A DNA stretch of 42,114 bases from Acidobacteriota bacterium (GTDB taxonomy: Bacteria > Acidobacteriota > Blastocatellia > Chloracidobacteriales > Chloracidobacteriaceae). The stretch covers positions 1 through 42,114 of the forward strand of contig JACQXX010000129.1 of assembly GCA_016208495.1 (NCBI GenBank), written 5' to 3'. Positions within the stretch are counted from its first letter, which is position 1. Every line of letters begins with the position of its first letter. Below are positions 1 through 42,114 of the stretch, in pieces. Under the pieces are notes generated by a model, which did no database searches, was not told where the DNA came from, and worked only from the letters and a program-made list of their open reading frames with translations. A program made the position numbers and the translations under genes.

Positions 1-396
1 CCCGGAAAAACCACGAGGAGAAATACTATCGAGCACACCAGCAAAAATTGAAACATTGCCACCTCAATTATCTCCCTTCCTGTCGGGAGTTGGGAGAGAG
101 ATTTTTGACTTGTGTCAAGGGACTTTTTATCACCTACTTAATCATCTTGTTTGGTGAATTTAACTCGACCTCTTTCTTAGAGGTTAACTCAAAATACCGC
201 ATCAAGGCGCCAGAATCAAATAAAGGTGTTTTCAGTGATCAAATTCAATATTTTGACACAGTTTTAATGCGCCGCCAGTCTGACCTGTCAGTTGAGTTTT
301 ACTGACAGGTCAGACTTTTCATCGAACATTTGTGAGGATTGAAAAAGGCGGTGGGTCGTCTTGGGGAGGGAAGGGCGTTGAATACGTGTCAGTTTT
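1..396. other. Gene-poor left edge of window
   Basis: No gene can be supported here. The longest open frame (48-305, plus) opens with TTG, has no ribosome binding site and a composition unlike a protein of the neighbourhood, and its last codons run into a perfect hairpin. The stretch is AT-rich and carries the hairpin at 277-316. It is most likely the 3' region of a gene to the left of the window plus the downstream spacer of fabF. Confidence 0.5.
277..316. terminator. 15-bp perfect hairpin, probable terminator
   Basis: AGTCTGACCTGTCAG (277-291) is followed after a 10-base loop by its exact reverse complement (302-316). On the plus strand the stem is followed by TTTTC, so it would best terminate transcription arriving from the left. 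It lies about 80 bases beyond the fabF stop, so it could also serve the converging fabF transcript, although no T-run follows on that strand. Confidence 0.55.
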
Positions 397-1653
397 TTAT
401 TCAACCCGCTTTAAGAGTAGCCCGGCATTGGTGCCGCCAAAGCCCGAGGAATTGGACATGGCGTAGGTGATCTTCGCTGGTCGTGGCCGATTGGGCACAT
501 AGTCCAAATCGCATTCCGGGTCGGGTGTTTCGTAGTTGATCGTCGGTGGCAGGATTTGCCGTTCGACCGCGAGCGCCGTGTAGCAGGCTTCGATACCGCC
601 CGCCGCCCCCAGCGCGTGTCCGGTCATAGATTTGGTCGAACTCACCGCCAGTTTGTACGAATGATCGCCAAAAACGCGCTTGATGGCCAGCGTTTCGAAC
701 TTGTCATTGTATGGCGTGGACGTTCCGTGAGCGTTGATGTAGTCAACCACTTCGGGTTCAACCTGGGCGTCGCGCAGCACATTGCGGATCATCCGGTACA
801 CGCCGTCTCCATTCGGAGCTGGGGTTGTAATGTGATGGGCATCGGCGCTCATGCCGTAGCCAACCACTTCGGCATAAATTTTGGCACCGCGAGCCCGCGC
901 ATGCTCATATTCTTCAATCACCATAATCCCGGCACCCTCGCCAAGCACAAAGCCGTCACGATTGAGGTCAAAGGGACGTGAGGCACCTTTCGGATTGTCG
1001 TTGTTGGTTGACATGGCTTTGGCGGCGCTAAACCCACCAACCCCCATTGGGGTGATGGCGCCTTCGGTCCCGCCGCACACCATGACATCGGCGTCTCCGT
1101 CCTGGATCAATCGGAAAGACTCGCCAATCGCGTGAACCCCAGCCGCACAGGCCGTGGCGGTTGCCGAGCTTGGGCCCTTTAAGCCGTGCCGGATTGAAAC
1201 ATAGCCGTCAGCCATATTCACCAGGTAGGAAATCATAAAATATGGCGAAATATGACGCGGTCCTTCTTTCATCAACCGGGCGTGTTCGCGTTCGATGATT
1301 CCAAAGCCACCAATCCCGCTACTGATATAGACACCGATACGATCCGCATTATCTGGTGTCACTTGCAGACCGGAATCGGCCAGAGCTTCTTCAGAAGCCG
1401 CCACGGCATAGTGGATATAAGGCGCCGTGCGTCGTTGTTCGCGATGATCAAAGTACTTTGACAGGTCAAAATTTTTGACTTCGACAGCAAACCGAACCTG
1501 GAATCCAGATGCGTCAAAATGCGTGATCGGGCCAGCACCTGACTGACCTTCCATCATCGAGGTCCAGTTTTCTTCGCGAGTATTCCCAATTCCAGTGACC
1601 AGTCCGATCCCGGTCACTACGACACGACGAGCACCATTGGCAGCGTTCTGCAT
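397..1653 (-). CDS. fabF: beta-ketoacyl-ACP synthase II
   Basis: This is the condensing enzyme of type II fatty acid synthesis, joining malonyl-ACP to a growing acyl-ACP in the cytoplasm. The 418-residue length is normal for FabF. The thiolase-fold active site is complete: nucleophile Cys169 in TATACAAG, His309 in NAHGTSTP, Lys341 and His346 in KSMTGHALGAAGG; the glycine-rich end (GFGGTNAG) is also present. The ATG at 1653 is preceded by AAGGAAAG at good spacing. FabF is often next to acpP, but no acyl carrier protein gene is visible here; the upstream neighbour on the same strand is bshB1 across a repeat-filled 213-bp spacer, so it is probably transcribed on its own. FabB-type specificity cannot be excluded from sequence alone, but length and motifs favour FabF. 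Confidence 0.95.
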   Translation of the reverse strand: MQNAANGARRVVVTGIGLVTGIGNTREENWTSMMEGQSGAGPITHFDASGFQVRFAVEVKNFDLSKYFDHREQRRTAPYIHYAVAASEEALADSGLQVTPDNADRIGVYISSGIGGFGIIEREHARLMKEGPRHISPYFMISYLVNMADGYVSIRHGLKGPSSATATACAAGVHAIGESFRLIQDGDADVMVCGGTEGAITPMGVGGFSAAKAMSTNNDNPKGASRPFDLNRDGFVLGEGAGIMVIEEYEHARARGAKIYAEVVGYGMSADAHHITTPAPNGDGVYRMIRNVLRDAQVEPEVVDYINAHGTSTPYNDKFETLAIKRVFGDHSYKLAVSSTKSMTGHALGAAGGIEACYTALAVERQILPPTINYETPDPECDLDYVPNRPRPAKITYAMSNSSGFGGTNAGLLLKRVE

Positions 1654-1754
1654 ACAGACTTTCCTTCTAAATAGAATGATTTGAGTGCGAAATTAGAGTC
1701 GCGCAATTTATCTTTCTTGACGCAAGGAAAGCAAGGGAATCAGGAAGCAGGGCC

Positions 1755-1869
1755 AGGGTTCAGAGTTCAGGGTTCAGGGTTCGGAGGGCAAATTTTGGTC
1801 CTTTTTGTCTTTTTGGTCCTTTTGGTTTTGACGCTTGCCAAACCCCGCAACCCCGAACCCCGAACCCTA
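1755..1869. repeat. GGGTTCA heptamer arrays in inverted pair
   Basis: The left arm (1755-1786) holds GGGTTCA units on the plus strand. The right arm (about 1841-1869) holds CCCCGAA/CCCTGAA units, i.e. the reverse complement. Sixteen bases of the arms can pair with one mismatch. The right arm begins at the bshB1 stop: on the minus strand the stop TAG runs straight into GGTTCGGGGTTCGGGG. The loop contains two copies of a TTTTTGGTCCTTTT-like word. The structure could act as a terminator between bshB1 and fabF, but this is inference. Confidence 0.8.
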
Positions 1870-2637
1870 TGAATAAAAATTCATGGGCTGGGTCAGTAGC
1901 GCCATCGGGTCGGCGACATTGAGGGCTTCTTTCACGACAAAGGCTTCAGCGTCACGAACATTGATCAATCCGCCAAAATAGCGGTCACGCGCTTTCAAGC
2001 GGTCAAAGAAATCTTCACCTGAGAGCAGCGTTTGCAGATCCTGGCTGTTTGGGTTGTGAAATTGCGAAACGTGCGCGGCCAGGGCGGCCCATTTGGCTTC
2101 GCGGTGGGCACTGATATCAACCAGAAAGGTTGGCGACACGGTGCGCGGAAACAGATAGTGCGCGATAGCTGAAATGTAGTGCCGTTCCAACCCAAAATCG
2201 GCGTCATATTTGGCGAGGTGAGCCAGATGGGCGGCTTCCCGGATGATCTGGGCCGAGTGGGCATGGTCCGGGTGGGGATCTTCCGGGTAATGCGCAAAAA
2301 TGACTTTGGGTCGCAACCGGCGCAGGGCACGCACCAGTTTTCGACGTGACGTGTCATCCGCCGAAATGTGGCCATCGGGAAGTCCCAAATTGGCGCGGAC
2401 ATCAAGTCCCAGGATTTGTGCTGCATTGTGGGCTTCGAGCGCCCGCATTTCGACTGTTCCGCGCGTTCCCATTTCGCCTCGGGTCATATCGAGGATGCCT
2501 GTTCGATGCCCCTGAGCTTTGAGTTTGAGCAGTGTGCCTCCGACATTCATTTCAACATCGTCGGGGTGGGCTCCGATTGCCAGTACATCAATGGTTGGCA
2601 ATTCAGCGGTGGCTTGGGCTGTATAGGTAACCAGCAT
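1867..2637 (-). CDS. bshB1: LmbE-family deacetylase, bacillithiol biosynthesis BshB1 type
   Basis: A PIG-L/LmbE-fold zinc deacetylase. BshB1 removes the acetyl group from GlcNAc-malate to give GlcN-malate in bacillithiol synthesis. The signature AHPDD is at residues 23-27 with Glu29, and the second zinc-binding segment EDPHPDHAH is in the middle of the protein. The run GEMGTRGT, shortly after the zinc motif, is typical of the BshB1 branch rather than of generic LmbE proteins. Length (256 residues) is slightly above the usual 235-240 because of a short N-terminal extension. The ATG at 2637 has AAGGTG upstream. No bshA or bshC lies in the window, so the pathway assignment rests on this protein alone; another N-acetylglucosaminyl deacetylase activity is possible. 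The stop codon is contiguous with a GGGTTC array. Confidence 0.85.
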   Translation of the reverse strand: MLVTYTAQATAELPTIDVLAIGAHPDDVEMNVGGTLLKLKAQGHRTGILDMTRGEMGTRGTVEMRALEAHNAAQILGLDVRANLGLPDGHISADDTSRRKLVRALRRLRPKVIFAHYPEDPHPDHAHSAQIIREAAHLAHLAKYDADFGLERHYISAIAHYLFPRTVSPTFLVDISAHREAKWAALAAHVSQFHNPNSQDLQTLLSGEDFFDRLKARDRYFGGLINVRDAEAFVVKEALNVADPMALLTQPMNFYS

Positions 2638-2686
2638 GCAGTTTCACCTTTCGTTTCAAGACTTCTTTTGTGCCTAAAAGCAACCA

Positions 2687-2713
2687 CGCCAACAACTTAA
2701 TCAGGTGTTGGCG
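2687..2713 (-). terminator. 8-bp hairpin downstream of the ribbon-helix-helix gene
   Basis: CGCCAACA (2687-2694) and TGTTGGCG (2706-2713) form a perfect stem with an 11-base loop. On the minus strand the stem is followed within a few bases by GCTTTT, so it could be a weak Rho-independent terminator for the gene ending at 2828, just before the bshB1 start. Confidence 0.3.
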
Positions 2714-2827
2714 CTGGATGCCGAAAAAAATTTGAAAAGGCGGGGATGTTGTTGAACGACCAGGACGAAGGGGGAGACTATTGTATTTCTCTCCGGCTGA
2801 ACCCTGAACTCCGAACCCTGAATGATA

Positions 2828-3094
2828 TTATTTTTCCTTCCCAAGAAAGTTATTTGAGACTTGCTGGGCAATTGAATTTTTCAGATCTTCGGCTGCCCGA
2901 GCCAGGAGTTTTGCCGCCACGGCAGAAGTTGAGGTTGCCTGCCCAAGCGTGACACAGGTCTCTAAAATTGAAAGCGTCTGACGATTGACGGGAACTGAAA
3001 TAACGTGTGATGGACGACCCCGCCGGCTGACTTTTGATGACGCTTTTTCGGTGCTGGGGGCAGGTTCTGGCGCTGCTTTTTTAACTCGTGGCAT
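2828..3094 (-). CDS. small basic protein, probable ribbon-helix-helix DNA-binding protein
   Basis: An 88-residue protein not recognised as a named family. The N-terminal third is Lys/Ala/Pro-rich and carries RRGRPS, which resembles an AT-hook core. Residues about 31-75 look like a ribbon-helix-helix: a strand ISVPVN, a helix TLSILETCVTLG, a turn with TSTS, and a second helix AVAAKLLARAAEDLKN. The start is well supported: AGGAGG lies seven bases before the ATG at 3094. The word TTCATTCA overlaps this Shine-Dalgarno sequence and recurs upstream, including as a full palindrome, which suggests self-repression. DNA binding is inferred from the fold prediction by eye. A GGGTTC array lies just past the stop codon. 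Confidence 0.7.
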   Translation of the reverse strand: MPRVKKAAPEPAPSTEKASSKVSRRGRPSHVISVPVNRQTLSILETCVTLGQATSTSAVAAKLLARAAEDLKNSIAQQVSNNFLGKEK

Positions 3095-3667
3095 GTGAAG
3101 CCTCCTGAATGAAAAAGAAAAATTCCGGTTTAAGAATAGATGACTTGCTGAAGATGATTTTGGCAGGAAATTTCATTCATTATTCTTGAACGAAAATGCT
3201 GAAGTGAAAATGCGTGAAGGAGTACCTGCATAATCCTTTCAGTATTTGAAAAAATACCTGGTTGAAGCAAAAAAAACAAGCATGCATCGCTCAAAAAAAG
3301 AGGCTTCATTCAATGAATGAAATGCAGTTTTTCAAAAGGAGATTAACGCGCAGGTAATTTAAAATACAACATAAGTGCTTTTAAATTAACTAGATATAAA
3401 GTGATTTGCAACTAAGTGGAAAAATGATTCAATTGTTTAACCAGAAGGTGAAGGGCCAAATTACTGGGAGATAAAAAGATATTCAAGAAAGATATTGAAG
3501 AAATAATCCTCCAAGAAATAATTTTCTCAAATCAATCGAAGCCCTCACGGAACATCGGCTGTAACTGGTTGAAACTGAGGCAGATTTCGGTAAAGTTTTC
3601 AGCAAGGATTCAACGAAAGGGATTGTTGAACATAGATGGTTCTACGAAAATAAAAAGATCTGTTTTT
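3095..3667. other. Low-GC stretch without a recognisable gene
   Basis: About 570 bases, clearly more AT-rich than the surroundings, with no supported reading frame in either direction. It contains the TTCATTCA/TGAATGAA words described separately and several A-runs. No helicase motif of the truncated gene at 4025 is present here in any frame that could be seen. The composition suggests a replaced or inserted segment, but no element ends were recognised. Confidence 0.5.
3106..3321. promoter_or_regulatory. Candidate operator set TTCATTCA/TGAATGAA upstream of the small ribbon-helix-helix gene
   Basis: The eight-base word occurs three times in 216 bases: TGAATGAA at 3106-3113, overlapping the edge of the Shine-Dalgarno region of the gene at 3094; TTCATTCA at 3172-3179; and a complete palindrome TTCATTCA-A-TGAATGAA at 3305-3321. 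The palindrome with a one-base centre is the shape of a site for a dimeric regulator. Single copies also occur at 31957 and 32165, so the word is not unique to this locus. Confidence 0.4.
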
Positions 3668-3931
3668 CTAGCGAAGAAATGGGAATTGAGGCGGCAAATT
3701 GAACAGTTTTTTTCCCGAAGATAAGTGCCGTTTGACTCGACCTTTATACACGGCGCCACATCGGCGGCATCGGTACAGGGCCTCATCTTTTCCAACCTGT
3801 TTTTGAACTTCAGGTGGAGCGGTCATCCATTCTTTCAAACATCCATTGCACACCGACTCTTTTCCTTTTTCATCAACATTTTTCACGGTGCAATTAAAAT
3901 GATGTTCGCTTTTTAGGGCATGAAATTCCAT
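3668..3931 (-). CDS. zinc-ribbon miniprotein, unknown function
   Basis: An 87-residue protein with two CxxC knuckles, Cys28/Cys31 (CNGC) and Cys55/Cys58 (CRRC in YRCRRCGAVYKG), spaced as in a zinc ribbon, followed by a basic tail rich in Lys, Arg and His. An N-terminal HHFNC adds a possible fifth ligand. The start is strong: AAGGAGAT lies five bases before the ATG at 3931. No family is recognised. It is divergent from the truncated helicase at 4025, from which it is separated by only 93 bases. Nucleic-acid or protein binding is plausible for such a ribbon but not shown. Confidence 0.65.
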   Translation of the reverse strand: MEFHALKSEHHFNCTVKNVDEKGKESVCNGCLKEWMTAPPEVQKQVGKDEALYRCRRCGAVYKGRVKRHLSSGKKLFNLPPQFPFLR

Positions 3932-4024
3932 GGGTAATCTCCTTTTCTGGCAAAGTGTTTCAAGGAAAGTGAGGTTTTTTGGTACTATCCGGGCATTCCA
4001 CTCAGGTTTGTTTCCTCATTGTAA

Positions 4025-5674
4025 ATGCGAATTCCACTTGATCCACCAAAATTTACTGATTTAGTGCAAACGCTGGTGCGCCATGCCCTGACACCAGCCA
4101 TTGTGTTCTTACCCAGCCGCCGGGCCTGTGATGATGCGGTTGAATCGTTTCGCTCAATTCGTTCGGTTGGCCTGTCTTCTGACCAGATTGACCAGATTGA
4201 AGCCATTATTGACTCATTTGGGGACGAAGCACCATTCCTGCGGAAACATCGGCATTATTCGCTGGTCTTTCGAAAGGGAGTGGCGGCCCATCACGCCGGT
4301 CATTTGCCGGCCTGGAAGCATCTGGTTGAAAAACTTATGTCCTCCGGCTTGTTGCGGGCGGTTTTTTCAACCTCCACACTGGCTGCCGGAATTGATATGC
4401 CGGCGCGATCTGTGGTGATCACGGCCTCCAGTTTGCGAGGCGACGAGGGACACCGCGATATTAAAGCCTTCGAACTGGCCCAAATGACCGGGCGGGCTGG
4501 TCGTCGGGGACGTGACAAAGTTGGGTTTGCGGTGTTTATCCCCGGCCCATTTCAAGACATCCGCCTGATTCAAGAACGCCTGTTCCAACCACCAGAACCG
4601 ATTGAAAGCAGTTTCAATGCCAACTACACGATGGTACTCAATCTGCTCCAACAGCTTTCCCCAGAGTCGGCGCGGGCCCTGGTCGAACGGAGTTTCCTTC
4701 AGTTTCAGCGTATTGAGCAGGCCCAACGCCTCCGGCCACGGCTGGAACGTATTCAAAAACTGGTCAATGACGATGCTGCACAGTGCCCGGCTGGAAACCG
4801 GGTAAAAACAATCATGCGGTATCAGGAGCTGGAACACACGCTCAATCGTTCGCGCAAACAGGTCAAATCACTACGGCGCATGGTGGATCGCGAACAAGTT
4901 GCCGCCGGAATGGATCCGGAATGGACGAAAAGCTTGATGGAGGGCCTCGAAAAAGAGGAAACCACCCTCCGGACACTTCTGGCCAAACGCGATGATTTGC
5001 CGTGTGGGACCTGCTCGCAACTGAAACGTTGTCCGCAACGGGCCGGAGAAATCGCGCACAACTACGAAGAACTGACCCGCCTCGAAGACCGCATGGACAG
5101 CTTTGAACATGGTCTCTGGTCGGGCTTCGAAGACTGCGTCAAAATCCTGCAACACTTTGATTATATTGATGATAACTGGCGCCCAACTGAGCAGGGAAAC
5201 TGGGCGTCGTTTCTGCGGGTTGATAACACGCTGTTTATTGCCGAGTTGCTCCGCGATGGGTTTTTTGACACACCAGATGCCCGGACAATGGCGGCGCTGT
5301 GTGGTGGGTTAGCGGCTGAAGATCGTGATTTCACAACCAGTTATCACCAGCCGGAACCATTTCTGGCGACCCTGAGAAAAGCCGTTGGGATTGCCAAGGC
5401 GATTGAAGCGATTCAGGATCAGCATTCGTTTTACTGCCCAATGTGGATTGACAAAGAGGCCGCCAAACTGGTGTGGCTCTGGGGCGATGTCACCCGACCA
5501 TGGGAAGAGCTTTTGAAACTGACCGAAGCCAGCGAAGGCGATATTGTCCGATTGATTTTACGCACCGCTGACCTGCTCGGACAACTCACTGGATTGGTTG
5601 ATTCCCATCCACATATTGCCGCTCGCGCCCGCGAAGCTACCCGCCTGATCCGGCGACCGCCGATTGAGGAATGA
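4025..5674 (+). CDS. C-terminal half of a Ski2/Mtr4-like DEAD/DEAH helicase (N-terminal RecA domain absent)
   Basis: The 549-residue frame starts at the beginning of the second RecA domain: AIVFLPSRRACDDAV (motif IV region), AHHAGHLPAWK, FSTSTLAAGIDMPAR (motif V) and QMTGRAGRRGRD (motif VI, residues about 160-170). A Ski2-type C-terminal region follows, with a Cys cluster CGTCSQLKRC and a helical end. The ATP-binding Walker A motif and the DExH box of RecA domain 1 are missing. A TAA stop sits immediately before the ATG at 4025, no Shine-Dalgarno sequence is visible, and no upstream frame supplies the missing half. The remaining 549 codons are uninterrupted. It may be a recently 5'-truncated pseudogene or a retained non-catalytic fragment; ATP hydrolysis is not expected from this part alone. 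The stop TGA opens a TGACAAGG array. Confidence 0.7.
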   Translation: MRIPLDPPKFTDLVQTLVRHALTPAIVFLPSRRACDDAVESFRSIRSVGLSSDQIDQIEAIIDSFGDEAPFLRKHRHYSLVFRKGVAAHHAGHLPAWKHLVEKLMSSGLLRAVFSTSTLAAGIDMPARSVVITASSLRGDEGHRDIKAFELAQMTGRAGRRGRDKVGFAVFIPGPFQDIRLIQERLFQPPEPIESSFNANYTMVLNLLQQLSPESARALVERSFLQFQRIEQAQRLRPRLERIQKLVNDDAAQCPAGNRVKTIMRYQELEHTLNRSRKQVKSLRRMVDREQVAAGMDPEWTKSLMEGLEKEETTLRTLLAKRDDLPCGTCSQLKRCPQRAGEIAHNYEELTRLEDRMDSFEHGLWSGFEDCVKILQHFDYIDDNWRPTEQGNWASFLRVDNTLFIAELLRDGFFDTPDARTMAALCGGLAAEDRDFTTSYHQPEPFLATLRKAVGIAKAIEAIQDQHSFYCPMWIDKEAAKLVWLWGDVTRPWEELLKLTEASEGDIVRLILRTADLLGQLTGLVDSHPHIAARAREATRLIRRPPIEE

Positions 5675-6060
5675 CAAGGTGATAGAATGACAGGGTGACA
5701 AGGTGACAAGGTGACAAGGTGACAAAATGATCTAAGGGAGTCGGATGGAAATATCATACCACCAGGGTTCAGGGTTCAGGGCCAGATACTCCACGTTGAG
5801 TGGTACCCGCCAGTTCCCCAGTCTTCATCTTGAGTCGGATCAGTCAACTCATCGCCGAAACCCTGAACCCTGAACCCGATTTCAGTGGGATTTTATTTTC
5901 TTCTGGGTCCCTAAGTACCTTACCGAAAATTTCCAGGCATTTTTAACCACGAAATACGCGAAAAGAATCAAACACTTATCAGATCCAATATCTCAGGGAA
6001 CTTATGGCAAAGTACTTATTGTCACCCTGTCACCTTGTCACCCAGTCATCTTGTCACTGG
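5672..6060. repeat. Nested inverted arrays between convergent genes
   Basis: This 386-bp spacer separates two converging genes and holds no gene. Outer arms: GTGACAAG units from the helicase stop codon to about 5727 (plus) and the same units in reverse from about 6020 to 6058, next to the stop of the gene at 6061. Inner arms: GGGTTCAGGGTTCAGGG at 5765-5781 and its exact 17-base reverse complement at 5861-5877. Each outer array reads in the sense direction of the gene whose stop it touches. The whole could fold as a long cruciform or act as a bidirectional terminator. Confidence 0.85.
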
Positions 6061-6879
6061 TTAGTCTCTCATCTTATCAACAATTTGCGGTGATCCGCTT
6101 CGCACGGCCCGCCCAACGCGTCGCATCCATTCCAGTTCGTCTTCATCCATTGGCCCACGATCCAGAGCCGCCATTGCTTCGTCGAGTTCCTCCCGGTTTT
6201 TGGGGCCGATCAAACTCATAGTCACCGCCGGGTTAGAGAGTACAAACCGATAACAATCTGACCCACGCGGAACAGGTTCACCCGGAGGAACATTTCTGGG
6301 ATTGACGAGTCCTCCCCAACGAGTTGCAGTGTAGGCCACAACTCCAGGTCGTTTTTTGGCCTTGAGATACGGAAAGACTTCGGTTTCCGCGCCGGTGTGG
6401 GCCGCGTTGTACCGAACCATGATTGCCCCATAGTTTGGATCTTCGATAAATCGCTGAAATGTTGGGCGATTGTGGCACGAAACCATAATGTGGCGGGCTT
6501 TGCCGGATTCTTTGAGTGCCAGTGCCGCATCCAGAATCCGTTTGGGTGGAAGATCGTTCCACCAGCCAAGTAGGAGCAGATCGGTGTAGTCAATTTTCAA
6601 CTTTCGCAACGCTGAATTCAGTGATGGCTCCATCAACATCCCAATTCGGGTGTAGGTTTGAACCACAACGACCAGTTTTTCACGGTTTTTGGCGGCAATG
6701 TTCCTGATGGCCTGACCGAAATCACCACCCCGGAATGATCCCCAGTACAGGTAGTTGATGCCGCGCTCAAAGGCAGCCTCAACATCACGTCCAGCAATCC
6801 CGTAGCTGGACCCAATGCCCAGCGGACTGACTTTCAGTTTGGTGCTTCCTAAGGTTACTTTTTCCCATCCACAACCCAT
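6061..6879 (-). CDS. aldo/keto reductase-fold protein with non-canonical active site
   Basis: The 272-residue protein has the TIM-barrel pattern of the aldo/keto reductase superfamily: N-terminal LGSTKLKVSPLGIGSS, the strand region KIDYTDLLLLGWW, and a C-terminal cofactor-loop segment SLIGPKNREELDEAMAAL. The usual catalytic tetrad Asp-Tyr-Lys-His appears lost. Where the family has FDTAxxYG this protein has YLYWGSFRG; the Lys after the REK strand is Gln (VVVVQTYT); and the His of the IHWP segment is Gly. NAD(P)H binding may remain, but classical carbonyl reduction is doubtful. The ATG at 6879 has AAGGAG at good spacing. It is followed across a repeat spacer by the convergent helicase fragment and preceded by a zinc-finger gene on the same strand. 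The family call is firm; the function is unknown. Confidence 0.8.
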   Translation of the reverse strand: MGCGWEKVTLGSTKLKVSPLGIGSSYGIAGRDVEAAFERGINYLYWGSFRGGDFGQAIRNIAAKNREKLVVVVQTYTRIGMLMEPSLNSALRKLKIDYTDLLLLGWWNDLPPKRILDAALALKESGKARHIMVSCHNRPTFQRFIEDPNYGAIMVRYNAAHTGAETEVFPYLKAKKRPGVVAYTATRWGGLVNPRNVPPGEPVPRGSDCYRFVLSNPAVTMSLIGPKNREELDEAMAALDRGPMDEDELEWMRRVGRAVRSGSPQIVDKMRD

Positions 6880-6897
6880 AATGACTCCTTGTGAGCG

Positions 6898-7020
6898 AAA
6901 TAGTGAATAGTGAAATAGTGAATAGCGAAACGGTGAGAGACAGAGAATTTAGAGGTTGAACGCAACAACCTGAAACGTAATGCTGAGCTACTCGCTACTC
7001 GCTACTTCGCTATTTCGCTA
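6898..7020. repeat. TAGTGAA / TAGCGAG arrays in inverted orientation
   Basis: At 6898-6932 the plus strand carries TAGTGAA-like units. At about 6984-7020 it carries the reverse complement of TAGCGAG/TAGCGAA units. The right arm starts in the stop codon of the zinc-finger gene (minus strand CAG TAG CGAAATAGCGAAG), so the array supplies the TAG. The two arms can pair imperfectly. Confidence 0.8.
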
Positions 7021-8082
7021 CTGTGGCGGCGGTAACTGCTTGATCGTTCCCGCATTGTTGATGATTGCGCGTGAGGTGGAGCCAACCGTAAATCGTGGGA
7101 AATCAGTCAGCGGAACCTCGTGTTGATAGGATTTTCCGGATTTTGGATCTTTCAACTGAACGACGTATTTTTCAGTCTTTTTCCCTTCACGGAGTTTGGC
7201 CTCCTCCGGGATTTTTGGCCAGTACGGAGAAGTGTCGGCACCATTTGCGCGGTCAGTTCGGATGGTTCGCCAGCGGTCTACCTGATACCGAACCTTGTCT
7301 TTATAGACTGGCTCATCACGATAGACCGGCTCTTCTTCGGTTCGAGTTTTGGTGCGGTTTTCATAGACTGGCTCGTCTTTGTAAACATCTTCAAAATAAC
7401 CATTTCCAAGGTCTTTCGTGCCGGTTTTGACTCTTTTGGTACCAACTTTTACTTTTTCCGTGTAGGTTTTGGTGACCGTCCGCGTACCGGTTTTGACTTT
7501 TTCATTGTGGTGAAATTCACGTCGGCGCGAAAGCTCACGGGCGTCCGATGGGACTTCGCCAACCCAGGATTCTTCGGTAAGTGTTTGCAATTGCTCAACT
7601 TCAACCGTTCGCTCCCAGTGGACCCCAGTAACGTTGAGCGGGACTTCGTGGGTCCGCGTGAGATAGATTCCAAGACCAAGGAAGAGAAGACCCGCAACCA
7701 CCACCAGGCCGCCACACCCAAGTAACCCCTTGACCATCCAGGATTTCCCGCTGGTCGTGGGTGGTTCGGGCATCATTGATTGGGCTTCGGGTGGGGGCAC
7801 CAGGCCCACTTCACGATTGACCGAACTCCCACGTGGAGCACCACATTGCCGGCATCCTTCAGCCGTACTCACATTTGAGACACCACAGGTTTCACAAATC
7901 CAATCCGGCCCGCGCTGAGCCGATGTAAGCTCAGCCTGGTCAGTGATTTCCGGGGCATTCTCATCATAAATGAATTGCACATCTTGTTCACGAACTGCCC
8001 CACATCCGGTACACTTCAAGTCCCGTCCGCGGTTGAGCATGTCACAGTAGGTACATTTCCACTTGCCTTCACGGATCGTCAT
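7018..8082 (-). CDS. double RanBP2-type zinc-finger membrane protein
   Basis: The 354-residue protein begins with two RanBP2-like zinc fingers, WKCTYCDMLNRGRDLKCTGC (residues 8-27) and WICETCGVSNVSTAEGCRQC (about 61-80). A single transmembrane helix follows (GLLGCGGLVVVAGLLFLGLG, about 119-138). The C-terminal region is charged and repetitive, rich in KTGT/KVGT, TKTYTEKV and EPVYRDEPVYKD-type units, resembling a beta-rich repeat; a WRTIRTDRANG region and a Gln/Pro end close it. By the positive-inside rule the fingers would be cytoplasmic and the repeat region outside the membrane. No function is assigned. The ATG at 8082 has AGGAA upstream. Its TAG stop lies in a TAGCGAA array. Confidence 0.75.
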   Translation of the reverse strand: MTIREGKWKCTYCDMLNRGRDLKCTGCGAVREQDVQFIYDENAPEITDQAELTSAQRGPDWICETCGVSNVSTAEGCRQCGAPRGSSVNREVGLVPPPEAQSMMPEPPTTSGKSWMVKGLLGCGGLVVVAGLLFLGLGIYLTRTHEVPLNVTGVHWERTVEVEQLQTLTEESWVGEVPSDARELSRRREFHHNEKVKTGTRTVTKTYTEKVKVGTKRVKTGTKDLGNGYFEDVYKDEPVYENRTKTRTEEEPVYRDEPVYKDKVRYQVDRWRTIRTDRANGADTSPYWPKIPEEAKLREGKKTEKYVVQLKDPKSGKSYQHEVPLTDFPRFTVGSTSRAIINNAGTIKQLPPPQ

Positions 8083-8133
8083 AGCCAGAGTTCCTTCTGC
8101 TGATGTAAGGTGTGCGAGCTGAAGCCGTTGAGA

Positions 8134-8164
8134 GGGTTCAGGGTTTGGGGTTCAGGGTTTGGGG
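8134..8164. repeat. GGGTTCAGGGTTTGGGG direct repeat
   Basis: Two tandem copies of a GGGTTCAGGGTTTG unit lie between the divergent zinc-finger and ABC genes. Unlike most arrays in the window it is near two gene starts rather than at a stop codon. Confidence 0.7.
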
Positions 8165-8249
8165 AAATACAAATTTTATAAGCGGTTCATCATTTTCCAA
8201 TCCCAAGAAATGACTCCAAACTGGTCATATCAATCTTTGGGAGCTGTTG

Positions 8250-9017
8250 ATGTCTGAAGAAAATCCAAGTGTACCTGTGATTGAGGCAATTGGTCTGCAG
8301 AAAAGTTATGGCCACCATCAAGCGGTTAAAGGGGTTGATCTGGTGGTGCATCCCGGCGAAATTTTTGGCTTCTTAGGTCCCAACGGCGCTGGGAAGACAA
8401 CCACGATTAAAATGCTGGTTGGGCTCCTGTCGCCCTCGGCTGGAGTCGCCCGGATTGGTGGCCATGATATTCAGAAAGAACCGATTCAGGCCAAGTCTTT
8501 GATCGGGTATGTTCCGGACCAGCCGCACCTGCCGGATAAACTGACGGCCAGGGAATACCTGCGGTTCATTGCTGGTCTGTATAACCTGGATCGCGCTGCC
8601 GCCCGCCGTCGGGGGGAAGAATTGCTCAAACTTTTTGCTCTGAGCGATCAGGCTGATGAACTGGTTGGCGGGTATTCACACGGTATGCGCCAGAAGATGG
8701 TTCTTGCTGGGGCGTTGCTCCACGATCCCAAAGTGTTTTTTCTGGATGAGCCAACAGTTGGACTTGACCCACGAAGCGCCCGGTTGATTAAAGACATTTT
8801 GCGCGACCTCGCTAGCCGTGGAACAGCGGTTTTTATGTCAACGCACATTCTTGAAATTGCTGAACGGATGTGCGACCGGGTGGCGATTATTTTTGATGGG
8901 CGGGTGATTGCAATTGGAACCATGGAGGAGCTTCGCACGGCTCAAACCAGTGAAAGCCTGGAAGACATTTTCCTGAAATTGACTGGTGGAACTGATGATA
9001 AAGCGAGTAGCGAGTAG
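8250..9017 (+). CDS. ABC transporter ATP-binding protein
   Basis: An ATPase subunit of an ABC-2-type exporter or related system. Complete motifs: Walker A GPNGAGKT (residues 43-50), signature YSHGMRQ (142-148), Walker B VFFLDEP (162-168) and the switch His199 in MSTH. The sequence GYVPDQPHLPDKLTAREYL is typical of CcmA/NatA-like ATPases. The ATG at 8250 is preferred over the TTG one codon earlier because GGGAG lies at proper spacing. No permease gene is adjacent: the next gene on the strand is a sugar kinase-like protein, so the membrane partner must be elsewhere. The last codons (AAA GCG AGT AGC GAG TAG) are themselves TAGCGAG repeat units, so the C-terminal Lys-Ala-Ser-Ser-Glu is repeat-encoded. 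Confidence 0.9.
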   Translation: MSEENPSVPVIEAIGLQKSYGHHQAVKGVDLVVHPGEIFGFLGPNGAGKTTTIKMLVGLLSPSAGVARIGGHDIQKEPIQAKSLIGYVPDQPHLPDKLTAREYLRFIAGLYNLDRAAARRRGEELLKLFALSDQADELVGGYSHGMRQKMVLAGALLHDPKVFFLDEPTVGLDPRSARLIKDILRDLASRGTAVFMSTHILEIAERMCDRVAIIFDGRVIAIGTMEELRTAQTSESLEDIFLKLTGGTDDKASSE

Positions 9018-9155
9018 CGAACAAAAGCGAGTAGCGAGTAGCAAGTAGCGAGTAGTCAATCAAAAGAGTTTGAAAACCCTGAACCCTGACAAGATGACCG
9101 ACTGACAAGGTGACAGGGTGATTTTTTCATCCCTCATCCCTTCCGAAAACCCTGA
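9003..9155 (+). repeat. TAGCGAG array plus GGGTTCA and TGACAAGG units
   Basis: From inside the ABC gene end to the next gene this spacer is almost only repeats: TAGCGAG/TAGCAAG units (9003-9055), CCCTGAA units (about 9075-9090 and 9150-9160) and TGACAAGGTGACAGGG units (about 9098-9120). The 14-mer TAGCGAACAAAAGC at 9015-9028 recurs at 10045-10058 beyond the next gene. Confidence 0.85.
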
Positions 9156-9164
9156 ACCCTAACT

Positions 9165-10010
9165 ATGAAATTACAGCTTGAAACAATTCTTGGTCAGCCG
9201 ATCAAACGACTTTCTGCCCTCAGCGGAGGCTGTGTGGGCGAGGTCTATCGAGTCTGGCTTGAAAACGGTGATTCCGTTGTTGCCAAGGTTGATCAGCGAC
9301 GAACTGCCGTGCTTGATACCGAAGGATTTATGCTCCAGTACCTGCGCGACCATTCGTCGCTTCCGGTGCCGGCTGTGATGTATTCGTCGTCAAATTTGCT
9401 CATCATGGAATTTATCGAAGGCGGCAGCACTTTTCCAACCGCTGCCGAACGTCACGCGGCTGAACTCCTGGCGGCGCTCCACACCGTCAATGCGAAGCAG
9501 TTTGGGCTTGAACAAGATACTTTGATTGGTGGATTGCATCAGCCAAACCCCTGGACTGCGTCCTGGGTCGAATTCTTCCGTGACCAACGGTTGTTGTTTA
9601 TGGCAAGGGAAGCCTTACAGTCCAGTCAACTGCCACGGACTGTCTTTTCCCGGCTGGAGAAATTTGCCGAGCGGCTTGATGAATGGATCGAAGAGCCCGA
9701 CTATCCGTCACTCATTCATGGTGATGTCTGGACCACCAATGTGTTGAGCCATCAGGGACGCATTACCGGATTTATTGACCCGGCGATTTATTATGGCCAC
9801 CCTGAAATTGAGTTGGCCTTTACGACGCTGTTTCACACCTTCGGCCAGGCTTTTTTTACCCGGTATCAAGAGCTAAAGCCAATTAAACCAGGGTTTTTCG
9901 AAATTCGACGGGATTTGTATAATCTCTACCCGCTTCTGGTTCATGTGCGTTTGTTTGGCGGTGGGTATGTGGGCTCAGTCAGTGGGATTCTATCGCGAAT
10001 CGGGTTTTAG
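9165..10010 (+). CDS. fructosamine kinase family protein
   Basis: Members phosphorylate ketosamine (glycation) adducts on proteins or free amino acids, leading to their breakdown; they share the aminoglycoside-phosphotransferase fold. The 281-residue length fits. Visible features: LSGGCVGEVYRV nucleotide loop near the N-terminus, VVAKVD with the ATP-binding Lys, the hinge LLIMEFIEGG, the catalytic loop LIHGDVWTTN and the metal motif FIDPAIYYGHPEIEL. The ATG at 9165 is taken as the start. It lies in a spacer made of repeats, and the same 14-mer word flanks the gene on both sides. The true substrate is not known; ribulosamine or erythrulosamine specificity is possible. The TAG stop is followed at once by TAGTGAA-like units. 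Confidence 0.85.
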   Translation: MKLQLETILGQPIKRLSALSGGCVGEVYRVWLENGDSVVAKVDQRRTAVLDTEGFMLQYLRDHSSLPVPAVMYSSSNLLIMEFIEGGSTFPTAAERHAAELLAALHTVNAKQFGLEQDTLIGGLHQPNPWTASWVEFFRDQRLLFMAREALQSSQLPRTVFSRLEKFAERLDEWIEEPDYPSLIHGDVWTTNVLSHQGRITGFIDPAIYYGHPEIELAFTTLFHTFGQAFFTRYQELKPIKPGFFEIRRDLYNLYPLLVHVRLFGGGYVGSVSGILSRIGF

Positions 10011-10157
10011 GTGAGTGAAATAGCCAGGGAGCGAAGTAGTGAAATAGCGAACAAAAGCAAATAGTGAGTAGTCAGACATAGCTTCTGTCTCTATGTCACC
10101 TTGTCACCTTGTCATCTGTCACTCTGTTACCTTGTCACCTGTCATCCTGTCATCTTG
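10008..10157. repeat. Convergent TAGTGAA and TGACAAGG arrays
   Basis: From the kinase stop TAG the plus strand shows GTGAGTGAAATAGC-like units to about 10077. From 10083 the opposite strand shows TGACAAGG, TGACAGG and TGACAGAG units up to the histidine kinase stop at 10150, where AGA TGA CAGG supplies the TGA. Each array reads in the sense direction of its own gene. Confidence 0.85.
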
Positions 10158-12069
10158 TCGCGGCTTCGATCAATTCCTGCAGTTCATCAAATTTGTATTC
10201 TTTGAGCATGGCCTGAACGACCTCGGCCACATACCCATCAAGGTCAATAATCTGGTCAATGACTTGATTGGCGGCTTCGATATCACCTTCTAAAACCGCT
10301 TGATACAGGATGTTGAGGACATCCGCTGGGAGTTGAGCCAGTTGAGCGGGTGTAACCGAAGGGGCTTTCACCTTTTTGAGCGGGTACGCATCGGTAATTG
10401 TGTCAAACATATCAACTGCCAGTTCCTGGGTTTCCAGGTTGATTGGCAACCGGATGGTAAACGTGGTACCGACGTTTTCAGTGCTTTCACAGGAGATTGT
10501 TCCTCCGTGGGCTTCGATGATGCGGCGGCAGATTTCCAGGCCAAGTCCGGTGCCCTCTTCGCCTTTGGTCGAGAAAAATGGCTCCCAGATATGGTTGAGG
10601 TTTTCCAGGGAAATTCCGCTTCCATTATCGGAAATGGAAATGAGGGCATCGTTGCCGTCAACAGTCAGCAAAATCTGGATTTGCCCCTTATTTTCCTGTG
10701 TTGCCTCGGCTGCATTTCGGATCAAATTAATGATGACCTGTTCCAGTTTTTCATCATTAAAGGCCAGTTTGGGGGTTGCGGTGTAGGTAAACTCGACCTG
10801 CCGTTTGGAAATAATCGGATCGAGCCGCAACAGCGAAACTGTTTTTTCGAGCGTCGGTACGATAGGCCGGGCGCTTTTTTCATATTCGACGGGCCGATTC
10901 CGGGCAAATTCACGGATTTCCTCAACCAGTGCCAGGGCTCGCTTCTGACCGGTAATCACCATCTCCGCAAAGCGACTGACCTCCGGGTCATCAGCATATT
11001 TCTTTTGAATCACTTCAATACCGCTCAAGAGAGCCAGCCGATTGCGAAGTTCGTGTGAAATGGCAGACGTGATTTTACCGATTGTGGCCAGCCGTTCTGA
11101 TCGGACGAGTTGTTCTTGCGTCGCTCGCAATTCCTCGGTCAGGCGAATATTTTCAATGACGAGTCCGGCTTCCTGGGCCGTTGCCATGACAAATTCAAGG
11201 TCTTCGGAATCAAACAGGCCCGGCATATGGCTGTAGAGGTAGCACACGCCCCAGACCCGTTTTTTCGAATTGATCGGTGCTGACAGCACGGATGAAACCC
11301 GCTGGATAATCACGCTTTGCTGAGCTGAAAATCGCTCGTCGGTTGAGGCATCAGTCGAGCGGATGGCGACATTGTCCTGAAACGTCTGGGCGACGATGGT
11401 TCGGCTGACTTTGATTGATTCGGTATGGGTAATGTCGCGATTGCGTTGCGCCACCATCTCCAGTTCCTGGGTGACCGGGTTGAGCAGCATAATCGCGCCG
11501 CAATCAACCGGAAGACACCGAAACAGCGATTCAAGCCAGCTTTCGGTAAGGTCTTTGGTGCTCTGCATCGGGAGCATGGTGCGGGTGATTTCATACAGTG
11601 ATGTCAACCGCTCCAGCGTCCGGCCAGTGATATATTCCGGCTGACGCATCAACTCCAGGTTGATAAACCGGGCCTGGCGGGCAGTTAATCTCAGATCAAT
11701 TCGCGACGTGTCAATGGGGTTTAAGCTGCTGGTGGAAACGTAGGCTGGATATTCAAACTTCAATTTGGCGATGCTGGGGTCACCTAAAATGATTTCATCG
11801 CCAGGTTCGAGCAGGTATTCGTTGATGCGTTCGCCCTTGATAATCGTTCCGACCTTGCTGCCTTTATCCCGGAGCACATATTGCCCATCAGCAACCATGA
11901 GTATTTCAGCGTGCATGCGTGAAATCAGCGTGTCGCTGATTTGCAGATCGTTGTCAGTTCCGCGCCCAATCGAAAACACCGACCCTGGAATCTCGATCTT
12001 GGAGGGATTCATGCTTCTGCCCGTCACAATCAAGTACGGTTTGCGCAGCTCAGTTTGAAGTTCATCCAT
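10150..12069 (-). CDS. FHA-GAF sensor histidine kinase
   Basis: A cytoplasmic sensor kinase without transmembrane segments. Counting from the longer TTG start at 12135, domains are: FHA (about 50-128, with GRGTDNDLQISD and ISRMHAEI), GAF (about 175-335), dimerisation/phosphoacceptor box with His361 in SAISHELRN, and an ATPase domain with N box (INLIRNAAEA), G1 (SDNGSGI) and G2 (GTGLGLEI). The usual Pro of the SHELRNPL box is Arg. A C-terminal tail of about 70 residues after the kinase is helical and acidic. The ATG at 12069 is preferred because AAGG precedes it; the TTG at 12135 has no ribosome binding site. No response regulator is adjacent, so the partner is unknown. The FHA domain suggests input from Ser/Thr phosphorylation (family knowledge). 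Confidence 0.88.
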   Translation of the reverse strand: MDELQTELRKPYLIVTGRSMNPSKIEIPGSVFSIGRGTDNDLQISDTLISRMHAEILMVADGQYVLRDKGSKVGTIIKGERINEYLLEPGDEIILGDPSIAKLKFEYPAYVSTSSLNPIDTSRIDLRLTARQARFINLELMRQPEYITGRTLERLTSLYEITRTMLPMQSTKDLTESWLESLFRCLPVDCGAIMLLNPVTQELEMVAQRNRDITHTESIKVSRTIVAQTFQDNVAIRSTDASTDERFSAQQSVIIQRVSSVLSAPINSKKRVWGVCYLYSHMPGLFDSEDLEFVMATAQEAGLVIENIRLTEELRATQEQLVRSERLATIGKITSAISHELRNRLALLSGIEVIQKKYADDPEVSRFAEMVITGQKRALALVEEIREFARNRPVEYEKSARPIVPTLEKTVSLLRLDPIISKRQVEFTYTATPKLAFNDEKLEQVIINLIRNAAEATQENKGQIQILLTVDGNDALISISDNGSGISLENLNHIWEPFFSTKGEEGTGLGLEICRRIIEAHGGTISCESTENVGTTFTIRLPINLETQELAVDMFDTITDAYPLKKVKAPSVTPAQLAQLPADVLNILYQAVLEGDIEAANQVIDQIIDLDGYVAEVVQAMLKEYKFDELQELIEAATR

Positions 12070-12236
12070 AAGTGCCTTGCCTGGAACCAATAAGCGAACA
12101 GGTGTCCGCTCAGGTTGTGATGTGTTTTGAGTCAACGGAAACGAGAAAGGAGTCTCGGGATCGGTTTGGTCAGTGAAAAAAAGGCATTATACAACAGGGG
12201 CGGCAAAATACACGGAGGCTTTGAGATAAATGAGAG

Positions 12237-12353
12237 ATAGGGGATGGATGACAGGGAGGCAAGGTGACTGGGTGATAAAGTGACTGGGGGACAAGGGGAC
12301 AAGGTGACTGGGTGATAAGGTGACTGGATTTTCTGATTACTCGCTACTCGCTA
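12237..12353. repeat. AAGGTGACTGGGTGATAA long direct repeat and TAGCGAG array
   Basis: A 28-base segment starting CAAGGTGACTGGGTGATAA occurs at 12254 and again at about 12300 with one difference, within a GGTGACAA-type array. At 12339-12353 the opposite strand carries TAGCGAG units that start in the purF stop codon (GAA TAG CGAGTAGCGAG). The spacer separates purF from the histidine kinase on the same strand. Confidence 0.85.
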
Positions 12354-13796
12354 TTCACGGTGGTTCGCGACTCGTTTTGAGTGAGCTAGAACCTTTGCTT
12401 TTTCAGCCTGTGATTGATGGGGAGTTTGTAACGGGTATTTGCCCGTGTAACAGGCGGAGCAGAATGAGAGACCTTCGTCGGCGCCACAGGCGGTTAAGAG
12501 CCCCTGGTGGCTTAAATAGCCCAGACTGTCGGCATTGATGAATTCGCGAATTTCCTCGATGGTGGAATTAAAGGCAATCAATTCTTTATAGGTCGGCGTG
12601 TCTACGCCGTAGTAGCACGGCGAAATGGTTGGCGGGCAGCTAATCCGCATATGGACTTCGGTGGCTCCGGCCCGGCGGACCATTTCCACAATCTTACGGC
12701 TGGTTGTTCCGCGCACAATCGAATCATCCACCAAAATCACGCGTTTGCCTTCGAGCAGGTCACGAACTGGATTGAGTTTGACTTTGACCCCAAAGTGTCG
12801 AATTGCCTGCTGGGGTTCAATAAAGGTGCGTCCGACATAATGGTTTCGGACCAGCCCAAACCGGAAATTAATTTTGGATTCCGCCGCATATCCGATGGCT
12901 GCGGCCACACCTGAATCTGGAATTGGGACCACAATATCAGCCGGAACTGGATGTTCCAGGGCCAGCCGTTTTCCCATTTTATGGCGGCTTTTATTCACAC
13001 TTCGGCCAAAAACCAGGCTGTCCGGGCGTGAAAAATAGACGTGCTCAAAAATACAGAACGCTGGTTTGTGCTCTGGAAATGGAGATTGGGCGTGGATGCC
13101 GTCCTGGTTGATCATGACGACTTCACCTGGTTGAACGTCCCGCAGGTAGGTCGCACCGATCAAATCAAAGGCACAGGTTTCAGAGGCCACGACATACGAG
13201 TGTTCATCAAGCTGGCCGATGCACATTGGCCGAAAGCCATGCACGTCGCGCACGGCAATCAAACAGTCAGGCGTTTGAATCAGGATTGAGTACGCTCCTT
13301 CGACGGTGCGAAACGTTTCGACAACGGCTTCATACAGCGAGGTTTTGCGGGAGCGGGCAAGTTTGTGCAAGACCACTTCCGTGTCGCTGGTGGATGAAAA
13401 AATCGCACCCTCTGCTTCCAGTTCACGGCGCATGTCACTGGCAAACGGCAAATTTCCATTGTGACAGGTCGCAATTTCGCCCCAGTGGCATTTGATCGCA
13501 AATGGCTGGGCTTCGTTGATGCTGACTTCGCCCGCCGTTGAGTAGCGGACGTGGCCAATGGCCCGGTTTCCAGGCAACCGGCGAAAGGCTTCTTCGGTAA
13601 AAATTTCGCTGACGTGACCCATGCCGCGTTCGCTAAACAACCGATTTCCATCGCTTGAGACAATCCCGGCTGACTCCTGACCCCGATGTTGCAGTGAGTA
13701 AAGTCCAAGGTAGGTTAATCGGGCGGCTTCGGGGTGTCCCCAAATGCCAAAAACACCGCATTCTTCGCGAAATTTGTCGTGCATATCGAAGTTCAT
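12351..13796 (-). CDS. purF: amidophosphoribosyltransferase
   Basis: The first enzyme of de novo purine synthesis, making phosphoribosylamine from PRPP and glutamine. The N-terminal nucleophile hydrolase domain begins after a 12-residue propeptide at Cys13 (EECGVFGIWG), with LGLYSLQHRGQES and CHNGNLPF downstream. The PRPP-binding loop is VILVDDSIVRGTTS. The 4Fe-4S ligands of the Bacillus-type enzyme appear present: Cys in PAFCIFEHVYF, Cys in CPPTISPCYYG and the pair FCSACYTGKYP. Length 481 is normal. Start: the ATG at 13796 gives a propeptide length near that of Bacillus PurF; an ATG four codons later is an alternative. No other pur gene is next to it. The stop TAG lies in a TAGCGAG array. 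Confidence 0.95.
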   Translation of the reverse strand: MNFDMHDKFREECGVFGIWGHPEAARLTYLGLYSLQHRGQESAGIVSSDGNRLFSERGMGHVSEIFTEEAFRRLPGNRAIGHVRYSTAGEVSINEAQPFAIKCHWGEIATCHNGNLPFASDMRRELEAEGAIFSSTSDTEVVLHKLARSRKTSLYEAVVETFRTVEGAYSILIQTPDCLIAVRDVHGFRPMCIGQLDEHSYVVASETCAFDLIGATYLRDVQPGEVVMINQDGIHAQSPFPEHKPAFCIFEHVYFSRPDSLVFGRSVNKSRHKMGKRLALEHPVPADIVVPIPDSGVAAAIGYAAESKINFRFGLVRNHYVGRTFIEPQQAIRHFGVKVKLNPVRDLLEGKRVILVDDSIVRGTTSRKIVEMVRRAGATEVHMRISCPPTISPCYYGVDTPTYKELIAFNSTIEEIREFINADSLGYLSHQGLLTACGADEGLSFCSACYTGKYPLQTPHQSQAEKAKVLAHSKRVANHRE

Positions 13797-13848
13797 GGAG
13801 TTACAGGGGCATCGTTCAGGTCAAACTGAGACCAGGAAGGCAAATCGC

Positions 13849-14016
13849 TTAGAGCAGGTACATCAGCCAGCTTAAGGCCAGACCAATTCCAATAAATGAA
13901 AGGAAGACCCGCAATCCATAGAGCAGGCGTGCTTTCGGCGCATTGACTTCGCTTGAAACCCCTGCAAACACGGCGGATACAAATGCCGCAAAAAGTACCA
14001 TTAAGAGGAAATGCAT
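13849..14016 (-). CDS. 55-residue membrane protein, unknown
   Basis: A small frame not recognised as a family. It has two hydrophobic segments, FLLMVLFAAFVSAVFAGV (residues 3-20) and VFLSFIGIGLALSWLMYLL (37-55), joined by a short polar loop containing SSEVNAPKARLLYG. Such a two-helix hairpin without random-frame features (no rare-codon clusters, codon use like neighbours) supports a real gene. It begins at ATG 14016 without a strong Shine-Dalgarno sequence and ends 52 bases before the purF start on the same strand, so the two may be co-transcribed. Similar small proteins are often missed by gene callers. Function unknown. Confidence 0.6.
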   Translation of the reverse strand: MHFLLMVLFAAFVSAVFAGVSSEVNAPKARLLYGLRVFLSFIGIGLALSWLMYLL

Positions 14017-14112
14017 AGTATTCCGATGTGAAGAAAATGGACGTCTGAAGGGATGCAGGATGACGGACGAAATAGAATCAATTCTTCAGTCCGATGTCTT
14101 CACCCCGGCGTT

Positions 14113-14170
14113 TTCAGCCCTGAGCCTGCGAGTCTTCAGCCCTCAGCCCCTCGCCCTGAGCCATGGTTCA
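14113..14170 (-). repeat. GGGCTGA array with a shared 30-mer
   Basis: On the minus strand the stop TGA of the gene ending at 14168 runs into ACCATGGCTCAGGG and then GGGGCTGAGGGCTGAAG units. The 30 bases at 14113-14142 match the plus strand at 25551-25580 at 28 positions, so this compound unit is dispersed. Confidence 0.85.
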
Positions 14171-14587
14171 GGCTTTGCGACCCATCCCAATATCAAAGGC
14201 ATCAAAAATAATCAGATAGTTCAGCAATCCAGCGACTGCCAGAAAATTGTTGGCGTGTTCAAACAACGGCTGACCTGGGAGGAGTTCTCGACCGACGTTG
14301 AAAATGTATAAAACCGGATACAGCAGGCCAATTCCGACATCACTGAGAAAATATAAATGTGATAATCGGTCCATATCAGACCAGGTGTAGAGATGCCCTT
14401 TCATCAGCAACCCCAATGCAACCATGCCATAAATGCAGACCAGAAAGAGCACTCCTCGCCCCACTCTTCCCAGTACAAAATGCCCGGCGCCTGGAATAAG
14501 TGCCGCCGCAATACAGGCCGTGAAGAGTTTGGGGAATGGCACTGCCGGAAATGGAGTTTTGAGAGTTATCTCAGGTTTTGAATTCAT
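14168..14587 (-). CDS. small multi-pass membrane protein (DUF6677/TM2-like)
   Basis: A 139-residue protein with several hydrophobic helices: an N-terminal segment FTACIAAALIPGAGHFVLG, a second GVLFLVCIYGMVALGLLM, a third FLSDVGIGLLYPVLYIF and a fourth FLAVAGLLNYLIIFDAF. The pattern PGAGHFVLGRVGRG followed by a hydrophobic helix resembles TM2-type and DUF6677 proteins of Acidobacteriota; this is recognition by eye and not certain. The ATG at 14587 is chosen over the TTG at 14620, whose extra residues look non-coding. Function unknown. The gene lies between the nrnA end and the small membrane gene, all on the minus strand. Confidence 0.65.
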   Translation of the reverse strand: MNSKPEITLKTPFPAVPFPKLFTACIAAALIPGAGHFVLGRVGRGVLFLVCIYGMVALGLLMKGHLYTWSDMDRLSHLYFLSDVGIGLLYPVLYIFNVGRELLPGQPLFEHANNFLAVAGLLNYLIIFDAFDIGMGRKA

Positions 14588-14821
14588 GCGTTGGTGTGTG
14601 GTATGTGACCAGGGAAGCAAAGTCGTGACACCCGAGAGTGTCTGGAAGAAAGCTCAGTTTTTCCAATCTGATACCGCCAGTGATGTATCTGTACCGGATA
14701 CGTCTGACCGGATTTGCCCGTCGGTTGTTGACACATCCCTGAGTGGCTCATTACAAACGCGGCTGGCGGTGGTGACCAACCAGCGGATTGTCAGGTGGAC
14801 GATCCCTCAACTGGAGCGTGA

Positions 14822-15790
14822 TCAATCAGCCGCAATCGGGGTAATTCCCAAAGCTCGTTGTAGGCAAGACAGAATCTGATTTTCCGCCGCTTGCAACGGT
14901 CCCTTGTAGGCACATCCGGAGGCGTTGCGATGACCGCCGCCACCGAACTTTTCGGCAATTTTGGCCACATTGACATTGCCTTTTGAGCGCAGGCTGATCC
15001 GGAAGTTATCTGGCTGCAGTTCCTTGAAGAACGCCACGACTTCAACTTCTCCGACCGACAATGGATAGTTGACGATGCCATCCAGGTCATCTTCGCTGGC
15101 GCCGACCTGGCCCATCAGGTGATTGGGCATGGTAACCCAGGCAATGCGCCCGGTTTCATCCCGTTGAAGCGTCGAAAGAACCTCACCCAAAAGTTTAATT
15201 TTGGTGTAGGGGTTGGAGTAAAACAGGGAATGTGAAATGAATGCTGGACGTGCGCCGCGCCGGACCAGTTCCGATGCGATTTTGAAGGTGCGTTCCGTGG
15301 TGTTGGAAAAATGGAAAGACCCGGTATCGGTGAGCAATGCCGTATAGACACACTCCGCAATCTCTTGATTGACGGTGACCCCGAGCGCTTTGCACAAGTT
15401 ATAGATCATTTCCCCAACTGCGGCGGCAGTGGAGTCAATCCAGTTAATTTGTCCAAATAAAGCAGTTGTACTGTGATGGTCAATGTTGACGACAAATTGT
15501 TTTTCGAGTCCGATCAGTCCAGGGCGATCAATATCACTACATTCGATCACAAATGCCGCATCAAATGGCTGTGTGATCTCCGGCATTTTGAGGATATCTT
15601 TGGTCCCAGGTAGATTCCGATAGGCGTAGGGCACGCTGTCTTTGATAATAACGCAAACGTCTTTGTTGAGGGCTTTGAGTGTCCAATAGAGTGCAAGTGA
15701 TGATCCAACGCTGTCTCCGTCTGGGCGGACGTGAGATGTGATCATAAACTTGTCTTTGGATTCTATGAGTTCAACCACCTGACTGAGCAT
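14822..15790 (-). CDS. nrnA: DHH-family bifunctional oligoribonuclease / PAP phosphatase
   Basis: A DHH/DHHA1 phosphoesterase that degrades nanoRNAs and dephosphorylates 3'-phosphoadenosine 5'-phosphate (family knowledge from Bacillus and Mycobacterium NrnA). Visible: motif I ITSHVRPDGDSVGS (residues 17-30), motif II ECSDIDRPG, the DHH motif NIDHHST (Asp104-His106) and the C-terminal DHHA1 loop KFGGGGHRNASGC. The start at 15790 is preferred over the longer frame from 15862 because GGAGAT precedes this ATG and the extra residues are not family-like. It is the last gene of the rimP-nusA-infB-rbfA-nrnA cluster, a position seen in many bacteria. truB, which often follows, is not present. Confidence 0.9.
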   Translation of the reverse strand: MLSQVVELIESKDKFMITSHVRPDGDSVGSSLALYWTLKALNKDVCVIIKDSVPYAYRNLPGTKDILKMPEITQPFDAAFVIECSDIDRPGLIGLEKQFVVNIDHHSTTALFGQINWIDSTAAAVGEMIYNLCKALGVTVNQEIAECVYTALLTDTGSFHFSNTTERTFKIASELVRRGARPAFISHSLFYSNPYTKIKLLGEVLSTLQRDETGRIAWVTMPNHLMGQVGASEDDLDGIVNYPLSVGEVEVVAFFKELQPDNFRISLRSKGNVNVAKIAEKFGGGGHRNASGCAYKGPLQAAENQILSCLQRALGITPIAAD

Positions 15791-15978
15791 AGGCAATCTC
15801 CGAACGGTCGCAAGGATTGAGCGAGAGAAACATCTGGCCAACTGGAGGGACCAGCGAGGCAACCGACGCTACGGCTCAGAAACGAGGTGTACCGGCCAAA
15901 GCCCTGGATCTCTGGTCGTGCTTGATTTCTGGATGTTCCATCCCTGAATCACCAGTTTCTGTTGCCAGCAGACCTGAA

Positions 15979-16413
15979 TTACGCTTCAGAGTCGGATTGA
16001 TCCGTTGTTTCCAAAGGCATTGATGTTCCTTTTTCTTCGCTTAAGAGTTGCTCAACGCGCAGGGCCTGGGCGTAAGCAACATCATAGACAAAATGGAGTT
16101 GAGGGGTTTTCCGCAAATTGAGTCGAGCGGCAAGCTGGTGTCGAATAAACGGACCCGCGTGATTTAAGGCATCAACCAGAACAGCGGTATCAGGGTTTTC
16201 CCCCGTGGTGACCACAAAGACCCGGGCGTGATGCAGGTCTGAAGTCAATTCGACTCCCGTGACATCAACCCCATGGATTCGGTCATCAGAAACTTCAAAA
16301 CAAATGATTTCGCAGATTTCTTCGCGGACACTTTCAGCCAGACGTTCACGCCGGTGGTTGACTGAACCACTCTGATGTCTGGATCGTGACGACTGCGTTC
16401 CTAAACGCCCCAT
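15979..16413 (-). CDS. rbfA: ribosome-binding factor A
   Basis: RbfA binds the free 30S subunit near helix 1 of 16S rRNA and helps its late maturation, especially in the cold. The protein shows the single KH-like fold pattern: RRERLAESVREEICEII, the strand GVDVTGVELTSDLHHARVFV, and the conserved end APLRxTPQLxFxYD seen here as LNLRKTPQLHFVYD. At 144 residues it has a short acidic C-terminal tail. The ATG at 16413 is used instead of the TTG at 16434. It follows infB on the same strand, the usual position. Confidence 0.93.
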   Translation of the reverse strand: MGRLGTQSSRSRHQSGSVNHRRERLAESVREEICEIICFEVSDDRIHGVDVTGVELTSDLHHARVFVVTTGENPDTAVLVDALNHAGPFIRHQLAARLNLRKTPQLHFVYDVAYAQALRVEQLLSEEKGTSMPLETTDQSDSEA

Positions 16414-16547
16414 ACTTCTATCTTTGACTTTCAAATTGAAAAGGGGTTCAGGTTGAGAGAAGTTTCGGTTGCTGAAAAAAGCCTTTTCTTCCCAACCTCA
16501 AACCCCAAACCCAGGTAAATTGACGGCGTCACGAGTGTGCGCCGGAA

Positions 16548-19500
16548 TTACAGTTCAGTCGGCAGCACTTTTTCCGTGGTGAATACTTCAAGGACATCGC
16601 CCGGTTTGATGTCATTAAAGCGTTCGACACCAATTCCGCATTCAAACCCGGTTTTGACTTCACTGGTATCATCCTTAAAGCGCCGCAACGAACTCAGATG
16701 ACCTTCAAAGATCACGGTATTGTCACGCAATACCCGCACCTGAGCCGTCCGCTTGATGATTCCATCCGTGACCATACATCCAGCCACGTTGCCAACCTTT
16801 GGAATTTTAATCACCTGGCGCACTTCAGCCCGGCCAAGTTGAACTTCCTTGAGCGTCGGATCCAGCATGCCGATCATGGCCTTGCGCATTTCTTCTTCAA
16901 CTTTATAGATAATGCTGTGCATGCGGATATCAACTTTTTCCTGTTTGGCCAGTTCCGAGACGCGAGGTGCCGGGCGGACATTAAATCCAATGATGACACA
17001 GGTATGGGCCATATCATTGGATGCGGAAGCCAGCAGCACGTCTGATTCGGTAATGGCACCGACGTCGGCCCGAATGACTCGAACTTTCACCCGTTCGGAG
17101 GAAAGCTTTTCAAGTGTATCGCGCAGCACTTCAACCGATCCCTGAACGTCGGCTTTGAGGATGACCAGCAGTTCTTTCAGTTTTCCGGCTTTCATCTGTT
17201 CAAACACATCTTCCAATCCACGAGCCGCGCTACTGGAAAGCTGTGCAATCCGGTGTTTTGACTGCCGCCAGGTCGCGATTTCCTGGGCTTTGGCCGCATC
17301 GGTCACCACCTGAAACAGATCACCGGCTTTCGGAACACCTTGCAAACCAAGGATTTCCACTGGGATTGCCGGTCCAGCGCTCTGGACGTTTCGGCCACGA
17401 TCATCAAAGAGCGCCCGCACCCGGCCAAAATTCAGACCGGCGATGATTGGATCCCCAATGTTGAGCGTGCCTTGCTGAACCAGGACGCTCGCCACTGGAC
17501 CCCGGCCTCGGTCAAGACGGGCTTCGAGAACAACTCCGGAGGCAAGCCGTTTGGAATTGGCTTTCAGTTCAAGGATATCCGTGGTGAGAATGATCATTTC
17601 CAGCAGCGATTCGAGGTTGATCCGCTGCTTGGCCGAGATTTCGACCATGACGGTGTCGCCGCCCCAGCCGTCCCACAACAAGCCGTGGTCGGCCAGTTCT
17701 TTTTTCACCCGGTCAATGTTGATTTCAGGTTTATCAATTTTATTAATCGCCACCACCATTGGAACACCGGCTGCCCGGGCATGGTCAATGGCTTCAACTG
17801 TTTGTGGCATCACCCCGTCGTCGGCAGCCACCACGATGACCGCCACGTCCGCCCCCTTGGCGCCACGAGCACGCATCAGGGTAAAGGCTTCGTGGCCTGG
17901 GGTATCCAGGAACACGATCCGGCGCATTCTTTCACGGTTGTCTGGATCGGGAACCTCCACGGAATAGGCACCGATATGCTGGGTGATTCCACCCGCTTCA
18001 CCAGCCGCCACACGAGTGTTGCGGATGGCGTCCAGGAGGCTGGTTTTGCCGTGGTCAACGTGACCCATCACGGCGACCACGGGTGCGCGGTTTTCATCGG
18101 AATCTCCAGTTGATGGCTCTTCAGTGATTTCCTGTTCGGCCACCATTTCCTCAAAGCCGCCGATTGAAACTTCAAAGCCGAATTCACGGCCAACTTCACG
18201 CATCATTTCTTCGGTCATGGCCTGGTTGATTGTCACCATGAGTCCTTTGGTCAGGATCAGCGCCACCACATCCTTCGGCTTGACTTCAAGTTTTTCAGCC
18301 AGCTCTTTGACCGTGGTGCCTTCTGGAACCCGGATTGGCTTCAGTTCGGTGAAGGTTGGTCGCGGTGCCGGAGTGATGAGTTTGGTTGGGTTGGGACGCA
18401 GGCGGATATCACGTTCGTGCTGTTCGCGCTTCCCGGTGCTATCCGTTCTGGGATCTTTGCCTCCGCCAGGTCGGCGGGCACCAGGTTTATCATTCCGGCC
18501 CTTTTGGTCTTTCGGTGGAATGTAGGTCGTCCGGGTTGGAGCTGGAGCAGCGGCGGCTTCGGCGGAAGCTTCACGGGCTGGACCAGGTCGGGGCGTTTCA
18601 CCACCTCGACGGGAATCATCCTCACCTTGTGGGCGTCGGGCTGGTGCTTGACCACGGGGCGGAAATCGCCGGTCATCGGTATGGGTACCGCCCTCGGCTG
18701 AGCGCGGTGACGGTGGGCCCGACCTGGGGCCATGGCCCACGGACGGTGGTGCCGGTTTGGCCATTGGTGGGACGACTGGCGGAGTAATTGGACGAATTTG
18801 AAACACCGACGGAGTTGATTGCGGCGGCGTGGCCACTTTCGGCTCGACCGGAGGTGGTGTTGGTTTTGGAACTGAGATCTCGCGAACGGTTGGTGCAGGG
18901 ACGGATTTTGAAACAGGAGCTGGTTGAGGGGTCATTTCTTGTGATGGAACTGATGGTGTTACTGGTGGCGTCACCGGCGGCGCGGTAGGTGGTTCAATCC
19001 GAATGACCCGCGTGGTCGTGACTTCGGGCTCAGGTGCTTTGGCTGGTGCCTCAACCTGAACTGGACTGGCACTGGTGATGGTTGCCGGTGGAACCGCGGG
19101 TGGTTCAGGTTGAGCGGTCACCGGGGGGGGAGGTTGAATTGAGTGAACTGTCGGCAGCACTCGCGGAGCTGGAATTGGGGTAATCACTTGTGATGGCGGG
19201 GCGAGTGGCACCACTCTGAGCGGTTGGGTCTCAGGCGCTGTACTCTCTGATTCGTGGCTCGGTGTTGATATGGTGGGTGATTCAACCCGCCTCACCCCCT
19301 TGATTAACTTGGGCATATTAGTGGTTGGCCGGGGAGGGGGAGTGGCGCTTGGCGGCGGTTGAACTGCCTCACTGACAACATGCCCACCCTTCATCAATTT
19401 AACCGGAGCCGCCGGAGTCGCCCGTTTGGGAAAGTAGAGATTGCGTACTTTCTCGGCAATATCGTCTGGGACGGAGTTTGACGCTACGCGAACGTCATAT

Positions 19501-19583
19501 CCGAGGCGACGCACCTCATCCATGATCTTTTTGTTGTCCAGCTTCAACTCTTTGGCCAGATCGTAAATTCTGATCTTCGACAT
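16548..19583 (-). CDS. infB: translation initiation factor IF-2
   Basis: The GTPase that brings initiator tRNA to the 30S subunit and drives subunit joining. Domains of the 1011-residue protein: an IF2-N domain at 1-50 ([21 protein letters not shown]), a very long Pro/Ala/Thr-rich linker (about 60-330) with a basic RGG/RRP-like part, a second IF2-N domain (about 390-450), the GTPase domain from about 505 ([22 protein letters not shown]), then domains II-IV with the C-terminal fMet-tRNA-binding region. The ATG at 19583 has GGAG six bases upstream; the GTG two codons earlier is less likely. The Pro-rich linker is long but similar linkers occur in other bacteria. Several long antisense frames over the linker are composition artefacts. 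Confidence 0.97.
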
Positions 19584-19669
19584 GCACACTCCGTTTTGAT
19601 TGCAGTAATTGCGATAGCGCCAGGCTGGTCAGTGGCCGACTGGGCAGCCTTTGGCCAATGTCTGGTTGA

Positions 19670-21079
19670 TTAGTCCTGGGTGGCCGATTCAGCTCCCTCC
19701 TCTGGTTCAGAAGTCGAATCGGCGGCGGCAGATGGTTCCCCTTCAGGGTCGGAGAACGTTTCGAGGTGAGCCGCGGCAGCTTCGCGTTCACTCATCCGTT
19801 CTGATTTAATCTGCATAATTTGATAGGCTTGTTCGGCCAGCGTCTGGGCTTCATCCAAACTGACGTCCAGGATATGAGCCACGTCATCAACGCTACACTC
19901 GGCCAACTGTTCAACCGTTTCAATTCCAGCTTCGGCCAGTTTTTTGAGGTAGGAGGAATTCATTTCTCCGACGGCGGCGAGCGGTACGGTTGGTGCTGAC
20001 AACAATGCCTCCATTTGGCTGGCGACCTGACGTTTCATTTCGCCTTCACTGCGGATGTCAATGTGCCAGTCAACCAGTTTGGCGGCGAGGCGCACATTTT
20101 GTCCTTTTTTGCCGATGGCCAGACTCAGTTGGGAATCCTCGACCACCACTTCCAGGTGCTGACGTTGAAAATCAACGATCTGGACTTTGCTGACCTTGGC
20201 GGGTGACAGCGCATTGGCGGCAAAGACCACCGGGTCTTCCGACCAGGGGATAATGTCAATCTTTTCACCCCGCAGTTCACGAATCACGGCCTGGACACGT
20301 GAACCCTTCATTCCCACACAGGCGCCAACTGGATCCACATCCGGGTCGTTTGAGTACACTGCAACTTTGGCCCGATCACCTGGTTCGCGGACGGCGGCTT
20401 TGATAACCACTGTCCCATCATAAATTTCCGGGACTTCGGTTTCGAACAAGCGCTTGATAAGTTCGGGGCTGGTGCGTGAAACTTCGACCTGTGGACCTTT
20501 GGCTTCTTTGCTGACATTGTTGATGACGACGCGGATGCGGTCCCCCTGGTTGAAGGGTTCAACCGGAGACTGCTGAGAGCGGGGGAGAATGGATTCGATT
20601 TTTCCCAAATCAACAATCATGTTACCGCGTTCAAAGCGTTTGACAAAGCCATTGACCATCTCGCCGATGCGGCTGACATATTCATTGTAGATGTTATTGC
20701 GTTCAGCTTCGCGGACTTTTTGGAAAATAATCTGTTTGGCCGTCTGTGCGGCAATGCGTCCCATTTCTTCCATCGGGCGCGGAAATTGCAGCATGTCGCC
20801 AACTTCGACCTCGACATCTTCGCCAAAAATTGCCCGTGCTTCATCGAGTGAGATTTCAGTTTCAGGCGAATCAACTTCGTCCGTCACTTGCTTGAGTGCA
20901 TAGAGTTCAAGCTGTTGCGTCTCTTCGTTATAGATCACGTGCAGATCTTCTTTGGTTTTGAAATGTTTACGCGCGGCGGTTGCCACGGCGTCTTCGACGG
21001 CGCTGATGACGATTGAATGGTCAATATTTTTTTCGCGGCACAATTGTTCAATTGTTTCCGCTAAGGGACTGCTGCTCAT
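19670..21079 (-). CDS. nusA: transcription termination/antitermination factor NusA
   Basis: NusA binds RNA polymerase and modulates pausing, termination and antitermination. The 469-residue protein has the N-terminal domain, an S1 domain (about 135-200, with [20 protein letters not shown]), two KH domains (including [25 protein letters not shown] and [16 protein letters not shown]) and a C-terminal helix-hairpin-helix-like segment ([20 protein letters not shown]). An acidic tail rich in Glu, Ser and Ala ends it. The ATG at 21079 has GGAGAG upstream. The gap to infB is 86 bases; ylxR and an L7Ae-like gene, often between nusA and infB, are absent. Confidence 0.96.
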
Positions 21080-21165
21080 AGACTCTCCGTGTATTCGAAG
21101 GAATATGCGGTATGTATCGGCGGAAGAGGCGTGGGGGATATGTCGTGAGTGACAGTTTCCACGGC

Positions 21166-21720
21166 CTACGACGGCTTACGCTGCTGAGATTTTTCTTTAG
21201 CGACCCGGAAGAGGTCTGGTAAATTGACTTCCAGATGCGCTTTTTCAATCCAGGAAAACGGAATTTCCAGGTCCTTACGGTCGATTTTGCGGTTCCCTTT
21301 GATGGAGATCATCACAACCGGCTCGGCGGGACCGGATGAGGCTTCCAGGGAAGCCTCCGGTTCACGCACACCAAGGAGTATGCACCGGAAGTTGCGGCTT
21401 CCATCAATTGGTTGAGATGTGCGGAGTTTGATCTGGTGGCCGGCAAAACGCTGATAATCCTTGAGGCGATACAGGCCGCGTTCCACGCCTGGTGAGGAGA
21501 CCTCCAACAAATAAGTCTGAGGGATGAGATCAGCTTGATCCAGTTGAAGTCCAATTTGGTGGCTCAGATACGAGCAGTGGTTGAGTGTAATCCCCTCTGG
21601 ATGGTCAACCAATACCCGTAGCACGCGTTGCTTTGATTCATCCGTCACTTCACAGTGAACAAACTCAAAGCCCGCTGAAGTTATAACCTGCTCGATCAAT
21701 TCTTTTACTTGCTCGTCCAC
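21166..21720 (-). CDS. rimP: ribosome maturation factor RimP
   Basis: RimP aids 30S assembly and is the usual first gene of the nusA-infB operon. Family features in the 184 residues: VITSAGFEFVHCEVTDESKQRVLRVLVDHPEGITLNHC in the N-terminal alpha/beta domain, LEVSSPGVERGLYRLKDYQRF with the conserved SSPGxxR motif, and a C-terminal Sm-like domain. A GTG at 21720 is the start; it has no clear Shine-Dalgarno sequence. The region between rimP and the divergent phosphoesterase (21721-22010) must hold the promoters of both operons, but no consensus pair stands out. Confidence 0.93.
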   Translation of the reverse strand: MDEQVKELIEQVITSAGFEFVHCEVTDESKQRVLRVLVDHPEGITLNHCSYLSHQIGLQLDQADLIPQTYLLEVSSPGVERGLYRLKDYQRFAGHQIKLRTSQPIDGSRNFRCILLGVREPEASLEASSGPAEPVVMISIKGNRKIDRKDLEIPFSWIEKAHLEVNLPDLFRVAKEKSQQRKPS

Positions 21721-22010
21721 GCGTGATGAAGGGAGTTGGGGTCACAGTCGTGATTTTCTGAAGCTGAAGGTCACGGCTGTGAGCGCAAACTTGAGATCTG
21801 CTGTATGTAAATCAAGGTGGGCGTTGCTGCCCACCTTTGCGTAAGCCTTTAAGTATATATGCGGTGTGTGAAGAGGGCAAGTAGATTGTGCACAACCTCG
21901 AATGATGTCACACCTGGCCAGTCAGGTATGGTACTATCCGACTGGCTTCCATGGTTTTTTCTGCTGGCTCAGTTGAGTTTCACTCTGGCTTCATACAAGG
22001 GATACCTCTT

Positions 22011-22886
22011 ATGCGCAAACGCCGACCCCGTGCTGTTTCTCAACACAAATTGGCGCGCCGAGACGAATTGCTGGTGCTGACCGCCGGCTTTCTGAAGCGT
22101 GTACAGGTTGATTTTAAAGAAACCTATGCTTTCGAAGTTACACATCAGCCGATTTACCTGCCGAATCTGCCTTCTGAGTTTGAAGGATTTCGCATCGTTC
22201 AGCTTTCAGATATTCATCATAGTCCATATCTGACGCTTGAGCACCTGTCTGAAGCCGTGGCGATTGCCAACAGTCTGGAGCCGGATCTGATTGTATTGAC
22301 TGGAGATTACATTACCCATACGGCTGTGTATATTGAGCCCTGTGCCGAACGATTAGGGGATTTAAAAGCGGTGCATGGCGTGTATGCCGTGTTGGGGAAT
22401 CACGATGTCTGGGTCAATGCCCGTGCCGTGACCAAAGCCTTTGAACGCCATCACATCCATGTGCTGACCAATATCAACACCGAAATTTCGATTCGGGGGT
22501 CATCCATTTGGTTAAGTGGTATTGGTGATTTGATGATGCACTTTCACGATTTGCCAGCGGCACTCAAAGGAACCACGTCGAAGTTCCCTCGCATTTTGCT
22601 TTCGCATAACCCGGAAATTATTGAAGAAGCAGCCTCTTCAAAGGTTGATCTGGTGCTGGCCGGCCATACCCATGGCGGGCAATTCCAGCTTCCGCTCATT
22701 GGATCACCCATGGCCCTCAACCGATATGGGCGACGGTATGCCCGTGGGTTAGCGGCGATGGAGGATACCCAGATTTACGTCAATCGTGGACTTGGCACTG
22801 TTTTTGTCCCCGTGCGCTATCAATGCCCGCCGGAGATTTCGTTGCTACAACTTACGGCTGATCCACTCAAGCCATTGATGCTCTGA
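22011..22886 (+). CDS. metallophosphoesterase (YkuE/YaeI-like)
   Basis: A calcineurin-like phosphoesterase with all metal motifs: QLSDIHHS (D-x-H), GDYITH (GD), GNHDVW (GNHD), LLSHNPEI and AGHTHGGQ (GHxH). The arrangement matches YkuE/YaeI-type enzymes, which in some bacteria act on UDP-activated sugars or phospholipid head groups (family knowledge; substrate here unknown). The ATG at 22011 has AAGGGAT upstream and gives 291 residues; the longer frame from 21951 has no support. The basic N-terminal segment MRKRRPR could associate with the membrane. It is followed on the same strand by a phosphatidyltransferase gene 42 bases away, which fits a role near the membrane. Confidence 0.88.
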   Translation: MRKRRPRAVSQHKLARRDELLVLTAGFLKRVQVDFKETYAFEVTHQPIYLPNLPSEFEGFRIVQLSDIHHSPYLTLEHLSEAVAIANSLEPDLIVLTGDYITHTAVYIEPCAERLGDLKAVHGVYAVLGNHDVWVNARAVTKAFERHHIHVLTNINTEISIRGSSIWLSGIGDLMMHFHDLPAALKGTTSKFPRILLSHNPEIIEEAASSKVDLVLAGHTHGGQFQLPLIGSPMALNRYGRRYARGLAAMEDTQIYVNRGLGTVFVPVRYQCPPEISLLQLTADPLKPLML

Positions 22887-22928
22887 GCAATGAGTCCTCT
22901 CCATTGCTGTCTGTTGGGATGAAGCCAT

Positions 22929-23630
22929 ATGCCTGACACCTCCCCCCAGCCATCATCATTTGAAGTTTCGCGCCAGGTAATGACCTGGCCCAATCTGATT
23001 ACCACGTTCCGGATTATGCTTATTCCGGTTTTTCTACGCTGTATTTTGATTGGGCGGTATGACTGGGCGCTGACTATTTTTGCCATTGCGGGTATTTCCG
23101 ATGGGCTGGATGGATATCTGGCCCGGCGTCTGAATCAACGGACAATATTAGGCCAGATGCTTGATCCAATTGGGGATAAGCTTTTGATGGTCACCAGTTT
23201 CCTCGTTCTTGCCCTTCCCGGCAGTTATCATATACCGATTCCGTGGTGGTTGACGTTTTGTGTCATCGGACGTGATATTGCCATTGTTTGTGCGGCGGCG
23301 GTGATTTATTGGCGGACGGGATTTCGTGATTTCAAACCATCGTTGCCTGGGAAAATCAGCACGGTCATTCAGGTTTGCTTTATTGTTTTCTTCCTGATTG
23401 CCCAGTTATGGGGGCCTGCTCGGAACTGGATTGTGGCTGCCAGTCTTTTTACGGCTGGAATGACCTTGTTTTCCGGGTTTCATTATGGCTATCGTGTCAA
23501 TCGCCAACTGAATGCCTTTGCCCAGCGAAAACCACTCCGGTCACAAATGGGTGCCCAATCTGGGGCAACAATCAAGTCAGACTCAGATGAGAATAATTCT
23601 TCACCTCAACCTCCAGTGATTGTCCGATGA
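22929..23630 (+). CDS. CDP-alcohol phosphatidyltransferase
   Basis: An integral membrane enzyme that transfers a phosphatidyl group from CDP-diacylglycerol to an alcohol. The signature DGxxAR-x8-GxxxDxxxD is intact as DGLDGYLARR ... GQMLDPIGDK (residues about 58-83). About five or six transmembrane helices surround it, and the N-terminal NLITTFRIMLIPVFL is typical of PgsA-like members. It is likely a phosphatidylglycerophosphate synthase, but cardiolipin- or other head-group activity is possible, so no symbol is given. The ending ATGA overlaps the start of the next gene, indicating translational coupling with the AI-2E-family permease. Confidence 0.85.
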   Translation: MPDTSPQPSSFEVSRQVMTWPNLITTFRIMLIPVFLRCILIGRYDWALTIFAIAGISDGLDGYLARRLNQRTILGQMLDPIGDKLLMVTSFLVLALPGSYHIPIPWWLTFCVIGRDIAIVCAAAVIYWRTGFRDFKPSLPGKISTVIQVCFIVFFLIAQLWGPARNWIVAASLFTAGMTLFSGFHYGYRVNRQLNAFAQRKPLRSQMGAQSGATIKSDSDENNSSPQPPVIVR

Positions 23631-24907
23631 ACCAGCCATCTTCCTCTTCCGTGCCGCCAACTCCAGCTCAATCATTACCTATTGCCCATGAACCTTCTGC
23701 CTGGTGGAACCGCCTGCGCTGGCCGCGCTCGTTGCCGCTCCTGGTTGGCATTATTTTACTGCTGGTTGGGATCAAGGTTGTGGTGACCGCAATGGCTGCG
23801 GTTTCTGATGTCTTGAAACCAGTTTTTGTCCCGTTGTTAATTTCAGTTGCGGTGGCGTATTTGCTCAGTCCACTGGTGAACTGGTTGCAAAGTCTTCGAC
23901 TCAAGCGTCACCTGGCGGTGCTGGTTGCCATGATTATTGGGAGCGGGGTTCTGGTTCTCTTGTTAACCCTGCTCATTCCCATCGGCGTTGAGCTTTCTGA
24001 TGCCACCACCAAAATTCCCAAAGTGGCTGAAAGCCTGAAAACCTGGGTTCAACCTCGTCTGGATACACTCCATAACCGGTATCCCGCCACCTATGATCAT
24101 GTGGTTGAAAAGGTTCGATCCCATCTCCAAAATCCATCGGAACTCCTCGAACCCATTATTCAAGGGTTTGGGTCGGTGTTTTCCAATCTGGTCAAGCTAC
24201 TGGGAACTATCCTCAATCTGATTCTGATTCCGTTTTTCGTCTATTACATCCTCACTGATACCCATCTTTTACGCGACCATGTGCTGGATCTCATCCCGCT
24301 TCGTAACCAGCCAATGGCTCGCCGGTTAATCCGTCAGATGGATGGCATGTTGAGCAACTATGTGCGCGGCCAGTTACTTGTTTGTTCGGCCATGTCTGCC
24401 TTATATGTGATTGGGTTCTGGTTGTGGGGAGTCCCGCATCCGTTAACGATGGGAGTCCTTTCCGGATTTGGTCACCTGATTCCGTACATCGGGACGTTTA
24501 CCGCCGCCGTTCTGACGCTGTTACTCACTATTTTGAATGAGCCAACGGCCATGCAGATTGTTTTGGTGATTGCCACGTATCCGGTTGTACAGTCAACCGA
24601 AGGGTTTGTCCTGACTCCGATGATTTTAGGCGAAAGCCTTGAATTGCATCCATTTATCGTGATTGTGGGATTGATTCTGGCGCATCACTTATTTGGGATT
24701 CTAGGAATTATCGTGGCGATTCCAGTGCTGGCCATCAGTCGGGTTTTGCTGGATCTGATGACCGAACTCTATCGAGAATCAGATTTTTACCGATATTGCC
24801 CGGAGGGGCTCCCAGATCCGACCGGAGCCGATGACTCTGATGAACTCCTTCCGCCTGAACCTCCTCTTTCAACCGAATCAAATGCCTCATCACCAGAACA
24901 GACATGA
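23627..24907 (+). CDS. AI-2E family transporter (PerM-like)
   Basis: A 426-residue polytopic membrane protein of the AI-2E family (PerM/YdiK/TqsA-like). It shows the typical order: N-terminal helices (SLPLLVGIILLLVGIKVVV and VFVPLLISVAVAYLLSPLV), a soluble loop with VAESLKTWVQPRLDTL, a pair of helices around ILNLILIPFFVYYIL, then GHLIPYIGTFTAAVLTLLL and the conserved VQSTEGFVLTPMILGESLELHPFIVI. The C-terminal 45 residues are acidic and Ser/Pro-rich. Substrates in this family vary (autoinducer-2, Na+/Li+, others), so none is assigned. The start overlaps the stop of the previous gene by four bases. Confidence 0.88.
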   Translation: MNQPSSSSVPPTPAQSLPIAHEPSAWWNRLRWPRSLPLLVGIILLLVGIKVVVTAMAAVSDVLKPVFVPLLISVAVAYLLSPLVNWLQSLRLKRHLAVLVAMIIGSGVLVLLLTLLIPIGVELSDATTKIPKVAESLKTWVQPRLDTLHNRYPATYDHVVEKVRSHLQNPSELLEPIIQGFGSVFSNLVKLLGTILNLILIPFFVYYILTDTHLLRDHVLDLIPLRNQPMARRLIRQMDGMLSNYVRGQLLVCSAMSALYVIGFWLWGVPHPLTMGVLSGFGHLIPYIGTFTAAVLTLLLTILNEPTAMQIVLVIATYPVVQSTEGFVLTPMILGESLELHPFIVIVGLILAHHLFGILGIIVAIPVLAISRVLLDLMTELYRESDFYRYCPEGLPDPTGADDSDELLPPEPPLSTESNASSPEQT

Positions 24908-24952
24908 TTTCTCGTAGCTCTGGTTAGGCTTCACACATAATTTCTTTTCAAT

Positions 24953-25528
24953 ATGATCCAAACCGTAGATTCCTCATCTTCGACATTCAATTCACACACT
25001 TCACCCATAACGGCAGAGAAAAAACTTCCCATGGACCTGACGTTAATTGATGGCATAACCCGTTTGTTATTAGCAGTTTGGCTTGGGTCAATGATTTGTT
25101 TTAGTTTCCTGATGGCACCCAGTGCATTTAAAGTCTTACCGACCCGCCATATGGCTGGTTCGATTGTGAATGCAGTGCTTGGAAAAGTGGAATGGCTGGG
25201 AGTTGGGACAGGTCTGATCCTGACTGTTTTGCTGGCAACAACCGTTGTTCTGACTCAAAACCACCAGAAAATGCTCGGGTGGATAGTCATTGCCTTGCCA
25301 GCCGTCATGGCGATCAATTGTGCGATTTCAAAGTGGGTGGTGTCGGCCAAAATGGCGTCGCTCCGGCAGATGATGGGCGAAATTGACCGGATTGCGGTGA
25401 CTGATCCCCTCAAAATTATGTTTAACAACTATCACCAGTATTCAGTCTGGTTGATGGGGTTCAACCTGCTGGCCTGTATCGCCTTGATATTGTTACAGAT
25501 GTACCTGGTTTCGAAGAAAGCGGGCTGA
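24953..25528 (+). CDS. DUF4149-like membrane protein
   Basis: A four-helix membrane protein resembling the DUF4149/TMEM205 group: LLLAVWLGSMICFSFLMAPSAFKVL with the family-like Pro after FxxAP, EWLGVGTGLILTVLLATTVVL, MLGWIVIALPAVMAINCAI and WLMGFNLLACIALILLQMYL. The start is uncertain: ATG at 24953 or, more family-like, ATG at 25031; neither has a strong ribosome binding site. It probably belongs to the same transcript as the preceding three genes. The last codons AAG AAA GCG GGC TGA are part of an inverted repeat shared with the end of the convergent serA gene. Confidence 0.7.
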   Translation: MIQTVDSSSSTFNSHTSPITAEKKLPMDLTLIDGITRLLLAVWLGSMICFSFLMAPSAFKVLPTRHMAGSIVNAVLGKVEWLGVGTGLILTVLLATTVVLTQNHQKMLGWIVIALPAVMAINCAISKWVVSAKMASLRQMMGEIDRIAVTDPLKIMFNNYHQYSVWLMGFNLLACIALILLQMYLVSKKAG

Positions 25529-25628
25529 AAAAACCAGGGCTGAGGGCTTGGGGCTGAAGACTCGCAAGCTCGGGGCTGAAGAAGTTGGGTTCAAAGCAGA
25601 ATTCCCGATATCTTCAGCCCGCTTTCTT
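25514..25628. repeat. 16-bp perfect inverted repeat spanning two stop codons, with GGGCTGA array
   Basis: AAGAAAGCGGGCTGAA at 25514-25529 includes the TGA of the DUF4149-like gene. Its exact reverse complement at 25613-25628 reaches the TAA of the convergent serA gene. Between them lie GGGCTGAGGGCTTGG units and the 30-mer shared with 14113-14142. A near copy AAGAAAGCGGGATGAA occurs at 34996-35011 after the TPR gene. The structure may work as a bidirectional terminator. Confidence 0.9.
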
Positions 25629-26829
25629 ACAGTGCAAGCAAGGAAAGATCAATGATGTCAGCATTTCCGCTTCGGATTTCATCGAGGGTTGCCTGACTGG
25701 TTGCCTGATCAAGATGAATGCGGGCAATGGCGGCGCCAGCACCTTCAAACACAATATTTTCAGTTTCCTGAACATTGATTCCAGCCTGTTTTAAAGCATT
25801 GAAGACGTGTGCCAGCACGCCGACCCGGTCAAAGTGACGTACCACCAGCATATGGGTGGCAGGTGTCCGCTTGGCCAGATTGACCACATTTGGAACTTTC
25901 CCGGTGTTTTTAAAGGACAGAATAATCCGGACCGTCTCGGCGGATGTGGCATCCTGAGCCTGATCGGTTGAGGCGCCGACATGGTGAGTGACATACACTC
26001 CAGGCAATGATCGTAACTCGGATTCAACCGTTCCGGTCCCACCACCTGGCTCACCCGTAAAGACATCAACCCCAGCTCGCAACCCACGCTCGGTAATGGC
26101 CTTGACCAGTGCCGCTTCGTTGACAACTTCAGCACGTGCGGTATTGATAAACACACCGCCTTTGGGCAGTGCCGCCAGAACTTCTTCATTGATCAAGCCT
26201 CGGGTATCGGCATTGAGCGCGACGTGGACACTCAAAATGTCACAGGCGGCGGCGACTTCAGCCGGGCTGTTTTTGCGCTCGACTCCGAGTTCAGTCGCGG
26301 CTTCTTCGGTTAAGGAGCGCGACCAGGCCATCACGGGCATGCCAAATGCTTTCGCCCGAGCGATCATTTCTTTTCCAATTTGGCCGACACCGATCAACCC
26401 CAGCCGCTGGCCAAAAATCCCTTTTGCTTTGCTAAATTCTTTTTTGTTCCACTGACCATCACGGAATTGCTGGACATTATCAGGAATTCGCCGATCAAGT
26501 GCCAGGATCAACCCAAAGGCGAGTTCAGCCACGGCAATCGAGTTTTTTCCAGGGCAGTTTGAAACATAAATCCCTCGGGCTGAGGCGGTGGCCACATCAA
26601 TGGTGTTGTATCCGGCGCCAGACCGAACCACCAGACTCAGTGAACCTGCCGAAAGAGCCGCGGCGTTGACCTTGGTGGAACGCACGACCAGCACTTCCGC
26701 TCCGGTCTCCTTGACGGCTTCGGCCAGGGTATCTTCTTTCAAATCAGGGTAATAATGAACTTCACAGCCGGCTGTGCGCAGGGCTTCGATGGCTGCATTT
26801 GGAAATTTATCGGCAACAAGTACTTTCAT
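25627..26829 (-). CDS. serA: D-3-phosphoglycerate dehydrogenase-like protein with ACT domain
   Basis: A D-2-hydroxyacid dehydrogenase, most likely the first step of serine synthesis. The 400 residues show the substrate-binding lobe, a Rossmann loop GLIGVGQIGKEM, the catalytic Arg region VRSGAGYNTID, Glu in DVFTGEPGGG and His in VTHHVGAST. A C-terminal ACT domain (MLVVRHFDRVGVLAHVFNAL onwards) suggests feedback control by serine or another amino acid. The ATG at 26829 begins MKVLVADKFP, the family start; the longer frame to 27051 is not coding. It lies downstream of a phosphatase-superfamily gene and a DUF1015 gene on the same strand; DUF1015 genes also neighbour serA in Clostridia (established knowledge). 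Confidence 0.88.
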   Translation of the reverse strand: MKVLVADKFPNAAIEALRTAGCEVHYYPDLKEDTLAEAVKETGAEVLVVRSTKVNAAALSAGSLSLVVRSGAGYNTIDVATASARGIYVSNCPGKNSIAVAELAFGLILALDRRIPDNVQQFRDGQWNKKEFSKAKGIFGQRLGLIGVGQIGKEMIARAKAFGMPVMAWSRSLTEEAATELGVERKNSPAEVAAACDILSVHVALNADTRGLINEEVLAALPKGGVFINTARAEVVNEAALVKAITERGLRAGVDVFTGEPGGGTGTVESELRSLPGVYVTHHVGASTDQAQDATSAETVRIILSFKNTGKVPNVVNLAKRTPATHMLVVRHFDRVGVLAHVFNALKQAGINVQETENIVFEGAGAAIARIHLDQATSQATLDEIRSGNADIIDLSLLAL

Positions 26830-26942
26830 AAAAATTTTAGACACCACCACTGGTGATGACCTAACCTCCAGGAAGAAAAATGAAGTCAGTGATGAATGCG
26901 TGCGGAATGATTCCGCCGTTGATGCGAACCTACTCGATTTGG

Positions 26943-28016
26943 CTATCTTGCTGCAAGGGAAGGTTCTCTGACACCAAACCGGTCGGCAAAGAACTTGAAA
27001 ATGGCTGCCGGAGAGCCCAGGTGGTGGTGGGCGGCATCTGGCGCAAAACACCAGGTTGGAACTTTCGATTTTGGGTGTCCGCGAGTGAAGGCAATCTGTT
27101 CCAGGTGGCCATGGTCACTGGTGACGACGACGCAGGTTTGCTCCGGATGAATGCCTTCCAGTATTGTCTTGAGAAAGCGTTCAATCGTGGCAAATACCGC
27201 CCTGGCAGCCTCAATCTGACCAGTGTGACTGACCAGGTCAGGGATCTGATATTTGTAGAAGGTAAACTGGTGCTGGCTGGCGAGCGAAACCAGAATTTCA
27301 CCGGCCTGTTCCGGTGTTCGGGACGGAAGAGGTGGAGCTCCAAAGGCTGAAAAGTCAAACTCAGCTTCCAGTTCGTGGGTTAATGATGAGGTTAACGCGG
27401 TTCCTTGTTCGACATCGCGCCAGGTGCGGAGCCGAATTCCAGCCTGCTGAGCCGCATACACAAAAATATTCTGATTGATTTCAGCCAGGGTATAGAGTTC
27501 AGCCATTCCGTGTTTGGCTGGCCCCGTCAGTTTGAGCGCCTGATGCCGAAACCGAACGCTGTTTTCGAGTTCACTTTTGGAAAATGAGGGAAGGCAGTTT
27601 TGAAGGTAAGAGCTTCCGAAGCAGGGAAAGTGGACCGGAAAAACAGCATTAGCCAGACAGGAGTCCGGAATCAGAGAAAAAAGATTCTGCTGGCGGATAA
27701 GTGACTCCAGAAGCGTATTTTTGAGTCCCAACCCCTGCATCAACCCATGCTCGCGGATGGCATTGATCCCTGAAAAAAGCGTCGTGTAAGTCAACGCGCA
27801 TTCAATTGCACCCTGGGTACATCCATCGGTCACATCGGTTTCATACAATACCCCAGTGACTGGCGCATTGAGGAGAACTGAAACTGGTCCAGCCGATTTC
27901 CGAGGAAAGAGAAACGCGCTCTCAGCATACACTGATTCAGGACGCGCGTGGCCAAGCGGGTCAATTCCAACGCTGTCAAGGGCGATTAAAATGCCGTTTT
28001 GGAAGGACCTGGCCAT
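26943..28016 (-). CDS. alkaline-phosphatase-superfamily metalloenzyme (phosphopentomutase/PGM-like)
   Basis: Motifs of the metalloenzyme (iPGM/phosphopentomutase/alkaline phosphatase) superfamily are visible: a first metal Asp in LIALDSVGIDPLGH near the N-terminus, KYQIPDLVSHTGQ, and a final VVTSDHGHLEQ. A Thr/Ser nucleophile region may be DVTDGCTQGA. At 357 residues from the ATG at 28016 it lacks the large inserted domain of iPGM. It is not a close match to any named member. Between serA and the DUF1015 gene it may act on a phosphorylated three-carbon metabolite, but this is inference from context only. The start at 28016 is chosen over a GTG four codons upstream. Confidence 0.7.
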   Translation of the reverse strand: MARSFQNGILIALDSVGIDPLGHARPESVYAESAFLFPRKSAGPVSVLLNAPVTGVLYETDVTDGCTQGAIECALTYTTLFSGINAIREHGLMQGLGLKNTLLESLIRQQNLFSLIPDSCLANAVFPVHFPCFGSSYLQNCLPSFSKSELENSVRFRHQALKLTGPAKHGMAELYTLAEINQNIFVYAAQQAGIRLRTWRDVEQGTALTSSLTHELEAEFDFSAFGAPPLPSRTPEQAGEILVSLASQHQFTFYKYQIPDLVSHTGQIEAARAVFATIERFLKTILEGIHPEQTCVVVTSDHGHLEQIAFTRGHPKSKVPTWCFAPDAAHHHLGSPAAIFKFFADRFGVREPSLAAR

Positions 28017-28080
28017 AGGGTGTTCCACTCAAAATAGGTTGGGTAGCCAGGAAGCACCATTCATCTCAATATTTCTTTGA

Positions 28081-28102
28081 AAAGCGGTGACAAGTCACCG
28101 CG
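28081..28102 (-). terminator. Rho-independent terminator after the DUF1015 gene
   Basis: On the minus strand GCGGTGA-CTTG-TCACCGC forms a 7-bp GC-rich stem with a four-base loop followed directly by TTTTC. It lies 30 bases past the stop of the DUF1015 gene at 28132 and ahead of the phosphatase-superfamily gene, so the two may be separate or partly read-through transcripts. Confidence 0.6.
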
Positions 28103-28131
28103 CCCCAAAGAATTGTTTATCGCGCTCTTTC

Positions 28132-29358
28132 TTAAATCCGGTGCATGAGCAGGCCGGAACGAAGTTTGGGCTCAAACCAGGTTGATTTTGGCGGCATGAC
28201 TTCGTTGGCGTCCGACACTCGCATCAATTCGTCCATTGACGTCGGGAACATCGAAAAAGCCACGGCTGCTTTTCCTTCGTTCACCAGGCGTTCCAGTTCT
28301 TCTGTTCCCCGAATTCCACCCACAAAATCAATGCGTTTGTCAGTGCGCGGGTCTTCAATATTCAGCAGCGGCGCCAAAATGCGATCCTGAAGCAAGCTGA
28401 CATCGAGGGATTTGATCGGATCATCCTTGTCAATGGTATCGGTATCGAGGTAGAGCCCATACCAGCGGCCTTGCAAATACATGCTGAAGGTCCATTTCTG
28501 GGTTGGAGCCGGAAATGGGCTGGTCGAGACTTCGGCGACTTCCTTCACCGCAGCCAGAAATTGTTCCGGTGTCCGGCCAGCCAGATCTTTCACGACCCGG
28601 TTGTACGGCAGGATTTTTAGCTGTTCATCCGGGAACATGACGGTGAGAAAGAAATTGTACTCTTCAGTTCCGGTGTGGAACTGGTTTTCAGCCTGGAAAT
28701 GGGCCCGGGTCCGGCTGGCGCTGGCGGCTCGATGATGACCGTCCGCAATGTAGAGTTGTGGAACGTGTGAAAAGGCATCGGCCAGTGCATCAGGGTCAGG
28801 TACTGACCACACCGTATGTCGCACCTTATCTGGGGCGACAAAATCATAGAGCGGTGCTTCAGCACAGTACTGGGCCACGAGTTGATTGATGGTATCTTGT
28901 TTCCGGTAGGTCAAAAAGACCGGACCCGTCTGCATCCGGAGGGTAATAATGTGGCGTGTCCGGTCATCTTCCTTATCTTTGCGTGTGCGCTCGTGTTTCC
29001 GAATGATGTCACTGTCATACTGATCCACCGCACAGCATCCCACCACGCCGGTTTGAGCCCGTCCGTCCATAACCTGACGATAGATATAGAGGTGGGGCGT
29101 TTCTTCAGTCAGCAGCGGGAGATCAGTTTCCAGTTGCTTGAGGTTTTCAAGGCCCCTGGCATAAACCTCATCACTGTGGATGTCAGTGTCTTCAGGCAAA
29201 TCAATCTCAGGGCGTGAGACGTGGAGCAGGCTATACGGGTTCCCCGCTGCCAGAGCGCGTGCTTCTTCGGTATTCACCACGTCATACGGAACGCTGGCGA
29301 CAAGTTCTACTTTCTCAACTGGAGGCCGCACAGCACGAAACGGACGGACAATAGCCAT
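28132..29358 (-). CDS. DUF1015 protein (ParB-like/serine-kinase-like fold suspected)
   Basis: A 408-residue protein of the DUF1015 family, recognised from MAIVRPFRAVRPP at the N-terminus, SVPYDVVNTEEARALA, KHERTRKDKEDDRTRH and IADGHHRAASASR (residues about 225-237). DGHHR-like motifs also occur in ParB/sulfiredoxin-fold proteins, among them serine kinases such as SbnI and archaeal SerK. The link by motif plus location near serA is inference. The start is certain: GAGGAGAA lies six bases before ATG 29358. A Rho-independent hairpin follows the gene. The real activity is not established for this family as far as can be said here. Confidence 0.85.
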   Translation of the reverse strand: MAIVRPFRAVRPPVEKVELVASVPYDVVNTEEARALAAGNPYSLLHVSRPEIDLPEDTDIHSDEVYARGLENLKQLETDLPLLTEETPHLYIYRQVMDGRAQTGVVGCCAVDQYDSDIIRKHERTRKDKEDDRTRHIITLRMQTGPVFLTYRKQDTINQLVAQYCAEAPLYDFVAPDKVRHTVWSVPDPDALADAFSHVPQLYIADGHHRAASASRTRAHFQAENQFHTGTEEYNFFLTVMFPDEQLKILPYNRVVKDLAGRTPEQFLAAVKEVAEVSTSPFPAPTQKWTFSMYLQGRWYGLYLDTDTIDKDDPIKSLDVSLLQDRILAPLLNIEDPRTDKRIDFVGGIRGTEELERLVNEGKAAVAFSMFPTSMDELMRVSDANEVMPPKSTWFEPKLRSGLLMHRI

Positions 29359-29496
29359 AAAATTCTCCTCAGCAAATTGAAGAATGAAGGAATGAAACTG
29401 GGCGTTGAACGCAATGATGAAATGATGACTTGAGCCTGGACACTCTCTTCGGAAGGATGAGCGTTAGGAACGCACAGATTAGGACAAACCGGCTGA

Positions 29497-30171
29497 TTAG
29501 GAAAGTGTCTGGTATTCTTCTTGGGATAAGATTTGGTTATCAATTGAGACTTTCAGTAAAAACATGCAATCACTGAGGGCGTGATTCGGACCATGGACAC
29601 TTCCACCCGCTGCTCGCACATAATCTCCGGCTGCATAGGCTACCCCATCAATTTCAAGCTCCCCTTTGAGCATGAAAAACTCCTCACAGTCAGCATGGCG
29701 GTGCGGAGGAAAGGAAACTCCTTGTTCAGCCCGAACCAGGTAAACAATCTCTCGTTTGTGAAAATCCGTGTAGAGGTGCCTGGCCTGTGACCCAGGGGTG
29801 AGAAAGGGTTTCCAGGGCAACTCGTTTGAATGGACCACTATCGTCTCTGACACAAAATCTGGTTTAAGGGCAGGGGCTGGCTGAACTGAAGCCTTGTGAC
29901 GTGGTGAAGTCTGGGAGCCTTCGGCCTGAACCGCATCCATTAAGCGTGAACGAAGCGATGGCGATGGATCGCAGGGGGGAATGGCAAACGCCAGATATCC
30001 CAGATGAGCTTCGGCGCCCGCAAGCTCAGTCCGGGCTTGAGCCGGGTGATTGAGGAACGCCGCTTCATATTGAGCTTGCGCTGCCTCGTCAAGCATCCCA
30101 AGCACATACAGTGAACTCAATTCGCTCAGTGATAGATCTGCTGTTTCGTATGTTGTAGGTTCCACCACCAC
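29497..30171 (-). CDS. cupin-domain anti-sigma factor (ChrR-like)
   Basis: An N-terminal anti-sigma-like helical domain (SLSELSSLYVLGMLDEAAQ) is followed by a linker (SPSLRSRLMDAV) and a C-terminal cupin with PPHRHADCEEFFMLKGELEI and a GDYVRAAGGSVHGP strand. ChrR-type proteins hold an ECF sigma factor and release it on a signal sensed by the cupin (e.g. singlet oxygen in Rhodobacter; family knowledge). The Zn-binding HxxxCxxC of classic anti-sigma domains is not conserved here: the aligned positions are Ala, His and Gln. A GTG at 30171 starts only five bases after the sigma factor stop, so the two are translationally coupled. Confidence 0.82.
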   Translation of the reverse strand: MVVEPTTYETADLSLSELSSLYVLGMLDEAAQAQYEAAFLNHPAQARTELAGAEAHLGYLAFAIPPCDPSPSLRSRLMDAVQAEGSQTSPRHKASVQPAPALKPDFVSETIVVHSNELPWKPFLTPGSQARHLYTDFHKREIVYLVRAEQGVSFPPHRHADCEEFFMLKGELEIDGVAYAAGDYVRAAGGSVHGPNHALSDCMFLLKVSIDNQILSQEEYQTLS

Positions 30172-30176
30172 ACCCC

Positions 30177-30806
30177 CTATTCAAAAACCTGAAGTGCCTC
30201 ACGAAGTCTCCCCATGGCCAGGCGAATTCGTGTTTTCACGGTGCCGAGTGGCTGGCTCAGTTTATCAGCAATTTCACTGTGACTCAGACCGCTATAATAA
30301 GCCAGTTCAATACATTGCCGTTGCTCAGGAGGGAGTGAGGAAAGCGCTTGCTGGACAATCTGGCGGCGTTCAGCCTGGGCGGCGGATTCTTCCGGGCTGC
30401 GTTCTTTGGATCTGACTGCCGCCACCGTGTCTAAGGCTTCGGCTCGTCGCCGTTCCTGGTCGCCTGACCGGAACCGATCAATGGCCCGGCTCCGAGCCAT
30501 CATCATCATCCAGGCGGAAGGAGTTCCACGTTGCAGGTCATAATCGGCGGCTTGCCGCCAGATTTGCATAAAGACCTCAAGTGTCACCTCTTCAGCCGCC
30601 CCAGGGTCCCCTAAAATCCGAAGGATAAACCCAAAAATCTGGCGGTGTGTGGTGTCATAAAGTTGCCCAAGAGCGGCCTGGTCGCCTCTGGCAATTTGAC
30701 GAATCAATTCCAGAAAGCCCTGCTCTTTGGCACGAAGTTCAGCTTTGTCATTCGCTGAGGGCACAATAAACCCTCCTTGCGCGGTTTGGTTTTCTTGCAC
30801 AGGCAT
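30177..30806 (-). CDS. ECF RNA polymerase sigma factor
   Basis: A 209-residue group IV sigma factor. Region 2: LGQLYDTTHRQIFGFILRIL and EVFMQIWRQAADYD, then WMMMMARSRAIDRFR; region 4: LSSLPPEQRQCIELAYYSG and SHSEIADKLSQPLGTVKTRI for -35 recognition. The type resembles SigK-like sigmas that are paired with RskA-type anti-sigma factors. It is followed by the cupin anti-sigma gene and is divergent from an RskA-like gene. Likely targets include its own operon and the DUF4331 gene, but no ECF promoter pair was identified with confidence. The ATG at 30806 lacks a strong ribosome binding site. Confidence 0.92.
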   Translation of the reverse strand: MPVQENQTAQGGFIVPSANDKAELRAKEQGFLELIRQIARGDQAALGQLYDTTHRQIFGFILRILGDPGAAEEVTLEVFMQIWRQAADYDLQRGTPSAWMMMMARSRAIDRFRSGDQERRRAEALDTVAAVRSKERSPEESAAQAERRQIVQQALSSLPPEQRQCIELAYYSGLSHSEIADKLSQPLGTVKTRIRLAMGRLREALQVFE

Positions 30807-31053
30807 TAAGAATTAGGGATAAACTGCGAACACAATTGATGCCACAAGAAAAAGAATATGATGTGTGAAGTCTAATGAGCGAGAACCACCCGTAATGGCC
30901 CAAGACCGTTGCAAAGTAGTATGGATTCCCAGGCTCGTCAAGATTGTCCGTCACCAACTCACATAAATTGATTGTCAACCCTCTAAACTCAAGGCAAGAT
31001 CATTTTTGCCTGAGCTGATTTTTACTCTTTTTCTTTTGGGCATTTTTTAGGGA

Positions 31054-31872
31054 ATGAAGCACGAAGAAATCAAAGAACTCCTTGAATTATATACACTTGG
31101 GTCGCTTGACAGCATAGACTCAAAACAGGTTGAAGCGCATCTTCTTGAGTGTCTTGACTGCCGTCAGGAAGTCGCCGTTTGGCGTGAAATGATGGCTGAG
31201 CTTGGATTTGCTGCCGAGCCGGCTTCACCGCGGGCTGAACTTCGCTCGCAGTTGCTCACTGCCATCCAGTCTGAAGCCCAAATTTTGCCGTTTCGCCGAC
31301 CAGCCCATCCACCCGATGTCAGTCGCCACATCCTTCCCCCAGCCCGGGCCGAAAGTCAGTGGCTTCGGTGGTGGGCACTTGTCGCTTCAATCGGTTTTAT
31401 CTCGTTTGCCGCCGGAAGCCTGATGTTATGGCAACAACTTGGAGGGCAGCAGTCGCAGGTTCGTGAGAGCCAGCAACAACTGGCCCAGGTTCAGCGCGAG
31501 TTGCTGCAAGAACGAGAAAAAGCAGCCTGGCTGGCCTCTCCGCAGGCAGTAAATGCCCGGTTGCTCGGTACCAAAGAGTCGCCAGCCGCCCAGGCGAAAC
31601 TCAGTTATGACCCACAAACTGGACGAACTGTTTTGATTGTTTATAACCTGCCACCCCCCCCCCCCGGTAAAGCCTATCAACTCTGGTTTATTGCCGATGG
31701 GGTGCCTGTTTCGGGTGGTGTTTTTAAAATTGACCAACGTGGAAAAGCTGAAATGGAAGGCCAGGTGCCAAATCCGGGGCGATCTGCATCACTCTTTGCC
31801 GTGACCTTGGAACCAGAACAGGGGGTTCCTTCGCCAACTGGTGAAAAATATCTGTTGAGCACAGCTTTGTAA
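31054..31872 (+). CDS. RskA-like membrane anti-sigma factor
   Basis: A single-pass inner-membrane anti-sigma factor. The N-terminal domain has the zinc motif HLLECLDC (H-x3-C-x2-C; residues 28-35 region) after LLELYTLGSLDS. A linker SPRAELRSQLLTAIQ matches that of the neighbouring cupin anti-sigma factor. A transmembrane helix (WWALVASIGFISFAAGSLML, about 109-128) is followed by a coiled-coil-like stretch (QQLAQVQRELLQEREK) and an RskA C-terminal domain with GKAYQLWFIADGVPVSGGVF. It is divergent from the sigma gene, so the 247-bp region between holds both promoters. A 12-C run at 31654-31665 within the coding region encodes five prolines and is slippage-prone. Confidence 0.85.
   Translation: MKHEEIKELLELYTLGSLDSIDSKQVEAHLLECLDCRQEVAVWREMMAELGFAAEPASPRAELRSQLLTAIQSEAQILPFRRPAHPPDVSRHILPPARAESQWLRWWALVASIGFISFAAGSLMLWQQLGGQQSQVRESQQQLAQVQRELLQEREKAAWLASPQAVNARLLGTKESPAAQAKLSYDPQTGRTVLIVYNLPPPPPGKAYQLWFIADGVPVSGGVFKIDQRGKAEMEGQVPNPGRSASLFAVTLEPEQGVPSPTGEKYLLSTAL
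31654..31665 (+). repeat. Homopolymer of twelve C inside the anti-sigma gene
   Basis: Twelve consecutive C residues lie in the segment CTG CCA then four CCC codons, encoding the five prolines of NLPPPPPG. One base gained or lost would shift the frame and remove the conserved C-terminal periplasmic domain. Such tracts are mutation hot spots in many bacteria. Confidence 0.95.
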
Positions 31873-32284
31873 GTGGTACATTCTGAGCCGACAATCATGT
31901 TTTTTTCGACCAGAACCTTTCCAACAATTGAGTCATTCACCTGAGACACGGATTTTTGAATGAAAACCCTGGACTTTGACAATCTTAACTGCTGTTAGAG
32001 AGTTGTTTGGAGCAAACTTTCCACACAGTGAAATCCAAACAATTCTTATGTGCCGTAGCGGACTTCCGACTTTTCACCCTTTCAAATTTCAAAAAAGCAT
32101 TTTTGCATTCCTTAATCAAGGACCTGTGTCTGATCCTTTGCTGAAGACTTTATCGCGAGTCTTTTGAATGAATACGATGACACTTCCTTGAGAACACCAG
32201 TTTGAAACTGTGAAGCGAGACTCTATTTTGACAACCTGAAGTATAGAATTCACAACCGGAGACATAATCCGGAGGAGGATACCC
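31873..32284. other. 412-bp spacer before the DUF4331 gene
   Basis: No gene is visible. The spacer is AT-rich and contains two copies of the TGAATGAA word (31957-31964 and 32165-32172) and a small hairpin at the ribosome binding site of the following gene. A TTGACA at 32228-32233 has no -10 at usual spacing, so the promoter could instead be an ECF type. Confidence 0.45.
32256..32278 (+). promoter_or_regulatory. Shine-Dalgarno GGAGGAGG partly in a small hairpin
   Basis: CCGGA (32256-32260) and TCCGG (32268-32272) can pair with a seven-base loop; the right arm overlaps the first GG of the strong Shine-Dalgarno GGAGGAGG that precedes the ATG at 32285. This could lower or modulate initiation, but a 5-bp stem is weak. 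Confidence 0.35.
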
Positions 32285-33490
32285 ATGCATCGTTTTTCGT
32301 TTCGAAAGTTTTTGTTTGCAAGTTTGACCCTGCTATTGATTGCTTCAACTTTGTTGATTCCAACACCCCAAATTAACGCGGCTGACCACGGTGATGCCCC
32401 TTTGCCTGATGAAGATCGCTCCTGCGATATCAATGACGTCTATGCATTTCTGGATCCCAATGACAATACCAAGCTGGTAATTGCCGTCACGATTCAAGGC
32501 TTTATCGTTCCTGGCGAGGCGGTCAATTTCGGCGCTTTTGATCAAAATGTCCGCTACCGGTTTGCCCTTGAAACCAGCGGTGATGTGAAGGCAGATCAAT
32601 TCTTTGATCTGCGGTTTACTGAACGCCGAACCAGTGGTTCTGAACCCCAAACCGCCACGATTACCCTGCCCGGCAACCGGACCTTCCAGGCGCTTACAAC
32701 ACCTGCCAGTCTCAGCCCAACGGCACCTGAACCACGGGTAACAACTGATCCAGCCACGGGCATTTCATTCTTTGGCGGTGTGGTTGATGATCCGTTTACC
32801 TTTGACATTCCAGGGTTTAACCGTTTTGTGGCTTCAGTAACGTCAGGGAACCCCAATCCTGATGCCTTAAAGCGTGGGCGCGATAGTTTTGCCGGTTACA
32901 ACACGCTTGGGATTGCCCTCAGCATTCCGCTGTCATTTCTTAAAGCCACTGGAAAAGACATCGGAGTTACTTTTTTCTCACAGCGCCAAACGAAGATGAC
33001 CTTCAAAAATGGTGGCTATGTGGGCAAAGGTGACTTTGTCACCATTGACCGGATGGGAAATCCAGCCGTCAACGTGGCTTTGATTCCATTCCCGAAAAAG
33101 AATTCCTACAACTTTGGGACACCTGAAGATGATGCCCGTGCAACGTTTGCTCCAGACATTATCAACTCCTTGAAAGCCCTGGGCACCACGGAAGAAAACA
33201 TCAATATTTTGGCCTCGGTTGTGCTCCAGCGTGGTGATTACCTGCGGGTTGATCCAGCCAAGCCAAATCGTGGTACGGGTGGTGGAAATAACCCTGAAGC
33301 GGCTTACCCAAATGGCCGCCGTCTCGTAGACGATACGGTTGACACCATTCTCTTCTTTATTGCCAATCAAAATGTACTCAGTGACAACGCCAATGTGAAC
33401 GACGTGCCATTTCGTGACGCGTTTCCATTCTTTGGGGCGTCACAGCAACCACGCGAACCAGGTGTGGTTGATGACAACACCCGTAACTAA
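32285..33490 (+). CDS. DUF4331 domain exported protein
   Basis: A 401-residue secreted protein of the DUF4331 family. It has a signal peptide (basic FRKF, hydrophobic LFASLTLLLIASTLLI, cleavage probably after INA near residue 32). The mature start is DHGDAPLPDEDRSCDINDVYAF; DHGDxP and DxxDxYAF are hallmarks of the family. FVTIDRMGNPAVN is another family block. The role is not known. In many bacteria such genes lie near ECF sigma/anti-sigma genes (family knowledge), as here. The start is supported by GGAGGAGG. A 15-bp perfect hairpin follows at 33515. Confidence 0.9.
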   Translation: MHRFSFRKFLFASLTLLLIASTLLIPTPQINAADHGDAPLPDEDRSCDINDVYAFLDPNDNTKLVIAVTIQGFIVPGEAVNFGAFDQNVRYRFALETSGDVKADQFFDLRFTERRTSGSEPQTATITLPGNRTFQALTTPASLSPTAPEPRVTTDPATGISFFGGVVDDPFTFDIPGFNRFVASVTSGNPNPDALKRGRDSFAGYNTLGIALSIPLSFLKATGKDIGVTFFSQRQTKMTFKNGGYVGKGDFVTIDRMGNPAVNVALIPFPKKNSYNFGTPEDDARATFAPDIINSLKALGTTEENINILASVVLQRGDYLRVDPAKPNRGTGGGNNPEAAYPNGRRLVDDTVDTILFFIANQNVLSDNANVNDVPFRDAFPFFGASQQPREPGVVDDNTRN

Positions 33491-33514
33491 TCCAATCTTG
33501 ATTGGTTGAGTCTG

Positions 33515-33570
33515 AGAAAGACCACAAAGAACCGCGTTGAGCCTTCAATTATGCGCTTTGTGGTCTTTCT
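33515..33570 (+). terminator. 15-bp perfect stem terminator
   Basis: AGAAAGACCACAAAG (33515-33529) pairs exactly with CTTTGTGGTCTTTCT (33556-33570) with a 26-base loop, and is followed by TCTTTCT. It lies 25 bases past the DUF4331 stop and would separate that gene from the TPR gene. Confidence 0.65.
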
Positions 33571-33620
33571 TCTTTCTAAAATTCGTCGAAATATTGATTG
33601 GCTGAGTGTCTTTGATTGAT

Positions 33621-34961
33621 ATGACTGTATTTGAAACCAGGTTGAAATCTTGGGCTGGCGCGATTCTGGTACTGGGGGTGTTGAGTAGTTCGGTTGCCTG
33701 TACCACGGCTTCGGCCCCACCACCGCCTACCCAACCGCTTATTCCGGCTGCCCAGCCAATTATGGATGATGAAGCGGCCACCCTCTCCGCCATTCGTTTT
33801 TTAGAAGATCGGGTCAAAAAAGATCCCGACGATTTTATTGCCTTGAATAAGTTAGCCGAACGATACCTGCAAAAACTGCGTGAAACTGGCGATTTAAGTT
33901 ATTTGGACCTGGCCAGTCGTACCACTCAGGCTTCACTCAAGGCCATGCCGGCTGAACAAAATATCACCGGGCTTTCACTGCAAGCTCAGGTCGCCTGTGC
34001 CACCCATGAATTTGGGCTTGCCCGTGAATACGCCCAAAAACTCGTTGAACTTGAACCCCATAAAAGCTACCCGTACCAGATTTTGGGTGAAGCCCTGATC
34101 GAGTTGGGTGAATATGATCAGGCTGGAAAGCTCTTTAAAAATCTGGAAAGCCGAAACCATGGTGTCGGTACTTTTATTCGCATGGCGCGGCTGGCGCAAT
34201 TAAATGGCAAGCCGTCGGCAGCTCAGGAAAACCTGGCTGTGGCCCTGACCAAAGCCCTGGATCAAATCCCGCTGTCGCGGGAAAACATTGCCTGGTGCCG
34301 CTGGCAATTAGGCGAAATTGCCTTCTCAATTGGTGATTTGGGGGGGGCTGAAAAACACTACCGAGATGCGCTAACGACCTTTCCCAACTATTACCGGGCC
34401 CTGGCATCTTTGGGACGAGTCCTGGCCGCTCGGGGAGACCTGACGGGTGCTATCACCCACTATGAGCAAACGGTCAAAATTTTGCCTGATCCCACCTACG
34501 TGGCCGCTCTTGGAGATTTATATAAACTGGCCGGTCGTGACAAAGAAGCCACGGCCCAATATGAACTGGTTGAGAAAATCGGTCATCTATCAGCCATCAA
34601 TGGCGCGGTGTACAATCGAAATCTGGCCATGTTTTATGCCAATCACGACCTCAAGCCTGATGAAGCCTATGCGATGGCGATCAAAGAATTTGAAGTTCGT
34701 CGTGATATTTATGGTGCTGATGCTGTTGCCTGGACCGCTCTGAAAGCTGGCAAACTGGTCGAAGCTCAAACGGTCATTCAACAGGCGCTCCGACTTGGAA
34801 CCAAGGATGCCATGTTGTTTTACCACGCCGGGATGATTGAACTGGCAGTTGGGAACAAGTCGGCGGCCCGGAAATATCTGGATGACGCGTTCAAACTCAA
34901 TCCGCAATTTGACCCGCTCCAGGTGGTTGTGGCCCGAAAAGCACTAGCCGAGGCTTCCTAA
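33621..34961 (+). CDS. TPR-repeat putative lipoprotein
   Basis: An exported protein of about 446 residues. The N-terminal segment has basic residues then AGAILVLGVLSSSVAC; the Cys after SVA is a plausible lipidation site, though the -3 position is Ser instead of the usual Leu. The rest is helical with several tetratricopeptide repeats, e.g. ALNKLAERYLQKL, YPYQILGEALIELGEYDQAGKLF, LGEIAFSIGDLGGAEKHYRDAL, ALASLGRVLAARGDLTGAITHYEQTV and AGMIELAVGNKSAARKYLDDAF. The partner is unknown. It follows the DUF4331 gene, behind a terminator. The start is uncertain: ATG 33621 or GTG 33606. Confidence 0.75.
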   Translation: MTVFETRLKSWAGAILVLGVLSSSVACTTASAPPPPTQPLIPAAQPIMDDEAATLSAIRFLEDRVKKDPDDFIALNKLAERYLQKLRETGDLSYLDLASRTTQASLKAMPAEQNITGLSLQAQVACATHEFGLAREYAQKLVELEPHKSYPYQILGEALIELGEYDQAGKLFKNLESRNHGVGTFIRMARLAQLNGKPSAAQENLAVALTKALDQIPLSRENIAWCRWQLGEIAFSIGDLGGAEKHYRDALTTFPNYYRALASLGRVLAARGDLTGAITHYEQTVKILPDPTYVAALGDLYKLAGRDKEATAQYELVEKIGHLSAINGAVYNRNLAMFYANHDLKPDEAYAMAIKEFEVRRDIYGADAVAWTALKAGKLVEAQTVIQQALRLGTKDAMLFYHAGMIELAVGNKSAARKYLDDAFKLNPQFDPLQVVVARKALAEAS

Positions 34962-34980
34962 CTCTTTCGGATTGAAGATA

Positions 34981-35083
34981 TTGGGCCTGGGGCTAAAGAA
35001 AGCGGGATGAAGACGCAATCTGGAATCACATCCTCAATCCATTTATACCAGTTTGTAGTCAGTAGATCGTAGTCAGTAGTTCA
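34981..35083 (+). repeat. GGGGCTAA unit and TAGTCAG heptamer array
   Basis: Just past the TPR gene lies GGGCCTGGGGCTAAAG and AAGAAAGCGGGATGAA (34996-35011), a near copy of the stop-spanning repeat at 25514. At 35056-35083 four 7-bp units stand in a row: TAGTCAG, TAGATCG, TAGTCAG, TAGTTCA, another heptamer family beginning with TAG. Confidence 0.75.
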
Positions 35084-35118
35084 CTAACTTCAATTGATTG
35101 AACTGCTTGACTGTTTTC

Positions 35119-35150
35119 TAATACGGTCACTTCATTCCAAAATGGTATTA
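35119..35150 (+). promoter_or_regulatory. Candidate NikR-type operator before the nickel transporter
   Basis: TAATAC (35119-35124) and GTATTA (35145-35150) are a perfect inverted pair 20 bases apart, about 52 bases before the transporter ATG. NikR operators are long, widely spaced dyads (28 bases total in E. coli). A six-base pair can occur by chance at this spacing, so this is only a candidate. Confidence 0.3.
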
Positions 35151-35202
35151 TTTGATCCTTCATCTTCTTCAATACATCCGTTAAAAGATCCTTACGTGCA
35201 TT

Positions 35203-37599
35203 ATGAGTTGTTTCTTATATAAGTTCAGGTATATCAACAAGTTACTTGTTATTCTCGGCGGGCTTTCAATCCTCCTGGGGGCGATTATGCCGGTGATTGC
35301 CCATCCACTTGGAAATTTCACGATCAATCATTTTGCCCGGTTGCAGGTGAGCAATGAGCGGGTAACCATTCGATATGTGATTGATATGGCTGAAATTCCG
35401 GCATTTCAGGAGATTCAGGCGGCTGACAAGGGACCCGACCAGCAACCGACGCGAGCCTGGTTAAATGCGTATAGTGAACGAGTCGTCGCTGAATATATCA
35501 ACGGGCTTGTTTTGACCGTAGATGCGACGCGGGTGCCGCTTCGCCCTCTTTCCAAAGCAATCTCCCTTCCGACTGGCAGTGGTGGACTTCCCACACTCCG
35601 AATTGAATGTGATCTGGTTGGTGAATTTCCCGCCGTTGTTTCGGTAAACCGTCGCATCCGATTTGAAGATACCAATTTTAAGGATCGTCTTGGGTGGCGC
35701 GAAGTTGTGGTTACTCCAGAGACTGGCATCTCAATTTTCAATAGCTCGGCTTATGGCTCGACGTTGACTGACGAATTAAAAGCCTATCCGGAAAGTTTGC
35801 TTACTGCCCCGCTTGATGAACGGCTGGCAGAATTTTCAATGACATCGGGGGCCGCGCCAGCAAATTCAGTCGCCCTTCAAACCCGTGAAGGTAAACCAGT
35901 TGTTCAAACTCGTGATCGGCTGGCCGAATTGATTGCCGTTCCCGAAGTAACCCCAACCATTGCCCTGATTGGGTTACTGATTGCCACGTTTCTGGGGGGC
36001 ATGCATGCCCTCTCACCTGGGCATGGGAAAGCCATTGTTGGCGCCTATCTGGTTGGGGCACGCGGCACCGCCCGCCACGCCGCATTTCTTGGTTTAACCG
36101 TGACCATTACCCACACGGCGGGAGTTTTGGCCCTTGGGGTGATAACCCTTTTTGCCTCACACTTTATCTTGCCAGAGCGCCTGTTTCCGATTTTAAGCTT
36201 ACTTTCAGGGTTAATCGTTGTGGGTGTTGGATTAAGGATGGCCTGGAGTCGGGCTCGACTGGCAATGGCTGGTCCAGGCCACTCACACGACCACCATCAT
36301 CACGACCATCACCATCACGATCACCATTCACATGACCATCATCATGGCGTGGGTGTGCATACCCACGATGGACACACTCATTCGCATCTGCCGCCGGGAT
36401 CTGGCGATGAACCGGTAACCTGGCGGAGCCTCCTGGCACTTGGTATTTCAGGTGGTTTGCTTCCTTGTCCTTCAGCCCTGGTTTTATTGCTCTCGGCGAT
36501 TTCCCTGCATCGGGTTGGGTATGGGTTGTTGCTGGTCTTGGCGTTTAGCTTCGGGTTAGCTGGTGTCTTGACTGTGGTGGGTCTGGCATTTGTGTATGCT
36601 GGGCGCTTTTTTGAATCAAAAACAAAAGAAACAACCACTGGAACAGTTGCCACGCTGAGCCGGTTGGCATTGCGCTACACCCCGGTTTTGAGCGCAGTAT
36701 TTATTACCTGTGTTGGAATTATCATTTGTTTTCAAACACTTCCGGACTTTAAGCCGCTGACGAGTTCGTCAACACCAGCGCCTGTTATCCAAAAAACTCC
36801 CCAAACCGAAGAAGAGCATGGTCCTTCGCTGGTTGGGCTTGGCGTATTGGGGGTATTAGGCTTAGGGCTGGTTTTTGGTCTCAAACACGCCACCGAAGCT
36901 GACCATGTGGTTGCGGTTTCAACCATCGTCAGCGAGCACAAAAGTCTTGGCCGTGCCGCTATCGTTGGCGGATTGTGGGGAATTGGTCACTCGATCTCGC
37001 TGGTTGTCGTGGGCTTGCTGGTGTTAATCCTCCGCATATTTATCCCCGACCAAATTGCACCCTGGTTGGATTGGGCTTCACCCTGGCTTGAATTTGGCGT
37101 TGCCCTGATGATTATCGGCCTTGGCGCCAATGCTTTATCCAAAGCACTTCGAAAACGGTCAGATGTTCACATTCACACCCACGATCATGATGGGACGCCA
37201 CACTCACATATTCATTTTCACGACCCTGGTACCGACCATGAGCAGGCGCATGCCCAGCATCTTCATTTTGTAAAACAGATTGGGTTAAAACCGTTGCTGG
37301 TTGGTGCCGCCCATGGTCTGGCTGGTTCGGCTGCCTTAACCCTGTTGGTGCTCAGTCAAATCCAGTCGCCGTTTCTCGGGTTGTTATATCTGACGGTGTT
37401 TGGCGTCGGATCAATCGGAGGAATGTTGGCGATGTCGGGGCTGGTTGGAATTCCCTTTATCCTCAGTGCAGTGTGGGTCAATCGCTTTCACCACGTTCTG
37501 CAAGTGGTGGCCAGTGTGTTTAGTATTTTGTTTGGCGTCTGGTATGCCGCGCAAAACGATGTGGTTCGGGGGATTCTCGCAACCGTACTTGGCACGTAG
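35203..37599 (+). CDS. double nickel/cobalt transporter fusion (NicO/RcnA-like plus UreH/NiCoT-like)
   Basis: A 798-residue protein. After a signal/anchor segment, residues about 34-245 form an extracytoplasmic domain (HPLGNFTINHFARLQVSN). Then comes a first transport module with GGMHALSPGHGKAIVGAY (His268, His274), the NicO/RcnA signature, and a His-rich loop (about 360-395). A second module starts at about 545 with GLKHATEADHVVAVS (His562, Asp567, His568), the NiCoT/UreH-type signature, and carries its own His-rich loop (about 655-690, HIHTHDHD and HSHIHFHD). The two modules together give at least 12 helices. Ni2+ or Co2+ transport is expected; direction (uptake or efflux) is not clear since each signature type belongs to different functions. 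NikR follows. The TAG stop runs straight into a GGGGCTAA array. Confidence 0.88.
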   Translation: MSCFLYKFRYINKLLVILGGLSILLGAIMPVIAHPLGNFTINHFARLQVSNERVTIRYVIDMAEIPAFQEIQAADKGPDQQPTRAWLNAYSERVVAEYINGLVLTVDATRVPLRPLSKAISLPTGSGGLPTLRIECDLVGEFPAVVSVNRRIRFEDTNFKDRLGWREVVVTPETGISIFNSSAYGSTLTDELKAYPESLLTAPLDERLAEFSMTSGAAPANSVALQTREGKPVVQTRDRLAELIAVPEVTPTIALIGLLIATFLGGMHALSPGHGKAIVGAYLVGARGTARHAAFLGLTVTITHTAGVLALGVITLFASHFILPERLFPILSLLSGLIVVGVGLRMAWSRARLAMAGPGHSHDHHHHDHHHHDHHSHDHHHGVGVHTHDGHTHSHLPPGSGDEPVTWRSLLALGISGGLLPCPSALVLLLSAISLHRVGYGLLLVLAFSFGLAGVLTVVGLAFVYAGRFFESKTKETTTGTVATLSRLALRYTPVLSAVFITCVGIIICFQTLPDFKPLTSSSTPAPVIQKTPQTEEEHGPSLVGLGVLGVLGLGLVFGLKHATEADHVVAVSTIVSEHKSLGRAAIVGGLWGIGHSISLVVVGLLVLILRIFIPDQIAPWLDWASPWLEFGVALMIIGLGANALSKALRKRSDVHIHTHDHDGTPHSHIHFHDPGTDHEQAHAQHLHFVKQIGLKPLLVGAAHGLAGSAALTLLVLSQIQSPFLGLLYLTVFGVGSIGGMLAMSGLVGIPFILSAVWVNRFHHVLQVVASVFSILFGVWYAAQNDVVRGILATVLGT

Positions 37600-37600
37600 A

Positions 37601-37802
37601 GGTTGGGGCTAAGGGCTTGGGGCCATAAGCACCAGGATAAGAAACCCCGTGTCCTTTCCGTTGGCATTGAACGACGATCTTGTAGGGTTTGGATCTCGTC
37701 CTGGCCGTGACCGTGGGCTTCGCACCACGGCTATTACACAACGACCCTGCGGGCCTCAAATCCTTATCCTGGCGCATATGGGGGTTGGGGCTGAGGGTTT
37801 GG
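37601..37802. mobile_element. 147-bp MITE-like element inside a GGGGCTGA array
   Basis: Imperfect terminal inverted repeats of 15 bases, GCACCAGGATAAGAA at 37629-37643 and TCCTTATCCTGGCGC at 37761-37775 (13 of 15 pair), enclose 147 bases. A hairpin CCGTGG-8-CCACGG lies inside (37711-37730). The flanks are a direct repeat: GGTTGGGGCTAAGGGCTTGG (37601-37620) and GGTTGGGGCTGAGGGTTTGG (37783-37802), 18 of 20 identical. No transposase frame is present; an antisense open frame across it is not supported. Confidence 0.6.
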
Positions 37803-37859
37803 AAATCAATCTCTTTCAATAACGGAAGAACCAAAAACCAGGCACGAATAAGGTGAACT

Positions 37860-38327
37860 ATGGGTGAACTTGTCCGGTTTGGCGTCAGCATCGAAGACGA
37901 ATTGCTTGAAAAGTTTGACCATCTGGTCAGTACCCGTGGGTATGCGACCCGCTCGGAAGCGCTCCGCGATTTGATCCGCGATGCACTCGTCCAGGCTCGA
38001 TTGGAGTCACGAAGTGCGGAGACCGATCCGGAAGTTGTTGGAAGTCTGACCTTTGTGTATGACCATCACGCCCGAAACCTCTCTACCCAAATGGCTGAAA
38101 AGCAGCATGCCAACCACGACATCGTGGTTTCCGTCACCCACGTTCACATTGACCACCACGATTGCATGGAAGTGCTGTTGCTTCGTGGCAGCGTCAGCCG
38201 GGTCCGTGCCCTGGCCGATTCAATCCTGAACTTAAAAGGAATTAAGCACGGCAAGTTATTTGTTACCTTTCCATCGCATTCGATTGAAAAACACGACCAT
38301 CAGTCCCACTCACAGAAAGCTTCGTGA
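37860..38327 (+). CDS. nikR: nickel-responsive transcriptional regulator NikR
   Basis: A ribbon-helix-helix repressor with a C-terminal ACT-type nickel-binding domain. The DNA-binding part is VRFGVSIEDELLEKFD with RGYATRSEALRDLIR. The high-affinity nickel ligands match NikR: His83, His94 and His96 (THVHIDHH) and Cys102 (DCMEV), with the same spacing as His76/His87/His89/Cys95 of E. coli. Length 155 is slightly longer than E. coli NikR because of a His/Ser-rich tail. TAAGGTG precedes the ATG. Its position right after the Ni/Co transporter makes that gene the likely target. Confidence 0.95.
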   Translation: MGELVRFGVSIEDELLEKFDHLVSTRGYATRSEALRDLIRDALVQARLESRSAETDPEVVGSLTFVYDHHARNLSTQMAEKQHANHDIVVSVTHVHIDHHDCMEVLLLRGSVSRVRALADSILNLKGIKHGKLFVTFPSHSIEKHDHQSHSQKAS

Positions 38328-38561
38328 CGAAAGACGGTCAATTGCTTGTCAACCTGTTCTTTCACCTATGGCCGTGGGATTCCTAGCCAGGATGTGCGTG
38401 GAGTGGCTCAGCTTTGAACCCCAAAACTTCTTTGAATCGCGGTGGCACCTGGGGCACCGGTGATTTCGAGTATCCATGCCACACCTGATTACCTGGTCAG
38501 CCGGACTCACCGTTCACCTTTTCAGGAAAAACGAATCTGACAATCTGCAGCTTGTTGGTTG

Positions 38562-38606
38562 AAAGCCGATATTGGGTCAGCGCGATTGAGACCCGCTGTC
38601 GGCTTT
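38562..38606 (+). terminator. Two-part hairpin terminator
   Basis: AAAGCCGA (38562-38569) pairs with TCGGCTTT (38599-38606); inside, GGGTC pairs with GACCC. A T follows the outer stem, and the A-run on the other side allows action on both strands. It lies 235 bases past nikR. Confidence 0.45.
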
Positions 38607-38807
38607 TCCCATTCCTGGTCCCGTGAAAACGGCTGTCAAGTCGAAAAATGCATTCGACGCAATTTCTCAACAACTTTTTTAAGGCTGCCAGGGCCCACGA
38701 AAGAAATTCCGGTTATTTCTCTTAAATACTTGTAAATAAAAGATTTGATATGTCTTGCGATATGCTGCCCAACTGTCCGCTCAGCCTTGTCCTGGAAAAA
38801 TATTTTT

Positions 38808-38836
38808 TTGACACTGCCCCAAAAGCTTGCTACATT
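38808..38836 (+). promoter_or_regulatory. Sigma-70-type promoter of speA
   Basis: A perfect -35 TTGACA (38808-38813) is followed after 17 bases by TACATT (38831-38836), a 4/6 match to TATAAT. Transcription would start near 38843, 60 bases before the speA ATG, which rules out the longer speA frame starting at 38827. Confidence 0.6.
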
Positions 38837-38904
38837 TCGCGACTTGTGCCAGAGGCTCTAAACAACCCTCCACACCCCTTTACATTCCACCTAGAGAGAC
38901 GAGG

Positions 38905-40800
38905 ATGAAAGCTAAACTTGAAGAAGTCGCCCAGACATACGGCATAGAAAACTGGGGTGCCGGCTACTTTGACATCAACCAGAAAGGACATCTCATTGTC
39001 CGCCCGAGTTCGGGAGATCGGCGTTCCGTTGACGTAATGGAACTGATTGACGATCTGACCCGGCGTAACATCAAATCTCCCATCCTGCTTCGATTTCCAC
39101 AAATTCTCGCAAATCAAGTCCGCAAACTTTCCAATTCGTTCCAGGCTGCCATTAAAGAGTTTGACTACAAAGGGCGTTACCTCGGAGTTTTTCCCATGAA
39201 AGTCAATCCCCGCCGGGAAGTGGTCGAGGAGTTTTTGCGCAGTGGCAAGCGGTATGGGTTTGGAATTGAGGTTGGAAGTAAGCCGGAATTGTATTCGGCA
39301 CTGGCCCTGGAGCAGTCTGAGGAATCACTCTTGATTTGCAACGGCTTCAAGGATGAAGCCTACATCCGCATGGCCTTTCTTGGTACCCAGATTGGGAAAA
39401 ACGTGGTCATTGTGGTTGAAAAACTGGGTGAGCTTCACACCATTCTGCGATTGACTGAAGAAACCGGCATCAAGCCCATGATTGGCATCCGGGTCAAACT
39501 GTATTCACGGGGAAGCGGGAAGTGGGAAACCTCAGGTGGCGAGACGGCCAAGTTCGGGTTGACCGCCAGTGAAGTTTTGGAAGTCATCCGGTTGTTACGG
39601 GACCGGAATTCAATTGACCAGCTCAAACTGCTTCATTTCCACATCGGTTCGCAGATTACCAACATCAAACGCATCAAAAACGCGATGAAAGAAGCGGCAC
39701 GGGTCTATGCCAAGATTCGGGCGATGCACATTGACGTCAAGTATCTGGACGTTGGCGGGGGCATGGGGGTGGATTATGATGGCAGCAAAACCAGCTCCGA
39801 TTCATCCGCCAACTACACCCCCCAAGAATTTGCTAACGACGTTATTTACACCATCAAAAGCGTTTGTGAAGATGAAGACGTTCCTGAACCCAACATCATC
39901 ACTGAATCCGGTCGTGCCCTGTCTGCCTATCACGCCGTACTCATCACCAATATTCACGAAGAAATTGAAACGGTTGTCGGTGAGTATGGCTCAGTGAAAA
40001 TTGACGACGATGATCCCCAGGTATTGTTTGAACTCAAGGATGTCTGTGAAGGGATCACCTCAAAGAACTACACCGAGTATTACCACGACGCCCTTGAGCA
40101 TAAAGACGAACTGTTCACCTTGTTTAATCTGGGCATCATCAGCCTCGAAGATCGGGCAAAAGGTGAAATTTTGTTTTGGGAAGTGTGCGAAAAGACAGTC
40201 AAACTGGCTCAGCAGAACAAGCACAAACCCTTCATTGATGAATATGAAGAACTGAGCCAGATGCTGGCGGCCAAGTATTTGTGTAATTTCTCGATTTTCC
40301 GGTCGGTTCCTGACAGTTGGGCAATTGAGCAACTGTTCCCAATCATGCCGATTCACAAGCTCAATACCAGCCCAACCGAACGTGCCACCCTGGTGGACAT
40401 TACCTGCGATTCAGACGGGATCATTGACAAGTTTATTGATTTAAAGGATGTGAAGGAAACCCTGGAATTGCATCCTTTCAAAGGTGAACCGTATTTCCTC
40501 GGTATTTTTTTGGTGGGGGCGTATCAGGAAGTGATGGGAAATGGTCACAACCTGTTTGGATCCATCAATGAAGCTCACGTCTTGATCCAGGATGGCGGCT
40601 ATCTGGTCACGAAAGTGGTCCAGGGAAGCAATCTTGGAGATGCCTCGGCCACTGCCCGCTATGAGCGCTCATTCCTCCACGACAGCTTTTCGCGTCTGGC
40701 TGCCGAGCAAGTCAAAGCTGGAGACCTCTCTCCATCTGAGGCTGACAAGTTATGTCGTGAGTACGAAAACAGCATCAATTACTACACCTACCTCGGGTAG
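38905..40800 (+). CDS. speA: biosynthetic arginine decarboxylase
   Basis: A PLP enzyme of the alanine-racemase-like fold that converts arginine to agmatine, the first step of the agmatine route to polyamines. The 631 residues include the PLP Lys99 in VFPMKVNPRREV, GFGIEVGSKPEL, the loop FHIGSQITNIKR, LDVGGGMGVDYDG and the C-terminal VDITCDSDGIIDKF, in which the Cys-Asp-Ser segment is typical of the family. The ATG at 38905 is chosen because a promoter overlaps the upstream frame and because MKAKLEEVAQTYGIENWGAG is the family start. A hairpin and then a deoxyhypusine-synthase-like gene follow on the same strand. Confidence 0.95.
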   Translation: MKAKLEEVAQTYGIENWGAGYFDINQKGHLIVRPSSGDRRSVDVMELIDDLTRRNIKSPILLRFPQILANQVRKLSNSFQAAIKEFDYKGRYLGVFPMKVNPRREVVEEFLRSGKRYGFGIEVGSKPELYSALALEQSEESLLICNGFKDEAYIRMAFLGTQIGKNVVIVVEKLGELHTILRLTEETGIKPMIGIRVKLYSRGSGKWETSGGETAKFGLTASEVLEVIRLLRDRNSIDQLKLLHFHIGSQITNIKRIKNAMKEAARVYAKIRAMHIDVKYLDVGGGMGVDYDGSKTSSDSSANYTPQEFANDVIYTIKSVCEDEDVPEPNIITESGRALSAYHAVLITNIHEEIETVVGEYGSVKIDDDDPQVLFELKDVCEGITSKNYTEYYHDALEHKDELFTLFNLGIISLEDRAKGEILFWEVCEKTVKLAQQNKHKPFIDEYEELSQMLAAKYLCNFSIFRSVPDSWAIEQLFPIMPIHKLNTSPTERATLVDITCDSDGIIDKFIDLKDVKETLELHPFKGEPYFLGIFLVGAYQEVMGNGHNLFGSINEAHVLIQDGGYLVTKVVQGSNLGDASATARYERSFLHDSFSRLAAEQVKAGDLSPSEADKLCREYENSINYYTYLG

Positions 40801-40831
40801 CTGGTTGCTGCTGTCAACCTTCCAGCTCGAG

Positions 40832-40873
40832 AAATGGGAAAAAGAACGACTTCCCGTTTGATTTTTCCCATTT
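40832..40873 (+). terminator. 12-bp perfect hairpin between speA and the DHS-like gene
   Basis: AAATGGGAAAAA (40832-40843) and TTTTTCCCATTT (40862-40873) are exact reverse complements around an 18-base loop. The stem is AT-rich with a GGG core, and there is no separate T-run after it. It could be a terminator or attenuator that lowers expression of the second gene. Confidence 0.5.
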
Positions 40874-40906
40874 TCGGCTTTCTCCAATCCTGATTCCAAC
40901 CGGCGT

Positions 40907-41956
40907 ATGATGAAAAAATCAAAAACCTCCCCGTACCTCAAGCACCCAACCCAACCCGTCCAGATTGATCGTGATCGGAGCGTCGCTGGTCTATTGAACA
41001 AGATGGAGACGTCTTCATTCCAGGCCCGCAATCTGGCTATCGCCCATAACATCTGGCTCAACATGTTGGACGATAACACGACCATTGTCTTGGGGATTTC
41101 CGGAGCGTTGGTGGCGGCAGGGATGCGACGGATCATCGCCTGGTTGATTCGCAATCGGTATGTTGACGTGGTGGTTTCAAATGGCGCCAACATTTTTCAT
41201 GATGTCCATGAAACACTGGGGCGGCAGCATTATTTGGGCTCTCCCAGTCTCGATAGCGCTGAATTGCAGAATCTGGCGATTGGTCGGGTGTACGACACCC
41301 TGATGAGCGAAGAGGAATTCCGCGAAGCTGATCAATGGTTGGCCTCCTTTATCAACACGCTCGAACAAAATCGCCCGTATTCCACCCGTGAATTTCTTCA
41401 TTTACTTGGTCACGAGCTTTCTGAAATTGCCAATGAAGATGGCATTCTGACCTCGGCGTTTAAAGCCCGTGTTCCGGTATTTTGTTCAGGTGTGGTTGAC
41501 TCAGTGTTAGCCCGAGGGATTGCAGCCAGTCGAATTGATCGCAAGTCACCATTTATGTTTGATGTGATTCAAGATGTGGTCGAAATGGCTCATATTCTGG
41601 CGGGTTCCGTAAACACGGGGGCGACCTTTTTCGGAACCGGGACACCACCAAATTTTGTAAAACAAGCCCACTCAACGGCGTCGGTGATCAATTCCCGAAT
41701 TCGCGACCACAAATACTTTTTGCAAGTCATTACTGAATCACCCTATATGAGCAGTTCTATATCCGGTCATTTGGAAGACAAAGAAAACTGGACCAAGCCC
41801 TCCAAGGAATTGCGAAGTGTTTCGGTCTATTGCGATCCAACAATTGCCATGCCGATACTGGTGACCGGGCTATCCCAAAGCGCGACCAAGCAGATCAAGC
41901 AGCGTCGGAAGCCAACTTTTACCCATGGCCGTGAACTTGGGGTCACGTTTGCCTAG
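40907..41956 (+). CDS. deoxyhypusine synthase-like protein
   Basis: Homologous to eukaryotic/archaeal deoxyhypusine synthase and to bacterial homologues that act in polyamine synthesis (some make homospermidine or carboxy/aminopropyl-type products; family knowledge). Seen in 349 residues: ILGIS-like LGISGALVAAGMRRII, VVVSNGANIFHDVHE, the NAD-binding and polyamine pocket segments VPVFCSGVVDSVL and GATFFGTGTPPNFVKQ, and SGHLEDKENWTK, whose final Lys aligns with the catalytic lysine of DHS (WGK) after a one-residue gap. Bacteria lack eIF5A, so the substrate must be a polyamine or another amine. The adjacent speA supports a polyamine role. The start (ATG ATG at 40907) has no clear ribosome binding site. 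Confidence 0.85.
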   Translation: MMKKSKTSPYLKHPTQPVQIDRDRSVAGLLNKMETSSFQARNLAIAHNIWLNMLDDNTTIVLGISGALVAAGMRRIIAWLIRNRYVDVVVSNGANIFHDVHETLGRQHYLGSPSLDSAELQNLAIGRVYDTLMSEEEFREADQWLASFINTLEQNRPYSTREFLHLLGHELSEIANEDGILTSAFKARVPVFCSGVVDSVLARGIAASRIDRKSPFMFDVIQDVVEMAHILAGSVNTGATFFGTGTPPNFVKQAHSTASVINSRIRDHKYFLQVITESPYMSSSISGHLEDKENWTKPSKELRSVSVYCDPTIAMPILVTGLSQSATKQIKQRRKPTFTHGRELGVTFA

Positions 41957-42000
41957 AACTGTAATTCCCCCTGCTGGCTGAGCCGAAGAGGATTCAAAAA

Positions 42001-42114
42001 ACCCTGAACCCTGAACCCTGAACCCTTTAGTGATTAGTGATTAGTGATTAGTGATAAGTGATTAGTGATTAGTGATTAGTGATTAGTGATTAGTGATTAG
42101 TGATTAGTGATTAG
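42001..42114. repeat. ACCCTGA and TTAGTGA heptamer arrays at the window end
   Basis: Almost four copies of ACCCTGA (42001-42027) switch directly to at least 12.6 copies of TTAGTGA (42027-42114), with a single variant unit TAAGTGA at 42048-42054. The array continues beyond the window. Unlike the others it starts about 45 bases after the preceding stop codon. Confidence 0.95.

Follow-up and report, generated by a model that had tools for sequence, protein, structure and literature searches.

The window, the whole 42,114-nucleotide stretch of DNA analyzed, is one contig (C129) of an 8.38-Mb Acidobacteriota draft genome in 177 contigs. It carries a NicO-type nickel transporter gene followed by nikR, and a short element with terminal inverted repeats lies in the gap between them. 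The features of the locus are listed in Table 1. The initial annotation had proposed a miniature inverted-repeat element (MITE) of 147 bp at this point. Matches to PF03824 and PF08753 bear out its position between the Ni transporter and nikR, and the internal hairpin described there is present; the length is corrected to 157 bp. Terminal inverted repeats, given as 15 bp with 13 of 15 positions pairing, do exist, but they are 18 bp long and pair at 16/18 positions in the window copy, the family consensus being CATAAGCGCCAGGATAAG.

Table 1. Features at the nickel locus (window coordinates)
Feature	Position	Strand	Basis or remark
NicO-type nickel transporter gene, upstream neighbour (context only)	35203..37599	+	PF03824
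Degenerate heptamer-like array, left part, recipient of the element	37601..37623	+	weak 7-periodicity at the window copy
Target duplication, left copy GGGCTTGGGGC, 11 bp	37613..37623	+	
Type A MITE copy, 157 bp	37624..37780	+	end-to-end alignment with other copies
Left terminal inverted repeat CATAAGCACCAGGATAAG	37624..37641	+	16/18 against right end; one mismatch to family consensus
Core hairpin CCGTGGGCTTCGCACCACGG, nearly invariant; part of a module of about 50 bp	37711..37730	+	
Second small hairpin CCCTGCGGG of the core module	37745..37753	+	
Right terminal inverted repeat CATATGCGCCAGGATAAG, read inward	37763..37780	-	one mismatch to family consensus
Target duplication, right copy GGGGTTGGGGC, 10/11 against left	37781..37791	+	
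Degenerate heptamer-like array, right part	37781..37802	+	weak 7-periodicity at the window copy
nikR, downstream neighbour (context only)	37860..38327	+	PF08753, PF01402

Direct repeats of 20 bp had also been described at the flanks. They exist (18/20 by eye) but are degenerate array sequence, the target duplication itself being 11 bp long with a spacing of 168 bp between its copies. The 20-bp repeat falls within a 29-nt repeat of 182-bp spacing, and its register is offset from that of the 11-bp duplication by 14 bp, i.e. two heptamers. The best 7-periodicity around the window copy was 0.67, under the threshold of 0.75, and across the joined site period 7 (0.47) scored no better than period 6 (0.48). 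The window copy is thus a poor example of array insertion and its own array is weak. A mechanical minus-strand ORF of 123 aa (37520-37891) spans the element and both flanks; it is not taken for a gene, and the element has no coding capacity. Elsewhere in the window, a nearly perfect TTAGTGA heptamer array of 12.6 copies (42027-42114) reaches the contig end.

The analysis of the genome revealed a large family of related elements. The end word GCGCCAGGATAAG with at most one mismatch occurs 304 times in 8.38 Mb and its reversed control not once; the 18-mer end with up to two mismatches gave 301 matches in the same genome and none for the control. These 301-304 ends correspond to roughly 150 copies, and the family is well over a hundred copies strong. 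The genome search suggested in the initial annotation thus returned a multicopy family in place of a single copy. A query of 221 bases had at least 52 matches in this genome, the best 40 of 390 candidates being scored. Copies were collected from 25 contigs (2,242,423 bp), which are not a random sample because they were picked for holding matches. This sample contained 75 end pairs, and 61 copies with at most four mismatches in both ends and a length below 600 bp were curated; the other 14 pairs, with more than four mismatches in an end or a length of 600 bp or more, were excluded before the counts. One pair of 1860 bp on C95 was considered as a full insertion sequence (IS) and rejected, its weak ends being paired across a long open frame.

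Sorted by keyword, the 61 curated copies comprise 38 of type A, which are like the window copy, 11 of type B and 12 unclassified. Type A is 152-159 bp long in 36 of 38 copies, with a mean pairwise identity of 86% (36 copies); among the matches listed, the closest to the window copy are those on C48 and C60, at 97% identity. Type B is 169-266 bp long and has GACAAGG-like repeats in its interior. Overall, members are mostly 152-218 bp and hold no gene of their own, and both ends are perfect in 15/61. In type B elements such as C3:50257, C30:12571 and C70:325996 the family ends enclose GACAAGG-like repeats on both arms, and the type B interior resembles octamer arrays at positions 5672-5725, 10094-10159 and 12249-12324 of the window. 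Some copies are composite, with A joined to a B-like part or B split by another repeat (C136:11696-11978, C19:123142-123407 and C93:7518-8064). No copies were found in plasmid and phage collections at E<=1e-5, and the sole match in 57 further genomes, searched from the closest kin outwards, was a fragment of 30 bp in one of them (G015). No description of the element was found among published titles and the opening lines of abstracts, and one may still exist in print. This is a new MITE family, ordinary in kind, and a considerable share of the repetitive DNA between genes in this Acidobacteriota genome belongs to it.

The flanks of the copies repeat over a fixed length. An 11-bp duplication matching at 10 or more positions is present in 31/61 curated copies, against 0.74% in a control in which left flanks were matched with right flanks of other copies. 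The match is 11/11 in 18 copies, 10/11 in 13, 9/11 in two and 8/11 or lower in 28. Over all 75 pairs, exactly 11 flank positions had high identity (0.57-0.75), with values of mostly 0.1-0.2 beyond them in both directions. Copies lacking a good duplication are as expected if they are old or rearranged, yet they equally limit the claim. In the duplicated target, positions 1-3 and 9-11 are mostly G or C, T being commonest at position 5 and A at position 7, and T.A recurs at plus and minus 7 around the target. The motif around the insertion, TSA-GSSCTNAGSSC-TSA, is itself 7-periodic. In the 14 non-array copies listed, G/C-rich ends were kept in most and the outer T.A was not evident by eye. Literal GGGN5CCC is found in few targets.

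Empty sites were sought in the 2.24-Mb sample with queries in which the two flanks met at a single copy of the duplication. A match across the empty junction at E<1e-20 was obtained for 15/61 copies, all of them paralogous. By eye, three of these are gapped in the duplicated stretch, two are plain octamer arrays and one is mainly left-sided, and nine good matches remain. Examples among these nine, each at a site outside arrays, are C82:35918 against C3:41133-40989 (86% over 148 bp), C40:13295 against C48:60217-60071 (89% over 150) and C9:11106 against C82:4756-4645 (84% over 113 bp). The window copy had no partner in this strict test and had only a weak match of 72% over 87 nt. Inspection of empty sites, also proposed in the initial annotation, thus succeeded with paralogous sites, while the orthologous comparison yielded no site: nikR is present in 2/19 related genomes (G011 and G013) and the transporter is not within the fetched flanks of either locus. 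Several insertions have their empty site in a dispersed intergenic repeat composed of heptamer blocks (GGGATGA, CAGCCCT); one example is C82:42086-41970, and there are over twenty similar matches. With many copies, conserved ends, 11-bp duplications and paralogous empty sites, the MITE call is borne out.

A transposase gene with matching ends had been suggested as a further check. In the assembly itself, searches with PF01609, NF033592 and P0001 (a transposase of genome G059, described below) found no IS4-type transposase with the family ends. There are two PF01609 genes, and their fetched flanks contain no family end at up to six mismatches; one of the genes begins at a contig end, and one flank is missing there. 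NF033592 gave one weak match, in one of the same two genes, and the best match of P0001 had an E of 0.62. An IS may be collapsed or unassembled here, because the assembly is a draft of 177 contigs.

Relatives do have IS4-type transposases with CATAAGCGC ends. Among 30 DDE_Tnp_1 loci in eight genomes, there are two (G116 and G059) in which a CATAAGCGC end without mismatch closely follows the gene. Both transposases have the YREK motif, and P0001, the one tested against NCBIfam, exceeds the cut-off of NF033592 (IS4_1). No left end was found at either locus, the G116 contig starting inside the gene. Nine relatives came from a genome_contigs scan; judging by sequence and ends, two of them, in MAGs of an Acidobacteria bacterium and of Candidatus Fischerbacteria, appear to be the G059 and G116 loci themselves. 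Near the gene, 6/8 scanned loci carry an end that differs from CATAAGCGC at one position or none. A complete IS of 1524 bp in a Methanomicrobiales MAG is flanked by an 11/11 duplication, GGGGGCTCCCT. In Rhizobium, an IS4-type element whose ends are CATATGCGC shows an 11/11 duplication, and an IS4-type gene lies between CATGCGCATCAGGCTAAG ends in G013, a genome of the same order as ours.

The ends were also followed through the phylum. In 396 genomes the 18-mer had 1-5 matches in 53 genomes besides our own, the reversed control matching in a similar number; paired ends among these matches were seen only in G291 and our own genome. A narrower degenerate end pattern matched 12/247 genomes, our own included. 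With CATAAGCGCTAAGATAAG at up to three mismatches there were 65 matches in G276 (control 5), 19 in G240 (control 6) and 11 in G291 (control 8). In G276 many of the 65 matches, which are of the CATAAGCGCTCAAATAAG type, sit no more than a few hundred bases from where a contig stops, a pattern that would fit repeats interrupting the assembly. These three genomes hold MITEs of 112-222 bp between CATAAGCGC or CTTAAGCGC ends, and five such short elements have a perfect 10- or 11-bp duplication in three cases and 8/10 in two. Their ends diverge from our family after position 9, and their flanks are mostly palindromic sites of the GGGN5CCC or CCCN5GGG type and not heptamer arrays.

Among the closest known systems is IS421 of E. 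coli (1339 bp; protein identity about 36%), whose ends CATAAGCGCTAACTTAAG pair at 18/18 positions. The ends of IS421 and of the MITE both begin with CATAAGCGC and close with TAAG, 14/18 bases being common; the duplication of IS421 in the single record examined was not clear (0.6 over 10). For IS186B (1,338 bp), a trap experiment in the available text of PMC12102499 gave an 11-bp duplication, GGGGTGCCCCC, in a GGGN5CCC target. IS421 and IS186 are ISs of 1.34 kb with a transposase, whereas our family is mostly much shorter and gene-less. Table 1 of PMC2266710 gives the ends of the IS231 subgroup as CAT-------AA--TAA with repeats of 10-12 bp. The MITE consensus agrees with this mask at 7/8 marked positions, and a variant in the same genome, CATAAGCGCCAAGATAAG, at 8/8. 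MIC231 carries passenger genes. It appears in the reference titles of PMC2266710 as a mobile cassette related to IS231. Neither IS186 nor IS421 is mentioned in the portion of the main text of PMC2266710 available, and their grouping with IS231 is our own.

We therefore read the element as a non-autonomous MITE of the IS4 transposase family with IS186/IS421-type ends, and put the probability of this at about 0.88. We infer that it was mobilized in trans by cut and paste and that its partner transposase was lost or is unassembled in this genome. A DDE transposase supplied in trans would bind the 18-bp CATAAGCGC... ends, and the element, moved by cut and paste, would be joined to target strands 11 bp apart; gap repair after joining would then leave the 11-bp duplication. 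The enzyme would prefer targets whose two ends are rich in G and C (SSS-N5-SSS), the ideal being GGGN5CCC-like with a central T.A. The family shows ends of the IS186/IS421 type at a great distance from enterobacteria, and relatives that bear a transposase are present in Acidobacteriota and in methanogen MAGs.

The initial annotation had also suggested that the element may target or generate heptamer arrays. A 7- or 8-periodic stretch was present at 25/61 reconstructed sites and at 499 of 3000 random intergenic points (16.6%; Fisher p 7.6e-6). The p value ranged from 7.6e-6 to 0.0055 across five settings, others giving 17/61 against 393/3000 (p 0.0019) and 14/61 against 325/3000 (p 0.0055). With 0.85 over 21 positions as the setting, arrays were found at 13/38 copies of type A and 0/11 of type B. 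The array score was below 0.6 at 29/61 copies, 12 of which have a duplication of 10/11 or better, and about half of the copies sit outside arrays. Targeting of arrays thus holds as a preference but not as a rule.

Enrichment at the element borders is also what one would see if the element made the arrays, its duplications and excision scars growing into tandem repeats. The register of the arrays speaks against this. For copies flanked on one or both sides by a 7-bp array (n=20) it was best restored by removing 4, 11 or 18 bp along with the element (0.68, 0.62 and 0.42; 0.17-0.39 for other lengths), and for copies in 8-bp arrays (n=6) by removing 3, 11 or 19 bp (0.58, 0.54 and 0.56; others 0.10-0.33). 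Only removal of 11 bp restores both registers, which requires that the array was there first. Moreover, an 11-bp duplication is no multiple of 7 or 8, uninterrupted array versions of the same sites exist, and of the 298 arrays in the sample with strict 7-periodicity, just 8 have a curated element 40 bp away or closer. Generation of arrays by the element is already contradicted by these data, and we regard it as very improbable. Because removing the element and 11 bp restores the register, the arrays are older than the element; the order of events was arrays first and element second, and arrays are preferred targets of the element and not its products.

A stronger version of this preference, that heptamer arrays are genomic landing pads for the transposition system with each unit offering an ideal site, is conceivable but rather unlikely. 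The target motif is 7-periodic, and therefore a (GGGCTGA)n-like array would give an ideal site in each unit. Direct recognition of arrays is no more than a candidate reading, since insertions in arrays supply part of the 7-periodicity of the motif. If landing pads were real, the two repeat systems would be coupled, and the arrays would absorb an otherwise harmful orphan MITE and concentrate it away from promoters. The preference for arrays in itself offers a concrete and testable tie of simple repeats to the choice of transposition target.

Other reports connect, or do not connect, such repeats with mobile DNA. BrickBuilt, a MITE of Porphyromonas gingivalis, has a 23-nt tandem repeat inside it (available text of PMC4596501). 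Our family is similar in that a MITE is tied to tandem repeats, and type B copies hold short GACAAGG-like repeats; in contrast, no array of the 23-nt type was seen in the type A copy of the window, and the arrays lie outside the element. The G-rich intergenic heptamer repeats of Xanthomonas and Nostoc are, in the part of PMC4692102 available, generally without association with mobile elements. The arrays described here are likewise intergenic and G-rich, but in this genome they are preferred landing sites.

Gene context was counted from greedy ORFs rather than gene-finder calls. On that basis 11/61 copies lie inside an ORF, mostly a short one, although two of the ORFs are of 217 and 311 aa. 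Only 1/54 copies is in a divergent gap, against 22% expected from the share of intergenic length (p 1.8e-5), and 24/36 copies in tandem gaps are closer to the upstream stop. Copies would gather in arrays and behind genes because the common intergenic heptamer and octamer arrays repeat suitable sites. The simplest reading of the avoidance of divergent gaps is selection against promoter damage.

The same avoidance could be expected of a conserved structured RNA or a regulator of the nickel locus, such as a terminator, riboswitch or NikR operator, and the core hairpin pairs are intact in 35 or 36 of 36 copies. However, many copies adjoin different genes, and type A copies show no preference of orientation (11 same, 10 opposite). 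The window has no Rfam match at the gathering threshold, and no promoter- or terminator-like site was found at 37560-37880. NikR-box-like matches number 12 in the window against a mean of 10.4 by chance, none of them in the element. Compensatory changes are absent from the core hairpin, which gives no evidence of covariation because its pairs hardly vary; a helix of five pairs (29-36/63-70) has changes on both sides in up to 11/36 copies, a weak signal. An RNA or regulatory function is not supported and seems highly unlikely beside the MITE reading.

The core of type A is a double hairpin of about 50 bp, CCGTGGGCTTCGCACCACGGCTATT...CCCTGCGGGCC, and is the most conserved part of the element (0.99 over positions 91-110). 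A 23-base word of the core with up to two mismatches occurs 139 times in this genome and not at all in 97 relatives. In the sample, 27/71 core matches lie outside paired ends, some with one end and others with none visible. Transposition by Y1 enzymes is not expected to leave duplications at REP elements. A REP/REPIN-like identity, with movement by a RAYT (Y1) transposase, would suit a short, palindromic, multicopy and mostly intergenic sequence whose core also occurs without paired ends, but the 11-bp duplications and 18-bp IS4-type terminal inverted repeats are DDE features that largely refute it for the whole element and leave it with hardly any likelihood, a refutation that does not reach the core module without ends. 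That module may have existed earlier as a repeat that the MITE then took up, or it may be what remains of the MITE. Examples outside MITE ends are C70:14601-14648, C123:15994-16040 and a tandem pair at C93:3461-3558, and a relative of the module lies within an open frame with arrays on C122 (L118).
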